A stretch of 64,000 bases of DNA from Modestobacter sp. VKM Ac-2984 (lineage in GTDB: Bacteria > Actinomycetota > Actinomycetes > Mycobacteriales > Geodermatophilaceae): contig NZ_JAPVBJ010000001.1 of assembly GCF_026967985.1 (NCBI RefSeq), forward strand, positions 310,001 through 374,000, read 5' to 3'. Each line of letters opens with the position of its first letter. The first letter of the stretch is position 1. Of the stretch, positions 1-64,000 are shown piece by piece. The translations under genes and the position numbers were made by a program. The notes under the pieces were generated by a model. That model had not been told where the DNA came from. It searched no databases and was given only the letters and a program-made list of their open reading frames with translations.

Positions 1-661
1 CGCGGCCGCCGCGGTCAACCACGACGCGGCCCTGCGCATCGGCACCGTCGGGCGCCCGCTGCCCGGGGTCGACGCGGCGATCGCCGACGATGGCGAGGTG
101 CTGCTGCGCGGCGGGATCGTCATGCGGGGGTACTGGAAGAACGAGAAGGCCACCGCGGAGGCCATCGACGCCGACGGCTGGTTCCACACCGGCGACCTCG
201 GTGAGCTCGATGCCCAGGGCTTCCTCAAGATCACCGGGCGGAAGAAGGAGATCCTGGTGACCGCGGGTGGCAAGAACGTCGCCCCCGCCGTGCTCGAGGA
301 CAGGCTGCGGGCGCACAAGCTGGTCAGCCAGTGCCTCGTCGTGGGCGACCAGCGGCCCTTCATCGCCGCCCTGGTCACGCTGGACGCCGAGGCCCTGCCC
401 GCGTGGCTGAAGGCCCAGGGCAAGGACGCCTCGCTCACCCCCGCGCAGCTGCGCGACGACCCCGACCTGCTGGCCGAGCTGGACGCAGCGGTCGCCGACG
501 CGAACAAGGCCGTCTCACAGGCCGAGGCGATCAAGAAGTTCCGGGTGCTCGGCGACGACTTCACCGAGGACAACGGGACGCTCACCCCGAGCCTGAAGCT
601 CAAGCGGGCCGTGGTGATGAAGGAGTTCGGCGCCGAGGTCGAGGCCCTCTACGCCCGGTAG
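1..661 (+). CDS. fadD15: Long-chain acyl-CoA synthetase, C-terminal part (5' end outside window)
   Basis: Open from the window edge (codons in register from base 2), 219 residues visible. This is the C-terminal half of an ANL-superfamily adenylate-forming enzyme that activates long-chain fatty acids to acyl-AMP and then acyl-CoA. The hinge/A8 region with GDLGELD and GRKKEIL is visible, then the small C-terminal lid domain, ending with an A10-type lysine region (PSLKLKR). The family is normally about 600 residues, so roughly the first two thirds are missing. Placing it next to pimB' matches the mycobacterial fadD15-pimB' order, which supports the symbol. Cytoplasmic or membrane-associated lipid metabolism. 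Family call is firm; chain-length preference cannot be read. Confidence 0.9.
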
Positions 662-692
662 CACCGGACAAGCGGCCTGTTCGGCCCCGCGC

Positions 693-1826
693 TCAGGGCG
701 CGGGGTCGAGCACGTCGGCGAAGGTCGACGCGATCGTCGTCCAGGACCACCGCTGCTCCACCCACGCCCGGCCGGCCGCTCCCATCGCCCGTGCGCGTCC
801 GGGGTCGGCCAGCACGTCGGTCAGCACGTCCGCGACCGCGGTGGGTGACCGCGGGTCCACGACGTGCCCGGTCACCCCGTCCTGGACGGTCTCCGGCGCC
901 CCGCCCGAGGTGCCGGCGACGACCGGACGGCCACAGGCGGCCGCCTCCAGGAAGACCATGCCCAGCCCCTCGACGTCCAGCCCACCGCGCCGCGTGCGGC
1001 ACGGCATGGCGAACACGTCCCCGGCCGCGTAGTGCGCCGGCAGGTCCGCCGGTGCCACTCCCCCGGTCAGGACGACCGAACCGGCGAACCCCCGGGCTGC
1101 GACCGTGCGCCGCAGCGCCGGCTCCAGCGGGCCGCCGCCCACCAGCAGGAGCTTCGCCCGGGGGTGCCGGGCCAGCACCTGCGACCAGCCCTCGACCAGC
1201 ACGTCCTGCCCCTTGCGCGGCACCAGCCGGGACACGCAGACCACGACCGGGTCGGACCCGAGGCCGTACCGGGCGCGGACCGCCGTCCCGTCGGCGTCCG
1301 GGGTGAACCGGTCGACGTCGACCCCGGGTGAGAGCTGGACCAGCTGCGTGCGGTCCCCCAGCGCCGGGGCCAGCCGGCCGTGGGTGTACTCGCTGATGTA
1401 GGTGAGCACGTCCAGGCCGGCGGCGATGCGCTGCAGGAGCTGCCGGGCCGCGGGCAGCGCCACCCAGCCGGTCTCGTGGCCGTGTGTGGCCCCCACCAGC
1501 CGCTGGACCCCGGCCCGGCGCAGCGCCGGCGCCAGCAGGCCCAGGGGTGCTGCGGCACCGAAGAACGCCGTCCGGCACCCGTGCTCGCGGACCAGCCGGG
1601 CGGCCGTCCGGGCGGTCCTCGGCGTCGGCAGCAGCATGCCGGTGGGCGCCCGCACCACCGGGTAGGGCAGCGATGCGTCGTGCGCAGCCGAGCCGGGATG
1701 GTCCGAGGCCAGCACGACCAGCGACTCCGGTGGCCGGGTGGCCAGCAGGGCGGCGACGAAGGTCTGGATGCCGCCCTGCCGGGGCGGGAAGTCGTTGGTG
1801 ACGACCAGCGTCCGGCCCCCGCTCAC
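693..1826 (-). CDS. pimB: GDP-mannose-dependent alpha-(1-6)-PIM monomannoside mannosyltransferase (PimB'-like GT-B)
   Basis: 377 residues from GTG 1826. A GT4-type, GT-B fold retaining glycosyltransferase. The N-terminal domain opens with the short phrase LVVTNDFPPRQGGIQTF, typical of PimB' from actinobacteria; the nucleotide-sugar half has the E-x7-E motif ([14 protein letters not shown]) near residues 300-315. In mycobacteria and corynebacteria PimB' adds the second mannose to phosphatidylinositol mannoside on the inner membrane face. The start codon overlaps the stop of the M48 protease gene (GTGA at 1823-1826), so the two are translationally coupled. Mannosyl acceptor is inferred from family and synteny only. 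Confidence 0.88.
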   Translation of the reverse strand: MSGGRTLVVTNDFPPRQGGIQTFVAALLATRPPESLVVLASDHPGSAAHDASLPYPVVRAPTGMLLPTPRTARTAARLVREHGCRTAFFGAAAPLGLLAPALRRAGVQRLVGATHGHETGWVALPAARQLLQRIAAGLDVLTYISEYTHGRLAPALGDRTQLVQLSPGVDVDRFTPDADGTAVRARYGLGSDPVVVCVSRLVPRKGQDVLVEGWSQVLARHPRAKLLLVGGGPLEPALRRTVAARGFAGSVVLTGGVAPADLPAHYAAGDVFAMPCRTRRGGLDVEGLGMVFLEAAACGRPVVAGTSGGAPETVQDGVTGHVVDPRSPTAVADVLTDVLADPGRARAMGAAGRAWVEQRWSWTTIASTFADVLDPAP

Positions 1827-3106
1827 CGGTCGCGCACCGCCACCCAGTCGGCGGCGAAGGCGATCCGCTGCGGCACCGTGGGGTGCGACCCGAAGGCCCA
1901 CTGCCAGATCGCGGGGGGATCGGGGTCGTTGAGGTTGGCGCCCCCCAGGGCCTGCTGCACCGCCACGAAGGAGTCCGGGTCCTCGGTCAGGTCGAGCGCG
2001 TGCAGGTCCGCCCGTGCCTCGATGTGCCGGGAGACCAGGTTCTGCACCGGCGTCGAGGCCAGGGTGCCGAGGGAGAGCAACAGCAGCAGCAGGCCGACCA
2101 CCGCCCCGTCCCCTGGGCCCGCCGCGTCGGCCCGCCGGAGCAGCGGGGGCGAGCCGAGCAGCCAGCCCAGCAGCGCGACGCCCGCCCCGGCGCCCAGCGC
2201 CCCGATCAGCGTGCCGGTGAGGACGTCGTCGTTGGCCACGTGCCCGAGCTCGTGGGCGGTGATCGAGACGATCTCCTCGTCGGGCCGCTGGTCCAGCAGC
2301 GTGTCGTAGACGACGATCCGCCGGGTCGAGCCGAAGCCGGAGACGTAGGCGTTCAGGGCGGTGGTGCGGCGGCTGGCGTCGGCGACCAGCACGTCCTCGA
2401 CCGGCGTGCCGCTGCGCTCGGCCAGCGCGATCAGCTCCGTGCGCAGCGGGCCGGCCGGCATGGACTCGAAGCGGTTGAAGGCCGGCTCGAACACCAGGGG
2501 GTACAGGAAGGACCCGACGACGACCAGCGCTGCGGCTGCCCCACCGGCCCACGCCCACCAGGTGCGGGGAGCTCGCCGGGCGAGCGCGACGAGGGCCAGC
2601 AGACCCAGTGCGGTCAGCCCGGCGGAGATGCCGAAGGACGTCGCGACGTCGCGCGCCCACAGGTCCCAGCCCCGCGTGGACAGGCCGTAGCGGTGCCGCA
2701 CCACCTCGCCGTAGGCGGTCAGCGGCAGGGTCACCAGGCGGCCGACGAGCAGGATCGCGACCGAGCCGAGCAGCACCTGCCACGCCCAGCCACCGCCCAG
2801 CGGCCGGGCGACGGCCCGCGCGGTCGCCGCACCGGCCCGGGTGAGGCCGAAGACCGCCGAGACGAGCAGGCTCAGCACCAGGGCCGTCAGCGAGGCCGGA
2901 CGCAGCGCCGCGGCGAAGGCCTCCGCGCGGGCCACCTGCTCCCGGTCGAACGCGGCCCCCGGGTCGACCGGGGTGCGACCTCCCGGCGGCACCGGCAACA
3001 CGTCCCACGGCGTGGCCACCACGATCACGGCGACCAGGGCGGCGCCGAGCACGGCGGCCACGAGCAGGGCCGTGCGCCGCGACCCGGCGGCTCCTCCCCG
3101 GTTCAC
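1823..3106 (-). CDS. M48 family membrane metalloprotease (Ste24-like)
   Basis: 427 residues from a GTG start. A signal-anchor-like helix lies at about residues 12-31 and several more membrane segments follow (about 72-95, 108-130, 155-178, 185-205, 300-320, 335-352). The zinc motif HELGH is at 285-289 with the third ligand Glu in RHIEARAD near residue 363, all intact, so an active gluzincin is likely. The preceding NAYVSGFGSTRRIVVYDTLL-type segment is characteristic of Ste24/HtpX-like proteases. Probably cleaves or quality-controls membrane proteins. It precedes and overlaps the PimB' gene, forming a two-gene unit, 88 bp downstream of the NlpC/P60 gene. Substrate unknown. Confidence 0.88.
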   Translation of the reverse strand: MNRGGAAGSRRTALLVAAVLGAALVAVIVVATPWDVLPVPPGGRTPVDPGAAFDREQVARAEAFAAALRPASLTALVLSLLVSAVFGLTRAGAATARAVARPLGGGWAWQVLLGSVAILLVGRLVTLPLTAYGEVVRHRYGLSTRGWDLWARDVATSFGISAGLTALGLLALVALARRAPRTWWAWAGGAAAALVVVGSFLYPLVFEPAFNRFESMPAGPLRTELIALAERSGTPVEDVLVADASRRTTALNAYVSGFGSTRRIVVYDTLLDQRPDEEIVSITAHELGHVANDDVLTGTLIGALGAGAGVALLGWLLGSPPLLRRADAAGPGDGAVVGLLLLLLSLGTLASTPVQNLVSRHIEARADLHALDLTEDPDSFVAVQQALGGANLNDPDPPAIWQWAFGSHPTVPQRIAFAADWVAVRDR

Positions 3107-3194
3107 TCGCGGGCTGTCGAACGAGGCGGGCGGTGCACGACGCCGAGCTTAGGCAGGCTCCCTGTGACCGGGCTGGACGGCCAGGGCCGCCGGC

Positions 3195-4292
3195 TCAGCC
3201 GAGGATGCGGCGTGCGCCGGCGTACCCGGCCATGTCGACGCTGGTGACCTGCACCGGGACGCCGAAGGTGGCCGCGTGCACCATCTGGCCGTTGCCGATG
3301 TACATGCCCACGTGGCTCACCGGGCTGCGGAAGAAGACCAGGTCACCGGGCTGCAGTTCGCTCCGGGAGACTGCGGTCCCCATCGTGGACTGGAGGCGAC
3401 TGGAGTGCGGCAGGGTCACGCCGGCCGCCGCGTAGGCGTACTGGGTCAGGCCTGAGCAGTCGAAGGCGTCGGGCCCGCCGGCGGCCCACACGTAGGGGTC
3501 ACCGAGCTGCGCCATGGCGGTGTCCACAGCGACCTGGGCCGAGGAGCTGGTGGCCACCACCTCGGCCGGCGCCTCGAGCACGGGACCGGCGTGCTCCACG
3601 ACCACCTCCTCCTGCTGGACGACGCTCAGCGCGTCGTACTGCGCCTGGTACTCGTCAACCCTGGAGGTGAGGTCCTGCTGGCGGGCGGTGACGTCCCGCA
3701 TCGTCTGCTCCGCGGCGGCGGCGGCGGCCTCCGCCTGCGACTGGGCCTGTGCGGCAGCGGTCGCCGCCGCAGTGACCTCGGAGAGGACGTCGTTCGTGTG
3801 CCCGGCGATGGCGTCCAGGGTGGTGACCTGGGAGAGGAACTCGTCTGCAGAGCCACTGCTCATGAGGGCGTTGAAGCGGGACAGGTGCTCCCCGGTGAAG
3901 GCGCTGCGGGCGACTCGGCGCACCTGCTCGTCCAGGGCGGCCAGCTGCGCCTGGGCCTCGGCGACCGCCCGGCCCGCGGCAGCTGCGGCTGCCTGCTGCT
4001 GGGCGAGGGTCTCCTGCGCCTCGTTGAACTGCTCGGTGACGACCTCGAGCTCGTGGGTCGCGTCGGCGACCAGCTGGGTGGCCTGCTCCGGGCTCGTCGC
4101 CTCGGTGACCTGGCCACCCGGCGCGGCGGCGGCGTCACCCGGCAGGACCGCCAGGGTCAGGCTCGCGGCGACGACGGCCACGATCCCGATGCCCAGCCGG
4201 CCGGCCAGGCGACCGTTGCGCGAGCGCATCGCGGTGTCGGCGGCGGCCAGGGTCGCCGAGGCGGGCAGGACGCGGGACTGAGGGCTCGCCAC
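3195..4292 (-). CDS. Secreted NlpC/P60 peptidoglycan endopeptidase
   Basis: 365 residues from GTG 4292, chosen because GGAG lies 11 nt upstream; the downstream ATG at the sequence MRSRNGRL has no ribosome site. N-terminal signal/anchor (about residues 35-58, ending GDAAAAPGG), then a coiled coil rich in Ala/Gln/Glu (about 65-230), a short linker and a C-terminal NlpC/P60 domain of about 115 residues. The catalytic Cys sits in FDCSGLTQYAY, with His in SPVSHVGMYIG and MVHAATF. It should cleave D-Glu/mDAP bonds in peptidoglycan stems; the coiled coil probably gates activity as in RipA/RipC-type enzymes. Preceded by a ydaO-type riboswitch candidate (4318-4471), the usual partner of actinobacterial NlpC/P60 and Rpf genes. 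Position matches Rv2190c. Confidence 0.9.
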   Translation of the reverse strand: MASPQSRVLPASATLAAADTAMRSRNGRLAGRLGIGIVAVVAASLTLAVLPGDAAAAPGGQVTEATSPEQATQLVADATHELEVVTEQFNEAQETLAQQQAAAAAAGRAVAEAQAQLAALDEQVRRVARSAFTGEHLSRFNALMSSGSADEFLSQVTTLDAIAGHTNDVLSEVTAAATAAAQAQSQAEAAAAAAEQTMRDVTARQQDLTSRVDEYQAQYDALSVVQQEEVVVEHAGPVLEAPAEVVATSSSAQVAVDTAMAQLGDPYVWAAGGPDAFDCSGLTQYAYAAAGVTLPHSSRLQSTMGTAVSRSELQPGDLVFFRSPVSHVGMYIGNGQMVHAATFGVPVQVTSVDMAGYAGARRILG

Positions 4293-4317
4293 GGGCGGCG
4301 GGACTCCGTTTCTGCAA

Positions 4318-4471
4318 CTCGGACCGCCTACCGGGTCACCTGCCGCATCCGGCTCCGCAGGAGCCCGGTCGCTGGCACGATGTCCCGCTGTCCGGAGCTC
4401 ACCTCGGTGCTGCGGTGGACCCCGGCGCACCACCCGAGAACGGGACGGTGGTTCGGCGGTGCCCGACCGAG
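4318..4471 (-). promoter_or_regulatory. Candidate cyclic di-AMP riboswitch (ydaO/yuaA family) in the NlpC/P60 leader
   Basis: Read on the minus strand, the untranslated leader holds the family's conserved blocks in order: GCACCGCCGAACC, then GCGCCGGGGTCCACC, then ACCGAGGTGAGCTCC (the GGGGUGAAUC-like block), then GGCAGGTGACCCGGTAGGCGG, close to the 3' consensus that I recall as CAGCUAACC-CGGUAGGCG. CTCGG (4467-4471) can pair with CCGAG (4318-4322) to close P1. The ribosome site GGAG follows 11 nt downstream of this closing helix. In the family, c-di-AMP binding turns expression of cell-wall hydrolases off. Consensus recalled from memory; no covariance search was run. Confidence 0.75.
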
Positions 4472-4576
4472 GTCACCCTCTGTGGCGACTTCGTCTCGCT
4501 CGGACACGACGAACGTAGATCCGTGACCGGACCGAGACCTAGCCCTGTCAAACCCGGAATCGACCCCAGGACCTGC

Positions 4577-4598
4577 CAAATCACAGCAGTGCGATTTG
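4577..4598 (-). terminator. AT-rich hairpin directly after the four-Cys gene
   Basis: Inverted repeat CAAATC...GATTTG with inner CA/TG pairs; in minus-strand RNA a 9-bp stem including one G-U pair and a CUGC loop. It touches the stop codon of the four-Cys gene. Either a weak terminator or an operator between this gene and the NlpC/P60 leader. Confidence 0.45.
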
Positions 4599-4970
4599 TC
4601 AGCTCACGTGGCGATCGGCGTGGGACGACGCATCCTGATGACGCAACGGCGGAACCAGCCCGAACTCTGCCAACGCGCGGACGGCCTGCCGCTCCACGTC
4701 GTCCCACTCGACGACCGGGCGCGCAGCCTCGGCAACCTCCTCGCCGGACCGGCTGTCGCCGTCGGCGGTCGCCTCCCCCGGAGCGGCACCGGCCGCCAGC
4801 ACGCCCTCGCCAGCCGGGACCCCGGCAGCGACGCCCGGCCGGCGTCGCGTGAGCGGCACGACGGTGGGCGCGCTCCCCTGCCAGTCCGGTGGGGCGCCCA
4901 GCAGGACGGTCACGACGCAGTCGTCGCAGCCCTGACCGCGGACGGTGCAGGTGTCGCAGTCGATGAGCAC
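4599..4970 (-). CDS. Small four-cysteine conserved actinobacterial protein
   Basis: 123 residues from GTG 4970, with a good AAGGAG seven bases upstream that decides this start over longer in-frame options. The N-terminus carries CDTC-x6-CDDC (Cys 5, 8, 15, 18), a likely zinc or Fe-S knuckle, followed by VVTVLLGAPP. The middle (about 35-85) is low-complexity Ala/Gly/Glu/Pro, and the C-terminus EWDDVERQAVRALAEFGLVPPLRH is helical and looks conserved. No membrane segment. It precedes the riboswitch-controlled NlpC/P60 gene on the same strand, separated by a hairpin. I recognise it only as a conserved hypothetical; function unknown, possibly a metal-binding regulator or accessory factor. Confidence 0.8.
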   Translation of the reverse strand: MLIDCDTCTVRGQGCDDCVVTVLLGAPPDWQGSAPTVVPLTRRRPGVAAGVPAGEGVLAAGAAPGEATADGDSRSGEEVAEAARPVVEWDDVERQAVRALAEFGLVPPLRHQDASSHADRHVS

Positions 4971-5144
4971 AGCGGCTCTCCTTGTCTCCTGTGGTCCAGA
5001 CACCGCGGACCGTAGGAGCGACCACCGACAGTTCTGCTCAGCTCCCGTCCAGCGGCGGCCCCACCGGCTCCGGCCAGCGGCCCGCACGGCTCCGGCCAGC
5101 GGCCCGCACGGCGTGGCCTTCCGGGGACTGTCGGACCCCCGACC

Positions 5145-5150
5145 TAGCGT
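5145..5150 (+). promoter_or_regulatory. -10 box TAGCGT, leaderless start of the nuclease gene
   Basis: TAGCGT ends seven bases before GTG 5158, placing transcription initiation at or next to the start codon; no Shine-Dalgarno is present. Confidence 0.6.
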
Positions 5151-5157
5151 CCGCGCC

Positions 5158-7104
5158 GTGCCGTCCGTACCTGTCCCGCCCCCAGCAGCACCACCGGTCC
5201 CGCCGACCACCGCACCGCCCGCCCCTGCAGCGTGGCGACAGGTGGCACTGCCCGGACGGCACGGGGTCCCGGACGAGCCGCGCTTCCAGCAGGCGTCGAT
5301 CGATGACCTGGGCACCCCGCTGGCCGGGGTCACCTTCGTGGTCGTCGACCTGGAGACCACCGGGGGCTCGCCGAAGAACAGCGCGATCACCGAGATCGGG
5401 GCGGTCAAGGTCCGCGGCGGCCAGGTGCTCGGCGAGTTCCAGACCCTCGTCGACCCCGGTCACGAGATCCCGCCCTACATCAGCGTGCTGACCGGCATCA
5501 CCTCGATGATGGTGGCCGCGGCGCCCCGGATCGACGCGGTGCTGCCGGCCTTCCTGGAGTTCGCCCGCGGCGCCGTCCTCGTGGCCCACAACGCCCCGTT
5601 CGACCTCGGGTTCCTGCGAGCGGCCTGCGAGGAGAGCGGGGTGCCCTGGCCGGTGTTCGCCTCGGTCGACACCGCCGTCCTGGCCCGCCGGCTGCTCAGC
5701 CGCGACGAGGTGCCCAACTGCAAGCTGGCCACGCTGGCGCCCTACTTCTCCACCTCCACGCAGCCCTGCCACCGGGCGCTGGACGACGCCCGGGCGACCG
5801 TCGACGTGCTGCACGGGCTGTTCGAGCGCCTCGGGCCGCTGGGGATCACCTCGCTCGAGGAGCTGACCGGGCTGACCCGCCAGGTCGACCCGCGCCGTCG
5901 CCGCAAACGCCACCTCGCCGAGCACGTGCCCTCGGGTCCCGGGGTGTACGTCTTCCGCGGCCCGCGCGACGAACCGCTGTACGTCGGCACCTCCGGCGAC
6001 CTCCGCAGCCGGGTGCGCAGCTACTTCTCCGCCGGCGAGCAGCGCAGCCGGATGACCGAGATGATCACCCTCGCCGAGCGGATCGAGGCGCTGCCGTGCG
6101 CGCACGACCTCGAGGCCGCCGTCCGGGAGCTGCGGCTGATCGCCGAGCACAAGCCCCGGTACAACCGGCGGTCCCGCTTCCCCGAGCGCGCCCTGTGGGT
6201 CCGGTTGACCGACGAGCCGTTCCCCCGGCTGTCGGTGGTGCGCCGGGTGCGGCCGGGCGCCGGCGCGTTCCTCGGCCCCTTCCCCGACCGGCGGGCAGCC
6301 GACGCCGCCGTCGCCGCCGTGCACGAGTCCCTGCCGCTGCGCCAGTGCACCTCCCGCCTGTCGCTCACGGTGCTGGGCAGCGCCTGCGCCCTGGCCGGGA
6401 TGGGCCGGTGCGGGGCGCCCTGCACCGGCGACCAGTCCCGCGAGGAGTACTCCGCGGTCGCGGCGGTGTTCCGTGCGGCCGTCGAGTCCGATCCGCGCGC
6501 CCTGGTCGCCCCGTTGCTCCACCGGGTGGAGCGGTTGGCCGGAGAGGGCCGGTACGAGGAGGCGGCCGTGCTGCGCGACCGGGTGGCCGTCCTGGTCCGG
6601 GCGGTCCGGCGGCGACAGCGCCTGGAGTCGCTGGCCACCGTGACCGAGCTCGTCCTCGCCCGGCCCGACGGCGCTGGGGGCTGGCAGCTGGCGGTGGTCC
6701 GTCGGGGCCGGCTGGTCGCGTCCGGCGTCGCCGAACGCGGTCGCTCCGTCCGCGGTCACCTGGCCGACCTGCGCACCACCGCCGAGACCCCGACCGGGCC
6801 GGACGACGAGCTGGCCGCCTCCGTCGACGAGACCGAGCTGGTGCTGCGCTGGCTGGAGAAGCCCGGCACCCGCCTGGTCGACCTGACCGGCACCCTGGCC
6901 AGCCGCACCCCGGGCACGGGCGACTACAGCGGCTTCCTCGCCCAGGTGGACGCCGGCCTCGCCGAGCGTGACCCTTTCGCCGACACCCGGTCGCTCAGCA
7001 CCCGCAGCCAGCCGGACCGGGTCACCGCGGGCGCCCCGGCGGCAGGCCGGCGCACCGCCGGACGGCGCGGCCGGGGCGCGACCGGGCTAGCATCCCGGAC
7101 GTGA
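5158..7104 (+). CDS. DEDDh 3'-5' exonuclease fused to a GIY-YIG/UvrC-like nuclease domain
   Basis: 648 residues from GTG 5158; an upstream in-frame extension is rejected because a -10 box abuts this codon. After a Pro/Ala-rich leader (1-25), a DnaQ-like exonuclease domain has D64/E66 (VVDLETTGG), D149 (HNAPFDLGF) and H205...D210, the full DEDDh set. A GIY-YIG domain follows (GVYVF about 262, YVGTSGDLRSRV about 275-285, catalytic Glu before HKPRYN), then a UVR-like helical hairpin (RYEEAAVLRDRV). The arrangement corresponds to Rv2191-type proteins (Cho/UvrC-like incision plus proofreading-type exonuclease), probably DNA repair. It lacks the RNase H-like and HhH C-terminal domains of true UvrC. 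Its stop overlaps the next start (GTGA). Confidence 0.9.
   Translation: MPSVPVPPPAAPPVPPTTAPPAPAAWRQVALPGRHGVPDEPRFQQASIDDLGTPLAGVTFVVVDLETTGGSPKNSAITEIGAVKVRGGQVLGEFQTLVDPGHEIPPYISVLTGITSMMVAAAPRIDAVLPAFLEFARGAVLVAHNAPFDLGFLRAACEESGVPWPVFASVDTAVLARRLLSRDEVPNCKLATLAPYFSTSTQPCHRALDDARATVDVLHGLFERLGPLGITSLEELTGLTRQVDPRRRRKRHLAEHVPSGPGVYVFRGPRDEPLYVGTSGDLRSRVRSYFSAGEQRSRMTEMITLAERIEALPCAHDLEAAVRELRLIAEHKPRYNRRSRFPERALWVRLTDEPFPRLSVVRRVRPGAGAFLGPFPDRRAADAAVAAVHESLPLRQCTSRLSLTVLGSACALAGMGRCGAPCTGDQSREEYSAVAAVFRAAVESDPRALVAPLLHRVERLAGEGRYEEAAVLRDRVAVLVRAVRRRQRLESLATVTELVLARPDGAGGWQLAVVRRGRLVASGVAERGRSVRGHLADLRTTAETPTGPDDELAASVDETELVLRWLEKPGTRLVDLTGTLASRTPGTGDYSGFLAQVDAGLAERDPFADTRSLSTRSQPDRVTAGAPAAGRRTAGRRGRGATGLASRT
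7088..7093 (+). promoter_or_regulatory. -10 box TAGCAT inside the nuclease gene's 3' end
   Basis: TAGCAT ends seven bases before GTG 7101, giving the AsnC-domain gene a possible own leaderless transcript in addition to read-through from the nuclease gene. Confidence 0.55.
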
Positions 7105-7391
7105 TCACCGCCATCGTGATGATCGATGCCGCCACCGACTCGATCGGCGAGGTGGCCGAGGCGGTCGCTGCGCTGCCCGGGGTCAGTGAGGTCTACTCCG
7201 TCGCCGGCGACGTCGACCTGGTCGCGCTCGTCCGCGTGCACGAGTTCGAGGAGATCGCCCAGGTCATCGCCGGGCGGATCAACAAGGTGCCCGGCGTCGT
7301 CGACACCGCCACCCACATCGCCTTCCGCGCCTACTCGCGCCACGACCTCGAGGCCGCGTTCTCGATCGGATTCGAGTCGACGGACCAGTAG
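7101..7391 (+). CDS. Stand-alone Lrp/AsnC ligand-binding (RAM) domain protein
   Basis: 96 residues comprising only the alpha-beta RAM domain of Lrp/AsnC regulators ([36 protein letters not shown]), with no helix-turn-helix. Such single-domain proteins form dimers/octamers and bind amino acids or act as accessory subunits for full-length Lrp proteins; family knowledge, not shown here. Starts at GTG 7101, overlapping the nuclease stop codon. The strand changes after it: trpD converges from the other side with only 72 bp between, in which I saw no strong hairpin. Possible amino-acid sensing in the context of trpD is speculation. Confidence 0.85.
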
Positions 7392-7463
7392 TTCACCGCG
7401 CGCGTCGGGTGCCCTCGTCCCGGGCCGACCCGGCGTGCTCAGGGCCCGAGAGCGCCCTGGTGC

Positions 7464-8510
7464 TCACCCGCGTGCGGCGCGGCTGACCCGCACCCAGTCC
7501 GCCAGCTTGGCCGCCGCCCTGCCGTCGTCGATGGCGGCCGCGGCCCGTTCCAGCCCCGCCCCCAGCGCGTCGTGCAGCCGGGCCCCGCGGGTGTCGAACG
7601 CGGCGAGCGCCCCCGCCGCGTTGAGCAGCACCGCGTCGCGGACCGGTCCCGGCTCACCGGCCACCAGCCGACGGACCACCTCGGCGTTGACCTCCGGACC
7701 GCCTCCGCGCAGCGCCCCCGGCCCGGACACCGGGATGCCCAGGGCCGCCGGGTCCAGCCGCTCGGGGACCACCTCCCCGTCGCGCACCACCCACACCGCC
7801 GAGGTCGTGCTGGTGGTGAGCTCGTCCAGCCCGTCGTCCCCGCGGAACACCAGTGCCCGGGTCCCCCGGTCGGCGAGCACCTGGGCCAGCACCGGGGCCA
7901 TCCGGGTGTCCGCACAGCCGATCGCGGCCGCGACCGGACGGGCCGGGTTCGTCAGCGGGCCCAGGAAGTTGAAGACCGTGCCGATCCCCAGCTCTCGTCG
8001 CGGCGCGGCGGCATGCCGCATCCCGGGGTGGAACACCGGCGCGAAGAAGAAGCCGATCCCCGCCTCGAGCACGCACTGGGCCACGGACGGAGCGGGCAGG
8101 TCGATGACGACCCCGAGCGCCTCGAGGACGTCGGCGGTGCCCGAGGCCGAGGACGCAGCCCGGTTGCCGTGCTTGGCCACGGGGACGCCGGCCGCCGCGG
8201 TGACGATCGCGGCCATCGTGGAGATGTTCACCGTCTGCGCGCCGTCGCCTCCGGTCCCGACGATGTCGACGCACTCCATCGGCAGCTGCACCGGGGTGGC
8301 CTGTTCCAGCATCGTGGCGGCGAGCCCGGAGACCTCCTCCGGCGATTCCCCCTTGGCCCGCAGGGCGACGACGAACCCGGCCACCTGGGCCGGCGTCGCC
8401 TCCCCTGTCATGACCTGGCGCATCGCCCAGCGGGTGTCCTCGGCGACGAGGTCCTCACCGCGGGTGAGCCGGGTGAGCAGGCCGGGCCAGGTCGGGCTGG
8501 CTGACGTCAT
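7464..8510 (-). CDS. trpD: Anthranilate phosphoribosyltransferase
   Basis: 348 residues, the usual length. Transfers phosphoribosyl from PRPP to anthranilate in tryptophan synthesis. The glycine-rich PRPP loop [14 protein letters not shown] is present near residues 86-100, followed by [21 protein letters not shown] and the [20 protein letters not shown] signature. Magnesium and PRPP ligands appear intact. It starts with ATG five bases after the stop of the pseudo-receiver gene (8515-8937), so both form a short operon whose promoter is leaderless at 8945. As in mycobacteria it is separate from trpE/C/B/A, which are not in the window. Confidence 0.95.
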
Positions 8511-8514
8511 CGGG

Positions 8515-8937
8515 TCAGCGACGGACGGCCGGGCGCTGCGCTGCCCGGTCCCGCAGCAGTCCGGCGACGACCTGGGGCGCGGTCAGCGGGTCGATCGGGT
8601 ACGCCAACGTGGCGTCGGCCAGCGACCAGTGGGCCAGCCAGCGGTCCGCCTGCCGGGCGATGAGCACCACCAGCTGCGGGCAGTCGGCGATCTCGTGCTT
8701 CAGCTGGCGACTGATCCCCATGCCACCGGTGGGCTGGGCCTCACCGTCCAGCACGCAGAGGTCGACCCCACCGCGGTCGACGGCCGCCACCACCTCGTCG
8801 GCGGTCGCACACTCCAGGTACGTGAGCGGTCCCACGTCGGCGGCCGGTGCATTGCCCAGGGCCGTCCGGACGGCGGTGCGGACCTCGGCCCGCTGGCTGA
8901 AGACCAGCACGGTGGCCGGTGCGGCATCGAGGCTCAC
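8515..8937 (-). CDS. Response-regulator-like pseudo-receiver protein
   Basis: 140 residues from GTG 8937. The alternating pattern VLVF...[16 protein letters not shown]...[10 protein letters not shown]...LVVLIAR...[17 protein letters not shown] fits a CheY-type fold with Asp64 where the phospho-acceptor would be. The acidic pair after beta-1 is absent (FSQRAE) and the conserved Lys of beta-5 is replaced (YPIDP), so phosphorylation is doubtful. No DNA-binding output domain. It is the first gene of an operon with trpD, four bases apart. Role unknown; a regulator or partner of tryptophan synthesis is only suggested by linkage. Confidence 0.75.
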
Positions 8938-8944
8938 CTTCGCG

Positions 8945-8950
8945 AGCCTA
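8945..8950 (-). promoter_or_regulatory. -10 box TAGGCT for the pseudo-receiver/trpD operon
   Basis: TAGGCT ends seven bases before GTG 8937 on the minus strand; no ribosome site lies between, so the mRNA is probably leaderless. Confidence 0.6.
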
Positions 8951-9060
8951 GTGCCCGGAGGGAGAGGGGCGGGAGGGTGGCGTGCCGGGCGTCTCCCGGG
9001 TGGCCGGACGGAGCGCGCCACGCCCACCCACCCCGCGTCGTGGGATGGCTGTCCCGATGC

Positions 9061-9066
9061 CATGAT
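9061..9066 (+). promoter_or_regulatory. -10-like CATGAT ahead of ctaE
   Basis: CATGAT ends six bases before GTG 9073. It deviates from TANNNT in the first base, but the geometry matches the other leaderless sites here. Confidence 0.45.
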
Positions 9067-9072
9067 GAGCCC

Positions 9073-9687
9073 GTGACAACGGCCCCCGTGGCGAGCAGCA
9101 CCTTCGACACCTCGCGGGTGCACTCCCTGACCCGACCGAACATGGTCAGCGTCGGCACGATCGTCTGGCTCGCCAGTGAGCTGATGTTCTTCGCCGGCCT
9201 GTTCGCCATGTACTTCACCGCCCGCGCCCGAGCCGAGGACGGCTGGCCGCCGGAGCCGACCGAGCTGAACGTGCCGTACGCGCTGGCCTTCACGCTGATC
9301 CTGGTCGCCTCGTCGGTGACCTGCCAGTACGGCGTCTTCGCCGCTGAGATCGGCAACGTCTACGGCCTGCGGCGCTGGTTCACCATCACGTTCGTGATGG
9401 GGCTGACGTTCGTGCTCGGCCAGATGTGGGAGTACCGCACCCTGGTCGTCGACCACGGGACGACGATCTCGTCCTCGTCCTACGGCTCGGTGTTCTACCT
9501 GACGACGGGCTTCCACGCCCTGCACGTGATCGGCGGCCTCATCGCCTTCGTCTTCGTGCTCATCCGGTCCACGATGGGCCGTTTCACACCCGCCCAGGCG
9601 ACCTCGGCGATCGTTGTGTCCTACTACTGGCACTTCGTCGACGTCGTGTGGGTGGGCCTCTTCATCACGATCTACCTGATCAAGTAG
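9073..9687 (+). CDS. ctaE: Cytochrome c oxidase subunit III
   Basis: 204 residues from GTG 9073. Five membrane helices as in the short actinobacterial subunit III, with [20 protein letters not shown] at the start and [14 protein letters not shown] at the end, both family signatures. Structural subunit of the aa3 oxidase, which in actinobacteria forms a supercomplex with cytochrome bcc. First gene of the ctaE-qcrC-qcrA-qcrB unit (8-base gap, then GTGA and TGATG overlaps). Subunit I (ctaD) is not in the window, as in mycobacteria. Confidence 0.95.
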
Positions 9688-9695
9688 GGAACCGG

Positions 9696-10577
9696 GTGTC
9701 CACCACGAACGCCTCGTCCGAAGCCCCTCTCGAGGGCGGCCGCCGCGGGTTGCTGCGTCGCCGGCCGGCCGCTGGCACGCCGGCCGCCGCCGCCCGCGAC
9801 CGGCGCCGCTCCAAGCAGCGCCGCCGCCTGGCCAACGTGGCCGGGTTGATGGCCGCCCTGGTCCTGACCGGGGTCGGCTACTCCGCCTTCGCCCCGGGGG
9901 CCATCGCCGCCGACGAGCAGTCGAGCACGGAGTCCATCGCCGTCGAAGCCGGCCGTGAGCTCTACGTCCTCAGCTGCATCACCTGCCACGGTTCCAACCT
10001 GCAGGGCGTCGAGGACCGCGGCCCGTCGCTCATCGGCGTCGGCTCGGCCTCGGTCTACTTCCAGGTCTCCACCGGCCGCATGCCGCTGGTCCGCCAGGAG
10101 GCCCAGGCGCCCGAGCACCCGGTGATCTTCACCGAGGCGGAGATCGCCCAGCTGATGGCCTACGTCCAGGCCAACGGTGGCGGCCCCAGCATCCCCTCGG
10201 GTGACCTGCGCGACGGCGAGCTGGCCGAGGGCGGCGAGCTCTTCCGCCTGAACTGCGCCTCCTGCCACAACTTCGTCGGAGAGGGCGGTGCCCTCTCCTC
10301 CGGCAAGCGGGCGCCCTCGCTGGACGGCCTGACCGACGAGCAGATCTACGCGGCCATGCTGACCGGGCCGGAGAACATGCCGGTCTTCGGTGACAACCAG
10401 CTGACCCCGGAGGAGAAGCGCTCGGTCATCGACTACGTGCAGACGATCCAGGACCAGGCCGACCCCGGTGGCGCCGCGATCGGCCGCGCCGGTCCCGTGG
10501 CCGAGGGCCTGGTGATCTGGGTCGCCGGCGTCGGCGCCCTGCTGTTCGGGATCTTCTGGATGGGGACGAAGGCGTGA
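9696..10577 (+). CDS. qcrC: Ubiquinol/menaquinol-cytochrome c reductase diheme cytochrome c subunit
   Basis: 293 residues from GTG 9696. An Arg/Lys-rich cytoplasmic N-terminus (about 1-45) precedes a membrane anchor (about 47-70), two class I cytochrome c domains with heme motifs CITCH and CASCH, and a C-terminal helix (VIWVAGVGALLFGIFWMG). Two hemes in one chain is the actinobacterial QcrC design that passes electrons directly to CtaC without a soluble cytochrome c. Starts eight bases after ctaE and overlaps qcrA by GTGA. Confidence 0.95.
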   Translation: MSTTNASSEAPLEGGRRGLLRRRPAAGTPAAAARDRRRSKQRRRLANVAGLMAALVLTGVGYSAFAPGAIAADEQSSTESIAVEAGRELYVLSCITCHGSNLQGVEDRGPSLIGVGSASVYFQVSTGRMPLVRQEAQAPEHPVIFTEAEIAQLMAYVQANGGGPSIPSGDLRDGELAEGGELFRLNCASCHNFVGEGGALSSGKRAPSLDGLTDEQIYAAMLTGPENMPVFGDNQLTPEEKRSVIDYVQTIQDQADPGGAAIGRAGPVAEGLVIWVAGVGALLFGIFWMGTKA

Positions 10578-11686
10578 CCACGACCGACAGGAACCCCGGG
10601 TCGGCCGGCGGGGACCGCGCGAGCGGTCCCAGCCACGGCGGTCCGGACGACGAGTACACGCCGGCCCAGCTGGCGGCGATGGACCGCACCGAGCTGGACC
10701 GGCTGGGTGCCCGCTACGACGGCGTGGAGGTGCTCCACGTCGAGCCCGGCCCTGTCCCGGGTTCGGCACTGGAGAAGCAGGCCACCCGCCAGGTGACCAT
10801 GTGGTTCGCCCTCGCCGGGGTGTTCGCCGTGGCCTTCCTGGTCGTCTACGCCGGTTCCGGGTGGTTCCTCCCCGACTGGGAGTGGGAGGTGGGGGCCGCT
10901 CCGTGGAGCGCGCTGTTCACCCCGCTCCTCGGTCTGGCGATGGGCCTGTCGCTGCTGTGCATCGGCATCGGCCTGGTGCAGTACGTCAAGAAGCTGCTGC
11001 CGCACGAGACCGCGGTCCAGGACAAGCACGACGGCTCGCACTTCGACCGGGTCACGACCGGCGCCACCCTCATGAGCGGCCTGGACAAGTCCGGTCTCCC
11101 CCGTCGCAAGCTGCTCCTGGGCACGATCGGTGGGATGGGTGTCGCGTTCGGCGCCATGCTCATCGCCCCGCTCGGTGGCCTGATCAAGAACCCGAACACC
11201 GGCAACCCGCTCGGCACCACGTCGTGGGCCGAGGGCGTCCGCCTGCTGCGCGACGACGGCACCCCGATCCGCCCCGGCGACCAGCAGCCCGGCTCCCTGG
11301 AGACGGTCTTCCCGGCCGTCGCCGGCGGCAACTTCCAGGCAGACGCGGCCACCATGCTGATCCGGCTCCGCCCGGAGCAGCAGCTCAGCGAGGAGCCGCG
11401 GGAGGGTCAGTCCGACTTCTCCTACGGCGACTACGTCGCCTACTCGAAGATCTGCACCCACGCCGGGTGCCCGGTCGGGCTCTACGAGCAGGAGACGGGC
11501 CGCATCCTCTGCCCGTGTCATCAGTCGCAGTTCCTGGTGACCCAGGGCGCGAAGCCGGTCTTCGGTCCGGCGACCCGCCCACTCCCCCAGCTGCCCATCA
11601 CAGTCGACGACGAGGGCTACTTCGTGGCACGGAGCGACTACATTGAGGCAGTCGGCCCCACCTACTGGAACCGGGAACGGATCTGA
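10574..11686 (+). CDS. qcrA: Rieske iron-sulfur subunit of cytochrome bcc complex
   Basis: 370 residues from GTG 10574. The long N-terminal region has three membrane segments (about 78-97, 110-135 and 180-200), the form found in actinobacteria rather than the single-helix mitochondrial type. The 2Fe-2S ligands are visible as CTHAGC and CPCHQS with the usual spacing near residues 296-320. Receives electrons from menaquinol at the QcrB site. Coupled to both neighbours: GTGA with qcrC, and its stop shares a base with the qcrB ATG. Confidence 0.95.
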
Positions 11687-13368
11687 TGGCCACCACCACG
11701 GCGGCGCCTGGTGCGCCGACGACCAAGATCGGGCAAGCAGCCCTCGAGGTCGACGATCGCCTGATCGTCGCCGGTCCGCTCCGCCGGACGCTGAACAAGG
11801 TCTTCCCCGACCACTGGTCCTTCCTGCTCGGGGAGATCGCGCTCTACGCGTTCATGATCCTGCTGGTGTCGGGCACCTACCTGACGTTCTTCTACGACGC
11901 CAGCATGGAAGAGGTCGTCTACGAGGGCGTCTACGCACCGCTGCGGGGCGTGGAGATGTCGGCGGCCTACGAGTCGACCCTCGGGCTCTCCTTCGACGTC
12001 CGCGGCGGGCTGCTGATCCGGCAGATCCACCACTGGGCAGCCCTGCTGTTCGTGGCCGCGATCGTCATCCACCTCATCCGCATCTTCTTCACCGGTGCGT
12101 TCCGGCGGCCGCGTGAGACCAACTGGCTGATCGGCGTCGTCCTGCTCGTCCTGGCGCTGCTCATGGGCGTCACCGGCTACTCCCTCCCCGACGACCTGCT
12201 GTCGGGAACGGGCCTGCGGATCATCAGCGCGATCATCCTGTCGCTGCCGGTCATCGGCACCTGGGCGCACTGGGCCGTCTTCAACGGCGACTACGTCGGC
12301 ACGGAGATCATCGGGCGCTTCTACATCGCCCACGTGCTGATCATCCCGGCGATCTTGCTCGCACTGATCGCCGCGCACCTGCTGATCCTGGTCAAGCAGA
12401 AGCACACCCAGTTCCCGGGTGCCGGTCGCACGGAGCACAACGTCGTCGGGAACCGGCTCTTCCCCACCTTCGCCGGCAAGGCGACGGCCCTCTTGTTCAT
12501 CGTGTTCGGGTTGTGCGCCGCCCTGGGTGGTCTCGTCCAGATCAACCCGATCTGGCTGTGGGGTCCCTACAACCCGGCGCAGGTGTCGGCCGGTTCGCAG
12601 CCGGACTGGTACATCGGCTTCCTCGACGGTTCGACCCGGCTCTTCCCGGCCTGGGACATCAACCTGCCCGGCGACTACACGATCCCGGCGCTGTTCTGGC
12701 CGACCGTGGTCGGTGCCGGTCTGATGTTCACCGTGCTCGCGCTCTACCCGATGATCGAGCGCAAGCTGACCGGGGACACCGCGTCCCACCACCTGCTGCA
12801 GCGACCGCGCGACGTCCCTGTCCGGACGTCGGTGGGGGCCATGGCCCTCACGTTCTACGTCGTGCTGTGGATCTCCGGTGGCAACGACCTCATCGCGGAC
12901 AAGTTCGACATCAGCCTCAACGCGATGACGTGGTTCGGCCGGATCGGTTGCCTGGTGCTCCCGCCCTTCGCCTACTGGATGACCTACCGCCTGTGCCTGG
13001 GGCTCCAGCGGCACGACCGCGAGGTCCTCGAGCACGGCATCGAGACCGGGGTCATCCGGCGGCTGCCCAGTGGTGAGTTCATCGAGGTGCACCAGCCCCT
13101 CGGCCCGGTGGACGAGCACGGTCACGGTCAGCTGGCCTACGGCGGCGCCTCGGTGCCCAAGAAGATGAACCAGGTCGGCGGCGCACGCCGGGCGATCAAG
13201 GGCTTCTTCAAGCCGATCGAGGAGCCGGCCGAGGTCCAGCGTCAGGCCGAGCTCGAAGCCCGCGGGCTGGAGGCGGAGCAGTCCGACCGCCAGACCATCA
13301 GCTCTGGTCGACCGTCCGAGGGCGGGCGTCCCTCCGAGGGCGGGCGGCCGCAGGCTCCGCGCGACTGA
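11686..13368 (+). CDS. qcrB: Cytochrome b subunit of cytochrome bcc complex
   Basis: 560 residues. Eight or nine membrane helices; paired heme-ligand histidines are visible in [21 protein letters not shown] and in [21 protein letters not shown]. Menaquinol oxidation and reduction take place here. The C-terminal cytoplasmic tail (about 470-560) is long and ends in a short duplicated motif, [13 protein letters not shown], a Gly/Arg/Pro-rich tail with no recognised domain. Last gene of the operon; a strong hairpin follows at 13383. Confidence 0.95.
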
Positions 13369-13382
13369 CCCACCGCAACGAA

Positions 13383-13420
13383 CAGCAGGCCCCGACGGAC
13401 TCGTCCGTCGGGGCCTGCTG
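13383..13420 (+). terminator. Terminator after qcrB
   Basis: Perfect inverted repeat of about 17 bp centred on the tetraloop region CTCG (arms start AGCAGGCCCCGACGGA), followed by CTGCCTTTCC; no long T run, as is common in high-GC actinobacteria. Confidence 0.8.
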
Positions 13421-14183
13421 CCTTTCCGGCCCCCCCATGCCGGTCGGGGGCGGCGCGTCCTCCCGCTGACTCCGTGATCGTCGGGAGGCCTCACCTCGCG
13501 GGTCACCGGCAGGAGGGTCCCGGCGCCGCCGGCCCTCATCGCACCTGCCCGCGGTGTGGGGCGCTCGCTCGTCGGTCTCAGTGCCTCTGACTCCCCTGCC
13601 GCCGGCTCGTCGGCAACCAGGGCCAGGCTCAAGCTCAGCCCCGCGGCACGCGACACACGGCACGCGGCGCGCGGCAGTTCTCCTCCCGCCGCCCAGGTGC
13701 CGAGGCCGCCATGGAGAACTCGGCTCGCGTGCCGCGGAGACCTCGCCGCAGCCGCCTGCGCGGCTGCGGCGGTCTCATGCGCTGGGTCTCCTCCGCAGCT
13801 GGGTCCGCTCCCTGCCCCGGGCCTCTCCTGCGCCGGTAGCGTCTCCCCACGACCCCGAACCAAGCCCCGTCGGGGCTGGGGTGCTGCTCCACGCCTTTGG
13901 GAACGTCCTCAGCCGCGTGGCTTGCCATGTCATGGACTGTTCTCGGCCGGAGTGCCTCCCTGCGCCGCGGCGGTCCCTCCCGAGCGCACGTCTGCACGCA
14001 CCTCGGACCGGTACCTCAGCCGGGGCGCCTCGCTCCGTGGTGGACGTCCGTGGCGGGCGCTGTTCCGCTCGCCCAGGACGCTCGGCTGACGTTCTGAGTT
14101 CCGCGCCCGCGCAGCGGAGGCAGGTCGGCGACGCGTGCCGGTCACCTCGGCCCTGCCATGTCGGTGTCCGGGTGCAGACGCCG
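13421..14183 (+). other. Gene-free stretch between qcrB and ctaF
   Basis: About 760 bases without a convincing gene: the reading frames that stay open give Arg/Pro/Ala-rich translations with no recognisable motif, and the third-codon-position GC pattern of real genes here is missing. It is richer in CT tracts than its neighbours. It contains a strong stem at 13737-13776 (arms GAGAC and CGCCGCAGCCG) and a small CCCCGTCGGGG stem near 13866. In mycobacteria small genes (including mmpS3) sit at this place. Could be a degenerate gene, a long 3' region or a structured RNA. Confidence 0.5.
13737..13776. other. Strong isolated stem-loop in gene-free DNA
   Basis: GAGAC and CGCCGCAGCCG pair with CGGCTGCGGCG and GTCTC, giving 16 base pairs with a two-base CT bulge and a six-base CCTGCG loop. 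No T run on either side, and no gene ends nearby. Confidence 0.5.
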
Positions 14184-14219
14184 AGCGGGGCCCCTTCCCG
14201 ACTGGGAAGGGGCCCCGCT
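14184..14219 (-). terminator. Terminator after ctaF
   Basis: Perfect 16-bp stem (AGCGGGGCCCCTTCCC) with a GACT loop, 24 bases downstream of the ctaF stop codon. Confidence 0.8.
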
Positions 14220-14242
14220 GAGTCGTACGGTCCTGCTGGCGA

Positions 14243-14644
14243 TCAGCTGTGTGCGTTCTGCCCGACGTAGTACTCGAACAGCAGCCCACCGATGGTCACC
14301 AGGAGCGCGACGGCACCGATGATCACCAGCCACGGGTACCAGAAGGCCAGCGCGAGGCCCATGATGCCGGCGGAGAAGGCCAGCCCGAAGGGCCAGTAGC
14401 TCGCCGGGCTGAAGAAGCCCAGCTCGCCCGCCCCATCGGCGATCTCGGCGTCCTTGCGGTCCTCGGGGCGCTCGTCGATCCGGCGGCTCACGAACCAGAA
14501 GAAGCCACCGATCAGGGCGGTGAGGCCCCCGGACAGGGCGAGCGCCGTCGTCCCGATGGGCTCACGCGACCAGACGCCGTAGACCACGGCGGTGACCAGG
14601 CAGAACACCGTGATCAAGTTGAAGATGAGCGCTTCGACCTTCAC
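14243..14644 (-). CDS. ctaF: Cytochrome c oxidase subunit IV (actinobacterial type)
   Basis: 133 residues with four membrane helices (about 5-24, 33-53, 82-105, 108-130) and the conserved WFVSRRIDERPEDRKDAEIADG loop between helices 2 and 3. This small subunit is specific to actinobacterial aa3 oxidases. It follows ctaC on the same strand after 33 bases, and a strong hairpin terminates the pair. Faces the ctaE-qcr operon convergently. Confidence 0.93.
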   Translation of the reverse strand: MKVEALIFNLITVFCLVTAVVYGVWSREPIGTTALALSGGLTALIGGFFWFVSRRIDERPEDRKDAEIADGAGELGFFSPASYWPFGLAFSAGIMGLALAFWYPWLVIIGAVALLVTIGGLLFEYYVGQNAHS

Positions 14645-14677
14645 GGCCGCTCCTCCAGGTAGTGCGGGGTGATCGAG

Positions 14678-15553
14678 TCAGTCATCCGAGGCCACCGCCT
14701 GCTGCTCGCGCTGCAGGAGGAACGGCTCCGTGGAGACCGCCTCACCCGGCTCGCCGATGAGCACCAGGGCGTCGTAGGACGACAGCCCCTCCTCACGCGC
14801 CTCGAGGTAGGTCTCGTACTCGTCCGGGGTGACCGACCGCAGCTCGAAGTTCATGAACGCGTGGTAGGTGCCGCACAGCTCGGCGCAGCGGCCGACGTAC
14901 GCGCCCTCCTCACGGACGGTGACCTCGAAGACGTTGTCCCGGCCGTTGTCCTGGCCCGGGATGATGTCCAGCTTGAAGAGGAACTCGGGCACCCAGAACG
15001 AGTGGATGACGTCCGCCGAGGCCAGCTCGAAACGGATGGTCCGGTCGGTGGGGACCACGAGGATCGGGATCTCCGTGCTGGTGCCGACGGTCGACACCGC
15101 TTCGCCCGACTCGGTCTCCGTCTCCGGGTAGACGAACTGCCAGTTCCACTTGAAGGCGTTGACCGCGACCGTGACGTCGGGGTCCTCGCTGACGTCACGG
15201 ACCTCGTTCTGGGTGTTCACGGTGAAGAAGAAGAGCACCGCGATGATCAGGAACGGGATGATCGTGTAGACGACCTCGAGCGGGAGGTTGTAGGCGGTCT
15301 GCCGGGGCAGTTCGTCCCCGCGCTTCCGGTACCGGATCGTCGCGTAGGCGATGAGCAGCCACACCCCGATGCCGACCACCAGGGCTGCGATCGTCGAACC
15401 GATCCACAGGTCGTGCATCGCCTCGGCCTGGTCGGTGATGCCCTCAGGCCATCCCCAACTGACCCAACTGCCCGTCAGTTCGCACCCGCTGAGCGTCAGC
15501 GCTCCCAGGAGACCGAGCCCGGCGACCTTCGCCAGCTTGCTGCGTCGAGCCAC
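14678..15553 (-). CDS. ctaC: Cytochrome c oxidase subunit II (lipoprotein, CuA)
   Basis: 291 residues from GTG 15553, chosen because AGGAGG lies nine bases upstream; an ATG at 15571 overlaps that site and is less likely. A lipoprotein signal with lipobox LSGC puts the mature N-terminus at Cys24. Two membrane helices follow (about 62-85 and 105-128), then the extracytoplasmic cupredoxin domain with the CuA ligands in HSFWVPEF, CAELCGTYHAFM. It accepts electrons from QcrC. There is an extra acidic loop (SEDPDVTVAVNAFKWNW region and ETETESGE) typical of actinobacteria. Promoter not certain; see the upstream stretch. Confidence 0.94.
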   Translation of the reverse strand: MARRSKLAKVAGLGLLGALTLSGCELTGSWVSWGWPEGITDQAEAMHDLWIGSTIAALVVGIGVWLLIAYATIRYRKRGDELPRQTAYNLPLEVVYTIIPFLIIAVLFFFTVNTQNEVRDVSEDPDVTVAVNAFKWNWQFVYPETETESGEAVSTVGTSTEIPILVVPTDRTIRFELASADVIHSFWVPEFLFKLDIIPGQDNGRDNVFEVTVREEGAYVGRCAELCGTYHAFMNFELRSVTPDEYETYLEAREEGLSSYDALVLIGEPGEAVSTEPFLLQREQQAVASDD

Positions 15554-15861
15554 TGCCCGCTGCCTCCTCATCCCCCGCGTGGCGACGCCACGCGGTCTCA
15601 CCGGCGGGTGCTCCTCGGTTGCCCGACGGGCTCTGCCCACCCCGACCACAGTCTCGCCGAGACTAGCCGACCCTGCCTGTCGTCCCGGGGGCGGGAGGAC
15701 CGTCCCGGCGGGTCGCCCGGGGCCGCTGGTCGGACGCGGTCGGCGGCGTCCACCCGGGCGGCCGGCCGACCCGGTGCCGACCGCCGGCGTGGGGTCGGCG
15801 TGCTCCGGACCACGCCATGGGCGACGGCCTGCCGTCGGTCCCGGCGGTTACAGTCGCGGGC
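15554..15861. other. Divergent control region between ctaC and a membrane-protein gene
   Basis: 308 bases without a gene. Holds the ctaC ribosome site (AGGAGG, 15563-15568), a small palindrome GTCTCGCCGAGAC (15651-15663) overlapping a possible minus-strand -10 TAGTCT (15660-15665), and on the right the leaderless -10 TACAGT for the plus-strand gene. I found no convincing -35 pairs. Confidence 0.5.
15849..15854 (+). promoter_or_regulatory. -10 box TACAGT, leaderless
   Basis: TACAGT ends seven bases before GTG 15862. Confidence 0.6.
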
Positions 15862-16227
15862 GTGTACCGACGCCTGCTCAGCCCCGGGTGGCTCTTCATG
15901 CACCTGGTGGTCGTGGCGCTCTTCGTGATGACGTTCTTCCTCGGCTACTGGCAGTTGACGAAGGCCGAGGCCGGTGGCGGTGCCGTCAACTGGAGCTACG
16001 CGCTCCAGTGGCCGCTGTACGGGTTCATGGGCCTGGGCTTCTACCTCAAGATGTGCAAGGACGAGCTGGCCCGGGACCCCGCGGACGACGAGCCCGGTTC
16101 CTCCCTGGTGCTCTACCAGCGGCCGCGGATCGACACCACGGGCGATCCGGAGCTGGCTGCCTACAACGCCTACCTCGCCGAGCTCAACGAGAAGGCGCTC
16201 CGGCCCGGGAGCAGCAGTGACCGCTGA
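15862..16227 (+). CDS. Small membrane protein, SURF1-N-terminus-like
   Basis: 121 residues from GTG 15862. Two membrane helices (about 10-30 and 45-65) and a soluble charged C-terminus. The phrase FFLGYWQLTKAEAGG right after helix 1 resembles the LGxWQxxR segment of SURF1 oxidase-assembly proteins, and the gene lies beside ctaC, so a role in cytochrome oxidase biogenesis is plausible but unproven. The other SURF1 helix and the long periplasmic domain are absent. The stop codon lies 11 bases inside the next gene, suggesting coupling with the DUF3817 protein. Confidence 0.75.
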   Translation: MYRRLLSPGWLFMHLVVVALFVMTFFLGYWQLTKAEAGGGAVNWSYALQWPLYGFMGLGFYLKMCKDELARDPADDEPGSSLVLYQRPRIDTTGDPELAAYNAYLAELNEKALRPGSSSDR

Positions 16228-16591
16228 CCGAGCGGCGACCGCCTCCCGGCTGCCGCGCGCCCTCGCCCGCCGGGTCGGGCACAACGTCCCCGCTGCGCTG
16301 CTCCGCTACCGGGTGATGGCCTGGGTCGTCGGCGTCCTGCTGATCGCCCTCGTCCTGGTCGCCGTCCCGCTGAAGCGCCTCGCCGGCATCGACGGCCCCG
16401 TGGCCGTCATCGGCACCGCCCACGGCTGGCTCTACGCGATCTTCTTCGTGACCGCCTGCGACCTGGCGCTCCGCGCCCGGTGGACGCTCAAGGGCTCGGT
16501 GCTGGTGCTGCTGGCCGGCACGGTCCCCATCCTGTCCTTCTTCGCCGAGCGGATCGCGACCCGCAAGACCCGCGCCGGCGAGCGCGTCTGA
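16217..16591 (+). CDS. DUF3817 membrane protein
   Basis: 124 residues from GTG 16217, overlapping the previous gene by 11 bases. Three hydrophobic segments; the family hallmarks AHGWLYAIFFVTACDLA and VPILSFFAERI are visible. Function of DUF3817 is unknown; it is widespread in actinobacteria and often next to cytochrome oxidase or guaA/asnB genes. Lies 50 bases upstream of asnB on the same strand. Confidence 0.85.
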   Translation: MTADRAATASRLPRALARRVGHNVPAALLRYRVMAWVVGVLLIALVLVAVPLKRLAGIDGPVAVIGTAHGWLYAIFFVTACDLALRARWTLKGSVLVLLAGTVPILSFFAERIATRKTRAGERV

Positions 16592-16641
16592 TCCCGGGGC
16601 CGTCGGCCCCGATCCCTCCCCACCACCTGGAGACCTCCCGC

Positions 16642-18576
16642 ATGTGCGGCCTGCTGGCCTACCTGTCCACCGACGCCGAACGGGTCGACGAGCAGACGGT
16701 CTCCGGGGTGCAGCACGCCCTGCGGTGCCTGCGGCACCGCGGCCCCGACGACCGGGAGGTCTGGTCGGACCGGCACGCGGTGCTCGGCTTCAACCGGCTG
16801 GCGTTCATCGACATCGAGGGCAGCCCCCAGCCGATGCCCTACGCCGACGGCCGGTACCGGATCGTCTTCAACGGCGAGATCTACAACTACCTGGAGCTGC
16901 GCGAGGAGCTGAAGGCCGCCGGCGCCACCTTCGCCACCGAGGGCGACACCGAGGCGATCGTCGCCGGGTACCACCTCTGGGGCGAGGCCATCCTGCCGCG
17001 ACTGCGCGGCATGTTCGCCTTCGTCATCTGGGACACCCGGACCCGGACGGCGTTCGGCGCCCGGGACGCCTTCGGCATCAAGCCGCTGTTCACCGCCCGG
17101 CTGGCCGACGGCGGCCTGGTGTTCAGCTCGGAGAAGAAGGCCCTGCTGGAGCTGCTCGGCGGCACCCCCGGCGCCGGCGGTGTCGACCCGGCGTCCCTGC
17201 AGCACTACCTGACCCTTCAGTACGTGCCCGAGCCCGCCACCCTCCACCGGGGTATCCGGCGGATCGAGAGCGGCACCAGCTTCACCGTCACGGACGGCGA
17301 GCTGCAGACGAAGCGCTGGTTCCACCCGACGTTCGCACCGAAGCCGGTCACCCCCGGGTCGGAACAGGCCCTGTTCGACCGGATCGCCGAGGTGCTGGAG
17401 GACTCGGTGGCCAAGCACATGCGTGCCGACGTCACCGTGGGTTCGTTCCTCTCCAGCGGTATCGACTCGACCGCGGTCGCCGCCCTGGCACACAAGTACA
17501 ACCCCGACCTGGTCACCTTCACCGTCGGCTTCCAGCGGGAGGCGACCTCGGAGGTCGACATCGCCGCGGAGTCGGCGGCGATCCTGGGCGTGGAGCACAT
17601 CCCGGTGGAGGTCACGGCGCAGGAGTTCGCCGACGCGATCCCCACGGTCGTCTGGTACCTGGACGACCCGGTCGCCGACCCGGCGCTCGTGCCGCTGTAC
17701 TTCGTCGCCCGCGAGGCACGCAAGCACGTGAAGGTGGTCCTGTCCGGTGAGGGCGCCGACGAGCTGTTCGGCGGTTACACGATCTACCGCGAGCCCCTGA
17801 GCCTGGCCTGGGCGTCGAAGCTCCCGGCCGCCGGCCGCCGAGCACTGGGCGGGTTGTCCCGGTTGGTGCCCGAGGGCGTCCGGGGGCAGGACCTGCTGCG
17901 CAGGGCGTCGATCCCGCTCGAGGAGCGCTACTACGGCAACGCCCGCAACCTCAACGCCGACGAGCTCGCGCAGCTGCTGCCCGGCCGCGACCCCGACCTC
18001 TCACACGTCACCGTCACCGAGGCCCTCTACCGGCAGACCCGCGAGGCCGGCTACGACGACGTGACGGCGATGCAGTACGTCGACCTCTTCACCTGGCTCC
18101 GCGGCGACATCCTGGTCAAGGCGGACAAGATGACGATGGCCAACTCCCTCGAGCTGCGGGTGCCGTTCCTGGACCCGGAGGTCTTCGCGCTGGCCAGCAG
18201 CCTGCCGCTGGGGATGCGGGTGCCGAACCGGGGTGACGCGACCAAGTACGCACTGCGGCAGGCGATGCGGCAGATCGTCCCGCCGAAGATCATGAACCGG
18301 CGCAAGCTGGGCTTCCCGGTGCCGACGGCGGAGTTCCTGGCCGGCCCGTTGCACGACTGGGCCCGGGACATCGTGACGGACAGTCAGACCGACGAGTGGC
18401 TCGACCGCGACCACGTGCTTGGCCTGCTGGACCGGCTGCGCGACGCCGAGGTGCCCAGCAAGCGGATCGCGCGGCAGGTCTGGGGGGTGCTGGTCTTCAT
18501 GATCTGGCACGGCATCTTCGTCGAGGAGCGGATCACCCCGGAGATCCCGGAGCCGGTCTACCCGGTCCGGCTCTGA
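16642..18576 (+). CDS. asnB: Glutamine-hydrolysing asparagine synthetase (AsnB/LtsA-like)
   Basis: 644 residues starting MCGLLAYL, so Cys2 becomes the N-terminal nucleophile of the class II glutaminase domain (about 2-200). The ATP-pyrophosphatase synthetase domain carries the PP-loop FLSSGIDSTAVAALA near 272 and later FGGYTIYRE and ELRVPFLDPE. The mycobacterial protein at this position (Rv2201) and corynebacterial LtsA amidate the meso-diaminopimelate of peptidoglycan rather than mainly making free asparagine; the same is possible here by homology and synteny. TGGAGA serves as a weak ribosome site. Terminated by a hairpin at 18597. Confidence 0.93.
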   Translation: MCGLLAYLSTDAERVDEQTVSGVQHALRCLRHRGPDDREVWSDRHAVLGFNRLAFIDIEGSPQPMPYADGRYRIVFNGEIYNYLELREELKAAGATFATEGDTEAIVAGYHLWGEAILPRLRGMFAFVIWDTRTRTAFGARDAFGIKPLFTARLADGGLVFSSEKKALLELLGGTPGAGGVDPASLQHYLTLQYVPEPATLHRGIRRIESGTSFTVTDGELQTKRWFHPTFAPKPVTPGSEQALFDRIAEVLEDSVAKHMRADVTVGSFLSSGIDSTAVAALAHKYNPDLVTFTVGFQREATSEVDIAAESAAILGVEHIPVEVTAQEFADAIPTVVWYLDDPVADPALVPLYFVAREARKHVKVVLSGEGADELFGGYTIYREPLSLAWASKLPAAGRRALGGLSRLVPEGVRGQDLLRRASIPLEERYYGNARNLNADELAQLLPGRDPDLSHVTVTEALYRQTREAGYDDVTAMQYVDLFTWLRGDILVKADKMTMANSLELRVPFLDPEVFALASSLPLGMRVPNRGDATKYALRQAMRQIVPPKIMNRRKLGFPVPTAEFLAGPLHDWARDIVTDSQTDEWLDRDHVLGLLDRLRDAEVPSKRIARQVWGVLVFMIWHGIFVEERITPEIPEPVYPVRL

Positions 18577-18596
18577 TCCGCGGCCGGGCGGTCCCG

Positions 18597-18626
18597 GTGG
18601 CGGGCGGCCTGCTGGCCGCCCGCCAC
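18597..18626 (+). terminator. Terminator after asnB
   Basis: Perfect 13-bp stem (GTGGCGGGCGGCC) with TGCT loop, 20 bases after the asnB stop. Confidence 0.75.
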
Positions 18627-18676
18627 GGCTGCCCGGCCACGGACCGGTGAGCCGAGGGAGCACTCCCCCGGACACG

Positions 18677-18714
18677 ACGAGGCCCGGCACCCCTCGCGGG
18701 GTGCCGGGCCTCGT
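18677..18714 (-). terminator. Terminator after the HesB/ErpA gene
   Basis: Perfect 17-bp stem (ACGAGGCCCGGCACCCC) with TCGC loop, 21 bases past the minus-strand stop at 18736. It stands back-to-back with the asnB hairpin. Confidence 0.8.
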
Positions 18715-18735
18715 GCGTTCGCTGCTAGCCGGCGA

Positions 18736-19092
18736 TCAGTGGAACGAGTCGCCGCAGGCGCAGGAGCCGCCCGCGTTCGGGTTGTCGATGGTGAAGCCCT
18801 GCTTCTCGATGGTGTCGACGAAGTCGATCGTCGCGCCGCTGAGGTACGGGATGCTCATCCGGTCGACGATGACCTCGACGCCACCGAACTCGAAGGTCTC
18901 GTCGCCGTCGAGGAATCGCTCGTCGAAGAACAGCTGGTACCGGAGGCCCGAGCAACCTCCCGGCTGCACCGCGATCCGCAGCCGCAGGTCGTCGCGACCC
19001 TCCTGCTCCAGCAGCGTCTTCACCTTCAGGGCGGCGGGGTCGCTGAGGATGACGCCGGTGGCGCCGGGGGCCTGCGTGTCCTGCACGGTCAT
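18736..19092 (-). CDS. erpA: A-type iron-sulfur carrier (HesB/IscA/ErpA family)
   Basis: 118 residues from ATG 19092; GGGAGGA upstream decides this start over the in-frame ATG 45 bases earlier. The three conserved cysteines are present in GGCSGLRY and in the C-terminal SCACGDSF, which bind iron or an Fe-S cluster for delivery to apoproteins such as LipA. Corresponds in position to Rv2204c. Single-gene unit with its own hairpin terminator. The symbol erpA reflects the family and not a tested function. Confidence 0.88.
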   Translation of the reverse strand: MTVQDTQAPGATGVILSDPAALKVKTLLEQEGRDDLRLRIAVQPGGCSGLRYQLFFDERFLDGDETFEFGGVEVIVDRMSIPYLSGATIDFVDTIEKQGFTIDNPNAGGSCACGDSFH

Positions 19093-19279
19093 GTCGTGGT
19101 CCTCCCACACTCGAGGGTGTCCTGCTCGGCCCGCCACGGGGGCGGACTCTCAGAACGGCCAACACCGCCGTGGCGGAGCTGCTTCCCACTGTACGGCGCG
19201 ATCGGAGCACGGGCGGGCTACACACTGCCCACCGGAGGGACACCGCCCGCCGGGACCCCGTCGACGAGCGCCGGGCACG

Positions 19280-19285
19280 TAGACT
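19280..19285 (+). promoter_or_regulatory. -10 box TAGACT, leaderless
   Basis: TAGACT ends eight bases before GTG 19294. Confidence 0.55.
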
Positions 19286-19293
19286 CCGCAGCC

Positions 19294-19917
19294 GTGAAGC
19301 TCCGCCTGCCCGGCCGCCGTCCCGCCTCCGACACGACACCGGACGCCGCCGACACCGTCACCGTCACCCCGCACGGGTCGACGGCGGTCGGCGCGACGGG
19401 CAAGGGCCGGCCGACCCCCCGGCGCAACCAGGCCCAGGGCCGTCGCACCGGCCCGGTGCCGCCGCCGCCGACCACGCGCAAGGAGGCGTACAAGCGGATG
19501 CGCGAGCAGCAGGCCGCCGGGCGGGGCACCACCCGTGCCGCTGCCGCCCGTGGCGACGACAGCGCGCTGCCCGCCCGGGACCGCGGTCCGGTGCGCCGGT
19601 TGGTCCGTGACGTCGTCGACGCCCGCCGCAACGCCGGCAGCTTCTTCCTGGCGGTGGCCGCTCTGGTGCTGATCGGCTACTTCATCCCCGTCCCGGCCGT
19701 GCAGAGCTACACCGTGTTCGTCTGGTTCGCCTTCTTCCTGGTGATCATCGGGGACTCCTTCCTCCTCGGCCGCAAGATCAAGGCGAAGGTCCAGGAGCGC
19801 TTCCCGAACACCGACCAGAAGATGCGCAGCCTGATCTGGTACGGCGTCAGCCGGGCGACGATGATCCGCCGCTGGCGCTTCCCCAAGCCGCAGGTCCCGC
19901 TGGGCGCCGACGTCTGA
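19294..19917 (+). CDS. DUF3043 membrane protein
   Basis: 207 residues from GTG 19294. A basic, low-complexity N-terminus (about 1-95; GKGRPTPRRNQAQGRR) precedes two membrane helices (about 117-135 and 142-160) and a conserved basic tail with KVQERFPNTDQKMRSLIWYGVSRATMIRRWR. The family is actinobacterial and of unknown function; the gene matches Rv2206 in position. The same basic N-terminal phrase type (GKGRxTPKR/NQAQ) occurs in the DUF4191 protein further on. Short gap and no obvious hairpin before the aldo/keto reductase gene, which has its own promoter. Confidence 0.87.
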   Translation: MKLRLPGRRPASDTTPDAADTVTVTPHGSTAVGATGKGRPTPRRNQAQGRRTGPVPPPPTTRKEAYKRMREQQAAGRGTTRAAAARGDDSALPARDRGPVRRLVRDVVDARRNAGSFFLAVAALVLIGYFIPVPAVQSYTVFVWFAFFLVIIGDSFLLGRKIKAKVQERFPNTDQKMRSLIWYGVSRATMIRRWRFPKPQVPLGADV

Positions 19918-19955
19918 ACGAGGGCCGCTGCTCACGGTTGTTGAGCCGCGCTAAG

Positions 19956-19961
19956 TAGTGT
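19956..19961 (+). promoter_or_regulatory. -10 box TAGTGT, leaderless
   Basis: TAGTGT ends seven bases before GTG 19969. Confidence 0.6.
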
Positions 19962-19968
19962 CCCGGCC

Positions 19969-20952
19969 GTGCACACACGACGCCTCGGCCGTTCCGGCCT
20001 GACCATCTCCGAGATCGCCTACGGCAACTGGCTCACCCACGGCAGCCAGGTCGAGGAGGAGGCGGCCCACGCCTGCGTGCGGGCCGCCCTCGACGCGGGG
20101 ATCACCACCTTCGACACCGCCGACGTCTACGCCGGCACGAAGGCCGAGTCGGTCCTCGGCCGGGCTCTGGCCGGCCAGCGCCGGGAGGGCCTGGAGATCT
20201 TCACGAAGGTCTACTGGCCGACCGGCCCGGGGGCCAACGACCGCGGGTTGTCCCGCAAGCACGTCATCGAGAGCTGCAACGCGTCGCTGAAGCGGCTGCA
20301 GACGGACTACGTAGACCTCTACCAGGCTCACCGGTACGACTCCACGGTGCCGCTGGAGGAGACGATGACCGCCTTCGCCGACCTGGTGCGCCAGGGCAAG
20401 GTCCTCTACCTGGGCGTCTCGGAGTGGCGCGCCGAGGAGATCGCCGCCGCGGCCGAGCTCGCTCGCGAGCTCAAGGTGCAGCTGATCAGCAACCAGCCCC
20501 AGTACTCGATGCTGTGGCGGGTCATCGAGGCCGAGGTGGTGCCCACCAGCGAGCAGGAGGGCCTCTCCCAGATCGTCTGGTCACCGCTGGCGCAGGGGGT
20601 GCTCACCGGCAAGTACCTGCCCGGCCAGCAGCCGCCGGCGGACAGCCGCGGCGGGCACGCCACCGTGGGCGGGTCGATGAAGGACTACCTGACCGACGAC
20701 GTGCTCACCCGCGTCCAGCAGCTGCGGCCCATCGCCGACGAGCTGGGCCTGTCGATGGCACAGCTGGCGGTGGCCTGGGTGCTGCAGAACACGAACGTGG
20801 CCGCGGCGATCATCGGCGCCAGCCGGCCCGAGCAGGTGCACGACAACGTCAAGGCCGCCGGCGTCCAGCTGCCGCCGGAGGTCATGACCCGCATCGACGA
20901 GGCGCTGGGCGACGTGGTGGTGCGCGACCCCGCCAAGACCTCCCGGGGCTGA
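19969..20952 (+). CDS. Aldo/keto reductase (Kv-beta/YghZ-like)
   Basis: 327 residues from GTG 19969. TIM-barrel NADPH-dependent oxidoreductase. The catalytic tetrad is visible: Asp and Tyr in FDTADVYAG, Lys in EIFTKVYW, His in YQAHRYD; the nicotinamide/phosphate-binding C-terminus includes AAIIGASRPEQVHDN. Sequence flavour (NWLTHGSQVEEEAA, RKHVIESCNASLKRLQTDYVDLY) is of the voltage-channel beta-subunit type that reduces aldehydes such as methylglyoxal. Monocistronic, ended by a hairpin shared with the convergent 70-residue protein. Substrate unknown. No counterpart in the mycobacterial gene order. Confidence 0.9.
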   Translation: MHTRRLGRSGLTISEIAYGNWLTHGSQVEEEAAHACVRAALDAGITTFDTADVYAGTKAESVLGRALAGQRREGLEIFTKVYWPTGPGANDRGLSRKHVIESCNASLKRLQTDYVDLYQAHRYDSTVPLEETMTAFADLVRQGKVLYLGVSEWRAEEIAAAAELARELKVQLISNQPQYSMLWRVIEAEVVPTSEQEGLSQIVWSPLAQGVLTGKYLPGQQPPADSRGGHATVGGSMKDYLTDDVLTRVQQLRPIADELGLSMAQLAVAWVLQNTNVAAAIIGASRPEQVHDNVKAAGVQLPPEVMTRIDEALGDVVVRDPAKTSRG

Positions 20953-20999
20953 CGGAGTCCCTTCTCCCGAGCTCAGCACGGGCATCGGGACGGGGCCAC

Positions 21000-21028
21000 G
21001 GGGCGGACGTCGGTGCGGCGTCCGCCCC
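21000..21028. terminator. Hairpin between convergent genes
   Basis: GGGGCGGACG pairs with CGTCCGCCCC around a nine-base loop; serves both the reductase gene and the opposing small gene. Confidence 0.65.
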
Positions 21029-21031
21029 GGT

Positions 21032-21244
21032 TCAGCTGGCCGCCAGGCCCATCGGGCCGTACACCCGCTCACCGTCCTCCTGCAGCGTCACCGTGGCGAC
21101 CCCGCGTTCCAGCAGGTCGCGCCAGGCCTCCCCCAGCCAGGACTCGGCGTCGCCCTGGTTGTCGCACTCGGGCACCTCCACCCCGAGCGCGGCAGGGTCG
21201 ATCGGTGCACCCGAGGGGTCTTCCAGCTGCCAGGTCCAGCTCAT
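21032..21244 (-). CDS. 70-residue conserved actinobacterial protein
   Basis: 70 residues, ATG 21244. Starts MSWTWQLEDPSG and contains FPECDNQGDAESWLGEAWRDLL-like text (here VPECDNQGDAESWLGE) and a C-terminal VTLQEDGERVYGPMGL. Acidic, soluble, no cysteine cluster and no signal. I recognise it as a widespread actinobacterial hypothetical that keeps this size. The -10 TAGCCT six bases upstream and good codon usage support expression. Function unknown. Confidence 0.78.
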   Translation of the reverse strand: MSWTWQLEDPSGAPIDPAALGVEVPECDNQGDAESWLGEAWRDLLERGVATVTLQEDGERVYGPMGLAAS

Positions 21245-21250
21245 GGCGGC

Positions 21251-21256
21251 AGGCTA
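21251..21256 (-). promoter_or_regulatory. -10 box TAGCCT, leaderless
   Basis: TAGCCT ends six bases before ATG 21244 on the minus strand. Confidence 0.55.
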
Positions 21257-21399
21257 GCGACCCCGCGGCCCCGGAGCAGCCCCGAAGGGAGCGGCTCCCG
21301 GCCGACTGCTCTGGCGCGCGCATTGGCGATCTTGGTTTACACGGTAAGCAGCCGGGCATGGTGCAGGACACCACCCACGCCCGACACCGCGGAGGACGA

Positions 21400-21843
21400 A
21401 TGAGCCAGCTCACCATGGGCGCCGGCGCCAGCCGGGTGGAGACGCCTCCGCCCGCGCCCGAGAGCGCATCCACCGGTCAGCTGATCGGTCAGCTGTCCGA
21501 CCAGCTGACCACCCTCGTCCGGGACGAGATGCGCCTCGCCCAGGTCGAGGTCAGCGCCAAGGCGAAGAAGTTCGGCCTGGGGGCCGGCCTCTTCGGTGGT
21601 GCCGGCCTGTTCGGCTTCCTCGGCCTCCAGGTGCTCGTCGCCGCCGCCGTCCTGGCCCTCGCCCTCGCCCTCCCGGGCTGGCTGGCCGCCGTCGTCGTCG
21701 CCGTCGTGCTGTTCGTGGTCGCCGGCGTGCTGGCCCTCGTCGGCACGAAGGACGTCCAGCAGGCAGCGCCGCCGGCGCCGACCGAGGCGATCTCGAGCAT
21801 CAAGACCGACGTCGCAACCGTGAAGGAGAGTGCGTCCCGATGA
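21400..21843 (+). CDS. Holin-like phage-holin superfamily III / DUF1469 membrane protein
   Basis: 147 residues from ATG 21400, with GGAGG four bases upstream; a longer in-frame start at 21358 lacks a site. An amphipathic N-terminal part (TGQLIGQLSDQLTTLVRDEMRLAQVEV) precedes two adjacent membrane helices (about 63-88 and 90-113). In actinobacteria this family is chromosomal, not phage, and is usually next to a DUF3618 gene, as here (ATGA overlap). Suspected role in membrane or envelope stress; not demonstrated by sequence. Confidence 0.85.
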   Translation: MSQLTMGAGASRVETPPPAPESASTGQLIGQLSDQLTTLVRDEMRLAQVEVSAKAKKFGLGAGLFGGAGLFGFLGLQVLVAAAVLALALALPGWLAAVVVAVVLFVVAGVLALVGTKDVQQAAPPAPTEAISSIKTDVATVKESASR

Positions 21844-22514
21844 CCGGAGCCGACGAGAGCCGTCCGGCGGGCAAGCCCGACCCCGATGCGATCCGCGCCG
21901 ACATCGAGCAGACCCGGGAGCAGCTCGGTCGCACGGTCGACGAGCTGAGCCACCGGCTCGACGTCCCGGCCCGCGCCCAGGAGCGCGTCGACCAGGCCAA
22001 GAGCTCGGCGCTGGAGAGCGCCAACCGGACCAAGGACACCGCGGTCGAGACCTACCGGGAGAACCCGCCCGCCGTCATCGGTGGCGGCGTAGCGGCCCTG
22101 ACCGCGCTCGTCGGACTGCTCGCCTGGCGACGGAAGCGTCGGCAGACCGCTGCAGAGCGTGCGGCGGCGAAGGAGGCAGCCCGGCGTCGCGCAGCAGCCC
22201 AGAAGGCCGCGAAGCGCGCTGGCAAGGAGCGCGCAGCCGCCCGGAAGAAGGCGGCGAAGCGGGCCGAGGCGCGACGGAAGGCCGCGGTGGCGACCCTCAG
22301 CGCACGTACGCGCAGCGCCACCACGCAGCTCTCCGCGGCAGAACGGGCGGCCTCGAAGCAGCTGTCCGCCACGCAGCAGGCCGCCGCTGCCCGGCTGCGG
22401 GCCGGCGAGCGCGTCGCGGTGAAGCGGGTCTCGGCGACCCAGCGGAGTGCCGGCCGGCGACTGCCGCGCCGGCGCTCCGGGTGGCGGCGGACGTTGGCCG
22501 AGCTGACCCGCTGA
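21840..22514 (+). CDS. DUF3618 protein with histone-H1-like basic tail
   Basis: 224 residues, ATG overlapping the previous stop. The DUF3618 core is at the N-terminus: IRADIEQTREQLGRTVDELSHRLDVPARA, followed by ETYRENPPAVIGGGVAALTALVGLLAWRRKRR with one membrane helix (about 80-95). The C-terminal half (about 98-224) is an Ala/Lys/Arg-rich repetitive helix (KKAAKRAEARRKAAVATL..., AERAASKQLSATQQAAA) reminiscent of histone H1 tails. This tail is far longer than in typical DUF3618 proteins of about 100 residues. It would face the cytoplasm and could bind nucleic acid; inference only. Confidence 0.85.
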   Translation: MTGADESRPAGKPDPDAIRADIEQTREQLGRTVDELSHRLDVPARAQERVDQAKSSALESANRTKDTAVETYRENPPAVIGGGVAALTALVGLLAWRRKRRQTAAERAAAKEAARRRAAAQKAAKRAGKERAAARKKAAKRAEARRKAAVATLSARTRSATTQLSAAERAASKQLSATQQAAAARLRAGERVAVKRVSATQRSAGRRLPRRRSGWRRTLAELTR

Positions 22515-22520
22515 GCCGCT

Positions 22521-22548
22521 GGTGGGGCCCGGACCACCGGGCCCCACC
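22521..22548 (+). terminator. Hairpin after the DUF3618 gene
   Basis: Perfect 12-bp stem (GGTGGGGCCCGG) with ACCA loop in the 71-base gap before the YihY gene; may only partly stop transcription because the next gene is on the same strand. Confidence 0.6.
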
Positions 22549-22585
22549 GTTCCACCTGCAGACCCGAGACGAGGGGATGGGACCG

Positions 22586-23743
22586 ATGGTCGACGACGGG
22601 CGGCAGGGCAGCGCCGTGGAGAACATCCGCGCGCGGGTGCAGGAGAAGGCCGAGCGGCGGGCTGCGCAGCGGGCCGCGGAGGCGCGTGCCGCCGGCAACG
22701 GCGAGGGCAGCGGCGCCTCCTCGTCGGCTGTCCTCCGCGGCGAGCGGCGCGAGGCCGCCCGGCCGGCCCCGGACGTGCCCGACTCCCGAGAGATGCCCGG
22801 CATCAACGCTGATCGCCCGACGGACATCCCGCGACGCGGTTGGGTGCAGATCGTCAAGCGGTCCTGGGCGGAGAACAACGCCGACAACATGCCGATCATC
22901 GCCGGTGGGGTGGCCTTCTTCGCCTTCCTCTCGATCTTCCCGGCGCTGATCGCGACCATCTCCATCTACGGCCTCGTCGCCTCCCCCGAGCAGGTCGCCG
23001 AGCAGATCGAGTCGCTGTCCGACCAGCTCCCGGACACCGCCCAGGACATCCTCACCCAGCAGCTGACCGACATCACCAGCAACGCCGGCGGGGCGCTCAC
23101 CTTCGGGTTGATCGCCTCGGTGCTCGGCGCACTGTGGACGGCGTCCGGCGGCGTCAACAACATGGTGAAGGCGGTGAACATCGCCTACGACGAGGTCGAG
23201 ACCCGCAACTTCCTCAAGCTGCGCGCGCTGTCCCTGGTCCTCACCCTGGGCGCGATCGTGTTCGTGCTCTTCACCTTCGCGCTCATCGCCGTGGTCCCGA
23301 TCGTGCTGGACGTCCTCCCGCTGGGCGGCGTCGGCACGGTGCTCGCCCAGGTCCTGCGCTGGGTGCTCCTGCTGGCGGTGGTGGTCGGCTCGCTCGCCGT
23401 CCTGTACCGGGCCGCCCCCGACCGGGATGCACCGAAGATCCGCTGGGTGAGCCTCGGCTCGCTGGTCGTCACCGTCATCTGGGCGGTCGTCAGCGTCGCG
23501 TTCAGCTTCTACGTCAACAACTTCAGCTCCTACAACGAGACCTACGGCGCCATCGCCGGCGTCATCGTGCTGATGCTGTGGCTGTACCTGACCTGCTACC
23601 TGGTGCTGCTGGGCGCGGAGATCAACGCCGAGACCGAGCACCAGACCGCACGGGACACCACCCAGGGCGACCCCGAGCCGATGGGCAAGCGGGACGCCGT
23701 GGTCGCCGACGAGGTGCCCGACCCGCCCGTGCCGGCCAAGTGA
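22586..23743 (+). CDS. YihY/BrkB family inner-membrane protein
   Basis: 385 residues from ATG 22586, with GAGGGG nine bases upstream (an ATG at 22577 directly abuts that site). A charged N-terminal region (about 1-90) precedes six membrane helices; family signatures are SWAENNADNMPIIAGGVAFFAFLSIFPAL-type start, WTASGGVNNMVKAVNIAYDE and NETYGAIAGVIVLMLWLYLTCYLVLLGAEINAE near the end. Once misnamed RNase BN; transport or envelope role suspected. Completes a cassette with the DUF1469 and DUF3618 genes upstream. Confidence 0.9.
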   Translation: MVDDGRQGSAVENIRARVQEKAERRAAQRAAEARAAGNGEGSGASSSAVLRGERREAARPAPDVPDSREMPGINADRPTDIPRRGWVQIVKRSWAENNADNMPIIAGGVAFFAFLSIFPALIATISIYGLVASPEQVAEQIESLSDQLPDTAQDILTQQLTDITSNAGGALTFGLIASVLGALWTASGGVNNMVKAVNIAYDEVETRNFLKLRALSLVLTLGAIVFVLFTFALIAVVPIVLDVLPLGGVGTVLAQVLRWVLLLAVVVGSLAVLYRAAPDRDAPKIRWVSLGSLVVTVIWAVVSVAFSFYVNNFSSYNETYGAIAGVIVLMLWLYLTCYLVLLGAEINAETEHQTARDTTQGDPEPMGKRDAVVADEVPDPPVPAK

Positions 23744-23759
23744 CCGGCCGGGCAGCGCC

Positions 23760-24878
23760 TCAGCGGACGTGCGAGGGGACGAAGGGCGGACGGCGGACGA
23801 CGACCGCCTGAGGCCGCCCCCGCACGTCGACGGCGACCTCTGCCCCCTCGGCGACGCCGGCGGCCCGGTCCAGCAGCGCCAACGCGATCCCGGTCCGCAG
23901 GGTCGGGGAGAACGTGCCGCTGGTGACCTCGCCGATCCGCGAGCCGTCGGCGCCGAGCACGAGCATCCCGGGCCGCGGGATGCCCCGACCGGGCGCCTGC
24001 AGACCCCACAGCTGACGGGCCGGGCCGGTCGCCTTCTCCGCCAGCAGCGCCTCGCGCCCCCAGAACGAGCTCTTGCCCCAGCCCACGGCCCAGCCCGACC
24101 GCGCCTGGTTGGGCGTGATGTCCAGCGACAGCTCGTGACCGTGCAGCGGGTAGCCCATCTCGGTGCGCAGGGTGTCCCGGGCGCCGAGACCGCACGGCCG
24201 GATCTGCTCGGGCGCACCGGCGGCCAGCAGCGCGTCCCAGAGCTCGGCGGCCCGGTCGGCGGCGACGAGGAGCTCGTAGCCGTGCTCGCCGGTGTAGCCG
24301 GTGCGGCAGACGGTGACCTCGTCCCCGCCGGAGCCGGACGTCCCGGCGAAGGCCATGTAGGACAGCCCGCCGGGCAGGCCGACCGCCGCCAGCACCTCGG
24401 GTGAACGCGGACCCTGCAGCGCCAGGACGGCGACCTCGGTGTGCCGGTCGGTGACGGTGACCCCCGCCGGCGCCTCGGCCGAGAGCCGGGCCAGCACGTC
24501 GGCGGCGTTGGCGGCGTTGGGCACGAGCAGGACGTCGTCCGGGCCGTGCAGGTAGGCGATCAGGTCGTCGACCACTCCCCCGGCCTGCGGCGCACCGTCG
24601 GGGAGACAGCACAGCGTGTACTGGGCCTGACCGGGCCCGATCTTGCCCAGGTCGTTGGTCAGGCAGGCGTTCACGAACTCGGCGGCCCCCGGGCCACGGA
24701 CCGTGCCGGTGCCCAGGTGCGAGACGTCGAAGAGCCCGACGCCCTCCCGGACGGCGGTGTGCTCGGCCAGCACGCCGCCACCGGCGTACTCGATCGGCAT
24801 GGACCAGCCACCGAAGTCGGCGAACTTCGCACCGGCGGCGACGTGGCGATCGTGCAGCGGGGAGGTCAGGGGGCTCAC
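23760..24878 (-). CDS. gcvT: Glycine cleavage system aminomethyltransferase (T protein)
   Basis: 372 residues from GTG 24878, chosen since TAGCGT sits seven bases ahead; a GTG three codons earlier lies inside that spacer. Transfers the methylene group from aminomethyl-lipoyl H protein to tetrahydrofolate. Motifs [51 protein letters not shown] are visible, including the folate-binding Asp/Glu region. gcvP and gcvH are not in the window. Divergent from pepA with only 44 bases between the two -10 boxes. Position matches Rv2211c. Confidence 0.93.
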
Positions 24879-24885
24879 CGCCAGC

Positions 24886-24891
24886 ACGCTA
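24886..24891 (-). promoter_or_regulatory. -10 box TAGCGT of gcvT
   Basis: Seven bases before GTG 24878; its upstream region overlaps that of the divergent pepA promoter. Confidence 0.6.
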
Positions 24892-24935
24892 GTGGTCGGC
24901 GACCTGCCGGTCGTACGCCGTCCTCACCACCTCCT

Positions 24936-24941
24936 TACGAT
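24936..24941 (+). promoter_or_regulatory. -10 box TACGAT of pepA
   Basis: Six bases before GTG 24948, facing away from the gcvT promoter. Confidence 0.6.
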
Positions 24942-24947
24942 CGTCGG

Positions 24948-26462
24948 GTGCCGCCTACCATCTCCGCCACCGACCGCCCGCTCGAGAAGCTGACCGCCGA
25001 CGCCGTCGTCGTCGGGGTCGGCAAGGGACCCGCCGGCCTGGTGTCCACGCCGGGGGCCGACGCGGTCGACCGGCTGCTCGGTGGCCGGCTCCTCGCCGCG
25101 CTGGCCGATCTCGGTGCCCGGGGAGCCGAGGACGAGGTCACCAAGCTGCCCACCTTCGGCCAGGGTCCCTTCCCGGTCGTGGCCGTGGCCGGGCTGGGCG
25201 CCCCGCAGGCCGACGGCTCGTACTCGGCCGAGGCGGTCCGCCGGGCCGCAGGCGCCGCCAGCCGCGCGCTGACCGGCCGCAGTTCACTGGTCAGCCTGCT
25301 CGCCGCCGTGGGCGGCGCACCGGACGCCGAGCGGCTGCACGCCGTCGGCGAGGGGTCGCTGCTCGGGGCCTACGAGTTCACCGCCTACAAGTCCGACCTC
25401 CCGGCGGACCGCCCCGCCCCGCCGTCCTCGGTGGAGCTCGTCGTCCCCGACGCCGGCGCCGCCAAGGCGCCGCTGGCCCGGGTGCGGGCGGTCGCCGACG
25501 CCGTTGCCCTCGTCCGCGACCTGGTCAACGCCCCGCCGAACGACCTGTACCCGGCCGAGCTGGCCGCCCGCGGTGCCGCGGCCGGCAAGAAGGCGGGGCT
25601 GTCGGTCGAGGTGCTCGACGAGAAGGCCCTGGCCGCTGGCGGGTACGGCGGCATCCTCGCCGTCGGCGGCGGCTCGAGCCGCGGGCCGCGGCTGCTGCGT
25701 CTGGAGTACAAGGGCAAGAAGGCCAAGACGAGCGTCGCGCTGGTCGGCAAGGGCATCACGTTCGACTCCGGCGGCATCTCGATCAAGCCCGCCGCGAAGA
25801 TGGAGGACATGAAGAGCGACATGGCCGGTGCCGCGGCCGTGATCGCCACCATCTGCCTGGTCGCCGAGCTCGGCCTCCCGGTCGACGTGACCGCCACCGT
25901 GCCGATCGCCGAGAACATGCCCAGCGGCACCGCCTACCGCCCGGCCGACGTGGTGACGTTCCGCAACGGCAAGAAGGCGGAGATCACGAACACCGACGCC
26001 GAGGGCCGGGTCGTGCTCGCCGACGCCATCTGCCGGGCCGTCGAGGACTCCCCCGCCCACCTGCTGGAGACCTCGACGCTGACCGGCGCACAGCTGGTCG
26101 CCCTGGGCACCCGCACCGCCGGCGTGATGGGCAGCGACGACCTGCGGGACGCCGTCGTCGCGGCCAGCCGGCGCAGCGGGGAGCCGATGTGGGCGATGCC
26201 GCTGCCGCCGGAGCTGCGTCGCGGTCTGGACTCCCCGATCGCGGACATGGTCAACGCGAACGCCGACCGGATGGGGGGGATGCTCGTGGGCGGGCACTTC
26301 CTGTCCGAGTTCGTCCCCGCCGGCCTGCCCTGGGCGCACATCGACGTGGCCGGCCCGGCCTACAACACCGGGGCGCCCTGGGGCTACACGCCGAAGGGCG
26401 GCACCGGTGTCCCGGTCCGCACCCTGCTCGCCACGATCGAGGGCCTGATCGCGGGCCGGTGA
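24948..26462 (+). CDS. pepA: Leucyl aminopeptidase (M17)
   Basis: 504 residues from GTG 24948. Cytosolic two-metal exopeptidase. The C-terminal catalytic domain shows VALVGKGITFDSGGISIKP, MKSDMAGAAAV and the M17 signature NTDAEGRVVLADA; metal ligands Lys/Asp/Asp/Glu are all present. The N-terminal domain is the usual variable regulatory one. Followed by a terminator at 26469. Matches Rv2213 (pepB) in position. Confidence 0.93.
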   Translation: MPPTISATDRPLEKLTADAVVVGVGKGPAGLVSTPGADAVDRLLGGRLLAALADLGARGAEDEVTKLPTFGQGPFPVVAVAGLGAPQADGSYSAEAVRRAAGAASRALTGRSSLVSLLAAVGGAPDAERLHAVGEGSLLGAYEFTAYKSDLPADRPAPPSSVELVVPDAGAAKAPLARVRAVADAVALVRDLVNAPPNDLYPAELAARGAAAGKKAGLSVEVLDEKALAAGGYGGILAVGGGSSRGPRLLRLEYKGKKAKTSVALVGKGITFDSGGISIKPAAKMEDMKSDMAGAAAVIATICLVAELGLPVDVTATVPIAENMPSGTAYRPADVVTFRNGKKAEITNTDAEGRVVLADAICRAVEDSPAHLLETSTLTGAQLVALGTRTAGVMGSDDLRDAVVAASRRSGEPMWAMPLPPELRRGLDSPIADMVNANADRMGGMLVGGHFLSEFVPAGLPWAHIDVAGPAYNTGAPWGYTPKGGTGVPVRTLLATIEGLIAGR

Positions 26463-26468
26463 ACTGAC

Positions 26469-26498
26469 GGCCCCCTGCCCCGGACGGGGTGGGGGGCC
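26469..26498. terminator. Hairpin between pepA and a convergent small gene
   Basis: GGCCCCCTGCCCCG folds on CGGGGTGGGGGGCC with two T-G wobbles, directly after the pepA stop and five bases from the opposing stop at 26504. Confidence 0.65.
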
Positions 26499-26503
26499 AT
26501 CCG

Positions 26504-26866
26504 CTACAGCTTGTCGTCCGCCTTCTGGCGGGCGCTCCAGTCGCGCATCCGCTGCGGGTAGCCGGTGATCTGCGCGTCGTAGACCGGGACGGTGAGGTCC
26601 CGGGAGAGCTTGCGGGCGGTCTCCGGACCGTCGATCCGCCGACGTGTCCACTCCCCGTCGGCGGCGACCAACAGGATCGTCGTCTCGGTCACCGCCGTGC
26701 GGGGTTCGACGTACCCCTCGACACCCCGCCGGGTGGCGACGAACTGCTCCAGGTGGCTGAGGTCCGCCGACCCCGAGGCGCGGTCGAGCGTGCCCCGCCG
26801 GCCACGGCCCTTCCCGGCGGCCCCGCTGCTCCCGCGGCGGCCACGCAGCCGGTCGATCAGCCCCAT
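26504..26866 (-). CDS. Conserved hypothetical protein, 120 residues
   Basis: Starts at ATG 26866 with GGAG seven bases upstream; a longer open frame to 27061 would run into the lpdA leader and lacks a site. A basic N-terminal stretch (MGLIDRLRGRRGSSG, to about residue 30) precedes a compact domain with SADLSHLEQFVATRRGVEGYVEP, TAVTETTILLVAADGEWTRRRI and DLTVPVYDAQITGYPQRMRDW. The last part is well conserved in actinobacteria beside lpdA as far as I recall; function unknown. Cytoplasmic. Confidence 0.8.
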   Translation of the reverse strand: MGLIDRLRGRRGSSGAAGKGRGRRGTLDRASGSADLSHLEQFVATRRGVEGYVEPRTAVTETTILLVAADGEWTRRRIDGPETARKLSRDLTVPVYDAQITGYPQRMRDWSARQKADDKL

Positions 26867-27026
26867 CGCACTGCTCCAGTCCTCGCCGGTCGCGGGTTGC
26901 TCCGCGACGCACTCGCGGAGTGCAACGGAGCACCTCAACGCGTCGTTCCCGGGAGTGGCAGGATGGGCACGCGCAGGATCGCCGTGCCCGGAGCACCTCC
27001 GGGCCACCCAGCACTGAGGAGCAGCC

Positions 27027-28409
27027 GTGAGCGCACCGACCACCCCCGCTGACCTGGTCATCCTCGGTGGTGGCTCGGGTGGCTACGCCGCCGCACTGCG
27101 CGCCGCCGAGCTGGGCATGTCCGTCGTCCTGATCGAGCGCGACAAGGTCGGCGGCACCTGCCTGCACCGCGGCTGCATCCCCACCAAGGCCCTGCTGCAC
27201 ACCGCCGAGGTCGCCGACAACGCCCGCGAGGGCGAGCAGTTCGGCGTCAAGTCGACCCTCTCGGGCATCGACATGGACGGGGTGAACGCCTACAAGGACG
27301 GCGTCATCAGCAAGAACCACAAGGGCCTGCAGGGTCTGATCAAGAGCCGCGGCATCACCTACGTGGAGGGCGAGGGCAAGCTCGTCTCCCCCACCGCGGT
27401 CCAGGTCGGCGACGCGACCTATGAGGGCCGCCACGTCCTGCTCGCCACCGGCTCCTACGCCCGCTCGCTGCCGGGCATCGAGATCGACGGCACCAAGGTC
27501 ATCACCAGCGACCACGCGCTGAAGCTCGACCGGGTGCCGGCGTCGGCGATCGTCCTCGGCGGCGGGGTCATCGGCTGCGAGTTCGCCAGCGCCTGGAAGT
27601 CCTTCGGCGTCGACGTGACCATCGTCGAGGGCCTGCCCCACCTGGTGCCGCTGGAGGACGAGTCGTCCTCCAAGCTGCTGGAGCGCGCGTTCCGCCGCCG
27701 CAAGATCGACTTCTCCCTGGGCAGCCGGGTGGCCAGCGTGCAGACCACCGCCGACGGCGTGAAGGTCGCCCTGGAGAACGGCAAGGAGTACGAGGCCGAG
27801 CTGGTGCTCGTCGCCGTCGGCCGCGGCCCGGTCAGCCAGGGCCTGGGCTACGAGGAGGCCGGCGTCGCCATGGACCGCGGCTACGTCCTCGTCGACGAGT
27901 ACTGCCAGACGAACGTGCCGACCATCTCCGCCGTCGGTGACCTGATCCCGACCCTGCAGCTGGCGCACGTCGGCTTCGGCGAGGGCATCCTCGTGGCCGA
28001 GCGCCTCGCCGGGCTGCCGGTCGTGCCGATCGACTACGCGGGCGTCCCGCGGGTCACCTACTCCGAGCCCGAGGTCGCCTCCGTCGGCCTGACCGAGGCC
28101 CAGGCCAAGGAGAAGCACGGCGAGATCGAGGTCGCCACCTACGACCTGGCCGGCAACGGCCGGGCCGCGATCCTGAAGACGGCCGGTGCGGTCAAGCTGA
28201 TCCGCGTCGCCGGCAACGGTCCGGTGGTCGGCGTCCACATGGTCGGCAGCCGGGTCGGCGACATGATCGCCGAGGCCCAGTTGGTCTACAACTGGGAGGC
28301 CCTGCCGGAGGAAGTCGCCCAGCTGATCCACCCGCACCCGACGCTGAGCGAGGCCCTCGGCGAGGCGGCGCTGGTCCTGGCCGGCAAGCCGCTGCACGCG
28401 CACGACTGA
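27027..28409 (+). CDS. lpdA: Dihydrolipoyl dehydrogenase (E3)
   Basis: 460 residues from GTG 27027, GAGGAG five bases upstream. FAD flavoprotein that reoxidises the dihydrolipoyl arms of 2-oxoacid dehydrogenase and glycine cleavage complexes. FAD loop GGGSGGYAAALRAAELG, redox pair GGTCLHRGCIP (CxxxxC), NAD loop GGGVIGCEFAS, second FAD motif SAVGDLIPTLQLAH and the C-terminal HPHPTLSEALGEA with the catalytic His/Glu pair are visible. Upstream of sucB on the same strand; a tandem repeat fills the gap. Confidence 0.95.
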   Translation: MSAPTTPADLVILGGGSGGYAAALRAAELGMSVVLIERDKVGGTCLHRGCIPTKALLHTAEVADNAREGEQFGVKSTLSGIDMDGVNAYKDGVISKNHKGLQGLIKSRGITYVEGEGKLVSPTAVQVGDATYEGRHVLLATGSYARSLPGIEIDGTKVITSDHALKLDRVPASAIVLGGGVIGCEFASAWKSFGVDVTIVEGLPHLVPLEDESSSKLLERAFRRRKIDFSLGSRVASVQTTADGVKVALENGKEYEAELVLVAVGRGPVSQGLGYEEAGVAMDRGYVLVDEYCQTNVPTISAVGDLIPTLQLAHVGFGEGILVAERLAGLPVVPIDYAGVPRVTYSEPEVASVGLTEAQAKEKHGEIEVATYDLAGNGRAAILKTAGAVKLIRVAGNGPVVGVHMVGSRVGDMIAEAQLVYNWEALPEEVAQLIHPHPTLSEALGEAALVLAGKPLHAHD

Positions 28410-28422
28410 CACACCACCTGCT

Positions 28423-28490
28423 CAGCACCACCGCCTGAACAGCGCCACCGCCTGAACAGCGCCACCGCCCGTACAGCACCACCCGCTGAG
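28423..28490 (+). repeat. 17-bp tandem repeat, four copies
   Basis: Unit CAGCGCCACCGCCTGAA, at 28423, 28440, 28457 and 28474, the second and third most alike and the outer ones diverged, plus a fifth degenerate unit to 28507. It occupies almost the whole lpdA-sucB gap. The sucB ribosome site is downstream of it. Confidence 0.85.
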
Positions 28491-28523
28491 CACGACCCCA
28501 CGACCTGAGGAGACCTGCCTTCG

Positions 28524-30374
28524 ATGCCGACGTCCGTCACCATGCCCGCCCTGGGCGAGAGCGTCACCGAGGGCACGGTCACCCGCTGGCTGAAGCAGGA
28601 GGGTGACCAGGTCGAGGTCGACGAGCCCCTCCTCGAGGTCTCCACCGACAAGGTCGACACCGAGATCCCCTCCCCTGCCGCCGGTGTGCTCACCAAGATC
28701 GTCGTGGCCGAGGACGAGACGGTGGAGGTGGGCGCCGAGCTGGCCGTGATCGGTGGCGAGGACGGCGGCGACGCCGGCGCACCGGCAGAGGACGCCCCCG
28801 CCCAGGAGGCACCGGCCGAGGACACGGCCGCCGCCGAGGAGCCGGCCCAGGACGAGCAGGCCCCGGCCGAGCAGGCCGCCCCCGCGGCCGCTGAGCAGGA
28901 CGGCGACTCGGGCGGTTCCGGCGGCGGTGAGGGCACCTCGGTGACCATGCCGGCGCTGGGCGAGAGCGTCACCGAGGGCACCGTCACCCGCTGGCTGAAG
29001 CAGGAGGGTGACCAGGTCGAGGTCGACGAGCCCCTCCTCGAGGTCTCCACCGACAAGGTCGACACCGAGATCCCCTCCCCTGTGGCGGGCGTGCTCACCA
29101 AGATCGTCGTGGCCGAGGACGAGACGGTGGAGGTCGGCGCCGAGCTGGCCGTCATCGGTGGCTCCGGTGGCGGCTCCGCGAAGGCCGAGTCCGCACCGAA
29201 GGCCGAGCCCGCCGCGGAGCGAGAGCCGGCCCCGAAGGAGGAGCCGAAGCAGAAGGCGGCCCCCGAGGCGACCCAGCCGACCCCGGTCGAGGCCAACACC
29301 GACACCGGCCAGCCCGGCGCGGACTACGGCTCCAGCGGCAGCATGCCGACCGAGTCGCCCACCGACCAGCCGTCGCCCGCCGAGGCCGTCGCCCCGGCCT
29401 CCCGGCCCGCTGCAGCACCGGCGCCCGACGGTGGCGGCGCCTACGTCACCCCGCTGGTGCGTCGACTGGCCGCGGAGCACGGCGTCGACCTCGGGTCGGT
29501 GACCGGCACCGGTGTCGGTGGCCGGATCCGCAAGCAGGACGTGCTCGCCGCCGCCGAGGAGTCCAAGAAGGAGCCGGCCGCCGCGCCGGCTGCCGCCTCC
29601 TCCGGTGGTGCGCGCACCCCCTCGCCGGCCGCGACCCCGGACTCCTCCCTGCGGGGCAACACGGAGAAGCTCTCCCGGCTGCGCACCGTCATCGCCAAGC
29701 GGATGGTCGAGTCGCTGCAGATCAGCGCGCAGCTCACCACCGTCGTCGAGGCGGACGTCACCCGGATCGCCAACCTGCGCAACCAGGTGAAGAACGACTT
29801 CGCCGCCCGCGAGGGTGTGAAGCTGTCGTTCCTGCCGTTCTTCGCCAAGGCAGCGATCGAGGCCCTCAAGGCCCACCCCGTGGTCAACTCCTCGGTCGAC
29901 CTCGAGGCCGGGACGGTCACCTACCACGACGCCGAGAACCTGGGCGTCGCCGTGGACACCGAGCGTGGCCTGCTGGTGCCGGTCATCCGCGGTGCGGGCG
30001 ACCTCAACGTGCCCGGCATCGCCCGGAAGATCGCCGACCTGGCCGAGCGGACCCGCACCAACAAGATCACTCCGGACGAGCTCGGTGGCGGCACGTTCAC
30101 GCTGACCAACACCGGCAGCCGGGGCGCGCTGTTCGACACCCCGATCATCAACCAGCCCCAGGTCGCCATCCTGGGCGTCGGTTCGGTGGTGAAGCGCCCC
30201 GTGGTCGTCCAGGACCCGGAGCTCGGCGAGGTGATCGCGGTCCGCTCGATGGTGTACCTGGCGTTGAGCTACGACCACCGGATCGTCGACGGTGCCGACG
30301 CCGCCCGCTTCCTCACCACCGTGAAGGAGCGGCTCGAGGGCGGGCAGTTCCAGGGCGACTTGGGCATCTCCTGA
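28524..30374 (+). CDS. sucB: Dihydrolipoamide acyltransferase E2 (SucB/DlaT type, two lipoyl domains)
   Basis: 616 residues; GAGGAG seven to twelve bases upstream of ATG. Two lipoyl domains (about 2-78 and 138-213), each with the lipoylated Lys in [11 protein letters not shown], separated and followed by Ala/Glu/Pro-rich linkers; a peripheral subunit-binding domain ([23 protein letters not shown], about 310-340); and the acyltransferase core with the active-site [14 protein letters not shown] near the C-terminus. E2 of the 2-oxoglutarate and/or pyruvate dehydrogenase complexes; in mycobacteria the counterpart DlaT (Rv2215) serves pyruvate dehydrogenase. The two lipoyl copies are nearly identical in DNA. 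Works with lpdA upstream and lipB/lipA nearby. Confidence 0.93.
28536..28757 (+). repeat. First copy of a 222-bp internal repeat (lipoyl domain 1 of sucB)
   Basis: Same reading frame and order as 28941-29162; by eye about ten differing bases in 222, all but two synonymous, and one residue change (Ala to Val). Confidence 0.9.
28941..29162 (+). repeat. Second copy of the 222-bp internal repeat (lipoyl domain 2 of sucB)
   Basis: Offset 405 bases from the first copy; about 100 central bases are identical. Confidence 0.9.
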
Positions 30375-30383
30375 TCCACCGAT

Positions 30384-30413
30384 GAAGGGCCCCGGCTTCG
30401 GCCGGGGCCCTTC
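30384..30413 (+). terminator. Terminator after sucB
   Basis: Perfect 13-bp stem (GAAGGGCCCCGGC) capped by a stable TTCG tetraloop, starting ten bases after the sucB stop. Confidence 0.85.
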
Positions 30414-30460
30414 GTCGTCCGCCTGACGCAGGCCCGTGCACTGATCCGAAGGAGCACTCG

Positions 30461-31366
30461 ATGAAGGTGGCGGTCACCGGGTCCTCCGGGCTGATCGGAT
30501 CCGCGCTCGTCCCCGCGCTGGTGGCCGACGGGCACGAGGTGCTGCGCCTGGTGCGGCGCACCCCGCGCACCGCCGACGAGCACCGCTGGGAACCGGCGCA
30601 CCACGGCATCCCCGAGGGGCTGCTGACCGATGTGGACGCGGTGGTCAACCTCGCCGGGGTCGGGGTCGGTGACCGGCGCTGGACGGACAAGCACAAGAAG
30701 CAGGTGCTGGCCAGCCGGGTCCACAGCACGGCCACGGTGACCCAGGCACTCGTCGATGCGGTCGCCGCCGACCCCGACCGCGAGCGGGTGCTGTTGTCGG
30801 CGTCTGCGGTCGGCTGGTACGGCGACACCGGCGAGCGGGTGGTCGACGAGACCGCACCGGCCGGCGACGACTTCCTGGCCCAGGTCTGCGTCACCTGGGA
30901 AGGGACGACTGCCCCTGCGGCCGCCGCCGGGGTCCGCGTGGCGACGCTGCGCACCGGGCTCGTCCTCGGCCCCGGCGGGTTGCTCGGGCGGCTGCTCCCG
31001 CTGTTCCGCCTCGGCCTGGGCGGCAAGCTGGCCTCGGGCCGGCAGTACATGCCCTGGATCAGCCTGCAGGACGAGGTCGACGCGATCCGGTTCCTGCTCA
31101 CCGCGCCGGTGTCCGGTCCGGTCAACCTCACCGCCCCCAGCCCGGCCACCAACGCGGAGTTCACCGCGGCGCTCGCCGAGGTCGTGCACCGGCCGGCGGT
31201 CTTGACCGTCCCGGGCTTCGCCCTGCGGTTGACCCTCGGGGAGTTCGCCGACGTGGGCGTCCTGGCCGGCCAGCGGGCCGTGCCGGAGGTCCTGCGGTCC
31301 GCCGGGTTCCGGTTCACCCACGAGGACCTCCAGGCGGCGCTCCGCGCTGCCGTCGCCGCGCGCTGA
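30461..31366 (+). CDS. TIGR01777 family NAD(P)-dependent epimerase (SDR)
   Basis: 301 residues, ATG 30461 with AAGGAG six bases before. Extended short-chain dehydrogenase with the nucleotide loop TGSSGLIGSALVPAL, NLAGVGVGDRRWTDKHKKQVLASR and WYGDTGERVVDE (active-site Tyr region atypical for epimerases), PWISLQDEVDAI, and the C-terminal DUF1731-like tail (VLRSAGFRFTHEDLQAALRA). Family linked to cell division inhibitor SulA misannotation; true substrate unknown. It follows sucB after a strong terminator, as Rv2216 follows dlaT. Confidence 0.92.
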   Translation: MKVAVTGSSGLIGSALVPALVADGHEVLRLVRRTPRTADEHRWEPAHHGIPEGLLTDVDAVVNLAGVGVGDRRWTDKHKKQVLASRVHSTATVTQALVDAVAADPDRERVLLSASAVGWYGDTGERVVDETAPAGDDFLAQVCVTWEGTTAPAAAAGVRVATLRTGLVLGPGGLLGRLLPLFRLGLGGKLASGRQYMPWISLQDEVDAIRFLLTAPVSGPVNLTAPSPATNAEFTAALAEVVHRPAVLTVPGFALRLTLGEFADVGVLAGQRAVPEVLRSAGFRFTHEDLQAALRAAVAAR

Positions 31367-31370
31367 CCCC

Positions 31371-33041
31371 TCACCCGCCCAGCCGGGCGTCGGCGATCCG
31401 CCAGCCGTCCGCCGTGCGCTCCAGGACCAGCCGGACCGGCGCCTCACCCCGAGCAGGGACCTCGGCGACCACCGTGGGCTCGGCCCCACCGGCTCGCACG
31501 ACCCGGTAGGCCGGCAACGCGTCCACCAGCTGCACCTCGACCCGGGCGGGCCCCTGGGCCGTCACCTCGATCAGGCGGACCAGCCGGGGCGCGAAGCCGT
31601 CCAGCCGCTGACCGGCCCCGACCAGCTGCTGGACCTGGTCGGTGTCGCGGGCCAGCAGCGCGCTGCCGGACGCGTGCACCTCCGCCAGCACCGTCGGGTC
31701 GGCCTCGACGAAGGCCGTGCTGCGCCGGACGTAGAGGTCGGTGAGCACCGCGGCCCACTCGCCGTCCTCGACCGGAGCTGCTGACCGGTCGGCCGGTGAC
31801 GCCGAGCCGTCACCCGCGAGCTCGTCCGGGGCGGTCGGTGTCGGGGACGCGGAGAGGACGGTGCTCGCCGTGGCTCGGCCTGCGGCCGGTACCGGGTCGG
31901 CGCTCGACCCACCCCAGCCCGCTCCGAGCCAGGTCACGCCGGCCAGCGCGGCCGCGACGGCGACGAGCACCAGGCCGGCCGTCGCCGCGCGTCGCACCGC
32001 GCCCATGACCAGCGGTCCCAACTCCACGTCACCGCCCCCTCGGGCGGCGACGACCCGGTCACCGAGCCGCCCCCGCAGCTGCGCCCACCGGCCGTCCGGG
32101 ACCGGCACCGCATGTGCGGCACGGGGTCGGCGGCCCGGGACCTGGTGGGTCAGCTCCGTCCGTGGGCCCCGGCCGGTGGCCCCGAGTTCGCCATCGGGGA
32201 CGCCGGCCACCGGGAGGCGGACGGGCTCCGGCCGGCAGGAGTGGCGGAGGTCGAGGGCGAACGCAGCGGCGGAACCCCGCAGATGCGGCTCGGCCGACAG
32301 CCCGCGGAGGACCACGCGCACCAGCTCCTCGGGTGCCTCGGGGGCCAGGAGCGTCAGGTCGGGGATCTCGCCGCCGGCCGCGACGGCGAGCGTGCCCGCC
32401 GGGTCCGCGGCGTTCCAGGGGGCGACCCCGGTGAGCGCGTGGAAGGCCGCCGCGGCGACGCCGAAGACGTCCGACGCCGGGCCGGGTGCACCGCCGCGGG
32501 CCACCACCGGGTCGACGTACGCCGGGGTGACCTCGGCCCGTGCGGTGTCCCCGACCAGCCGGGCGGTGCCCAGGTCGGTGAGCACCGGGCGGCCCTCGGC
32601 CGTGAACACGACGTTGCCGGGCGACAGGTCACCGTGCACGACCCCCCGCTCGTGGGCGTGGGCCAGCGCGGCCGCCACCGGGGCCACCGTGGTGACCACC
32701 TCTCCCGGGCGCAACCGCCCCCGCCGGGACAGCAGGGCGGCCAGGCTGCCGCCGGCGAGCAGGTCGAGCACCAGCGCCACCTGAGCAGGTTCGCCGCGCA
32801 CCTCCCGACGGACGACGTGGTGCAGCCGCACCAGGTGCGGGTGGTCGAGCTCGCCGAGCAGTCCCGCCTCGCGCTCCTGCCGTTCCGGGTCGCCCCGCAC
32901 CAGCACCTTGACCGCCACCGGCGGGCCGCCCGACCGCGGTCGGGCCCGCCACACCTGCCCCGAGCCACCCCGGCCCAGGAGCTCTTCGAGCACGTAGCCG
33001 GGCACGACGGGAGCCGCCGACAGGGAGGGCTGCGCAGGCAT
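31371..33041 (-). CDS. Transmembrane serine/threonine protein kinase, atypical catalytic loop
   Basis: 556 residues from ATG 33041 (TACGGT six bases upstream). Kinase domain about 15-270: glycine loop GRGGSGQVWRA, Lys45 in VAVKVL, catalytic loop VVHGDLSPGNV with Asp138 and Asn143 but Gly instead of the usual Arg (HGD), and DLG in place of DFG at about 156. That makes it a non-RD kinase. A juxtamembrane stretch leads to one helix (about 352-372) and an extracytoplasmic C-terminal domain (about 415-556) with VLTDLYVRRSTAFVEADPTVLAEV, resembling NTF2-like sensor folds rather than PASTA repeats. Divergent from an oxidoreductase gene. Ligand and targets unknown. Confidence 0.88.
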   Translation of the reverse strand: MPAQPSLSAAPVVPGYVLEELLGRGGSGQVWRARPRSGGPPVAVKVLVRGDPERQEREAGLLGELDHPHLVRLHHVVRREVRGEPAQVALVLDLLAGGSLAALLSRRGRLRPGEVVTTVAPVAAALAHAHERGVVHGDLSPGNVVFTAEGRPVLTDLGTARLVGDTARAEVTPAYVDPVVARGGAPGPASDVFGVAAAAFHALTGVAPWNAADPAGTLAVAAGGEIPDLTLLAPEAPEELVRVVLRGLSAEPHLRGSAAAFALDLRHSCRPEPVRLPVAGVPDGELGATGRGPRTELTHQVPGRRPRAAHAVPVPDGRWAQLRGRLGDRVVAARGGGDVELGPLVMGAVRRAATAGLVLVAVAAALAGVTWLGAGWGGSSADPVPAAGRATASTVLSASPTPTAPDELAGDGSASPADRSAAPVEDGEWAAVLTDLYVRRSTAFVEADPTVLAEVHASGSALLARDTDQVQQLVGAGQRLDGFAPRLVRLIEVTAQGPARVEVQLVDALPAYRVVRAGGAEPTVVAEVPARGEAPVRLVLERTADGWRIADARLGG

Positions 33042-33047
33042 GCCGGG

Positions 33048-33053
33048 ACCGTA
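33048..33053 (-). promoter_or_regulatory. -10 box TACGGT of the kinase gene
   Basis: Ends six bases before ATG 33041 on the minus strand. Confidence 0.55.
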
Positions 33054-33147
33054 GGGCCGACGGGCGGTCTCCCGCTGAGCCCGTCCACAGGCCCCGATGC
33101 AGTCCACAGATCCGCCGCGGGGCAGGGCGGGCCGCCCCGGGACCGCT

Positions 33148-33153
33148 TAGGTT
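33148..33153 (+). promoter_or_regulatory. -10 box TAGGTT of the FAD oxidoreductase gene
   Basis: Ends six bases before ATG 33160; back-to-back with the kinase promoter. Confidence 0.55.
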
Positions 33154-33159
33154 CGGGCC

Positions 33160-34434
33160 ATGTCGCTGCCATACCGTGCCGAGGTCGTCGTGGTCGGTGC
33201 GGGGCTGGCCGGGCTGAGTGCGGCCACCCGGCTGGCCGCGGCTGGCCGCGACGTCCACCTGGTCGACGCCGCCCAGCACCCGGGCGGTCGGCTGTCGACC
33301 TCCCGGGTCGACGGCTTCCTGGTCGACCGCGGCTTCCAGGTGTTCAACACCGGCTACCCACGGGCCGCCGACCTCGACCTGCCGGCGCTAGACCTGGGCT
33401 GGTTCTGGACGGGCGCGGTGGTCCGGGTCGACGGACGCGCCCACCGGGTGGTCGACCCCCGCCAGCACCCGGCCACCGTCGTGGACACCCTGCGGGCACC
33501 CCTGGGCGGGCCGGTCCGGGCGGCCGCGCTCGCCGCCTTCTCCGCCCGGGCCGGATACGCACCGGTGTCCCGGTTGCTGGCGGCCCGGGAACGCAGCGCC
33601 GACGAGGCCCTCCGTGCCGCCGGTGTCGGTGAGCGCGCCCTCGAGGTGTTCCTGCGTCCCTTCCTGGCCGGCGTCCTGTTGGAGGACCGCCTGGAGACCT
33701 CGAGCCGCTACCTGGACCTGGTCTGGCGCAGCTTCGTCCGGGGCCGGGTCGGCCTCCCCGCCGGTGGGATGCAGGCGATCGGCGAGCAGCTCGCCGGCCG
33801 GCTCCCCGCCGACCGGGTGCACCTCGGCGTCCGCGTGACCGGCGTCGAGGGTGCCTCGGTGCGCACCGACGGCGGCACCACGACCGCCGACGTCGTCGTG
33901 GTGGCGACCGACCCCGACACCGCTGCGGTCCTGCTCCCCGGGGTCGAGGCGTCGGCGCCCCGGCAGGTGACCACGCACCTGCACGTGCTGCCGGAGTCGC
34001 CCTGGTCGGCGCCGCTGATCGTGCTCGGGCAGCCCCGTGGTCAGCTGGTGAACAGCGCAGTGGTCTCGGACGCGCAGCCGGCGTACAGCCCCGACGGTCG
34101 GGCGCTGGTCGCCAGCTCGACCCTGGCGCCGACCCGGGAGCCCGACGTCCGCGAGGAGGTGGCACGCCTGCACGGTGTCGCCGCCACCGACCTGGAGCAC
34201 CTCACCACCGTCACGGTGACCGGGGCGCAGCCGGCGGCGACTCCCCCGCTGCAGCACCGGCGCCCGGTCGACCTGGGCGGTGGGCTGTTCGTCTGCGGAG
34301 ACCACCGCGACACCCCGTCCATCCAGGGTGCGATGGCCAGCGGGGCCCGCACCGCGCGGGCCGTGCTCCGGCACCTCGGCGCCCCGCTCCCGACGACCAC
34401 TGCCCCGACCACCGCCGACCCGGGGGCCGGCTGA
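33160..34434 (+). CDS. FAD/NAD(P)-binding amine-oxidase-like oxidoreductase
   Basis: 424 residues. N-terminal dinucleotide loop [20 protein letters not shown] followed by [28 protein letters not shown], the pattern of the protoporphyrinogen oxidase/monoamine oxidase/carotenoid desaturase superfamily. A second FAD contact is at the C-terminus ([30 protein letters not shown]). Substrate cannot be told; carotenoid or other isoprenoid chemistry is possible in this pigmented family, unproven. Single gene, leaderless, divergent from the kinase. Confidence 0.88.
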
Positions 34435-34476
34435 GCACGGGTGGGCGGTCGGGCACACGCGCCGCGGTGCACGGCA

Positions 34477-34482
34477 TACGCT
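34477..34482 (+). promoter_or_regulatory. -10 box TACGCT of lipB
   Basis: Ends seven bases before ATG 34490. Confidence 0.6.
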
Positions 34483-34489
34483 CGGCGGC

Positions 34490-35131
34490 ATGAGTGAGCT
34501 GGTGGTCGTTCGAGCAGGTCTGGTCCCCTACGAGCAGGCCTGGGCGCAGCAGCGTGAACTGCACGAGCAGCGCGTCGCCGGCACAGGCCCGGACACGATG
34601 CTGCTGCTGGAGCACCCGCCGGTCTACACCGCGGGCAAGCGGACCGAACCGCACGAGCGGCCCTTCGACGGCACCCCGGTGATCGACGTCGACCGCGGCG
34701 GCAAGATCACCTGGCACGGTCCCGGCCAGCTGGTCGGCTACCCGATCGTCGCGCTGCCCGACCCGGTCGACGTGGTGGCACACGTACGCCGGCTGGAGCG
34801 GGCCCTGATGGAGGTCTGCGGCTCCTTCGGTCTGGCCACCGAGCAGGTCGAGGGGCGCAGCGGAGTGTGGGTCCGGGCCGACGAACGCGGGCCCGACCGG
34901 AAGATCGCCGCCATCGGCGTCCGGGTCGCCCGGGGCGTCACCATGCACGGGTTCGCGCTGAACTGCGACCCGGACATGGCCGCCTTCACCAACATGGTGC
35001 CGTGCGGCATCCCCGACGCCGGGGCGACCTCGCTGAGCGTCGAGCTCGGCCGCGACGTCACCGTCGCCCAGGTCATCGACACGGTCGAGACCGCGATGCG
35101 CCGCGCGCTCACCCGCACCCCCGTCGCGTGA
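34490..35131 (+). CDS. lipB: Lipoyl(octanoyl) transferase
   Basis: 213 residues from ATG 34490. Moves the octanoyl group from acyl carrier protein to lipoyl domains, the first step of lipoate synthesis. Motifs: [33 protein letters not shown], the catalytic Lys in [10 protein letters not shown] and the nucleophilic Cys in [14 protein letters not shown]. Clients in the window are the sucB lipoyl domains. In mycobacteria lipB and lipA are adjacent; here about 8.6 kb of other genes separate them. Overlaps the next gene by GTGA. Confidence 0.94.
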
Positions 35132-35514
35132 ACCGGCTCCCCACCAGCCGGTACGTCAGCCTCACCACGTTCCGGCGCACGGGCGAGCCGGTGGCGACCC
35201 CGGTCTGGGCAGCCCCCGACGGCGATGCGCTCGTTGTCTGGACGCGGGCGGACTCCGGCAAGGTGAAGCGGCTGCGGCACACCAGCCGGGTCACCGTCGC
35301 CCCTTGTGACATGCGCGGTCGGCTCGAGGGCCCGGCCGTCGACGCTGTCGCCGAGTTCCTCGACCGAGCCGAGTGGTCCCGTGCGCGGGGTGCCCTCGCC
35401 CGGCGCTACGGCTGGCAGTGGCGGATCACCTACGGCACCTCCCGCATCGCGGCGCGGGTCACGCACCGCGGACGGGAACGCCAGACGATGATCCGCATCA
35501 CCCCCGCCGCCTGA
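35128..35514 (+). CDS. PPOX-class F420/FMN-dependent oxidoreductase
   Basis: 128 residues from GTG 35128, overlapping the lipB stop. Split-barrel flavin/deazaflavin-binding fold: [56 protein letters not shown] are classic for the Rv1155-like F420-binding branch. It likely reduces an unknown substrate with F420H2. Coupled translation with lipB may be incidental. Ends ahead of a palindromic hairpin and convergent leuS. Confidence 0.87.
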
Positions 35515-35552
35515 GGCCCCTCGGCCCCGCGCCGGTCTCCCCACACCACTGT

Positions 35553-35588
35553 CTGTCCTCCCGCACCAACGCTGGTGCGGGAGGACAG
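35553..35588. terminator. 16-bp palindromic hairpin between PPOX gene and leuS
   Basis: Perfect arms CTGTCCTCCCGCACCA with an ACGC loop. Serves both converging genes. The outer arm GTCCTCCCGC recurs in the palindrome at 60429, hinting at a dispersed intergenic element. Confidence 0.75.
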
Positions 35589-35646
35589 CGTTCGATCAGG
35601 TCACCTGATCACTGCTGGCCACGGCCGCGGAACGGCGGGTCGGTGA

Positions 35647-38571
35647 TCAGCCCAGGACGAAGTTGACCAGCCGGCCCGGCACCGCGACCACCCGGCGCAC
35701 GGTCGCGCCGTCGAGGTAGCCGGCGATCCGCTCGTCCGCCCGGGCCGCCGCCTCCAACGCCGCGGCGTCCGCGTCGGCCGGCACGGCCACCTGCGCCCGG
35801 ACCTTGCCGTTGACCTGGACGGCGACCTGCACCGTCTCGTCCACCAGCCACGTCGGGTCGGCCACCGGGAAGGACGCCCAGGCGACGGACCCGGAGTGCC
35901 CCAGCCGGGCCCACAGCTCCTCGGCCAGGTGCGGGGCCAGCGGCGCGACCAGCAGCACCAGCGACTCGGCGACCGAGCGGGGCACCGGCGTCCCCGGCGG
36001 GCAGGCCGAGGTAAGGTGGTTGGTCAGCTCGGTGATCCGGGCGATGGCGATGTTGAACCGCAGGGTCGTCATGCCGTCGCGCACGGCCTCGATCGCGCGG
36101 TGCAGGGCGCGCGAGGTGTCGTCGTCCGGCTCGACGTCGGCGGCGCGCACCGCGCCGGACTCCTCGTCGACGACGACCCGCCAGACCCGCTGCAGCAGCC
36201 GCTGCGAACCGACCACGGCCTTGGTCTCCCACGGCCGGGACTGGTCCAGCGGCCCGGTCGACATCTCGTAGACCCGGAACGTGTCGGCCCCGTACTGCCC
36301 GATCATCTCGTCGGGGGTGACCATGTTCTTCAGGCTCTTACCGATCTTCCCGTACTCACGGTTGACCGGCTCGCCCTGGTAGAGGAACTGGCCGTCCTCC
36401 TCGACCACCTCGGCGGCCGGCACGTAGAAGCCGCGGGCGTCGGTGTAGGCGAAGGCGGAGATGTAGCCCTGGTTGACCAGCCGGCGGAACGGCTCCTCGC
36501 TGGACACGTGGCCCAGGTCGAACAGCACCTTGTGCCAGAACCGGGCGTACAGCAGGTGCAGCACCGCGTGCTCGACGCCGCCGACGTACAGGTCGACGCC
36601 GCCGACGTCGCCGGGCTCCCGCGGGCCCATCCAGTAGGCCTCCAGCTCCGGGTCGACGAAGCGCTCGTCGTTGCCCGGGTCCAGGTAGCGCAGGTAGTAC
36701 CAGCAGGAACCGGCCCAGTTCGGCATCGTGTTCGTCTCGCGGCGGTAGCGCCGCGGACCGTCGCCCAGGTCCAGCTCCACCGTCGTCCACTCGGTGGCCC
36801 GGGACAGCGGCGGCTCGGGCTGGGAGTCGGCGTCGTCGTCGGCGAAGGTCTTCGGTGAGTAGTCGTCGACGTCGGGCAGCAGCACCGGCAGCATCGACTC
36901 CGGGACGGCGACCGGCAGGTCGGCGTCCTCGCCGTCGACGGCGTAGACGACGGGGAACGGCTCGCCCCAGTAGCGCTGCCGGCTGAACAGCCAGTCCCGC
37001 AGCTTGTAGGTGGTCGTGGCCTCGCCGGCGCCGGTGGCGACCAGCCACTCGGTGACCTTGGCGATCGCGGCGGCCTTGTCCAGCCCGTCCAGGGACAGCT
37101 GTTCGTTCGAGCTGTTGATCATCGGCCCGGTGCCGGTGTACGCGCCGCCGTCGAAGTCGGCCGGCGGCTGCACGGTGCGGACGACGGGCAGCCCGAACTC
37201 ACTCGCGAAGTCCCAGTCGCGGGCGTCCTCACCCGGCACCGCCATGATCGCGCCGGTGCCGTAGCCGGTCAGCACGTAGTCGGCGATGAAGACCGGCAGG
37301 TGGCCCTGCGTCAGCGGGTTGCGCGCGGTGACGCCCAGCCAGACACCGGTCTTCTCCCGGCCCTCGGCCTGCCGGTCCAGCTCCGAGCGTCGGGAAGCCT
37401 GCCGCTGGTAGGCGGCGACCGCCTCGGCCGGCGTGTCCGCGCCGGCGGTCCAGCGCGGGTCGGTGCCCTCGGGCCACCGGTCGGCGGTCAGCGTGCCGAC
37501 CAGCGGGTGCTCGGGGGCCAGCACCAGGTACGTGGCGCCGAACAGGGTGTCCGGCCGGGTGGTGAAGACCTCGACGGTCTCGCCCGACACGGGGAACCGC
37601 ACCCGGGCGCCGGTCGAGCGGCCGATCCAGTTGCGCTGCATCTGCTTCAGCGAGTCCGACCAGTCCAGCCGGTCCAGGTCGGTCAGCAGCCGCTCGGCGT
37701 AGGAGGTGATCCGCATCATCCACTGGGTCAGCGGACGGCGGAACACCGGGAAGTTGCCCCGCTCGGACCGGCCGTCCGGGGTGACCTCCTCGTTGGACAG
37801 CACCGTGCCCAGCCCGGGGCACCAGTTCACCGGCGCCTCGCGCCGGTAGGCCAGCCGGTGCGCGTCGACGACCCGGCGGCGTTCCACGTCGGACAGCTCC
37901 GCCCAGCTACGGCCCTCGGGCAGCGTGCCCTCGGCCGGCTGCCGGGTGCCGGCGTCCAGCTCGGCGACCAGCTCGGGGATCGGCCGGGCCTTGCCGCGGC
38001 CGCCGTCGGCGGACTCGTCGAACCAGGCCTCGAAGATCTGCCGGAAGATCCACTGGGTCCACTTGTAGTAGCCCGGGTCGATCGTGGCGAAGGTGCGGCG
38101 GGTGTCGTGGTCGACGCCCAGCCGGCGCAGCTGCGCGCTGATCGCGGCGATGTTCGCCTCGGTGGTGACCCGCGGGTGCTGCCCGGTCTGCACGGCGAAC
38201 TGCTCGGCCGGCAGGCCGAAGGCGTCGTAGCCCATCGGGTGCAGCACGTTGTGGCCGTCCATCCGCAGGAAGCGGCTGGTGACGTCGGTGCCCAGGTAGC
38301 CCAGCGGGTGCCCGACGTGCAGCCCGGCACCCGAGGGGTACGGGAACATGTCCATCAGGAAGGCCTTGGGCCGGTCGGCCACCCGGTCGAAGCCCTCGCT
38401 CAGTCGGCCGACCGGGTTGGGCGTGTGGTACGTGCCCTCGGCCTCCCACCGGTCCTGCCAGGCGAGCTCGATCTGCTGCGCCAGCGCCGGGGTGTACCGG
38501 TGCGGCGGCACCCCGTCAGCGGTGGGCCCCTCGGTGGATGGCTCGGTGTTCTGGCTGGCCGTCTGGCTCAT
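35647..38571 (-). CDS. leuS: Leucyl-tRNA synthetase
   Basis: 974 residues from ATG 38571, GGGAG eight bases upstream; an in-frame GTG 15 bases earlier overlaps that site. Class Ia synthetase: HIGH-type [12 protein letters not shown], editing domain with the threonine-rich [12 protein letters not shown] and [18 protein letters not shown], and KMSKS-type KIGKSLKN. The catalytic, CP1 editing, anticodon-binding and C-terminal ([17 protein letters not shown]) domains are all present. Length is within the bacterial range with some insertions. Preceded by a leader peptide and terminator that suggest attenuation by leucyl-tRNA supply. Confidence 0.95.
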
Positions 38572-38609
38572 CGTCGGTGCTCCCACGGGAAGGATCTGGC
38601 GGCGGACAG

Positions 38610-38636
38610 AAAAAGACCCCTCACACAGGAGGGGTC
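38610..38636 (-). terminator. Intrinsic terminator inside the leuS leader
   Basis: On the minus strand GACCCCTC pairs with GAGGGGTC around a six-base loop and is followed at once by TTTTT, the only classic T-run terminator I found in the window. It lies 38 bases before the leuS ATG, so it can only serve attenuation of leuS. Confidence 0.8.
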
Positions 38637-38638
38637 GC

Positions 38639-38672
38639 CGTGCTGGTCTGGATCAGGTCAGATCAGCACGGC
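38639..38672 (-). promoter_or_regulatory. Leader hairpin overlapping the stop of the leuS leader peptide
   Basis: CCGTGCTG pairs with CAGCACGG, with an inner TCTG/CAGA helix, upstream of the terminator. It would be melted or occupied by a ribosome on the leader peptide and so could set the timing or the choice of downstream folding. Confidence 0.55.
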
Positions 38673-38698
38673 TGGGGAAGCAGGAGTCCGCCGGTCAC
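38663..38698 (-). CDS. leuS leader peptide MTGGLLLPQPC
   Basis: An 11-residue reading frame starting at GTG 38698 with codons CTC CTG CTT in a row, ending at TGA 38663. The -10 box TAGGAT ends seven bases upstream, so the transcript would begin at the peptide's start codon. Between this frame and leuS lie a hairpin and a T-run terminator. Three adjacent Leu codons in the only short frame before a leucyl-tRNA synthetase gene is the layout of ribosome-mediated attenuation: ribosome stalling when charged leucyl-tRNA is scarce would favour read-through. The antiterminator pairing is not resolved by eye. Confidence 0.7.
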   Translation of the reverse strand: MTGGLLLPQPC

Positions 38699-38705
38699 GG
38701 AACCG

Positions 38706-38711
38706 ATCCTA
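38706..38711 (-). promoter_or_regulatory. -10 box TAGGAT of the leuS leader
   Basis: Ends seven bases before GTG 38698 of the leader peptide; no clear -35 at 16-18 bp. Confidence 0.6.
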
Positions 38712-38740
38712 GCGCGCCGCCACGGCCCCCCAGCTCGACG

Positions 38741-39080
38741 GCGGGGTCCTCCAGGCCGTAGCCTGCAGTGGCTCGACTGCGGACGGGCGAGGAGATCCAG
38801 CGGGGACGGCCCCGGCGGGACGACCGCTGCCCGCACGCACCGGGACGTCGAGGTCCACCGGGACTCAGCAGCGCCGCTCGGCACGCGGCAGCGCGACCGG
38901 AGGACCAGCCCCGGTGCAGGCCGGGTGCACCGCCGCCCCGAACCGGTGCAGTGCCGCACCTGGACGCACCTGGACGCACCGCAGCAGGACGCACCGCACT
39001 GCCCCGCTGGCGGCCAGCCGAGGTCACATCCGTCGCCGGCCGGTCGCCGCGCACACGCACTGGTCGAGCCGGACCGACGG
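38741..39080 (+). other. Gene-poor stretch upstream of the CDP-glycerol transferase gene
   Basis: About 340 bases with no convincing gene. It contains a 10-bp tandem repeat (TGGACGCACC twice plus a partial copy, 38956-38980) and related GGACGCACCG words, and should hold the promoter for the plus-strand pair. No TANNNT-start geometry is seen here, consistent with the strong ribosome site at 39083 instead. Confidence 0.5.
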
Positions 39081-39095
39081 AAGAGGAGTGAGTGC

Positions 39096-39185
39096 ATGAC
39101 AGAACGCCCAGGCCCGCAGCGGGCCACGAGGCGCACCCGATGCCGGGTGATCGCCCCCTCCTCCATCCGGGGCCGACGACGGTGA
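39096..39185 (+). CDS. Possible 29-residue upstream reading frame
   Basis: Starts at ATG 39096 with a strong GAGGAG seven bases upstream and ends TGA 39183-39185, overlapping the GTG of the next gene as GTGA. The peptide MTERPGPQRATRRTRC... is Arg-rich (10 of 29). The excellent ribosome site has no other start at the right distance, so the frame is probably translated and couples to the glycerophosphotransferase gene. No homolog recognised; the alternative is that the site serves GTG 39092 of a longer transferase frame, three bases away and therefore poorly spaced. Confidence 0.4.
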   Translation: MTERPGPQRATRRTRCRVIAPSSIRGRRR

Positions 39186-40309
39186 AGGTCGTCTTCAACA
39201 GCTTCGGTGGCCGCTACAACGACAACCCGCGGGCCGTCTACGAGGCCCTCGTCGCGCGCGGCACCGAGATGGACGCCGTCTGGCTGGCCCGCCCCGAGCT
39301 GCGGGGCGACTTCCCGGCCGGGGTGCACACCGAGGAGCACTGGGGCCCCGGCGCCCGGGCGGCCCTGGAGTCCGCCGACGTCATCGTCTCCAACGACGGC
39401 CTGTCCCGGGAGTGGGACAAGCAGCCGACGACGACCTACCTGCAGACCTGGCACGGCACGCCGCTCAAGCGGCTGCACCGGGACGCGGTCTGGGCGCCGG
39501 AAGGCCGCCTGGAGATGGTGATGCGGGACATCGCCCGCTGGGACCACCTGCTCTCCCCCAACGCGGCGAGCACACCGCACCTGCGCAGCGCCTTCGGTTT
39601 CGACGGGCCGGTGCACGAGACCGGCTACCCGCGCAACGACGTGCTCAGTGCGCCGGACCGGGACCGCCGCCGCACCCGGGTCCGGGAGGCCCTCGGGATC
39701 GCCGAGCACGTGACGGCGGTGCTCTACGCGCCGACCTGGCGGGACGACCTGGTGCTCAGCGACGACGGACCGGCGCACTCCTTCCCCGTCGACCTGGGCG
39801 ACCTGGCGCGTGGCCTCGGACCGGACCACGTACTGCTGGTCCGGCTGCACGCGATGGTGTCCGACCAGCTGGTGGTCCGCGGCCCGGCGCCGCTCGTGGA
39901 CGTGTCCCGGCACCCCGACATCAGCGCGCTGTACCTGGCCGCCGACGTCCTGGTCACCGACTACTCCTCGACGATGTTCGACTTCGCCGTCACCGGGAAG
40001 CCGATCGTCCACTTCACCTACGACCTGGAGCACTACCGCGACGACCTGCGGGGCTTCTACTTCGACCTCGCCGAGATCGCCCCGGGCCCGCTGCTGACCA
40101 CCAGCGACCAGGTGCTGGCGGCCGTCGCCGGGCTCGGCGAGCGCCCATGGGAGCCCTCGGCGCGGTACAACCGGTTCCGGGAGCGCTTCTGCTCCCTGGA
40201 GGACGGTTCGGCCACCGAACGGGTGCTCCAGCTGTTCTTCCCCCCGGACGGCCACCCCGGCCGGCCGGGCACCACCCCCGTGCCCACGAACGACGAACCG
40301 AGGAGATGA
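39182..40309 (+). CDS. CDP-glycerol glycerophosphotransferase-like (TagB/TagF family)
   Basis: 375 residues from GTG 39182. The catalytic fold is GT-B-like: TYLQTWHGTPLKRLHRD carries the first His, ETGYPRNDVL follows, and the conserved VLVTDYSSTMFDFAVTGKPIVHFTYD and YRDDLRGFYFD complete the family pattern near residues 255-300. Members polymerise or prime poly(glycerol phosphate) in teichoic acids and other anionic wall polymers. The partner nucleotidyltransferase gene begins three bases after this stop. Together they look like a small phosphopolyol glycopolymer module. No membrane segment; peripheral membrane action expected. Absent from the mycobacterial order. Confidence 0.88.
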   Translation: MKVVFNSFGGRYNDNPRAVYEALVARGTEMDAVWLARPELRGDFPAGVHTEEHWGPGARAALESADVIVSNDGLSREWDKQPTTTYLQTWHGTPLKRLHRDAVWAPEGRLEMVMRDIARWDHLLSPNAASTPHLRSAFGFDGPVHETGYPRNDVLSAPDRDRRRTRVREALGIAEHVTAVLYAPTWRDDLVLSDDGPAHSFPVDLGDLARGLGPDHVLLVRLHAMVSDQLVVRGPAPLVDVSRHPDISALYLAADVLVTDYSSTMFDFAVTGKPIVHFTYDLEHYRDDLRGFYFDLAEIAPGPLLTTSDQVLAAVAGLGERPWEPSARYNRFRERFCSLEDGSATERVLQLFFPPDGHPGRPGTTPVPTNDEPRR

Positions 40310-40311
40310 GC

Positions 40312-41133
40312 ATGCGCACTGCTGACCCGATCCTGACCGGGGGCCGCGATCAGCGGTCGCGTTCCCTGGTCTCCGTCCCCGCCGCCGAGCCGGTCACCCT
40401 CGCCCCCCAGGTGGTCGTGCTGGCCGCCGGCATGGGCACCCGGCTGGGCCGCAAGCTGCCCAAGCCGCTGACGCCGCTGATGGACGGCCGCAGCATCATG
40501 CAGCAGCAGCTGGACGGCATCCGCGCCGTCTTCGGCCACGCCGTCCCGATCACCGCGGTGGTGGGCTACCGGGCCAAGGCGGTCATGCGCGCCCAGCCGG
40601 ACCTGCTGTTCGCGTTCAACCCCGACTTCGCCGTCACCAACACGTCGCAGAGCCTGCTGCGTGCCCTGCGCAGCTCGCAGTCCGGCGGCGTGCTCTGGAT
40701 GAACGGGGACGTGGTGTTCGACCCCGCGGTGCTCGACCACGCCGCCCCCCTGGTGCAGGCGGACCAGAGCTTCGTCTGCGTGGACACCTCCACGGTCGCC
40801 GACGAGGAGGTCAAGTACACCCTCGACGGCGACGGGTTCATCCGCGAGCTGTCCAAGACCGTGGCCGGTGGCCTCGGCGAGGCGGTCGGGATCAACTACG
40901 TCTCCGGAGCGGACAAGCCGGCACTGATCGAGCAGCTGGCGGCCTGCGAGGCCTCCGACTACTTCGAGCGCGGCATGGAGCTGGCGATCCGGCGGTCGGG
41001 CGTGCGCTTCCAGCCGCTGGACATCTCCCGGTTCTCCGCCGTGGAGATCGACTTCGACGACGACCTGCAGCGGGCGAACACCTGGCTGGGCTCGCGGGCG
41101 GCGCTGGAGCCGTTCGCCTCCGAGCTGGGCTGA
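40312..41133 (+). CDS. Sugar/polyol-phosphate nucleotidyltransferase (NTP transferase)
   Basis: 273 residues from ATG 40312; AGGAG lies six bases upstream, while an ATG at 40306 abuts it. Rossmann-type transferase with VVVLAAGMGTRLGRKLPKPLTPL (the NTP-binding signature), metal-binding Asp in WMNGDVVFDP and a C-terminal VEIDFDDDLQRANTW. Similar to LicC/GlmU-N and to CTP-utilising enzymes; it may make the CDP-activated donor for the preceding transferase, but the substrate is not visible. The N-terminal 35 residues are a poorly conserved extension. Confidence 0.87.
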   Translation: MRTADPILTGGRDQRSRSLVSVPAAEPVTLAPQVVVLAAGMGTRLGRKLPKPLTPLMDGRSIMQQQLDGIRAVFGHAVPITAVVGYRAKAVMRAQPDLLFAFNPDFAVTNTSQSLLRALRSSQSGGVLWMNGDVVFDPAVLDHAAPLVQADQSFVCVDTSTVADEEVKYTLDGDGFIRELSKTVAGGLGEAVGINYVSGADKPALIEQLAACEASDYFERGMELAIRRSGVRFQPLDISRFSAVEIDFDDDLQRANTWLGSRAALEPFASELG

Positions 41134-41138
41134 GGCCC

Positions 41139-41176
41139 CGGCGCCCCGCCCGCCCGCATGGCCGGGCGGGGCGCCG
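41139..41176. terminator. Bidirectional hairpin after the nucleotidyltransferase gene
   Basis: CGGCGCCCCGCCCG pairs with CGGGCGGGGCGCCG across a ten-base loop; flanked by converging stops. Confidence 0.7.
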
Positions 41177-41215
41177 CTGTGCTCACCTCAGCTGCGCTGT
41201 GCTCACCCCAGCTGA
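41176..41215. repeat. 20-bp tandem duplication at the LLM gene's 3' end
   Basis: GCTGTGCTCACCTCAGCTGC and GCTGTGCTCACCCCAGCTGA stand in tandem with two mismatches; the second copy carries the LLM gene's stop codon and last codons. Confidence 0.8.
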
Positions 41216-42132
41216 GGGGCGACCTCGGCCGCCACCAGGTCCAGGTGGTCGAGGTCGGACAGGTCCAGCACCTGCAGGTACACCCGGCTCGCCCCGGCCT
41301 CGGCGTACCGGCCGAGGGTGTCCACGGCCTCGGCCGGCGTACCGGCGACCCCGTGGGCCCGGAGGTCCTCGACGTCCCGGCCGATGGCGGCGGCGCGGCG
41401 GGCCAGCTCGGACTCGTCCCGGCCGACGCACAGCACCAGGGCGGAGCTGCGGACCAGCTCGCCGGGATCGCGGCCGACCTCCGCGCAGGCGTCCCGGACG
41501 CCGGCGAACAGCCGGGCGTTGTCCTCGACGGAGGCGAAGGGGACGTTGAACTCGGCCGCGTACCTCGCCGCCAACCGCGGGGTGCGCTTCTTGCCGCTGC
41601 CGCCCACCAGGATCGGGACGCCGCCGGGCTGCACCGGCTTGGGCAGCGCCGGGGAGCCGGACAGCTGGTAGTGCTCGCCGGAGAAGTCGAAGGTCTCCCC
41701 GACCGGAGTGCCCCACAGGCCGCTGATGACGGCGAGCTGCTCCTCGTATCGGTCGAACCGCTCCCCCACCTCGGGGAACGGGATGCCGTAGGCGCGGTGC
41801 TCGGCGGCGAACCAGCCCGAGCCGATGCCCAGCTCCACCCGCCCACCGCTCATCTGGTCGACCTGGGCCACCGAGATGGCCAGCGGGCCGGGCAGCCGGA
41901 AGGTCGCCGCCGTCATCAGGGTGCCGAGCCGGATCCGGGAGGTCTCCCGGGCGAGACCGGCCAGGGTCACCCAGGCGTCGGTCGGGCCGGGCAACCCGTC
42001 CCCGCCCATGGTCAGGTAGTGGTCGGACCGGAAGAAGGCGTCGAAGCCGGTCTCCTCGGTGCGCCGGGCCACCGCGAGCAGGTCGTCGTAGGTGGCGCCC
42101 ATCTGGGGTTCGGTGAAGATCCGTAGCTGCAC
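41203..42132 (-). CDS. LLM-class F420-dependent oxidoreductase
   Basis: 309 residues from GTG 42132, favoured over a TTG two codons earlier because TAGCGT lies exactly seven bases upstream. Luciferase-like barrel: [57 protein letters not shown] and [20 protein letters not shown] are the TIGR03560-like hallmarks of F420-binding members. Physiological substrate unknown. Three 23-bp direct repeats stand immediately upstream of its -10 box. Geodermatophilaceae and relatives make F420, in line with the PPOX protein at 35128. Confidence 0.9.
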
Positions 42133-42139
42133 CCCCAAG

Positions 42140-42145
42140 ACGCTA
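42140..42145 (-). promoter_or_regulatory. -10 box TAGCGT of the LLM gene
   Basis: Ends seven bases before GTG 42132; the 23-bp repeat array begins at the very next base upstream. Confidence 0.6.
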
Positions 42146-42214
42146 GTCAGCGGAGCTGTCCACTGCTGGTCAGCGGAGCTGTCCGCTGCTGGTCAGCGGA
42201 GCTGTCCACGGCTG
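42146..42214. repeat. 23-bp direct repeat, three tandem copies
   Basis: Unit GTCAGCGGAGCTGTCC followed by ACTGCTG (copy 1), GCTGCTG (copy 2), ACGGCTG (copy 3), at 42146, 42169 and 42192. The first 16 bases are identical in all three. They occupy the -35 and upstream region of the LLM promoter; the 23-bp period is about two helical turns, so bound proteins would sit on one face. Confidence 0.9.
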
Positions 42215-42338
42215 GCCGGCCGGCACCCGTCTGCCACCCGATTCGGGTCTCCCACCGGACCGCGTCGGGGTTCGGGGTGTGCCCGGCGGCGCCAACGGGC
42301 AGGATGATCGCCGAAGCGATCAACTCGGAGGTGCTGGA

Positions 42339-43679
42339 GTGTTCCGCAAGAAGAGCTCGACAGAGGTCATCGGGACCGAGTTGCAAGAGGGGTTCGCCCA
42401 CATCGGAGCGGCGGTCACCGAGGCCCGTCGGGCGACGGCGGAGCAGCTCGCCCCCCAGGTGGCAGCCGCGACCAAGGCCGCCCAGAGCGCCTACGCCGCG
42501 GACGTGGCCCCTCGGGTCGGGGCAGCCGTGGCTGTCCTCGCGCCCCAGCTGGACGCGGCCAGGGAGGTGCTCGTCCCGCGGCTGGAGGCGGCACAGAAGA
42601 CGCTCGCGCCGCGCATCGACGCGGCCCAGAAGGCCTACGAGAAGGACCTGGTCCCCCGCCTGGACGCGGCGACCCGAGCCGCCCGGGCCAACCTCGAGGT
42701 GGCGGTGGCCTCTGCGGTCCCGCGGCTCGAGGCCGCCCGCGAGGCCAGCGGCCCGGCGTTCGAGGCCGCTGCCAAGGCGACCCGGGCCAACCTGGAGACG
42801 GCGATCGCCGCCGCGGCACCGCGGATCGAGGCCGCTCGCGGGGCGGCCGGCCCCGCACTGGACAACGCCCGGGCCGGGCTGGCCAGCGGCGTCGAGGCGG
42901 CACGTGCCCAGCTGGACGCCCGCAGCGCCGAGTTCACCGCCGGCGCCGCGACCCTCGGTGCGGCCACCGCGAAGCAGGGCGACAAGGTGCGCCAGGACGC
43001 CACGGCTGCCGCCGAGGCGGCCCGTGCCCAGGCCGCCCTGCGGGTCGCGGCGGTGCGCGCCGCCGCCGAGACCAACCGCAAGGCCGCCGGCAAGAAGGCC
43101 GACAAGCTCGGCAAGAAGGCCGACAAGCTGTCCAAGAAGGCGGCCAAGCGGCGCGCCGAGCTGGAGAAGGCCGCCGGCCGGGCCAGCAAGGAGGCCAGCA
43201 AGCGGACCGCGAAGACCGTCACGTCGGTCAAGCGGCGGGTCGGGGTCGAGCCCACCCCCCGGCGCTGGCCGTGGGTGGTCGGCGTCCTCGCCGTCCTGGC
43301 TGCGGTCGCCGTGGTGCTGCGCAAGACGACGAAGTCGACCGACTCCTGGACCCCGGCGCCGACCGGCGATGGTCCCGTGCCCAGCTACCGAGAGGACCCC
43401 GTGCCCACGTCTCCCAGCACTCCCGCAGGCGGAACCGAGAGCCCCGAGGCCCAGGGCAAGACCGTCTCCACGGCCGAGAACGCCGTCGGGGACGCGACCC
43501 CGCCCGACAGCGACGTGGGCGCGCAGACCGCCCAGCCGGCGTCCGGCTCCGACGAGCCCAGCAACCAGAGCCGGCCGGACTCCGCCACCGGCACGAAGGA
43601 CGCCGGTGACACCCCGTCGAAGACGGCGGGCCCGGCCGACACCCCGTCCAGCCTGGGCAAGATGCCCAGCGAGGACTGA
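42339..43679 (+). CDS. Long coiled-coil membrane protein with lysine-rich segment
   Basis: 446 residues from GTG 42339 with GGAGG seven bases upstream. Residues about 25-235 form an Ala/Arg/Glu coiled-coil with an irregular repeat (AARxxLxPRLEAA-like blocks such as [17 protein letters not shown] and [17 protein letters not shown]). A Lys-rich, histone-like stretch follows ([24 protein letters not shown], about 275-320 in part), then one membrane helix ([18 protein letters not shown], about 333-350) and an acidic Ser/Thr/Pro-rich tail to the end. Topology suggests coiled coil inside, tail outside. No catalytic motif. I recognise no function; possibly a structural link between envelope and nucleoid. 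Adjacent to lipA but with a separate terminator. Confidence 0.8.
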
Positions 43680-43697
43680 TCTCCCGCAGCACCCCGT

Positions 43698-43732
43698 CTC
43701 GAGGGCCCAGCCGATCCGGCTGGGCCCTCGAG
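43698..43732 (+). terminator. Terminator before lipA
   Basis: Perfect 16-bp stem (CTCGAGGGCCCAGCCG) with a three-base ATC loop, 19 bases after the coiled-coil gene's stop. Confidence 0.8.
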
Positions 43733-43769
43733 CCGTCTCCGGGCCCCGGAGCCGCGGCCGGCACGGGAG

Positions 43770-43775
43770 TACCGT
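43770..43775 (+). promoter_or_regulatory. -10 box TACCGT of lipA
   Basis: Ends seven bases before ATG 43783. Confidence 0.6.
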
Positions 43776-43782
43776 GCTGGAC

Positions 43783-44781
43783 ATGAGCCTGGGCATGGAG
43801 GAGGCAGCCACGACTGCAGGGCCGGAGGCCCCGGCGACGTCCTCGCCGATCGAACCGGCCGGCCGCAAGCTGCTGCGCCTGGAGGTCCGCAACAGCCAGA
43901 CGCCGATCGAGCGCAAGCCCGAGTGGATCAAGACCAAGCTCAAGACCGGCCCGGAGTACACCGAGCTGAAGTCGCTGGTGAAGCGCGAGGGCCTGCACAC
44001 GGTGTGCGAGGAGGCCGGCTGTCCCAACATCTACGAGTGCTGGGAGGACCGCGAGGCCACCTTCCTCATCGGCGGCGACCAGTGCACCCGGCGCTGCGAC
44101 TTCTGCCAGATCGACACCGGCAAGCCCGCCGACTTCGACGCCGACGAGCCCCGCCGGGTCGCCGAGAGCGTGGCCACGATGGGCCTGCGCTACGCCACCA
44201 TCACCGGCGTCGCCCGTGACGACCTGCCCGACGGCGGCGCGTGGCTGTACGCCGAGACGGTGCGCCAGATCCACCAGCAGATCCCCGGCTGCGGTGTCGA
44301 GCTGCTCATCCCCGACTTCAACGCCGAGCCCGACCAGCTGGCCGAGGTGTTCTCCTCCCGGCCGGAGGTGCTGGCGCACAACGTGGAGACGGTGCCGCGC
44401 ATCTTCAAGCGGATCCGCCCGGGCTTCCGTTTCGAGCGTTCGCTGTCGGTGATCACCGCGGCCCGCGAGGCCGGGCTGGTCACCAAGTCCAACCTGATCC
44501 TGGGCATGGGCGAGGAGCCGCACGAGGTCGTGGAGACCATGCAGGCGCTGCACGACGCCGGCTGCGACCTGCTCACCATCACGCAGTACCTGCGGCCCAG
44601 CGTCCGGCACCACCCGGTGGTCCGGTGGGTCAAGCCCGACGAGTTCGTCGGCTTCGCCGCCGAGGCCGAGCGGATCGGCTTCCCCGGCGTCCTGGCCGGC
44701 CCGCTGGTGCGCAGCTCCTACCGCGCCGGCCGGCTGTACCAGCAGGCCGCCGAGGCCCGCGGGCTCACCGTCACCCGCTGA
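43783..44781 (+). CDS. lipA: Lipoyl synthase
   Basis: 332 residues from ATG 43783. Radical-SAM enzyme inserting two sulfurs into octanoyl groups on lipoyl domains. The auxiliary cluster motif [12 protein letters not shown] (CxxxxCxxxxxC) and the radical-SAM motif CTRRCDFC are both present, and the C-terminal RSSY contributes the Ser ligand of the auxiliary cluster. Acts after LipB on sucB and glycine-cleavage H protein; the HesB/ErpA protein nearby is the kind of carrier that supplies its clusters. Independent leaderless promoter, no terminator before the DUF4191 gene. Confidence 0.96.
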
Positions 44782-44853
44782 GTTCGTCGCTCGACCCGCG
44801 ACAGGGGCCCCGCCGCGAGCCCGCGCGTGGCGGGAGGTGACCGGTCCTCGGAC

Positions 44854-44859
44854 TATCCT
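44854..44859 (+). promoter_or_regulatory. -10 box TATCCT of the DUF4191 gene
   Basis: Ends seven bases before ATG 44867. Confidence 0.6.
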
Positions 44860-44866
44860 GGGCCGC

Positions 44867-45730
44867 ATGGCACGCAGCAGGTCCACCGACACCTCCGCCC
44901 CCGCCGGCGCCGCAGGCCGCGGCCCGGCCGGCGCGCCGCCCGGGCGCGGCACCAAGGGCTCGACCGCGGTCGGCGCACCTGCCGCGACGGGCAAGGGCCG
45001 GCGGGGCAAGAAGCCCAAGCTGGGCAAGGACGGGCAGCCGAAGGCCTCGCGGCTGGCCAAGTTGAAGAGCCAGGCCGGGATGATCCGGCAGGCCTACTCG
45101 ATGACGTACAAGAACGACCCGAAGCTGCCCTGGATCATGCTCATCGTCTTCGTGGCGGTGGCCGGCGTGGTCGAACTGGCCGGCATCCTGCTCAGCTCGC
45201 CGTTCCTGTTCCTCCCGTTCGCGATCCTGCTCGGCCTGCTCGGGGCGATGATCGTCTTCGGCCGCCGGGCGCAGGGGTCGGCCTACCGGCAGGTCGAGGG
45301 CCGGCCGGGTGCCGCGTCCTGGGTGCTGGAGGGCATGCGCGGGGACTGGCGGGTCAGCTCTGGCGTCGCCGGCAACCGGGAGCTGGACTCCGTCCACCGC
45401 GTGCTCGGCCGGCCGGGCATCGTGCTCGTGGGTGAGGGCGACCCGCAGCGGGTCCGCAGCCTGATCGCCGCCGAGAAGCGCCGGATCGCCAAGGTCGTCG
45501 GCGACACCCCGATCTACGACGTGACGGTCGGCGACGGCGAGGGCCAGGTGCCGCTGAAGAAGCTCAGCGCCCACGTGATGAAGCTGCCGCGCAACCTGGA
45601 CGGCGGCGAGGTCAACGCCCTGGGCAAGCGGATGTCGGCACTGGGTGGCCCGCGCCCGCCGGTGCCGGGTGGGCCGCTCCCCGGCGGCCGGCAGATGTCG
45701 GTCAGCCAGCGGCAGGTCCGCCGCCGCTGA
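44867..45730 (+). CDS. DUF4191 membrane protein
   Basis: 287 residues from ATG 44867. A basic Gly/Ala/Lys-rich N-terminus (about 1-65; GKGRRGKKPKLGKDGQPKASR) precedes conserved MIRQAYSMTYKNDPKLPWIM, two membrane helices (about 90-108 and 114-132) and a cytoplasmic domain with GAASWVLEGMRGDWRVSSGVAGNRELDSVHRVLGRPGIVLVGEG. The same GKGRxxxK type of basic phrase is found in the DUF3043 protein. Follows lipA as Rv2219 does. Function unknown. Confidence 0.88.
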   Translation: MARSRSTDTSAPAGAAGRGPAGAPPGRGTKGSTAVGAPAATGKGRRGKKPKLGKDGQPKASRLAKLKSQAGMIRQAYSMTYKNDPKLPWIMLIVFVAVAGVVELAGILLSSPFLFLPFAILLGLLGAMIVFGRRAQGSAYRQVEGRPGAASWVLEGMRGDWRVSSGVAGNRELDSVHRVLGRPGIVLVGEGDPQRVRSLIAAEKRRIAKVVGDTPIYDVTVGDGEGQVPLKKLSAHVMKLPRNLDGGEVNALGKRMSALGGPRPPVPGGPLPGGRQMSVSQRQVRRR

Positions 45731-45747
45731 GCCGCTCCCCACGCACC

Positions 45748-45787
45748 GCAGAACGCCCCCGAGCCGGTCGGCTCGGGGGCGTTCTGC
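45748..45787. terminator. Bidirectional hairpin between DUF4191 and RDD genes
   Basis: Perfect 18-bp stem (GCAGAACGCCCCCGAGCC) with GGTC loop between converging genes. Confidence 0.8.
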
Positions 45788-45809
45788 GTGTCCGGGGGGG
45801 CGAGCGGGG

Positions 45810-46229
45810 TCAGTCGCGGATGACCGCGGTCCCGGTCCACCGGTCGTGCAGGCCGCGGCCGTCGACGTCGACGACCAGCGCCGGGACCAGCAGGATGAGC
45901 AGCCCGGTGCGCACCACCGCCCGCCAGAGCGGGAGTCGCCGCTCCGCCTCCGGGTGGGCCAGCCGCAGACCGAGCAGACGCATGCCCGGCGTCTGGCCGG
46001 CCAGCACGAGGAAGACCACGGTGATCAACGCGAAGGCCAGCAGGCTCCAGTTGCGGGGCAGCTGCGGTGCGGTGAACAGTCCGGCGATCAGCGCCGCGGC
46101 CAGCGCGTCGACGGCGAAGGCGACGACCCGCTGCCCGAAGGACGCCAGCGAGCCGGGGCCGGTGCCGGGCAGCCCCAGTGCGGCGCCCCGGGGGCGCTCC
46201 TGAGAGGGTTGAGCGTCGTCGCCGGCCAC
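45810..46229 (-). CDS. RDD family membrane protein
   Basis: 139 residues from GTG 46229; the longer open frame is rejected because TACGCT stands six bases before this codon. Contains the RDD pattern: FGQRVVAFAVDALAAALIAG with Arg and Asp, and GQTPGMRLLGLRLAH, and a C-terminal Asp in LVVDVDGRGLHDRWTGT. Two to three membrane helices. Possibly a small transporter or channel; matches Rv2219A. Divergent from glnA1 with the GlnR box between them. Confidence 0.88.
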   Translation of the reverse strand: MAGDDAQPSQERPRGAALGLPGTGPGSLASFGQRVVAFAVDALAAALIAGLFTAPQLPRNWSLLAFALITVVFLVLAGQTPGMRLLGLRLAHPEAERRLPLWRAVVRTGLLILLVPALVVDVDGRGLHDRWTGTAVIRD

Positions 46230-46235
46230 TCCCCC

Positions 46236-46241
46236 AGCGTA
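46236..46241 (-). promoter_or_regulatory. -10 box TACGCT of the RDD gene
   Basis: Ends six bases before GTG 46229 on the minus strand. Confidence 0.55.
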
Positions 46242-46323
46242 GTGAAAGGACCTCCTGCCTCTCGCCACTCGCACGCTCGCAGCGGGTGACGGCAGGAGAC
46301 CGACGCGACACGCCAGGGGCGGT

Positions 46324-46361
46324 GTTACCGCGACGAAACACAAGAGACACCCCGGAGCAAC
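46324..46361 (+). promoter_or_regulatory. GlnR operator upstream of glnA1
   Basis: GTTAC-n6-GAAAC-n6-GACAC-n6-GCAAC, i.e. two adjacent copies of the GTnAC-n6-GaAAC GlnR box with exact six-base spacers, the first perfect and the second with two deviations. It lies 50-87 bases before the start codon. GlnR activates nitrogen assimilation genes in actinobacteria under nitrogen limitation. Confidence 0.78.
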
Positions 46362-46371
46362 CCCGCACTCG

Positions 46372-46377
46372 TAACTT
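46372..46377 (+). promoter_or_regulatory. Possible -10 box TAACTT of glnA1
   Basis: Ten bases downstream of the GlnR operator and 33 before the ATG, the correct order for an activator-dependent promoter; no recognisable -35, which GlnR could replace. Confidence 0.4.
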
Positions 46378-46410
46378 GCGGGTGGCTTTCCGTCCACTCC
46401 CGGAGGATCG

Positions 46411-47844
46411 ATGTTCAACAGTCCCGAAGAGGTCACCGCTTACATCCGCGACAACGACGTGAAGTTCGTCGACGTCCGGTTCTGCGACCTGCCTGGCGTC
46501 ATGCAGCACTTCACCATCCCCGCGGAGACCTTCGGGCCTGACACCTTCGCCGACGGCCTGGGCTTCGACGGCTCGTCCATCCGCGGGTTCCAGGCGATCA
46601 ACGAGTCCGACATGCTGCTGCTGCCCGACGCGAGCAGCGCCTACCTCGACCCGTTCCGCATCCACAAGACGCTGAACATCAACTTCTTCATCCACGACCC
46701 GATCACGCGCGAGGCCTACAGCCGCGACCCGCGCAACGTGGCGAAGAAGGCCGAGGCCTACCTGGCGGCCAGCGGCATCGCCGACACCGCGTACTTCGGC
46801 CCCGAGGCCGAGTTCTACGTCTTCGACTCGGTGCGGCACAACACCTCGATCAACGAGGGCTACTACCACATCGACGCGGTCGAGGGCTCCTGGAACACCG
46901 GCTCGCTCACCGGCGAGAACGGCGGCCCCAACCTGGGGTACAAGACCCGGCCCAAGGGCGGCTACTTCCCCGTCGAGCCCTACGACCACCAGAGCGACCT
47001 GCGCTCGACGATGATGGTGAACCTGGCCAACGCCGGGCTCGAGCTCGAGCGTGGTCACCACGAGGTCGGCACCGGCGGCCAGGCGGAGATCAACTACAAG
47101 TTCGACACCCTGCTGCGCTCGGCCGACAGCCTGATGCTCTTCAAGTACATCGTGAAGAACACCGCCTGGGCAGCCGGCAAGTCGGCCACCTTCATGCCGA
47201 AGCCGCTGTTCGGCGACAACGGCTCGGGCATGCACTGCCACCAGAGCCTCTGGAAGGACGGCGAGCCGCTCTTCCACGCCGAGACCGGCTACGCCGGGCT
47301 GTCCGACATGGCGCGGCACTACATCGGTGGCCTGCTGGCCCACGCCCCGTCGCTGCTGGCCTTCACCAACCCGACGGTCAACAGCTACCACCGGCTGGTG
47401 CCCGGCTACGAGGCGCCGATCAACCTGGTCTACTCCGCGCGCAACCGGTCGGCGTGCACGCGCATCCCGATCTCCGGCGACAGCCCGAAGGCCAAGCGCA
47501 TCGAGTTCCGGGTGCCCGACCCGTCGGCCAACCCCTACCTCGCCTTCTCGGCGATGCTGATGGCCGGCCTCGACGGCGTCAAGAACAAGATCGAGCCCCC
47601 GGCACCGATCGACAAGGACCTCTACGAGCTGCCGCCCGAGGAGGCCCTCGGCATCGAGAAGGTGCCGGCGTCGCTGGACGCGGTGCTCGACCGGCTCGAG
47701 GTCGACCACGACTACCTGCTCGACGGTGGCGTGTTCACCTCCGACCTGATCGAGACCTGGATCGAGTACAAGCGGGAGAACGAGATCGACCCGATCCGGC
47801 TCCGCCCGCACCCGCACGAGTTCGCGATGTACTACGACATCTGA
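46411..47844 (+). CDS. glnA: Type I glutamine synthetase
   Basis: 477 residues; GGAGGA three bases before ATG. Dodecameric GSI-beta: N-terminal [27 protein letters not shown], metal ligands in [10 protein letters not shown] and [20 protein letters not shown] loop [18 protein letters not shown], and the adenylylation site Tyr405 in [11 protein letters not shown]. The presence of glnE 8.7 kb away fits adenylyl regulation. In mycobacteria it is glnA1 (Rv2220). Main ammonium-assimilating enzyme. Upstream GlnR operator predicts nitrogen-dependent transcription; a hairpin terminates it at 47878. Confidence 0.96.
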
Positions 47845-47877
47845 TCGACGGGGCCGTCACCGGCCCTGACCTGTAGG

Positions 47878-47920
47878 ACAGCGCAGCCCCCGACCGGTTC
47901 CCCGGCGGGGGCTGCGCTGT
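47878..47920. terminator. Hairpin between glnA1 and the GAF-EAL gene
   Basis: 15-bp arms (ACAGCGCAGCCCCCG) with a 13-base loop between converging stops. Confidence 0.75.
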
Positions 47921-47942
47921 TCGTGGGGTCACCTCGCTCCGC

Positions 47943-49181
47943 TCACCCGGCCGTCGCGGGCACCGTCGGGTCCTCCGCAGAGGTCCGGGCGCGTGGCACC
48001 TGCACCGTCGGTGCGGCGACCGCGGCACCGGGGTCCTCGGGGCGGCCGAAGTGCCAGCCCTGACCGAGGTCCACCCCGAGGCCACGGAGCACCGCCGCCT
48101 CGGGGGCGGTCTCGATGCCCTCGGCCACGACGCCCGCCCCGCAGCCGTGCCCGAACTCGACGAGGGAGGCGACCAGCCGGGTGAGCACCGGGTCGGTGTC
48201 GACGCCGGAGACGATGCTGCGGTCCAGCTTGATCACGTCCGGTGCGGTGATGACGATGTGCCGCAACGAGGAGAACCCGGCGCCGACGTCGTCGATGGCC
48301 AGCCGCATCCCACGGGCACGGAACGGGCCGAGCACGGCGGCCAGGGCGGCGTAGTCCGCCACCTGGTCGTGCTCGGACAGCTCGAGCAGCACCCGGTCCA
48401 GCGGCAGGGTCTCCATCAGCGCCGCGAACTCCGGCTGCACCAGCGTCGCCGGGGAGACGTTCATCGCGACGTACCCCTCGACGACGCCCAGGTGGTCCGC
48501 CGCCCGGCGCAGCGCCAGCAGCTCCAGCTCGTGACCCAGCCCCACGCTGTGCGCCTCCTCGAAGCACACGTCCGGCGCCTTCCCCCACGCTGCCGGGAAC
48601 CGGCTGAGCGCCTCGGACCCGACCCGCAGCCCGGTGGCCAGGTCGACGATCGGCTGCAGGAGGACGACCGGTCCCCCGCCGGAGACCACCGGCTCCAGTC
48701 GGCCCAGCAGCTCGCTCCGCCGCTCCCGCTCGCGCACCGAGGGCTCGATGAGCACCGCCGCCGCCGAGGCGAGCACGGTCATCAGCGACTGGTCCCGCTT
48801 GGTGAGCCCCTTGTCCGTGGTGAGGCCGGCCGCGCAGAACGTGCCGTAGAGCTCGCCGTCGCTCAGCACGACGGGCACGGAGACGAAGCTGCGGATCCTC
48901 GGCATCCGGGCGGCCGGCAACGCCATCGCCACCGGGTGCTGCCGGACATCGGGGATCACCGCCGGCAGCTCGCCGTCCAGGATGGCCTGGCAGAAGGTCT
49001 CCTCCTGGCGCTGCTGGTTGCCCTCCTGGAACAGGAAGGGCACCGAGGACTCGACGACCTCCAGGTGCTGGGTCGTGCCGTCCAGCCGGCTGAGGAAGGC
49101 CACGGAGAGCTGCAGCGACTCCTTCGCGGTCCGGAGCAGCTCGGCGACCTTCTGGTCGGCTTCCGACCGTCTCTTCTTCAC
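47943..49181 (-). CDS. GAF-EAL cyclic-di-GMP phosphodiesterase
   Basis: 412 residues from GTG 49181, five bases after GAGGAG (a GTG two codons earlier overlaps it). A GAF domain (about 25-150) is followed by an EAL domain (about 165-390). The catalytic set looks complete: EALSR, MNVSPATL, LELSEHD, IDDVGAGFSS, IKLDRSIV, VAEGIE and QGWHFGRP. It should hydrolyse c-di-GMP under control of a small-molecule signal sensed by GAF. No GGDEF partner and no membrane segment. First gene of the 8-kb accessory block; diverges from an alpha/beta hydrolase with a 117-base gap. Confidence 0.9.
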   Translation of the reverse strand: MKKRRSEADQKVAELLRTAKESLQLSVAFLSRLDGTTQHLEVVESSVPFLFQEGNQQRQEETFCQAILDGELPAVIPDVRQHPVAMALPAARMPRIRSFVSVPVVLSDGELYGTFCAAGLTTDKGLTKRDQSLMTVLASAAAVLIEPSVRERERRSELLGRLEPVVSGGGPVVLLQPIVDLATGLRVGSEALSRFPAAWGKAPDVCFEEAHSVGLGHELELLALRRAADHLGVVEGYVAMNVSPATLVQPEFAALMETLPLDRVLLELSEHDQVADYAALAAVLGPFRARGMRLAIDDVGAGFSSLRHIVITAPDVIKLDRSIVSGVDTDPVLTRLVASLVEFGHGCGAGVVAEGIETAPEAAVLRGLGVDLGQGWHFGRPEDPGAAVAAPTVQVPRARTSAEDPTVPATAG

Positions 49182-49298
49182 GTTCACTCCTCGTGGCCTG
49201 TACCGGTCTCATCGGCTGGTCCAGGCCACAGCTGTAGCCGCGCGCCGGAACTGGTCCGACCGCGCATCGACCGGGTCCTGACGGGCACTGAGGTGGGC

Positions 49299-50132
49299 AT
49301 GGACCTGCCGATCGGAGAGACCCAGCTCGTCCCCGTGGACGACGACGCGATGAACGTCTGGACGGCCGGGGAGGACGGACCCACCGTCCTGCTCGTCCAC
49401 GGGATACCGACCAACCACCGGCTCTGGTGGGACGTCGTCCCGGCCGTGGCGCAGCGGGCCCGGGTGCTGGCCGTGGACATGGCCGGCTACGGCGACTCCC
49501 CCGCACCCGACGGCCAGCCGGTGGACCTCGCGGCCCAGGCCGCCCGGTTGCTCGGGCTGCTCGACGCCCTGGACCTGGACCGGGTGATCGTGGTGGGACA
49601 CGACCTGGGCGGCGGCGTGGCGCAGATCCTCGCCACGACGGCGAGCACACGGGTCGCCGGCCTGGGCGTCGTCGACGGCGTCTGCTACGACGCGTGGCCG
49701 GTGCCGCTGGTCCGGGCGATGAAGGCCGGCTGGCCGCTGATCCGGCAGCTGCCCCCCGCAGCCCTGGGGACGGCGTTGCGGCCCGCGCTGCGCACGCTGT
49801 TCGCCCACCAGGAGCGTGCGACGCCCTTCCTGGACCGGTTCGTCGAGCCCTGGGAGCGGCCGGACGGGCCCCGTCTGCTGAGCCGACACCTGCGCTCCCT
49901 GGACTCCGTGTACACCCAGACGGTGGCCCCGTTCCTGTCGCGCCTCACCGTCCCGGCCGAGGTCGTGTGGGGCCGGCAGGACCACCAGCTGAAGCCCGAG
50001 CACGGCCAGCGGCTGGCCGACGACCTGCCCGGTGCCCGGCTCACCTGGGTCGAGGACGCCAGTCACTTCGTCCCGGCCGACCGCCCGGACGTGGTGGCGG
50101 AGGCGGTGCTGCGGCTGGTCGACCGCGTCTGA
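49299..50132 (+). CDS. Alpha/beta hydrolase, haloalkane dehalogenase/epoxide hydrolase-like
   Basis: 277 residues from ATG 49299 with GAGGTG close upstream. Oxyanion [12 protein letters not shown] motif, nucleophile elbow [12 protein letters not shown] in which the nucleophile is Asp, and final catalytic His in [13 protein letters not shown]. An Asp nucleophile points to epoxide hydrolase, dehalogenase or fluoroacetate dehalogenase chemistry and not a serine esterase. The cap region (about 150-200) is Leu/Ala-rich. Single gene; divergent from GAF-EAL and convergent with the AMIN-like gene through a hairpin. Substrate unknown. Confidence 0.87.
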
Positions 50133-50145
50133 CCTCGCACGGAGA

Positions 50146-50175
50146 ACGGCCCGCCTCCTCGTGGAGGCGGGCCGT
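50146..50175. terminator. Hairpin after the alpha/beta hydrolase gene
   Basis: Perfect 13-bp stem (ACGGCCCGCCTCC) with TCGT loop between converging genes. Confidence 0.8.
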
Positions 50176-50214
50176 CACCCGTCTGGTGGTCAGGCCGGTC
50201 AGCCGGTTCCGCGA

Positions 50215-51774
50215 TCAGCCCTGGCCGCCGGCCGTGATGTCCAGGGTGTGCACCATGTGGTCGAGGACCCGGACGTTGCGCTCGTAGTCGAACTCGGGCA
50301 GCCCCACGGTGTTCACCACCAGCGTGGCCGGGCCGTCCGGACCACCGGCACCCAGGTCGATCAGGTAGGTCGTGATCGGGGTGCCCTCGGGCCACAGGCC
50401 CTCACCGGTCGAGGTGCGCTGGACCCGGACGCCCTGCCGCCCGTCGACGATGGTGCCGCTGCGGCTCTCCTCGGCACCCTCCTGCGGCGCGCTGGCCCGG
50501 GCGTACGGGACCGGCTCCACCGAGGCGGAGATCGGCGCCGTCCGGACGTCGGTGCCCTCGGTCAGGGTGAACGGCTCAGGAGCGAACCGCGAGCAGGGCG
50601 GCAGCACGTCACCGGCGTTGGTCGACCACGACCCGGGGTAGCTGATCGCGAAACCGTCCGGGTGCTCGCACCGGTCGCCCAGGTCGACCGGCGGCAGCCC
50701 GTCCTGGGCCAGCACGTCGACGACGATGCGCTGCGGCGAGGAGAGCCGGGAGACCGCGAACGGCCGCTCCGCGTCGAGCCCGGCGAAGAACGTGTACTGG
50801 CCCTCGAAGAGGGTGTCCTCCACCAGGGTCTGCAGCACCGATGCCCCGGGCACCTGCTGACGATCCGGACCGTCCCAGGGCTGCACGCCCTCCGGGGCGT
50901 CGGCGGGGAGTGCGATGTTGGTCAGGGTGATGCCCAGGACGGCGTCCCCCGGCACGTCGATGGGCGCCCCGGAGCCCTGGGCCCGCGGGTCGTCGGTGTA
51001 CCCGACCTGCCAGCCGGCCTCGCCCTCACCGGCGACCTCGAAGACGATCCGGTCGAAACCGGGGTGGGCCCCCAGTCGGACGTCGGTGACCGCCACCGGT
51101 TCCCCGGATCCGGAGACCACGGAGTCCGCGACGTCCCCGGCCCCGATCGGCTCGATCGACTCCGCCGGCTCCTGGTACAGGTCCACGACCAGCCGGGTCG
51201 GGTCCTCCAGCACGGCGACGCCGAAGGGGACGCGCTGCTCCAACCCGATCGTCCAGGCCAGCTGGCCCTCGAAGTCGCCGGTCTCGACCACCTCGGTGAC
51301 GACGGCACCGTCGGACGGGGCGACCCGGTCAGGACCGGTGTAGGTCTCCCGCGGCTCGGAGCCGGTCAGGTCCACGCCGCTGGCGGGCGCGACCCGCACC
51401 TCGAGGAACGCCTGACCGGGCACCGCGACCTCGGCGCCGGAGCCGTCCTCGGTGATCGGGGGCTCGACGTAGGACACCCGGTACCCGGGCACCGCGTCGC
51501 CGGCGAACTCCAGCACCACGCGGTCGAAACCGTCGTGCCCAGCGGTCCGCACGTCGGTCAGGTACGCCGTCGGCCCGGTCACGTCAGGGAAGCCGCCCGC
51601 CTGCACCGGGTCCGTGCCCGGCGTGCCCACGGGTTGGAGCCCGGTCGGCGGCGCCTGCTCCCCGGCGGATGGCGCCGGGGTGGGTGGCGCGGGCTGCGGT
51701 GCGGTGGTGGCACCGCCCACCAGCCCGCTGGCCGTCAGCAGCACAGCGGAGGAGAGCGCGAGGAAGGTGTTCAT
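50215..51774 (-). CDS. Secreted protein with two AMIN-like domains
   Basis: 519 residues from ATG 51774. Signal peptide (about 1-21, [21 protein letters not shown]) and a Pro/Ala linker, then two homologous modules: [20 protein letters not shown] (about 72-195) and [20 protein letters not shown] (about 215-330), each ending in a VVDLY- or VVDVL-type strand, as in actinobacterial AMIN-like proteins. The last third (about 350-519) is another domain with a [16 protein letters not shown] start, resembling PsbP-like/lipoprotein folds, and one Cys pair. AMIN-type domains bind peptidoglycan or envelope components; role here unknown. No lipobox. No clear ribosome site. Confidence 0.82.
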
Positions 51775-52047
51775 GAGACAGACCCCGATCCGATCGTGGT
51801 TGTGTCGTCCATGTCTTGTGGCCCTTGCCACCCGACACGGCCGCAAACATCGATCCGGCACGTGTTCGGACGCGACCGGGCGACCGCGGACTGGGCGGCA
51901 CACGACCGGGTTGTCCCCCGGCTCAACTGCCGCCGTGACCTGCCGATGTCCATGACGAGCTGGCCGACCACTGCTGGGGTCCGGGGCAGCCCAGCACGCC
52001 GCCGCGGACCCCGCGGGCCGGCGCCGAGCCGGCGATGGAGGACATGG

Positions 52048-53607
52048 ATGAGGCGGCGCACCAGCACCCCGGTCACGAACGGCATCGAGGTGGGGCACAT
52101 GCCCCGCGACGTCGAGGCCGTGGAGGCCGTGATCGCCCGCCTCGACCAGGGCGTCACCGACGAACCCCAGGCCCACCGGGTGATCCTCGAGACGCTCGTC
52201 CACGAGCTGGACATCGCCTACGGTGCGGTCTGGCTGGTCGCGGACGGCGGCGTCTTCCACCTGACGCACGAGTCCGGCCCCCTGGCACCGACCATCGCCG
52301 CGGGCTTCGGCGGCAAGGCGCTGCAGATGACCGCCTCCGACGGCTACGGCGGGGAGGCGATCCGCACCGAGCGGGCGCTGGTGACGGACGGGAGCAGCGA
52401 CCCCCGGAGGTGCCTGCGCTGGGCTGCGGCGCTCGCCGCCGGCGCCACGGCCGGGTGCATCCTGCCGCTGGTCGAGAACGGCCGGGTCGTCGCGCTCTAC
52501 GAGTACTACAACGCCGGGGAGCTGCCCTTCTTCGGCGCCCGCCAGGGCAAGTGGGACTCGTTGGGCCGGCTGCTCAGCCACGCCCGCAGGTCCGCGCTGG
52601 GCAGGGCGGAGCTGCAGGAGACGCTCGACGACCGGGTCGCGGTCACCACCGTCGTGACCGAGCTGAGCGCCGCCCGCGACCAGCAGTCCGCCCTGCGGAT
52701 CGCGCTGGACACCGTGCGCGAGGCGTTCGGCTGGGCCTACGGCTCCTACTGGGCACTGGACGAGGGCGCGAACGTGCTGCGCTTCCAGCAGGAGTCCGGT
52801 TCGGCCGGTGAGGAGTTCCGCAAGGTCACCCTCACCGCCAGCTTCGCTGAGGGGATCGGCCTCTCGGGGCGCACCTGGCGGTCCCGGGACCTCTTCTTCG
52901 TCCGCGACATCGGCGAGATGACCGACTGCGTCCGTGCGCCGGCGGCGCAGCGCGCCGGGGTCAAGTCCGGGGTGTGCTTCCCGCTGATGGTCGGTGGCCG
53001 GGTCGTCGGCACGATGGACTTCTTCGTCACCACGACGATCGAGCTGTCGGAGTCCCGCCGGTCGGCGCTGCGGAACGTGCAGCAGCTGGTGTCCCAGCGC
53101 CTGGACGTGCTGCGCCGCACGGAGGAGTCGGCGGAGAACGCCCGCGAGCTGCTGGACACCGTGTCCCGGCTCCGTGAGGCCGCCGATGATGCGGGCCAGG
53201 TGGCGGAGAGCGCGGTCAGCCAGGCGTCCACGATGACCACCGAGGTCGAGGCGCTGGACGAGGCCTCGGCCGCCGTCGGCGAGGTCATCCGGATCATCTC
53301 CGGCATCGCCGACCAGACCAACCTGCTGGCGTTGAACGCCACCATCGAGGCAGCGCGCGCCGGCGAGCTGGGCAAGGGCTTCGCGGTCGTGGCCAGCGAG
53401 GTCAAGGACCTCGCCCGGGAGACCGCCAACGCGACGCAGAAGGTGTCCGACCAGATCGCCGGGATCCAGGCGAGCAGCAAGGCGGTGGCCGACGGCATCC
53501 ACACCACCGGGGAGATCATCGGCCAACTGGACGCCGTCCAGGCCCGGATCGGCGAGGTGCTGGAGGAGCAGGCCCGGATGGCCTCCGCCTTCGACCAGCA
53601 GGTCTGA
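52048..53607 (+). CDS. Soluble GAF-GAF methyl-accepting-type signal transducer
   Basis: 519 residues from ATG 52048 with GGAGG six bases upstream. Two GAF domains (about 35-185 and 210-355), no membrane helix, and a C-terminal coiled coil whose tip has the chemoreceptor hallmark [33 protein letters not shown] followed by EVKDLARET. The signalling hairpin is much shorter than in canonical receptors (about 150 residues instead of 250 or more) and methylation helices are rudimentary. No cheA/cheW in the window. Probably a cytoplasmic sensor working with a remote chemotaxis array or another output. Two-way context with GAF-EAL suggests second-messenger or motility signalling. Gene upstream is divergent. 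Confidence 0.87.
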
Positions 53608-53713
53608 CCTCGCAGCACGCCGCGCTCCGGCCCTCGCCCGGAGGTCCGGAGCCAGGCAGCAGATGGCGCACCACCGATCCGTCCCGGGAGGTTCCGGACG
53701 GCGACCGGCTGGG

Positions 53714-53719
53714 CATGAT
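53714..53719 (+). promoter_or_regulatory. -10-like CATGAT of the heme-oxygenase-like gene
   Basis: Ends seven bases before ATG 53727; same hexamer and position as at ctaE. Confidence 0.5.
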
Positions 53720-53726
53720 CGGACCC

Positions 53727-54746
53727 ATGCGCCTTCCCAAGCCACGGGGCCCCGTCAGCGCCGCGCTGTGCGCGGACCTCGCCGCCGGGTCGACCCTCAG
53801 CACCCGCACGCTCGCCGCCGCCGAGGGGCTGGCGACCTCGGCAGCCGACCCGCTGACCGACGACGACCTCCAGCTGACCCTGGCCATCTGCTACGAGCTG
53901 CACTACCGCGGTTTCGCCGAGGTGGACGACGCCTGGGAGTGGGACCCCGAGCTGCTGCGGCTGCGCGCCCTGCTCGAGCAGCGGCACCTGGCGGCGCTGC
54001 GGGCTCTGGTCACGCCGGTCGAGGTCACCGACGCACCGGTGGACCAGCAGCTCAGCGCCGTGATCGCGGCCGACGACGGGCCCTCGCTGTCGAGGTACCT
54101 GGCCAAGCAAGGCACCCGTGAGCAATGGCAGGAGTACCTCACGCTGCGGTCGGTGTACCACCTGAAGGAAGGTGACCCGCACACCTGGGCGATCCCGCGG
54201 ATCAGCGGGCGGGCCAAGGCGGCGATGGTGGAGATCCAGGCCGACGAGTACGGCGGCGGGTCGGCCGAGCGCATGCACAGCCAACTGTTCGCCGGGATGA
54301 TGGCCGACCTGGGCCTGGACACCGGCTACGGCGCCCTCTGGGACGCTGCCCCCGCGGTGGCCTTCACCTCGGTCAACACCATGTCGCTGTTCGGGCTGCA
54401 CCGCCGGTTCCGGGGCGCGTGCCTGGGCCACCTGACGGCGGTGGAGATGACCTCCTCGGAGCCCAGCCGCCGTTACTCCTCCGGGCTGCGCCGCCTCGGG
54501 TTCGGCGAGTCGACCAGCGTCTTCTACGACGAGCACGTGGAGGCCGACGCCGTCCACGAGCAGATCGCCTCGGTCGACATGTGCGGGTCGCTGGTGGCCG
54601 AGGACCCGTCGCTCGCCGCCGACGTCCTGTTCGGTGCGCAGTGCTCACTGGCGCTGGACGGCCTCACCGCCGAGCACCTGCTGGGCGCCTGGGAGGCCGG
54701 GCGCTCCGGCCTGCGCCGGGAGCAGCCGGTCGCCGCCCAGGTCTGA
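53727..54746 (+). CDS. Iron-containing redox enzyme family (heme-oxygenase-like diiron protein)
   Basis: 339 residues from ATG 53727. Mostly helical; carries the metal-binding pattern of the heme-oxygenase-like diiron oxidase superfamily: Glu in IQADEYGGG with EIQADEYG and His in ERMHSQLF, an earlier Glu in ELHYRGFAE, and a third helix FYDEHVEADAVHEQIA. Members catalyse varied oxygenations or decarboxylations; this subgroup is unassigned. A CDGSH protein often accompanies this family in actinobacteria and one lies 1.4 kb away on the other strand. Own leaderless promoter; converges with the propeller gene. Confidence 0.87.
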   Translation: MRLPKPRGPVSAALCADLAAGSTLSTRTLAAAEGLATSAADPLTDDDLQLTLAICYELHYRGFAEVDDAWEWDPELLRLRALLEQRHLAALRALVTPVEVTDAPVDQQLSAVIAADDGPSLSRYLAKQGTREQWQEYLTLRSVYHLKEGDPHTWAIPRISGRAKAAMVEIQADEYGGGSAERMHSQLFAGMMADLGLDTGYGALWDAAPAVAFTSVNTMSLFGLHRRFRGACLGHLTAVEMTSSEPSRRYSSGLRRLGFGESTSVFYDEHVEADAVHEQIASVDMCGSLVAEDPSLAADVLFGAQCSLALDGLTAEHLLGAWEAGRSGLRREQPVAAQV

Positions 54747-54767
54747 CGGCGACCGGCTGCCCGCCGG

Positions 54768-56042
54768 TCAGCGGAGGCCGAAGACCGACAGCGAGCCGTC
54801 GTCCTCGTTGCTCGTGACGAACAGCCCACGGGACGGGATGGCGAGGAGCCCCTCGGGGGCGTCGCCGACGGGCAGCACCTGGAGCAGCTCCGGCGCGGCA
54901 TCGCGGTCGGTGTCGTAGACGAGGACGGCGTCACCGCGCTCGGCACCGATGAACGTGTAGTCGACCCCGCGCATCCGGGCGACCTCCGCGCCCTCGAACT
55001 CCGCGCCCTTGTCGTCGCTGCGCCCGTCCGGGTACGCGCCGACGGCTGCGAGCGCCTGCTCGGCGGAGCCACCGCTGCTGTGCAGCACCGTGCCGTCCTG
55101 GGCGAACACCGTCCAGCCACGGCCGCCGGCGGGCTCCTCGGCCAGGTCGCCCTCGTCGGCGGTGACCAGGTTGCCGCGCAGCGTCCACTGCACGGTGTCC
55201 GGCTCCCGCGGGGCGACCAGCGGGTCGTCGAAGGCGACGACGTCGTCGTCGACGGTGTCGGCGTCGGTGCGGGTGACCGTGCCGGCCGAGAACGAGTTGA
55301 TCACCGTGCGGCGGGCCAGGTCGACCAGCGCGACGGCGTTGTTCTCCTGGAGGGTCACGGCGGCGACGTCCCGGCCGTCGACGTCGACGAACTCCGGCTC
55401 GGGGTCGTCGGCGAAGACCGCACCCGGCAGCCCGGTCAGCTCCACCCGGCCCACCGTCCACGCGCTCACCGGGCCGCGCAGGTCGACCACGGAGAGGAAG
55501 CCGGCCGGCAGCTGCGGCAGGCCGCCCTCCACGTCCCCGACCTCGATGTCCTCGTCGCGCTGGTTCTCGATCGCGATCGCCGCGAAGACGCCGCTGGGGC
55601 CGACGTCGATCGAGTCGGGCTGACCGCCCAGGTCGATGGTGCGCACGATCGCCCGCCGCGGCAGGTCGACGACCGCCAGGTGGCCCGAGGGCCGGGTCAG
55701 GTCGGTGGTGGTGTCGACCGCGACCAGGGCGTACCGGGCGCTGGAGGTGACGGTGACCGAGGTCGGCGAGCCGCCCACGTCGATGGTCCCCCGGTCCCGC
55801 GGCGCGCTGGGGTCGCTCAGGTCGACCAGCCCGATCCGGCCGAGCTCGGAGTCGGTGTAGACGACCGTCCGCCCGTCCGGGGTGGCCGAGATGATCTCGG
55901 CGACCTCTCCCTCCACGGGGAACGTGGCCAGGGGCGTGAACGTGCGTGCCGGTGCGGCTGCGGCCGGGCCGGCGGCGGCCAGCAGGGCGAGCGCGCTGAG
56001 CGAGAGCACGGCGGTGACGGGACGGAGCGGACGACGGAGCAC
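54768..56042 (-). CDS. Secreted beta-propeller protein
   Basis: 424 residues. Signal peptide (about 1-30, ending AGPAAAAPA). The rest consists of WD40/YVTN-like blades (TFPVEGEVAEIISATPDGRTVVYTDS, GGSPTSVTVTSSARYALVAVD, GGQPDSIDVGPSGVFAAIA, PEGLLAIPSRGLFVTSNEDDGSLSVF), and it stops directly after the last blade. Similar actinobacterial proteins I know of continue into an esterase-like phytase domain; this one has no such extension, so it is either a short paralog or a truncated form. Exported. No metal or catalytic motif seen. Separates the diiron gene from the CDGSH gene. Substrate unknown. Confidence 0.8.
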   Translation of the reverse strand: MLRRPLRPVTAVLSLSALALLAAAGPAAAAPARTFTPLATFPVEGEVAEIISATPDGRTVVYTDSELGRIGLVDLSDPSAPRDRGTIDVGGSPTSVTVTSSARYALVAVDTTTDLTRPSGHLAVVDLPRRAIVRTIDLGGQPDSIDVGPSGVFAAIAIENQRDEDIEVGDVEGGLPQLPAGFLSVVDLRGPVSAWTVGRVELTGLPGAVFADDPEPEFVDVDGRDVAAVTLQENNAVALVDLARRTVINSFSAGTVTRTDADTVDDDVVAFDDPLVAPREPDTVQWTLRGNLVTADEGDLAEEPAGGRGWTVFAQDGTVLHSSGGSAEQALAAVGAYPDGRSDDKGAEFEGAEVARMRGVDYTFIGAERGDAVLVYDTDRDAAPELLQVLPVGDAPEGLLAIPSRGLFVTSNEDDGSLSVFGLR

Positions 56043-56149
56043 GGGCCACCTCAGGAGTTCGGGTCAGGGTCTCCGCCGACCCTGGTACGCCCGCACGGCC
56101 GGCAGGTGGCCCACCGGCGAACACGCGGTGGACCGGGGCCGACGTCCGC

Positions 56150-56512
56150 TCAGGTCGGCGGCCGGTGCCCGTCGTCGGACTCGCGACCGGCCTCCTGGAA
56201 CAGCCGGGCCGCCGGCCGGGGGCGGGACGGGGCGCTGCCGGAGTGGAACCCGGCCCGCTTGTGGGTGCCGTCGCAGAAGGGCTTGATCCCGGACTTCCCG
56301 CAGCGGCACAGCGCCACCGTCTTGCGGCCGGGGTCGATCTCCTGGCCGTCGGTGTCCACGAGCTGGAAGTTCCCGCGCACGATCAGCGGCCCGTCCCGGT
56401 ACGGCGTGATCGTCGCCGTCGGCTCGTCGGCCGGGGGCTCGTCACGCACCCGGGCGTCGGTCACGTCGGCGGGGTCGTCGGGCGCGGGGACCGGGCTCTG
56501 CTGGGTGGGCAC
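56150..56512 (-). CDS. CDGSH iron-sulfur domain protein
   Basis: About 120 residues. The CDGSH motif is complete: CRCGKSGIKPFCDGTH (CxCx2Sx3PxCDGxH), holding a 2Fe-2S cluster with three Cys and one His. It is preceded by a conserved ITPYRDGPLIVRGNFQLVD segment. The start is uncertain: GTG 56512 is preferred over TTG 56545, neither has a good ribosome site. Soluble electron carrier or cluster-transfer protein. Proximity to the diiron enzyme suggests joint function although strands differ. Confidence 0.85.
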   Translation of the reverse strand: MPTQQSPVPAPDDPADVTDARVRDEPPADEPTATITPYRDGPLIVRGNFQLVDTDGQEIDPGRKTVALCRCGKSGIKPFCDGTHKRAGFHSGSAPSRPRPAARLFQEAGRESDDGHRPPT

Positions 56513-56572
56513 CGCTCGATGGTGCCCGGGACCGGCCGTGCTCAACCGACCGCCCCGTCGGTGCCCGCCCGC

Positions 56573-59500
56573 TCAGCCCTCGTCGGTGTGGCCGTAGAAG
56601 ACCCGCTCCACGACCGTGCGCGCGTGCCGGGTGACCCGCCGGTACTCGTCGAGGAACTGCCCGGCGTCGGTCTCCGGCCCGTAGCCGCATGCCCGGGCCA
56701 CCCCGCTCAGCTCCAGGCCCTGCCGGGGCAGCTGGTCCCCGGGCCGCCCGCGGACCAGGAAGACGGCGTTGCGCGCCCGGCTGGCCAGCTCCCACGCCGA
56801 CCGCAGCGCGTCCCGCTGCTCGGCGTCCAGCAGCCCGGCCTCCCCCAGCGCCTCCAGGGCCGCCACCGTGCCGGTGACCCGCAGCTCCGGGTGCGTCGCG
56901 GCGTGCTGCAGCTGGAGCAGCTGCGCGGTCCACTCCACGTCGGCCAGCCCGCCCCGGCCGAGCTTGGTGTGCGTGGCCGGGTCGGCGCCACGGGGCAGCC
57001 GCTCGCTGTCCACCCGGGCCTTGATCCGGCGGATCTCGGCCACCTGCTCGGCCGACAGCCCCTCGGCCGGGTACCGCAGCGGATCGATCAGGGCGACGAA
57101 CTCCCGGCCCAGCGCCTCGTCGCCGGCCACCGGCTCGGCGCGCAGCAGCGCCTGCACCTCCCAGGTGGAGACCCAGCGCTCGTAGTACTCGGCGAACGCG
57201 CTCAGGCTCCGCGACATGGCGCCCTGGCGGCCCTCGGGACGGAGGTTGGCGTCGACCTCGAAGGCCGGGTCGGGCGCGGGTTCGCTCAGCAGCCGGCGCA
57301 GGGCGTGCGCGATGGCGGTGGCCGCCGACGTGGCCCGGCCCTCGTCCGCCCCCGGGCGCAGGCGGTGCACGAACAGGACGTCGGCGTCCGAGCCGTAGCC
57401 CAGCTCGGCGCCGCCCAGCCGGCCCATCCCGATCACCGCGACGTCGACCGGGACGTCCTGGACCGTCAGCCCGGTCTCGACGGCCCAGCTGCGCACCGCG
57501 GCGTCCAGCCCGGCGCGCAGCGTGGCCACCGCGACGTCGTACAGCGCCTGGCCCACCCGGAGCACCTCCAACCGGCCGAGCAGGTCGGCGCAGGCGATCC
57601 GCAGCAGCTCCTGGCGGCGCAGCGACCGGAGCACCTGCACGCCGGCGCTCGGGCTGTCGGCCCGGGCCACCGCCTGCCGCCACGCCGAGGTGAGCGTCTC
57701 GGCGCTGCGGGGCTCCAGCTGGGCGTCGTCGGCCAGGATGCGCATCGCCTCCGGCGTGCGGGTCAGCAGGCCGGCGACGTACTGGCTGGAGCCCAGGAGC
57801 ACGGCCAGCCGCTCGGCGGCCTGCCCCTCGTCCCGCAGCAGCCGCAGAAACCACTGGTCGTTGCCCAGCGCCTCGCTGACCTTGCGGTAGGCCAGCAGCC
57901 CGGCGTCGGGGTCGGCGCAGGAGGCGAAGGTCTGCAGCAGCACCGGGAGCAGGTATCGCTGCATGGACGCCGACCGGCTCAGCCCACCGGTGAGCACGGT
58001 CAGGTGCCGGAGCGCACCGTCGGGGTCGGCGAAGCCCAGCGCCCGCAGCCACTCCCCCGCCGCCTTCGGGCCCAGCTGCAGCTGCTCGCCCGGCACCCGG
58101 GCGACCGAGGACAGCAGCGGCCGGTAGAAGAGCTTCTCGTGCAGCCGGCGGACCACCCGGTTGTGCAGGGCCAGCTCCGCCTGCAGGACGGCGACCGAGT
58201 CGCCGCGCTGGTCGGGCTTGTAGCCCAGCGAACGGGCCAGCCAGCGCAGCTGGTCGCCGGCCACCGGCAGCAGGTGGGTGCGCCGCAGCCGCAGCAGCTG
58301 CAGCCGGTGCTCGACGGTGCGCAGGAAGCGGTAGGAGGCGATGAGCGTGGCGGCGTCCTCGCGCCCGATGTACCCGCCGGCGCCCAGGACGGTCAGCGCC
58401 GGGATCGTGCCGCCGGCGCGCAGCGACACGTCGGCGCGGCCGTGCACCAGCTGCAGCAGCTGGACGCTGAACTCGACGTCCCGGAGGCCGCCGCGGCCGA
58501 GCTTGAGCTGCCGCTCGGCCTGCGCGGCGGGGATGTTCTGCTCCACCCGGCGGCGCATCGCCTGGATGTCCGCGACGAAACCGGGCCGGTCACCGGCCTT
58601 CCAGACCAGCGGCCAGATCTGGTCCACGTACTCCCGGCCCAGCGACGGGTCACCGGCCACTGGCCGCATCTTGAGCAGGGCCTGGAACTCCCAGGTGCTG
58701 GCCCACTGGTCGTAGTACGCGCGGTGCCCGGCCACGGTGCGGACCAGCGGACCGGCCTTGCCCTCCGGGCGCAGCGCCGCGTCCACCTCCCAGGCGGCCT
58801 GCCCGCAGACGCGCATGAGGGCACCGGCGACCCGCGCAGCGCTGGCGACGGCCGCGGCGTCGTCCTCCCCCTCGACGGGTTCGGCGACGAAGACCACGTC
58901 GACGTCGCTGACGTAGTTCAGCTCCCGGCCACCGCACTTGCCCAGCCCGATGACGGCCAACCGGCACGGGGTCGCGTCGGCCGGCTGCTCGGCGAGGGCC
59001 AGGGCGAGGCCGGCGGTGAGCACGGCACCGGCGATGTCGGACAGCTCGGCGGCCACCTCGTCGGCGGGCAGCCCGTCGCCCAGGTCACGGCCGGCCAGCG
59101 AGAGGACGGCGCGCAGGTAGGCGTGCCGGAGGTCGCGGACCCGGGCGGGGTCGGCGTCGGGTGCCGAGGAGCCCAGCCGCACGCCCCACGGCGGGTCGTG
59201 CGGGTCGGCCCCCACGGCGAACAGCAGCTGCTGCTCGAGCTCGTGCGGGCTGGGGCGGGCACTGCGGTCCGCGGTGTCCAGCACCACCCAGTCGGTCGGG
59301 TGCGCGGCCAGGTGGTCGGCGAGGCCGGCGGAGGCCCCGAGCACGGCCAGCAGCCGGGCACGCACCGTCGCCGAGCCGCGCAGCCGGGCCAGCAGGGCGG
59401 CCGCGAGCTCGCCGTCGGGGTCGGCGGCGTCCAGCGCCTCGACCAGCCGGGCCAGCGAGCGGACGGCGAGGTCCGGGTCGCCGGCGCGGGCCAGCGCGGA

Positions 59501-59674
59501 GACCACCGGGGCTGCCTCGGGGTCGGCCGGTTCGTTGCGCTCCAGGTCCCACAACCCCAGCGCCGGGGACGCCAGCAGCCGGGCCACCCGGGCGCCGTCG
59601 TCGAACCCGAAGCGCACCAGCCGGACGACGGCCCGGCGGGGCACCTCGTCGTCGAGCTGCGGAGCGGCCGCCAC
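56573..59674 (-). CDS. glnE: Glutamine synthetase adenylyltransferase/deadenylase
   Basis: 1033 residues from GTG 59674, two bases after the stop of the amidotransferase gene. Two nucleotidyltransferase halves separated by about 500 residues: GLGKCGGRELNYVSDVDVVFV near 250 and GMGRLGGAELGYGSDADVLFV near 750; each GG/GS-x9-DxD motif is intact, so both adenylylation and deadenylylation activities are predicted. Each is followed by an LRPEG motif and a helical domain with KLGRGGL. Target is Tyr405 of GlnA1. Family and mycobacterial position (Rv2221c) both fit. Confidence 0.95.
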   Translation of the reverse strand: MAAAPQLDDEVPRRAVVRLVRFGFDDGARVARLLASPALGLWDLERNEPADPEAAPVVSALARAGDPDLAVRSLARLVEALDAADPDGELAAALLARLRGSATVRARLLAVLGASAGLADHLAAHPTDWVVLDTADRSARPSPHELEQQLLFAVGADPHDPPWGVRLGSSAPDADPARVRDLRHAYLRAVLSLAGRDLGDGLPADEVAAELSDIAGAVLTAGLALALAEQPADATPCRLAVIGLGKCGGRELNYVSDVDVVFVAEPVEGEDDAAAVASAARVAGALMRVCGQAAWEVDAALRPEGKAGPLVRTVAGHRAYYDQWASTWEFQALLKMRPVAGDPSLGREYVDQIWPLVWKAGDRPGFVADIQAMRRRVEQNIPAAQAERQLKLGRGGLRDVEFSVQLLQLVHGRADVSLRAGGTIPALTVLGAGGYIGREDAATLIASYRFLRTVEHRLQLLRLRRTHLLPVAGDQLRWLARSLGYKPDQRGDSVAVLQAELALHNRVVRRLHEKLFYRPLLSSVARVPGEQLQLGPKAAGEWLRALGFADPDGALRHLTVLTGGLSRSASMQRYLLPVLLQTFASCADPDAGLLAYRKVSEALGNDQWFLRLLRDEGQAAERLAVLLGSSQYVAGLLTRTPEAMRILADDAQLEPRSAETLTSAWRQAVARADSPSAGVQVLRSLRRQELLRIACADLLGRLEVLRVGQALYDVAVATLRAGLDAAVRSWAVETGLTVQDVPVDVAVIGMGRLGGAELGYGSDADVLFVHRLRPGADEGRATSAATAIAHALRRLLSEPAPDPAFEVDANLRPEGRQGAMSRSLSAFAEYYERWVSTWEVQALLRAEPVAGDEALGREFVALIDPLRYPAEGLSAEQVAEIRRIKARVDSERLPRGADPATHTKLGRGGLADVEWTAQLLQLQHAATHPELRVTGTVAALEALGEAGLLDAEQRDALRSAWELASRARNAVFLVRGRPGDQLPRQGLELSGVARACGYGPETDAGQFLDEYRRVTRHARTVVERVFYGHTDEG

Positions 59675-59676
59675 CG

Positions 59677-60408
59677 TCAGCCCCGGGTGGTGGCGCGGGC
59701 CCGCACCAGGTCGGCGAACCGGGCTGCGAAGGGCGCCCAGACCTCGGCGAGGTCGGGGTGCACGGCGCTCGCGCGGGCGCAGATGGTCTCGACGTCCAGG
59801 CCGCTGGCGGACACGCCCACCGCGTCGCCCTCGGCCCACTGCCGCACCAGGTCCGGGTCGGTCTCGATGTGGAACTGCAGGCCGTACACGTGGTCGCCGA
59901 CCCGGTAGGCCTGGTTCGCGTACCGCGGGTTGCTCGCCAGCAGGGTCGCGCCGGCCGGCAGCCGGTCGATCTCGTCGTGGTGCCACTGGAGCACGTCCGG
60001 CGACAGCGGCAGCGGACCGAACAGCGGGTCGGCGTCGGCGAGGTCCCGCTTGGCCACCAGCGTCGCCCCCACCTCGGGTCCGTCGGCCCCCACCCGGGTG
60101 CTGCCGCCGCCGACCTGGGCCAGCAGCTGGGCGCCCAGGCAGATCGCCAGGGTCGGGACGTCGGCCGCGACCGCCTGGCCGAGCAGGTGCCGGACCCCGA
60201 CGAGCTCCGGGGAGGTCTGCTCGTCGTCCAGCGACGACTGCGGGCCGCCCATCACCAGCAGCCCGTCGAACCCGGTCAGGTCCGCCGGCAGCGGCTGACC
60301 GGTGGACAGCCGCCGCTCGTCCAGCTCCAACCCCGCGTCGCGCAGCCACTCCCCCAGCCGGGTCGGCGGGTCGGTGTCGGAGGGGACGACGACGAGCAGG
60401 TGGGCCAT
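59677..60408 (-). CDS. Class I glutamine amidotransferase (GMP synthase-like)
   Basis: 243 residues. Triad: Cys in LAICLGAQLLAQ, His and Glu in LQFHIETDPD. Also LLVMGGPQSSLDDEQTSP. Stand-alone GATase1 of the GuaA-N-like family (COG0518 type); the amide acceptor is unknown. Leaderless -10 TAGCCT six bases before ATG, and glnE begins two bases after its stop, so the two are co-transcribed and coupled. A glutaminase fused by transcription to the glutamine synthetase regulator is noteworthy. Confidence 0.88.
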   Translation of the reverse strand: MAHLLVVVPSDTDPPTRLGEWLRDAGLELDERRLSTGQPLPADLTGFDGLLVMGGPQSSLDDEQTSPELVGVRHLLGQAVAADVPTLAICLGAQLLAQVGGGSTRVGADGPEVGATLVAKRDLADADPLFGPLPLSPDVLQWHHDEIDRLPAGATLLASNPRYANQAYRVGDHVYGLQFHIETDPDLVRQWAEGDAVGVSASGLDVETICARASAVHPDLAEVWAPFAARFADLVRARATTRG

Positions 60409-60414
60409 GACGAG

Positions 60415-60420
60415 AGGCTA
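60415..60420 (-). promoter_or_regulatory. -10 box TAGCCT of the amidotransferase/glnE unit
   Basis: Ends six bases before ATG 60408 on the minus strand. Confidence 0.6.
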
Positions 60421-60428
60421 GTTCCCCG

Positions 60429-60468
60429 TCCTCCCGCGACAGAAATGGCCATTTCTGTCGCGGGAGGG
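60429..60468. repeat. 40-bp near-perfect loopless palindrome
   Basis: CTCCCGCGACAGAAATGG is followed directly by its own reverse complement (60431-60466), extended outward by one C-G pair and one T-G wobble. A loopless perfect palindrome of this length is unusual as a terminator; it lies just after the glnA2 stop and just upstream of the amidotransferase promoter. Confidence 0.85.
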
Positions 60469-60473
60469 GGCGG

Positions 60474-61823
60474 CTACAGGCCGGGGAGGTAGCGCTTCAG
60501 CTCGAAGGGCGTGACGTTCTGCCGGTAGGAGTTGAACTCCTCCCACTTGTTGCGCAGGAAGAAGTCGAAGACGTGCTCCCCGAGGGTCTCGGCGACCAGC
60601 TCGCTGCCCTGCATGGCGGTGAGCGCCTCGCCCAGGGAGACCGGCAGGTCCTCGTAGCCGGCCGCCCGCCGCTCGGTGTCGGTCAGCGACCAGACGTCGT
60701 CCTCGGCCTCGGGCGGCAGCTCGTAGCCCTTCTCGATGCCCCGCAGCCCGGCGGCCAGCAGCACCGCGAAGGTGAGGTAGGGGTTGCACGCCGAGTCCGG
60801 TGAGCGCACCTCGACCCGGGCGGAGTTGCCCTTGTTCGGCTTGTAGGAGGGCAGCCGCACCAGCGCCGACCGGTTGGCCCGGCCCCAGGTCGCCGCCGTG
60901 GGCGCCTCGGTGCCGGCCAGCAGCCGCCGGTAGGAGTTGACCGTCTGGTTGGTGACCGCGGTCATCTCCCGGGCGTGGGTCAGCAGCCCGGCGATGAACT
61001 GCTTGCCGGTGGTCGACAGCCGCATCGGGTCGGCCGGGTCGTGGAAGGCGTTGCGGTCGCCCTCGAACAACGACAGGTGGGTGTGCATCGCCGAGCCGGC
61101 CAGCTCGGTGAAGGGCTTGGGCATGAACGTCGCGTGCACACCCTGGGCCAGCGCCACCTCCCGGACGACGTGCCGCAGCGTCATGATGTTGTCGGCCATC
61201 GACAGCGCGTCGGCGTACCGCAGGTCGATCTCCTGCTGGCCGGGGGCGACCTCGTGGTGGCTGAACTCCACGGAGATGCCCATCGCCTCCAGCGCGAAGA
61301 CCGCCTCCCGGCGGAAGTCGTGCGCCACGTTGTGCGTGGAGAGGTCGAAGTAGCCGCCGACGTCGGCCGGCTCCGGTGCGCTGCCGTCGCTGGGCAGGTC
61401 CTTGAGCAGGAAGAACTCGATCTCGGGGTGCGTGTAGAAGGTGAAGCCCATGTCGGCGGCCTTGCTCAGCGCCCGCCGCAGCACGTGCCGCGGGTCGGCC
61501 CAGGCCGGCGAGCCGTCGGGCAGCGTGATGTCGCAGAACATCCGCGCGGTCTCGCTGGCCTGCCCACGCGAGCCCGGCATGACCTGGAACGTGGCCGGGT
61601 CGGGCTTGGCCAGCATGTCGGACTCGTAGACCCGGGCGAAGCCCTCGATCGCCGAGCCGTCGAAGCCGATGCCCTCCGCGAACGCGGCCTCGATCTCGGC
61701 CGGCGCCACCGCGACGGCCTTGAGATAGCCGGAGACGTCGGTGAACCACAGCCGCACGAAGCGGATGTCGCGCTCCTCCAGGGTGCGCAGGACGAACTCC
61801 TGCTGGCGGTCCATGCTCGCCAT
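60474..61823 (-). CDS. glnA2: Glutamine synthetase-like GlnA2
   Basis: 449 residues from ATG 61823; GGAG six bases upstream, an ATG three codons further in is less well placed. Glutamine-synthetase fold: VRLWFTDVSGYLKAVAV, GIGFDGSAIEGFARVYESD, PEIEFFLL, EFSHHEVAPGQQEIDLRYADAL, FMPKPFTELAGSAMHTHLSLF, NQTVNSYRRLLAGTEAP. No long C-terminal adenylylation loop as in GlnA1. In Streptomyces the GlnA2-like branch can be gamma-glutamylpolyamine synthetase, so ammonia may not be its substrate. Position corresponds to Rv2222c. Confidence 0.9.
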   Translation of the reverse strand: MASMDRQQEFVLRTLEERDIRFVRLWFTDVSGYLKAVAVAPAEIEAAFAEGIGFDGSAIEGFARVYESDMLAKPDPATFQVMPGSRGQASETARMFCDITLPDGSPAWADPRHVLRRALSKAADMGFTFYTHPEIEFFLLKDLPSDGSAPEPADVGGYFDLSTHNVAHDFRREAVFALEAMGISVEFSHHEVAPGQQEIDLRYADALSMADNIMTLRHVVREVALAQGVHATFMPKPFTELAGSAMHTHLSLFEGDRNAFHDPADPMRLSTTGKQFIAGLLTHAREMTAVTNQTVNSYRRLLAGTEAPTAATWGRANRSALVRLPSYKPNKGNSARVEVRSPDSACNPYLTFAVLLAAGLRGIEKGYELPPEAEDDVWSLTDTERRAAGYEDLPVSLGEALTAMQGSELVAETLGEHVFDFFLRNKWEEFNSYRQNVTPFELKRYLPGL

Positions 61824-61999
61824 GCTCCACTCCAGTCGTGACGGCGGTGTTACGTGGTCCCCAGCCTGCCCCCTCAGGGGGGCCGGGCGGAACAGGCGCC
61901 CCGGCGCGGTCGCGGACGGCACCGCCCCGACCGGCGTGTGGCGTGAACCACACTCCTCCGGGGAGTCCCCACCTGGGCGACCGGGCGGGGCGGCGACCA

Positions 62000-62017
62000 C
62001 ACTCACGGGTGTGAGTG
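62000..62017 (+). promoter_or_regulatory. Inverted repeat over the nadE start codon
   Basis: CACTCAC and GTGAGTG with a GGGT spacer; the right arm starts at GTG 62011. Could be an operator at a leaderless start or an RNA hairpin that hides the start codon. Confidence 0.5.
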
Positions 62018-63864
62018 ATCAGCAGCGGACGGCGGAGTCGGTGCGGCAGCTGCGGGTGGCGCTCGCCCAGGTCGACACCCGGGTCGGCGACCTCGCGGGC
62101 AACGCCGAGCTGGTCGTCGACTGGACCCGGCGGGCCGCCGGCCGGGACGCCCACCTGGTCGTCTTCCCGGAGATGACGCTGACCGGCTACCCGGCCGAGG
62201 ACCTGGTGCTCCGCGAGTCCTTCGCCCGGGCCAGCGAGCAGACGCTGGTCGAGCTGGCGGGGACGCTGGCCGAGCAGGGCCTGGGGGGCACCGCCGTCGT
62301 CGTGGGCTACCTGGCGCACACCGAGGGGGCCGGCCCGGCGCCGGTCGACCAGCTCCCCACCGACGCCGACGACGCCCCCGGCGACGCCAACCCCCGCCGC
62401 GGGGCCCCGCGCAACGCCGCGGCCCTGCTGCACGGCGGTGCCGTGGTGGCCCGGTACCACAAGCGCCACCTGCCCAACTACGGCGTCTTCGACGAGGCCC
62501 GCTACTTCGTGCCCGGCACCGAGCTGCCGGTCGTGCGGCTGCACGGCGTCGACGTCGCGCTCACGATCTGCGAGGACCTCTGGGTCGAGGGCGGCCCGTG
62601 CGGGGTGGCCGGGCAGGCCGGGGTCGACCTCGTCGTCTCCCCCAACGCGTCGCCCTACGAGCGCGCCAAGGACGACCTGCGGCTGCCGCTGGTGCAGCGG
62701 CGCGCCGCGGAGGCGCGGGCCCCGATCGTCTACTGCAACCAGGTGGGCGGGCAGGACGAGCTGGTCTTCGACGGCGACTCGCTCGCCGTCTCCGCCGCCG
62801 GCGAGCTGCTGGCCCGCGCCCCGCAGTTCGTCGAGCACCTCCTCACCGTCGACCTGACGGTGGACCCGGCGGCCGTCCCGGAGCGGCGGGCGGGCCGGAT
62901 CGGGCCGATGACCGTCACCCGGCACCTGGTGTCCGAGGAGCCGGTGCCCGGCTACCCGGCGCAGCCGGGGTCGGTCGCCGAGCCGCTGAGCGACTGCGAG
63001 GAGGTCTGGCGGGCACTGGTGCTGGGCCTGCGCGACTTCATCGACAAGAACGGCATGCCGTCGGTGGTCCTCGGCATGTCCGGCGGCATCGACTCGGCGC
63101 TGGTGGCCGCGCTGGCCGTCGACGCGCTCGGTGCCGACCGGGTGGTCGGCGTCGGGCTGCCGTCGCGGTGGTCCAGCGAGCACTCCCTGGCCGACGCCGC
63201 GGACGCGGCGCAGCGGCTGGGGATGCACTACTCCGTCGTCCCGATCGCCCCGGTGGTGACGGCGTTCGAGGCGGCGGTGGAGCTGTCCGGCGTGGCCGCG
63301 GAGAACCTGCAGGCGCGGGTGCGCGGCACGCTGCTGATGGGGCTGTCCAACCAGCACGGCCACCTGCTGCTGGCCACCAGCAACAAGAGCGAGGTCGCCG
63401 TCGGCTACTCGACGCTCTACGGCGACGCCGCCGGCGGGTTCGCCCCGATCAAGGACGTGCCCAAGACCCTCGTCTGGGACCTGGCCCGGTGGCGCAACGC
63501 GCACGCCCGGGACCGCGGCGAGGTGGAGCCGATCCCGCAGAACTCCATCGACAAGCCGCCGTCGGCCGAGCTCGCCCCCGGGCAGCAGGACAGCGACTCG
63601 CTCCCCTCCTACGAGGAGCTGGACGCCGTCATCGCCGACTACGTCGACCGCGACCTGGGGCTGGCCCAGCTGCTCGAGCGTGGCCACGACCCGGAGGTGG
63701 TGGCCCGGGTGCTCCGGCTGGTCGACCTGGCGGAGTTCAAGCGCCGCCAGTCCGCACCGGGCACCAAGATCTCGTTGAAGGCCTTCGGTCGCGACCGCCG
63801 GCTGCCGATCACCAACCGCTGGCGGGAGAGCCTGCCCAGCGTCCGCGAAGGAGCAGACGCATGA
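62011..63864 (+). CDS. nadE: Glutamine-dependent NAD+ synthetase
   Basis: 617 residues from GTG 62011. N-terminal nitrilase-type amidase with catalytic Glu54 (VFPEMTLTGYP), Lys151 (RYHKRHLPN) and Cys187 (ALTICEDLW); C-terminal synthetase with PP-loop SGGIDSALVAAL at 357-368 and LATSNKSEVAVGYSTLYGDAAGGF. An acidic Asp/Pro-rich insert of about 30 residues (about 105-137) sits before the Lys. Shorter than the 679-residue mycobacterial enzyme. Makes NAD+ from deamido-NAD using glutamine, linking to the glutamine genes beside it. Its stop overlaps the panB ATG (ATGA). Confidence 0.94.
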   Translation: MSDQQRTAESVRQLRVALAQVDTRVGDLAGNAELVVDWTRRAAGRDAHLVVFPEMTLTGYPAEDLVLRESFARASEQTLVELAGTLAEQGLGGTAVVVGYLAHTEGAGPAPVDQLPTDADDAPGDANPRRGAPRNAAALLHGGAVVARYHKRHLPNYGVFDEARYFVPGTELPVVRLHGVDVALTICEDLWVEGGPCGVAGQAGVDLVVSPNASPYERAKDDLRLPLVQRRAAEARAPIVYCNQVGGQDELVFDGDSLAVSAAGELLARAPQFVEHLLTVDLTVDPAAVPERRAGRIGPMTVTRHLVSEEPVPGYPAQPGSVAEPLSDCEEVWRALVLGLRDFIDKNGMPSVVLGMSGGIDSALVAALAVDALGADRVVGVGLPSRWSSEHSLADAADAAQRLGMHYSVVPIAPVVTAFEAAVELSGVAAENLQARVRGTLLMGLSNQHGHLLLATSNKSEVAVGYSTLYGDAAGGFAPIKDVPKTLVWDLARWRNAHARDRGEVEPIPQNSIDKPPSAELAPGQQDSDSLPSYEELDAVIADYVDRDLGLAQLLERGHDPEVVARVLRLVDLAEFKRRQSAPGTKISLKAFGRDRRLPITNRWRESLPSVREGADA

Positions 63865-64000
63865 CCGAGTCGGTTCTCTACGGCGGCACCTCCACCGCCC
63901 GGGTGCGCGTGCACCACCTGCAGCAGGCCAAGGACCGCGGCGAGAAGTGGGCGATGCTCACCGCCTACGACACCTATGCGGCGGCGGTGTTCGAGGAGGC
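63861..64000 (+). CDS. panB: 3-methyl-2-oxobutanoate hydroxymethyltransferase, N-terminus (3' end outside window)
   Basis: 46 complete codons are visible, starting MTESVLYGGTS. The segment RVHHLQQAKDRGEKWAMLTAYD is the N-terminal signature of PanB, ahead of the metal-binding Asp motifs that lie outside the window. AAGGAG is seven bases upstream of the ATG, which overlaps the nadE stop. First step of pantothenate synthesis; mycobacterial order also has panB here (Rv2225). Confidence 0.88.
   Translation, partial: MTESVLYGGTSTARVRVHHLQQAKDRGEKWAMLTAYDTYAAAVFEE

Follow-up and report, generated by a model that had tools for sequence, protein, structure and literature searches.

The DNA upstream of leuS in Modestobacter sp. 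VKM Ac-2984 looks like a real and widely conserved leucine sensor, of the kind already predicted in Streptomyces rather than a novel type of system. It is best read as attenuation of leuS by a leucine leader peptide. We consider it probable that the leader attenuates transcription and so adjusts the production of LeuRS to how far tRNA-Leu is charged, with a hairpin (P1) as the proposed switch. This kind of attenuator is itself already known; what is new here is how widely it is distributed, that its two hairpins adjoin and that no conserved antiterminator was found.

Organisation of the leader upstream of leuS

All parts of the leader lie on the minus strand of the window, the 64,000-nt stretch of DNA that was analysed. 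The gene that would be regulated, leuS (35647..38571, from the list of open reading frames), encodes leucine--tRNA ligase and matched TIGR00396 with 865.7 bits against a cut-off of 548.4. Upstream of it, a -10 element, TAGGAT (38706..38711), lies 7 nt ahead of the GTG start codon (38698-38696) of a short frame, so that a leaderless leader mRNA is expected. This frame (38663..38698), seen in the sequence and in aligned homologues, reads GTG ACC GGC GGA CTC CTG CTT CCC CAG CCG TGC TGA (38698-38663) and encodes MTGGLLLPQPC, with the control codons CTC CTG CTT (Leu Leu Leu) at 38678..38686. The leader stop codon lies inside the 5′ arm of P1 (38637..38672), a hairpin with 14-nt arms as scored by script and an 8-nt loop, for which folding, the script and covariation agree. 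Directly abutting P1 is the terminator hairpin, GACCCCTC-CTGTGT-GAGGGGTC (38615..38636), found by folding, by a terminator scan and by covariation, and it is followed by the T run TTTTT (38610..38614), which was seen in the sequence and in the terminator scan. The leuS ATG (38571-38569) comes 38 nt past the T run and is preceded by a probable Shine-Dalgarno (SD) sequence, GGGAG (38580..38584). The peptide with its three consecutive leucine codons, the 7-nt spacing from TAGGAT, the hairpin overlapping the peptide stop and the stem followed by TTTTT, all claimed in the first-pass annotation, were found on the minus strand as it had described them, with the small correction that the 38 nt to the leuS ATG are counted from the T run.

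Folding of 38600-38680, which covers P1, the terminator and short flanks, gave -39.6 kcal/mol (z -6.37), and none of 200 shuffled sequences did as well. A scan of 7 kb on both strands returned three terminator-like sites (shuffle mean 0.7), one of them nested in the leuS-leader terminator, which had the longest and most G+C-rich stem of all. The leader frame is formally the tail of a mechanical open frame of 530 aa (38663-40255, minus strand) that runs antisense through the divergent neighbour and is the only long minus-strand frame ending at the leader; what relatives share of this sequence begins with the start codon of the leader and the -10 ahead of it. The divergent neighbour itself (39092-40309, plus strand) resembles the teichoic acid glycerol-phosphate transferase TarF, with a score below the curated cut-off. 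Rfam gave no match in the leuS leader, and no T-box riboswitch was matched either between 36000 and 42000 of the window (E up to 5) or in 18 loci (E up to 0.5).

Conservation of the leader

A DNA search of the genus found the region in all 23 Modestobacter genomes. In the family Geodermatophilaceae the leuS start was located in 111 of 112 genomes, and at 86 of the 90 loci whose upstream regions were looked at the script recovered both P1 and the terminator together with a leader that carries tandem Leu codons, in line with the expectation that the leucine run and the terminator would be kept in close relatives. The four misses comprise one locus fetched without its upstream part (L178), one mis-scored by the script though the layout is visible (L054), and two further loci, L142 and L166. 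Both of the latter keep P1 and the terminator upstream of leuS; in L142 a frameshifted leader breaks the leucine run and in L166 the tandem leucines are replaced by L-E-L-F. Dinucleotide-shuffled upstream regions gave the full layout in 0 of 100 cases; 16 had some P1 plus terminator, and 1 also had a leader with a leucine run.

The layout was also found by script in 39 of the 59 named loci that were counted from a set of 80, the remaining 21 being from other phyla, judged by title, and left out. Five further named loci, from Kibdelosporangium, Lentzea, Amycolatopsis (two) and Pseudonocardia, matched the covariance model, and at E up to 1 there was no match at loci of Nocardia (two), Mycolicibacterium, Frankia, Microlunatus or three Actinomycetaceae-like records. 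A covariance model (R1) built from 31 diverse elements matched 103 of 150 genomes of the order and, in the class, 133 of the 296 genomes sampled, about half, in searches of more than 40 genomes for which stricter filters applied and weak matches were lost. The element, for which no Rfam family matches above threshold, widens a prediction made for two species to about half of the class genomes sampled. The 163 class genomes without a match under these filters include all 20 listed genomes of one group, f2; they count against the best explanation, as do the broken leucine runs of L142 and L166. In its own genome model R1 matched a single place, at leuS. Among the loci fetched from the R1 searches leuS lay downstream in 85 of 99: in 39 of 39 for L199-L237 and in 46 of 60 for L238-L297, which were hand-picked for diversity and for second or weak hits. 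The 14 without leuS were second or weak hits chosen deliberately, or single weak hits. One genome (G320) has two leuS-like genes, with an element ahead of each (L264, L265). A scan of viral contigs turned up distant leuS relatives and was left out of the results.

Leucine codons of the leader

The leucine codons of the leaders differ from those of the gene that follows. The 547 leader codons comprise 216 CTT, 171 CTC, 156 CTG, 3 TTG and 1 TTA, whereas the 1266 leucine codons in leuS coding fragments of the same loci comprise 1087 CTG, 115 CTC, 50 TTG, 11 CTT, 2 CTA and 1 TTA. The rare codon CTT therefore makes up 216/547 of the former and 11/1266 of the latter; leuS of the window itself uses CTG 75 times, CTC 3 times and CTT and TTG once each. 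Rare control codons are known from other attenuators. In addition, CT is conserved within the leucine run and the third codon position is variable, a pattern that a translated frame would produce.

Covariation and geometry of P1 and the terminator

Four doubtful rows (L071, L103, L105 and L123) were dropped before an alignment of 31 elements was made, in which 94.6% of the pair cells were standard and eight pairs had double changes. Double-change cells in P1 and the terminator numbered 24 against 5.6 in shuffles (0/500), and pairing fell to 38-55% when partner columns were slid by 1 to 3. The weakest measure, that of further pair types, gave 16 against 13.4 (22/500 shuffles). Among the 31 elements the four outermost P1 pairs and the terminator's CCCC/GGGG are nearly invariant and so are neutral on pairing, neither for nor against it. 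In a permutation test on 58 representatives less than 85% alike, P1 scored z -14.8 and the terminator z -15.5.

The spacings were taken from a non-redundant set of 178 elements, left from 198 after removal of L285, L286 and identical sequences. These had been selected for P1, a terminator (gap of 0 to 3 nt allowed, so that elements with wider gaps would have been missed), a tandem-Leu leader and, preferably, a -10 at 3-12 nt, so that only the spacings are informative and not the presence of the parts. The distance from the -10 (TANNNT) to the start codon was 6 nt in 114 and 7 nt in 64 of these selected elements, for which the script preferred 3-12 nt. The leaderless start proposed in the first-pass annotation hence fits the spacing in 178/178 of the selected elements, and the S. 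lividans homologue is reported to be leaderless (PMC8079986). The leucine run had three codons in 139 elements, four in 22 and two in 17; its last codon ended 5 nt ahead of P1 in 129/178, and the stop codon lay 7 nt into P1 in 137/178. The gap between P1 and the terminator was 0 in 167 elements by the penalised script. When gaps of 0 to 30 nt were allowed without penalty and each hairpin was placed by its own best score, the gap was 0 in 125, 1 in 36 and 2 in 14 (0 to 2 nt in 175/178), with one element each at 4, 5 and 8 nt. The P1 loop, by comparison, ranged from 3 to 47 nt. A conserved motif resembling TGTCC or TTTCC was also seen about 6-10 nt after the terminator stem, at a near-fixed offset across the 178 elements, where it would be transcribed only on read-through.

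How the leader might act

The leader mRNA would be translated from its first base. With ample Leu-tRNA, a ribosome arriving at the stop codon in the 5′ arm of P1 would hold P1 open, so that the terminator would form and transcription would end. With scarce Leu-tRNA, the ribosome would wait at CTC/CTG/CTT just before P1 and P1 would fold; the folded hairpin, its base touching that of the terminator, would hinder closing of the terminator inside RNA polymerase, and leuS would be transcribed. The folding of P1 would be under the control of the ribosome, and in 175/178 elements P1 lies 0 to 2 nt from the terminator; from these two points we infer an action by contact. In C. glutamicum ilvBNC, mutational data are reported to support adjoining antiterminator and terminator hairpins that share three bases, which provides a precedent for the arrangement of P1 and the terminator (PMC11857589).

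The edge of the ribosome lies 12 nt from its A site. Folding was modelled ahead of a ribosome with its edge at this distance, before the 3′ arm of the terminator is made. With the A site on the first leucine codon P1 was intact (base pairs 0.92), and it was fully open once the A site had reached the stop codon; with the A site on the last leucine codon the base of P1 was covered, which counts against the best explanation. The 5′ arm of the terminator was mostly free with the A site on the first leucine codon (mean paired 0.06 in the family and 0.16 outside it), so the fold alone does not prevent termination in starvation. When the A site was on the stop codon instead, the same arm was paired to a mean of 0.33 in the family and 0.39 outside, and values above 0.5 were reached by 0% of family and 27% of non-family sequences; taken alone, this favours antitermination in the wrong state, contrary to the best explanation. 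P1 and the terminator also coexist by thermodynamics alone, which again counts against it. The small fixed gap, together with the missing antiterminator, poses a testable question: how one hairpin could keep an intrinsic terminator from working when the two do not compete for bases.

The same layout ahead of ilvB and cimA

Eight of the 14 fetched model matches without leuS lie ahead of ilvB or cimA and have Ile/Val/Leu codons in the leader. The downstream gene is ilvB (acetolactate synthase) in L251, L262, L263, L268 and L272, and cimA (citramalate synthase) in L254, L271 and L273, at the same places as the family matches, the gene in L273 being cut by the contig and under the cut-off. The leaders at these genes include MFYGLLIIGRRAG, MHRSSIIIAGRAD, MRQDLLVPQGRAD, MRLIVVLWKRAG and MRTRILVVMQRAG; those of L254, L271 and L273 are rich in Ile codons and are followed by P1 and an adjoining terminator, as is, by resemblance, that of L287, whose gene resembles cimA in its sequence. 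Of the others, L267, with the leader ARILVLP, probably belongs to ilvB, an Ile-rich leader stands ahead of a gene with no assigned family in L266, and L260, L269 and L270 have no such leader and look like chance matches. Rfam gave no match at E up to 0.5 for the five ilvB-associated loci and only a sub-threshold sRNA match at L254 and L271. Our literature search on citramalate synthase with leader peptides and attenuation returned no description of a cimA leader.

When a strict -10 rule was applied in a scripted search, the layout turned up ahead of ilvB in 6/35 and ahead of cimA in 3/35 loci, in sets that include loci first found by the model (L346 and L268 are the same gene, as are L322 and L254). 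The ilvB gaps between P1 and the terminator were 0, 0, 0, 0, 4 and 11 nt, and those of 4 and 11 nt count against the best explanation. No such leader was found at ilvB or cimA in the genome of the window, which together with these low frequencies limits the claim to some genomes. Where the layout is present, the leader codons suit the pathway to which the downstream gene belongs, an argument for the codons being the sensor, and one layout with codons matched to several genes makes a clean comparative case. Tentatively, these elements may form a class of attenuators in Actinomycetes in which a ribosome-controlled P1 blocks termination by steric contact across 0 to 2 nt without any competing pairing, the same design serving with swapped codons for leuS and in some genomes for ilvB and cimA; we regard this generalisation as possible rather than likely.

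A competing antiterminator and other explanations

An antiterminator that competes with the terminator should covary with it, and so pairings of the P1 arms, the P1 loop and the leucine run with the terminator were tested. On the 58 representatives no covariation of the P1 3′ arm, P1 loop, P1 5′ arm or leucine run with the arms or loop of the terminator survived. Two candidates from outside the family faded in this way: the leucine run with the terminator 3′ arm (z -3.5) fell to -1.1 for all and -1.6 for non-family representatives, and the P1 5′ arm with the terminator loop and 3′ arm (z -2.2) went to +0.5 and -0.2, respectively. The P1 loop had no effect with either terminator arm in non-family representatives (z -0.1 and -0.2). 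A different pairing, of the leader start with the sequence that follows the T run, reached z -4.66 in the family, but the representatives gave -2.1 overall and +0.2 outside the family. Duplexes of the whole leader with this sequence were hardly stronger than those with shuffled sequences, at -19.1 against -18.7 in the family and -17.7 against -17.3 outside it, being better in 42/84 and 44/94 cases. Of the covarying terminator and antiterminator stems that the first-pass annotation had proposed to test for, the terminator was found, as was covariation in P1, and a conserved pairing of an antiterminator with the terminator was not. The classical attenuation layout it had described is supported as regards the tandem leucine codons, the terminator and their conservation, and is not supported as regards the competing antiterminator that such a layout requires.

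One rival reading is a classical three-segment attenuator. In it stalling would free the 3′ arm of P1 (GCACGG), which would form an antiterminator hairpin with CTGTGT in the terminator loop while the 3′ arm of the terminator is still to be transcribed, and a modelled ribosome with its A site on the last leucine codon, by covering the base of P1, would free that arm; moreover, antiterminators have been claimed for two Streptomyces species (PMC1262725). The GCACGG/CTGTGT hairpin of the window was computed at -6.6 kcal/mol, with a rank of 0.09 among loop shuffles, and a similar one in the commonest Streptomyces combination at -6.5, with a rank of 0.31. Over 81 distinct sequence combinations, however, the terminator loop was no better than its own shuffles (mean rank 0.508), the commonest combination (36/178, loop CTGCGT) mismatches GCACGG, and the P1 3′ arm with the terminator loop gave z +1.36 and +0.15 (+1.64 and +0.42 on representatives) in the same tests that gave -9 to -19 for P1 and -13 to -15 for the terminator, all of which makes this arrangement unlikely. 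Pause hairpins halt polymerase about 12 nt downstream. P1 might be one, holding polymerase in the terminator loop while a ribosome loads on the leaderless start, with the small gap setting the pause site; in examples counted by eye the distance from the end of P1 to a TGYG in the loop was 12 or 13 nt, and pausing at a leader hairpin has been proposed for C. glutamicum ilvBNC (PMC11857589). We think this improbable, as TGYG is absent from some diverged members (L245, L249 and L294, for example) and pausing alone leaves antitermination unexplained.

The terminator and leader could also exist without any regulation by leucine, or the terminator could simply end a short RNA, and swapping possible control codons at S. 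coelicolor ilvB is cited as having had no effect (PMC1262725). Tandem leucines with a varying third base, the use of rare CTT and the change of codon identity with the downstream gene make this very unlikely for leuS. We give as little credence to translational control like that of the leuA LEU element, described as pairing its leucine run with the SD (PMC1262725), in which the leucine run would pair with the leuS SD or another stretch of the read-through mRNA. The run with the SD was computed at about -9.2 kcal/mol, where shuffled SDs gave -7.6 to -7.8, but any SD pairs with CUCCU, and there was no covariation between the two (z +1.03 and -1.61; leuS start assigned in 114/178 elements). A point in favour is a weak covariation of the leucine run with the 22 nt downstream of the T run (z -2.3 for all representatives; z -3.25, p 0.001, for the 47 from outside the family, one of 24 tests). 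Against it, translational control would leave the conserved terminator without a role. Attenuation of transcription by the leucine leader, with P1 as the candidate antiterminator, remains the reading that we prefer.

Relation to known leader systems

Attenuators of leuS, in classical form, have been in the literature since 2005 as predictions for S. avermitilis and S. coelicolor (PMC1262725), and in S. lividans the peptide LeuL2 (MRAVRLLLSEPR) is reported to be leaderless by RNA-seq and to be followed by a hairpin and a U stretch (PMC8079986), so that leuS attenuation is already in print for Streptomyces and the novelty of the present case is low. The system is the same in its gene, its leucine leader (predicted to be leaderless here), its hairpin and its terminator with a U run, and one covariance model covers both; homology to the LeuL2 type is seen in a common alignment and in model R1, and the LeuL2 peptide itself occurs in L063 and other Streptomyces loci. 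The Geodermatophilaceae leaders differ in mostly having a GTG start and 11 aa, and in a shorter P1 loop (8 nt here). As far as the accounts in these sources go, the Streptomyces attenuator is known from prediction and RNA-seq, and we found no functional test of it in the literature searched; no paper was returned by searches for Term-seq data on leuS from Streptomyces or for mycobacterial uORFs of leuS, and the main text of a 50-genome ncRNA survey does not contain the term leuS (PMC11109978).

Trp/leu-type attenuators of Proteobacteria combine a leader peptide containing tandem control codons with an intrinsic terminator. The leuS leader shares both features with them and differs in that no conserved antiterminator was found, no SD is expected before a leaderless leader and a synthetase is the gene that would be regulated. 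The ilvBNC attenuator of C. glutamicum (ilvB-II motif), which has reported mutational and reporter support (PMC11857589, PMC10272879), is alike in its near-leaderless leader, adjoining hairpins and terminator (PMC11857589). It differs in its codons and gene and in the GCC trinucleotide that its antiterminator and terminator are said to share, whereas the bases flanking P1 in the leuS elements could extend P1 into the terminator in only 27/177.

The actinobacterial LEU element of leuA is described as a pseudoknot whose leucine run pairs with the SD (PMC1262725), and a typical terminator is said to be absent from it (PMC8079986). It has a leaderless leucine leader, as predicted for leuS, but the leuS leader has a terminator and its leucine run does not covary with the SD. 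A leader like the described LEU element is present elsewhere in the genome of the window, on the minus strand of locus L304, where the leaderless leader VRGSLLLISRGEALS lies upstream of a probable leuA, a frame of 591 aa with a weak match to the citramalate-synthase family.
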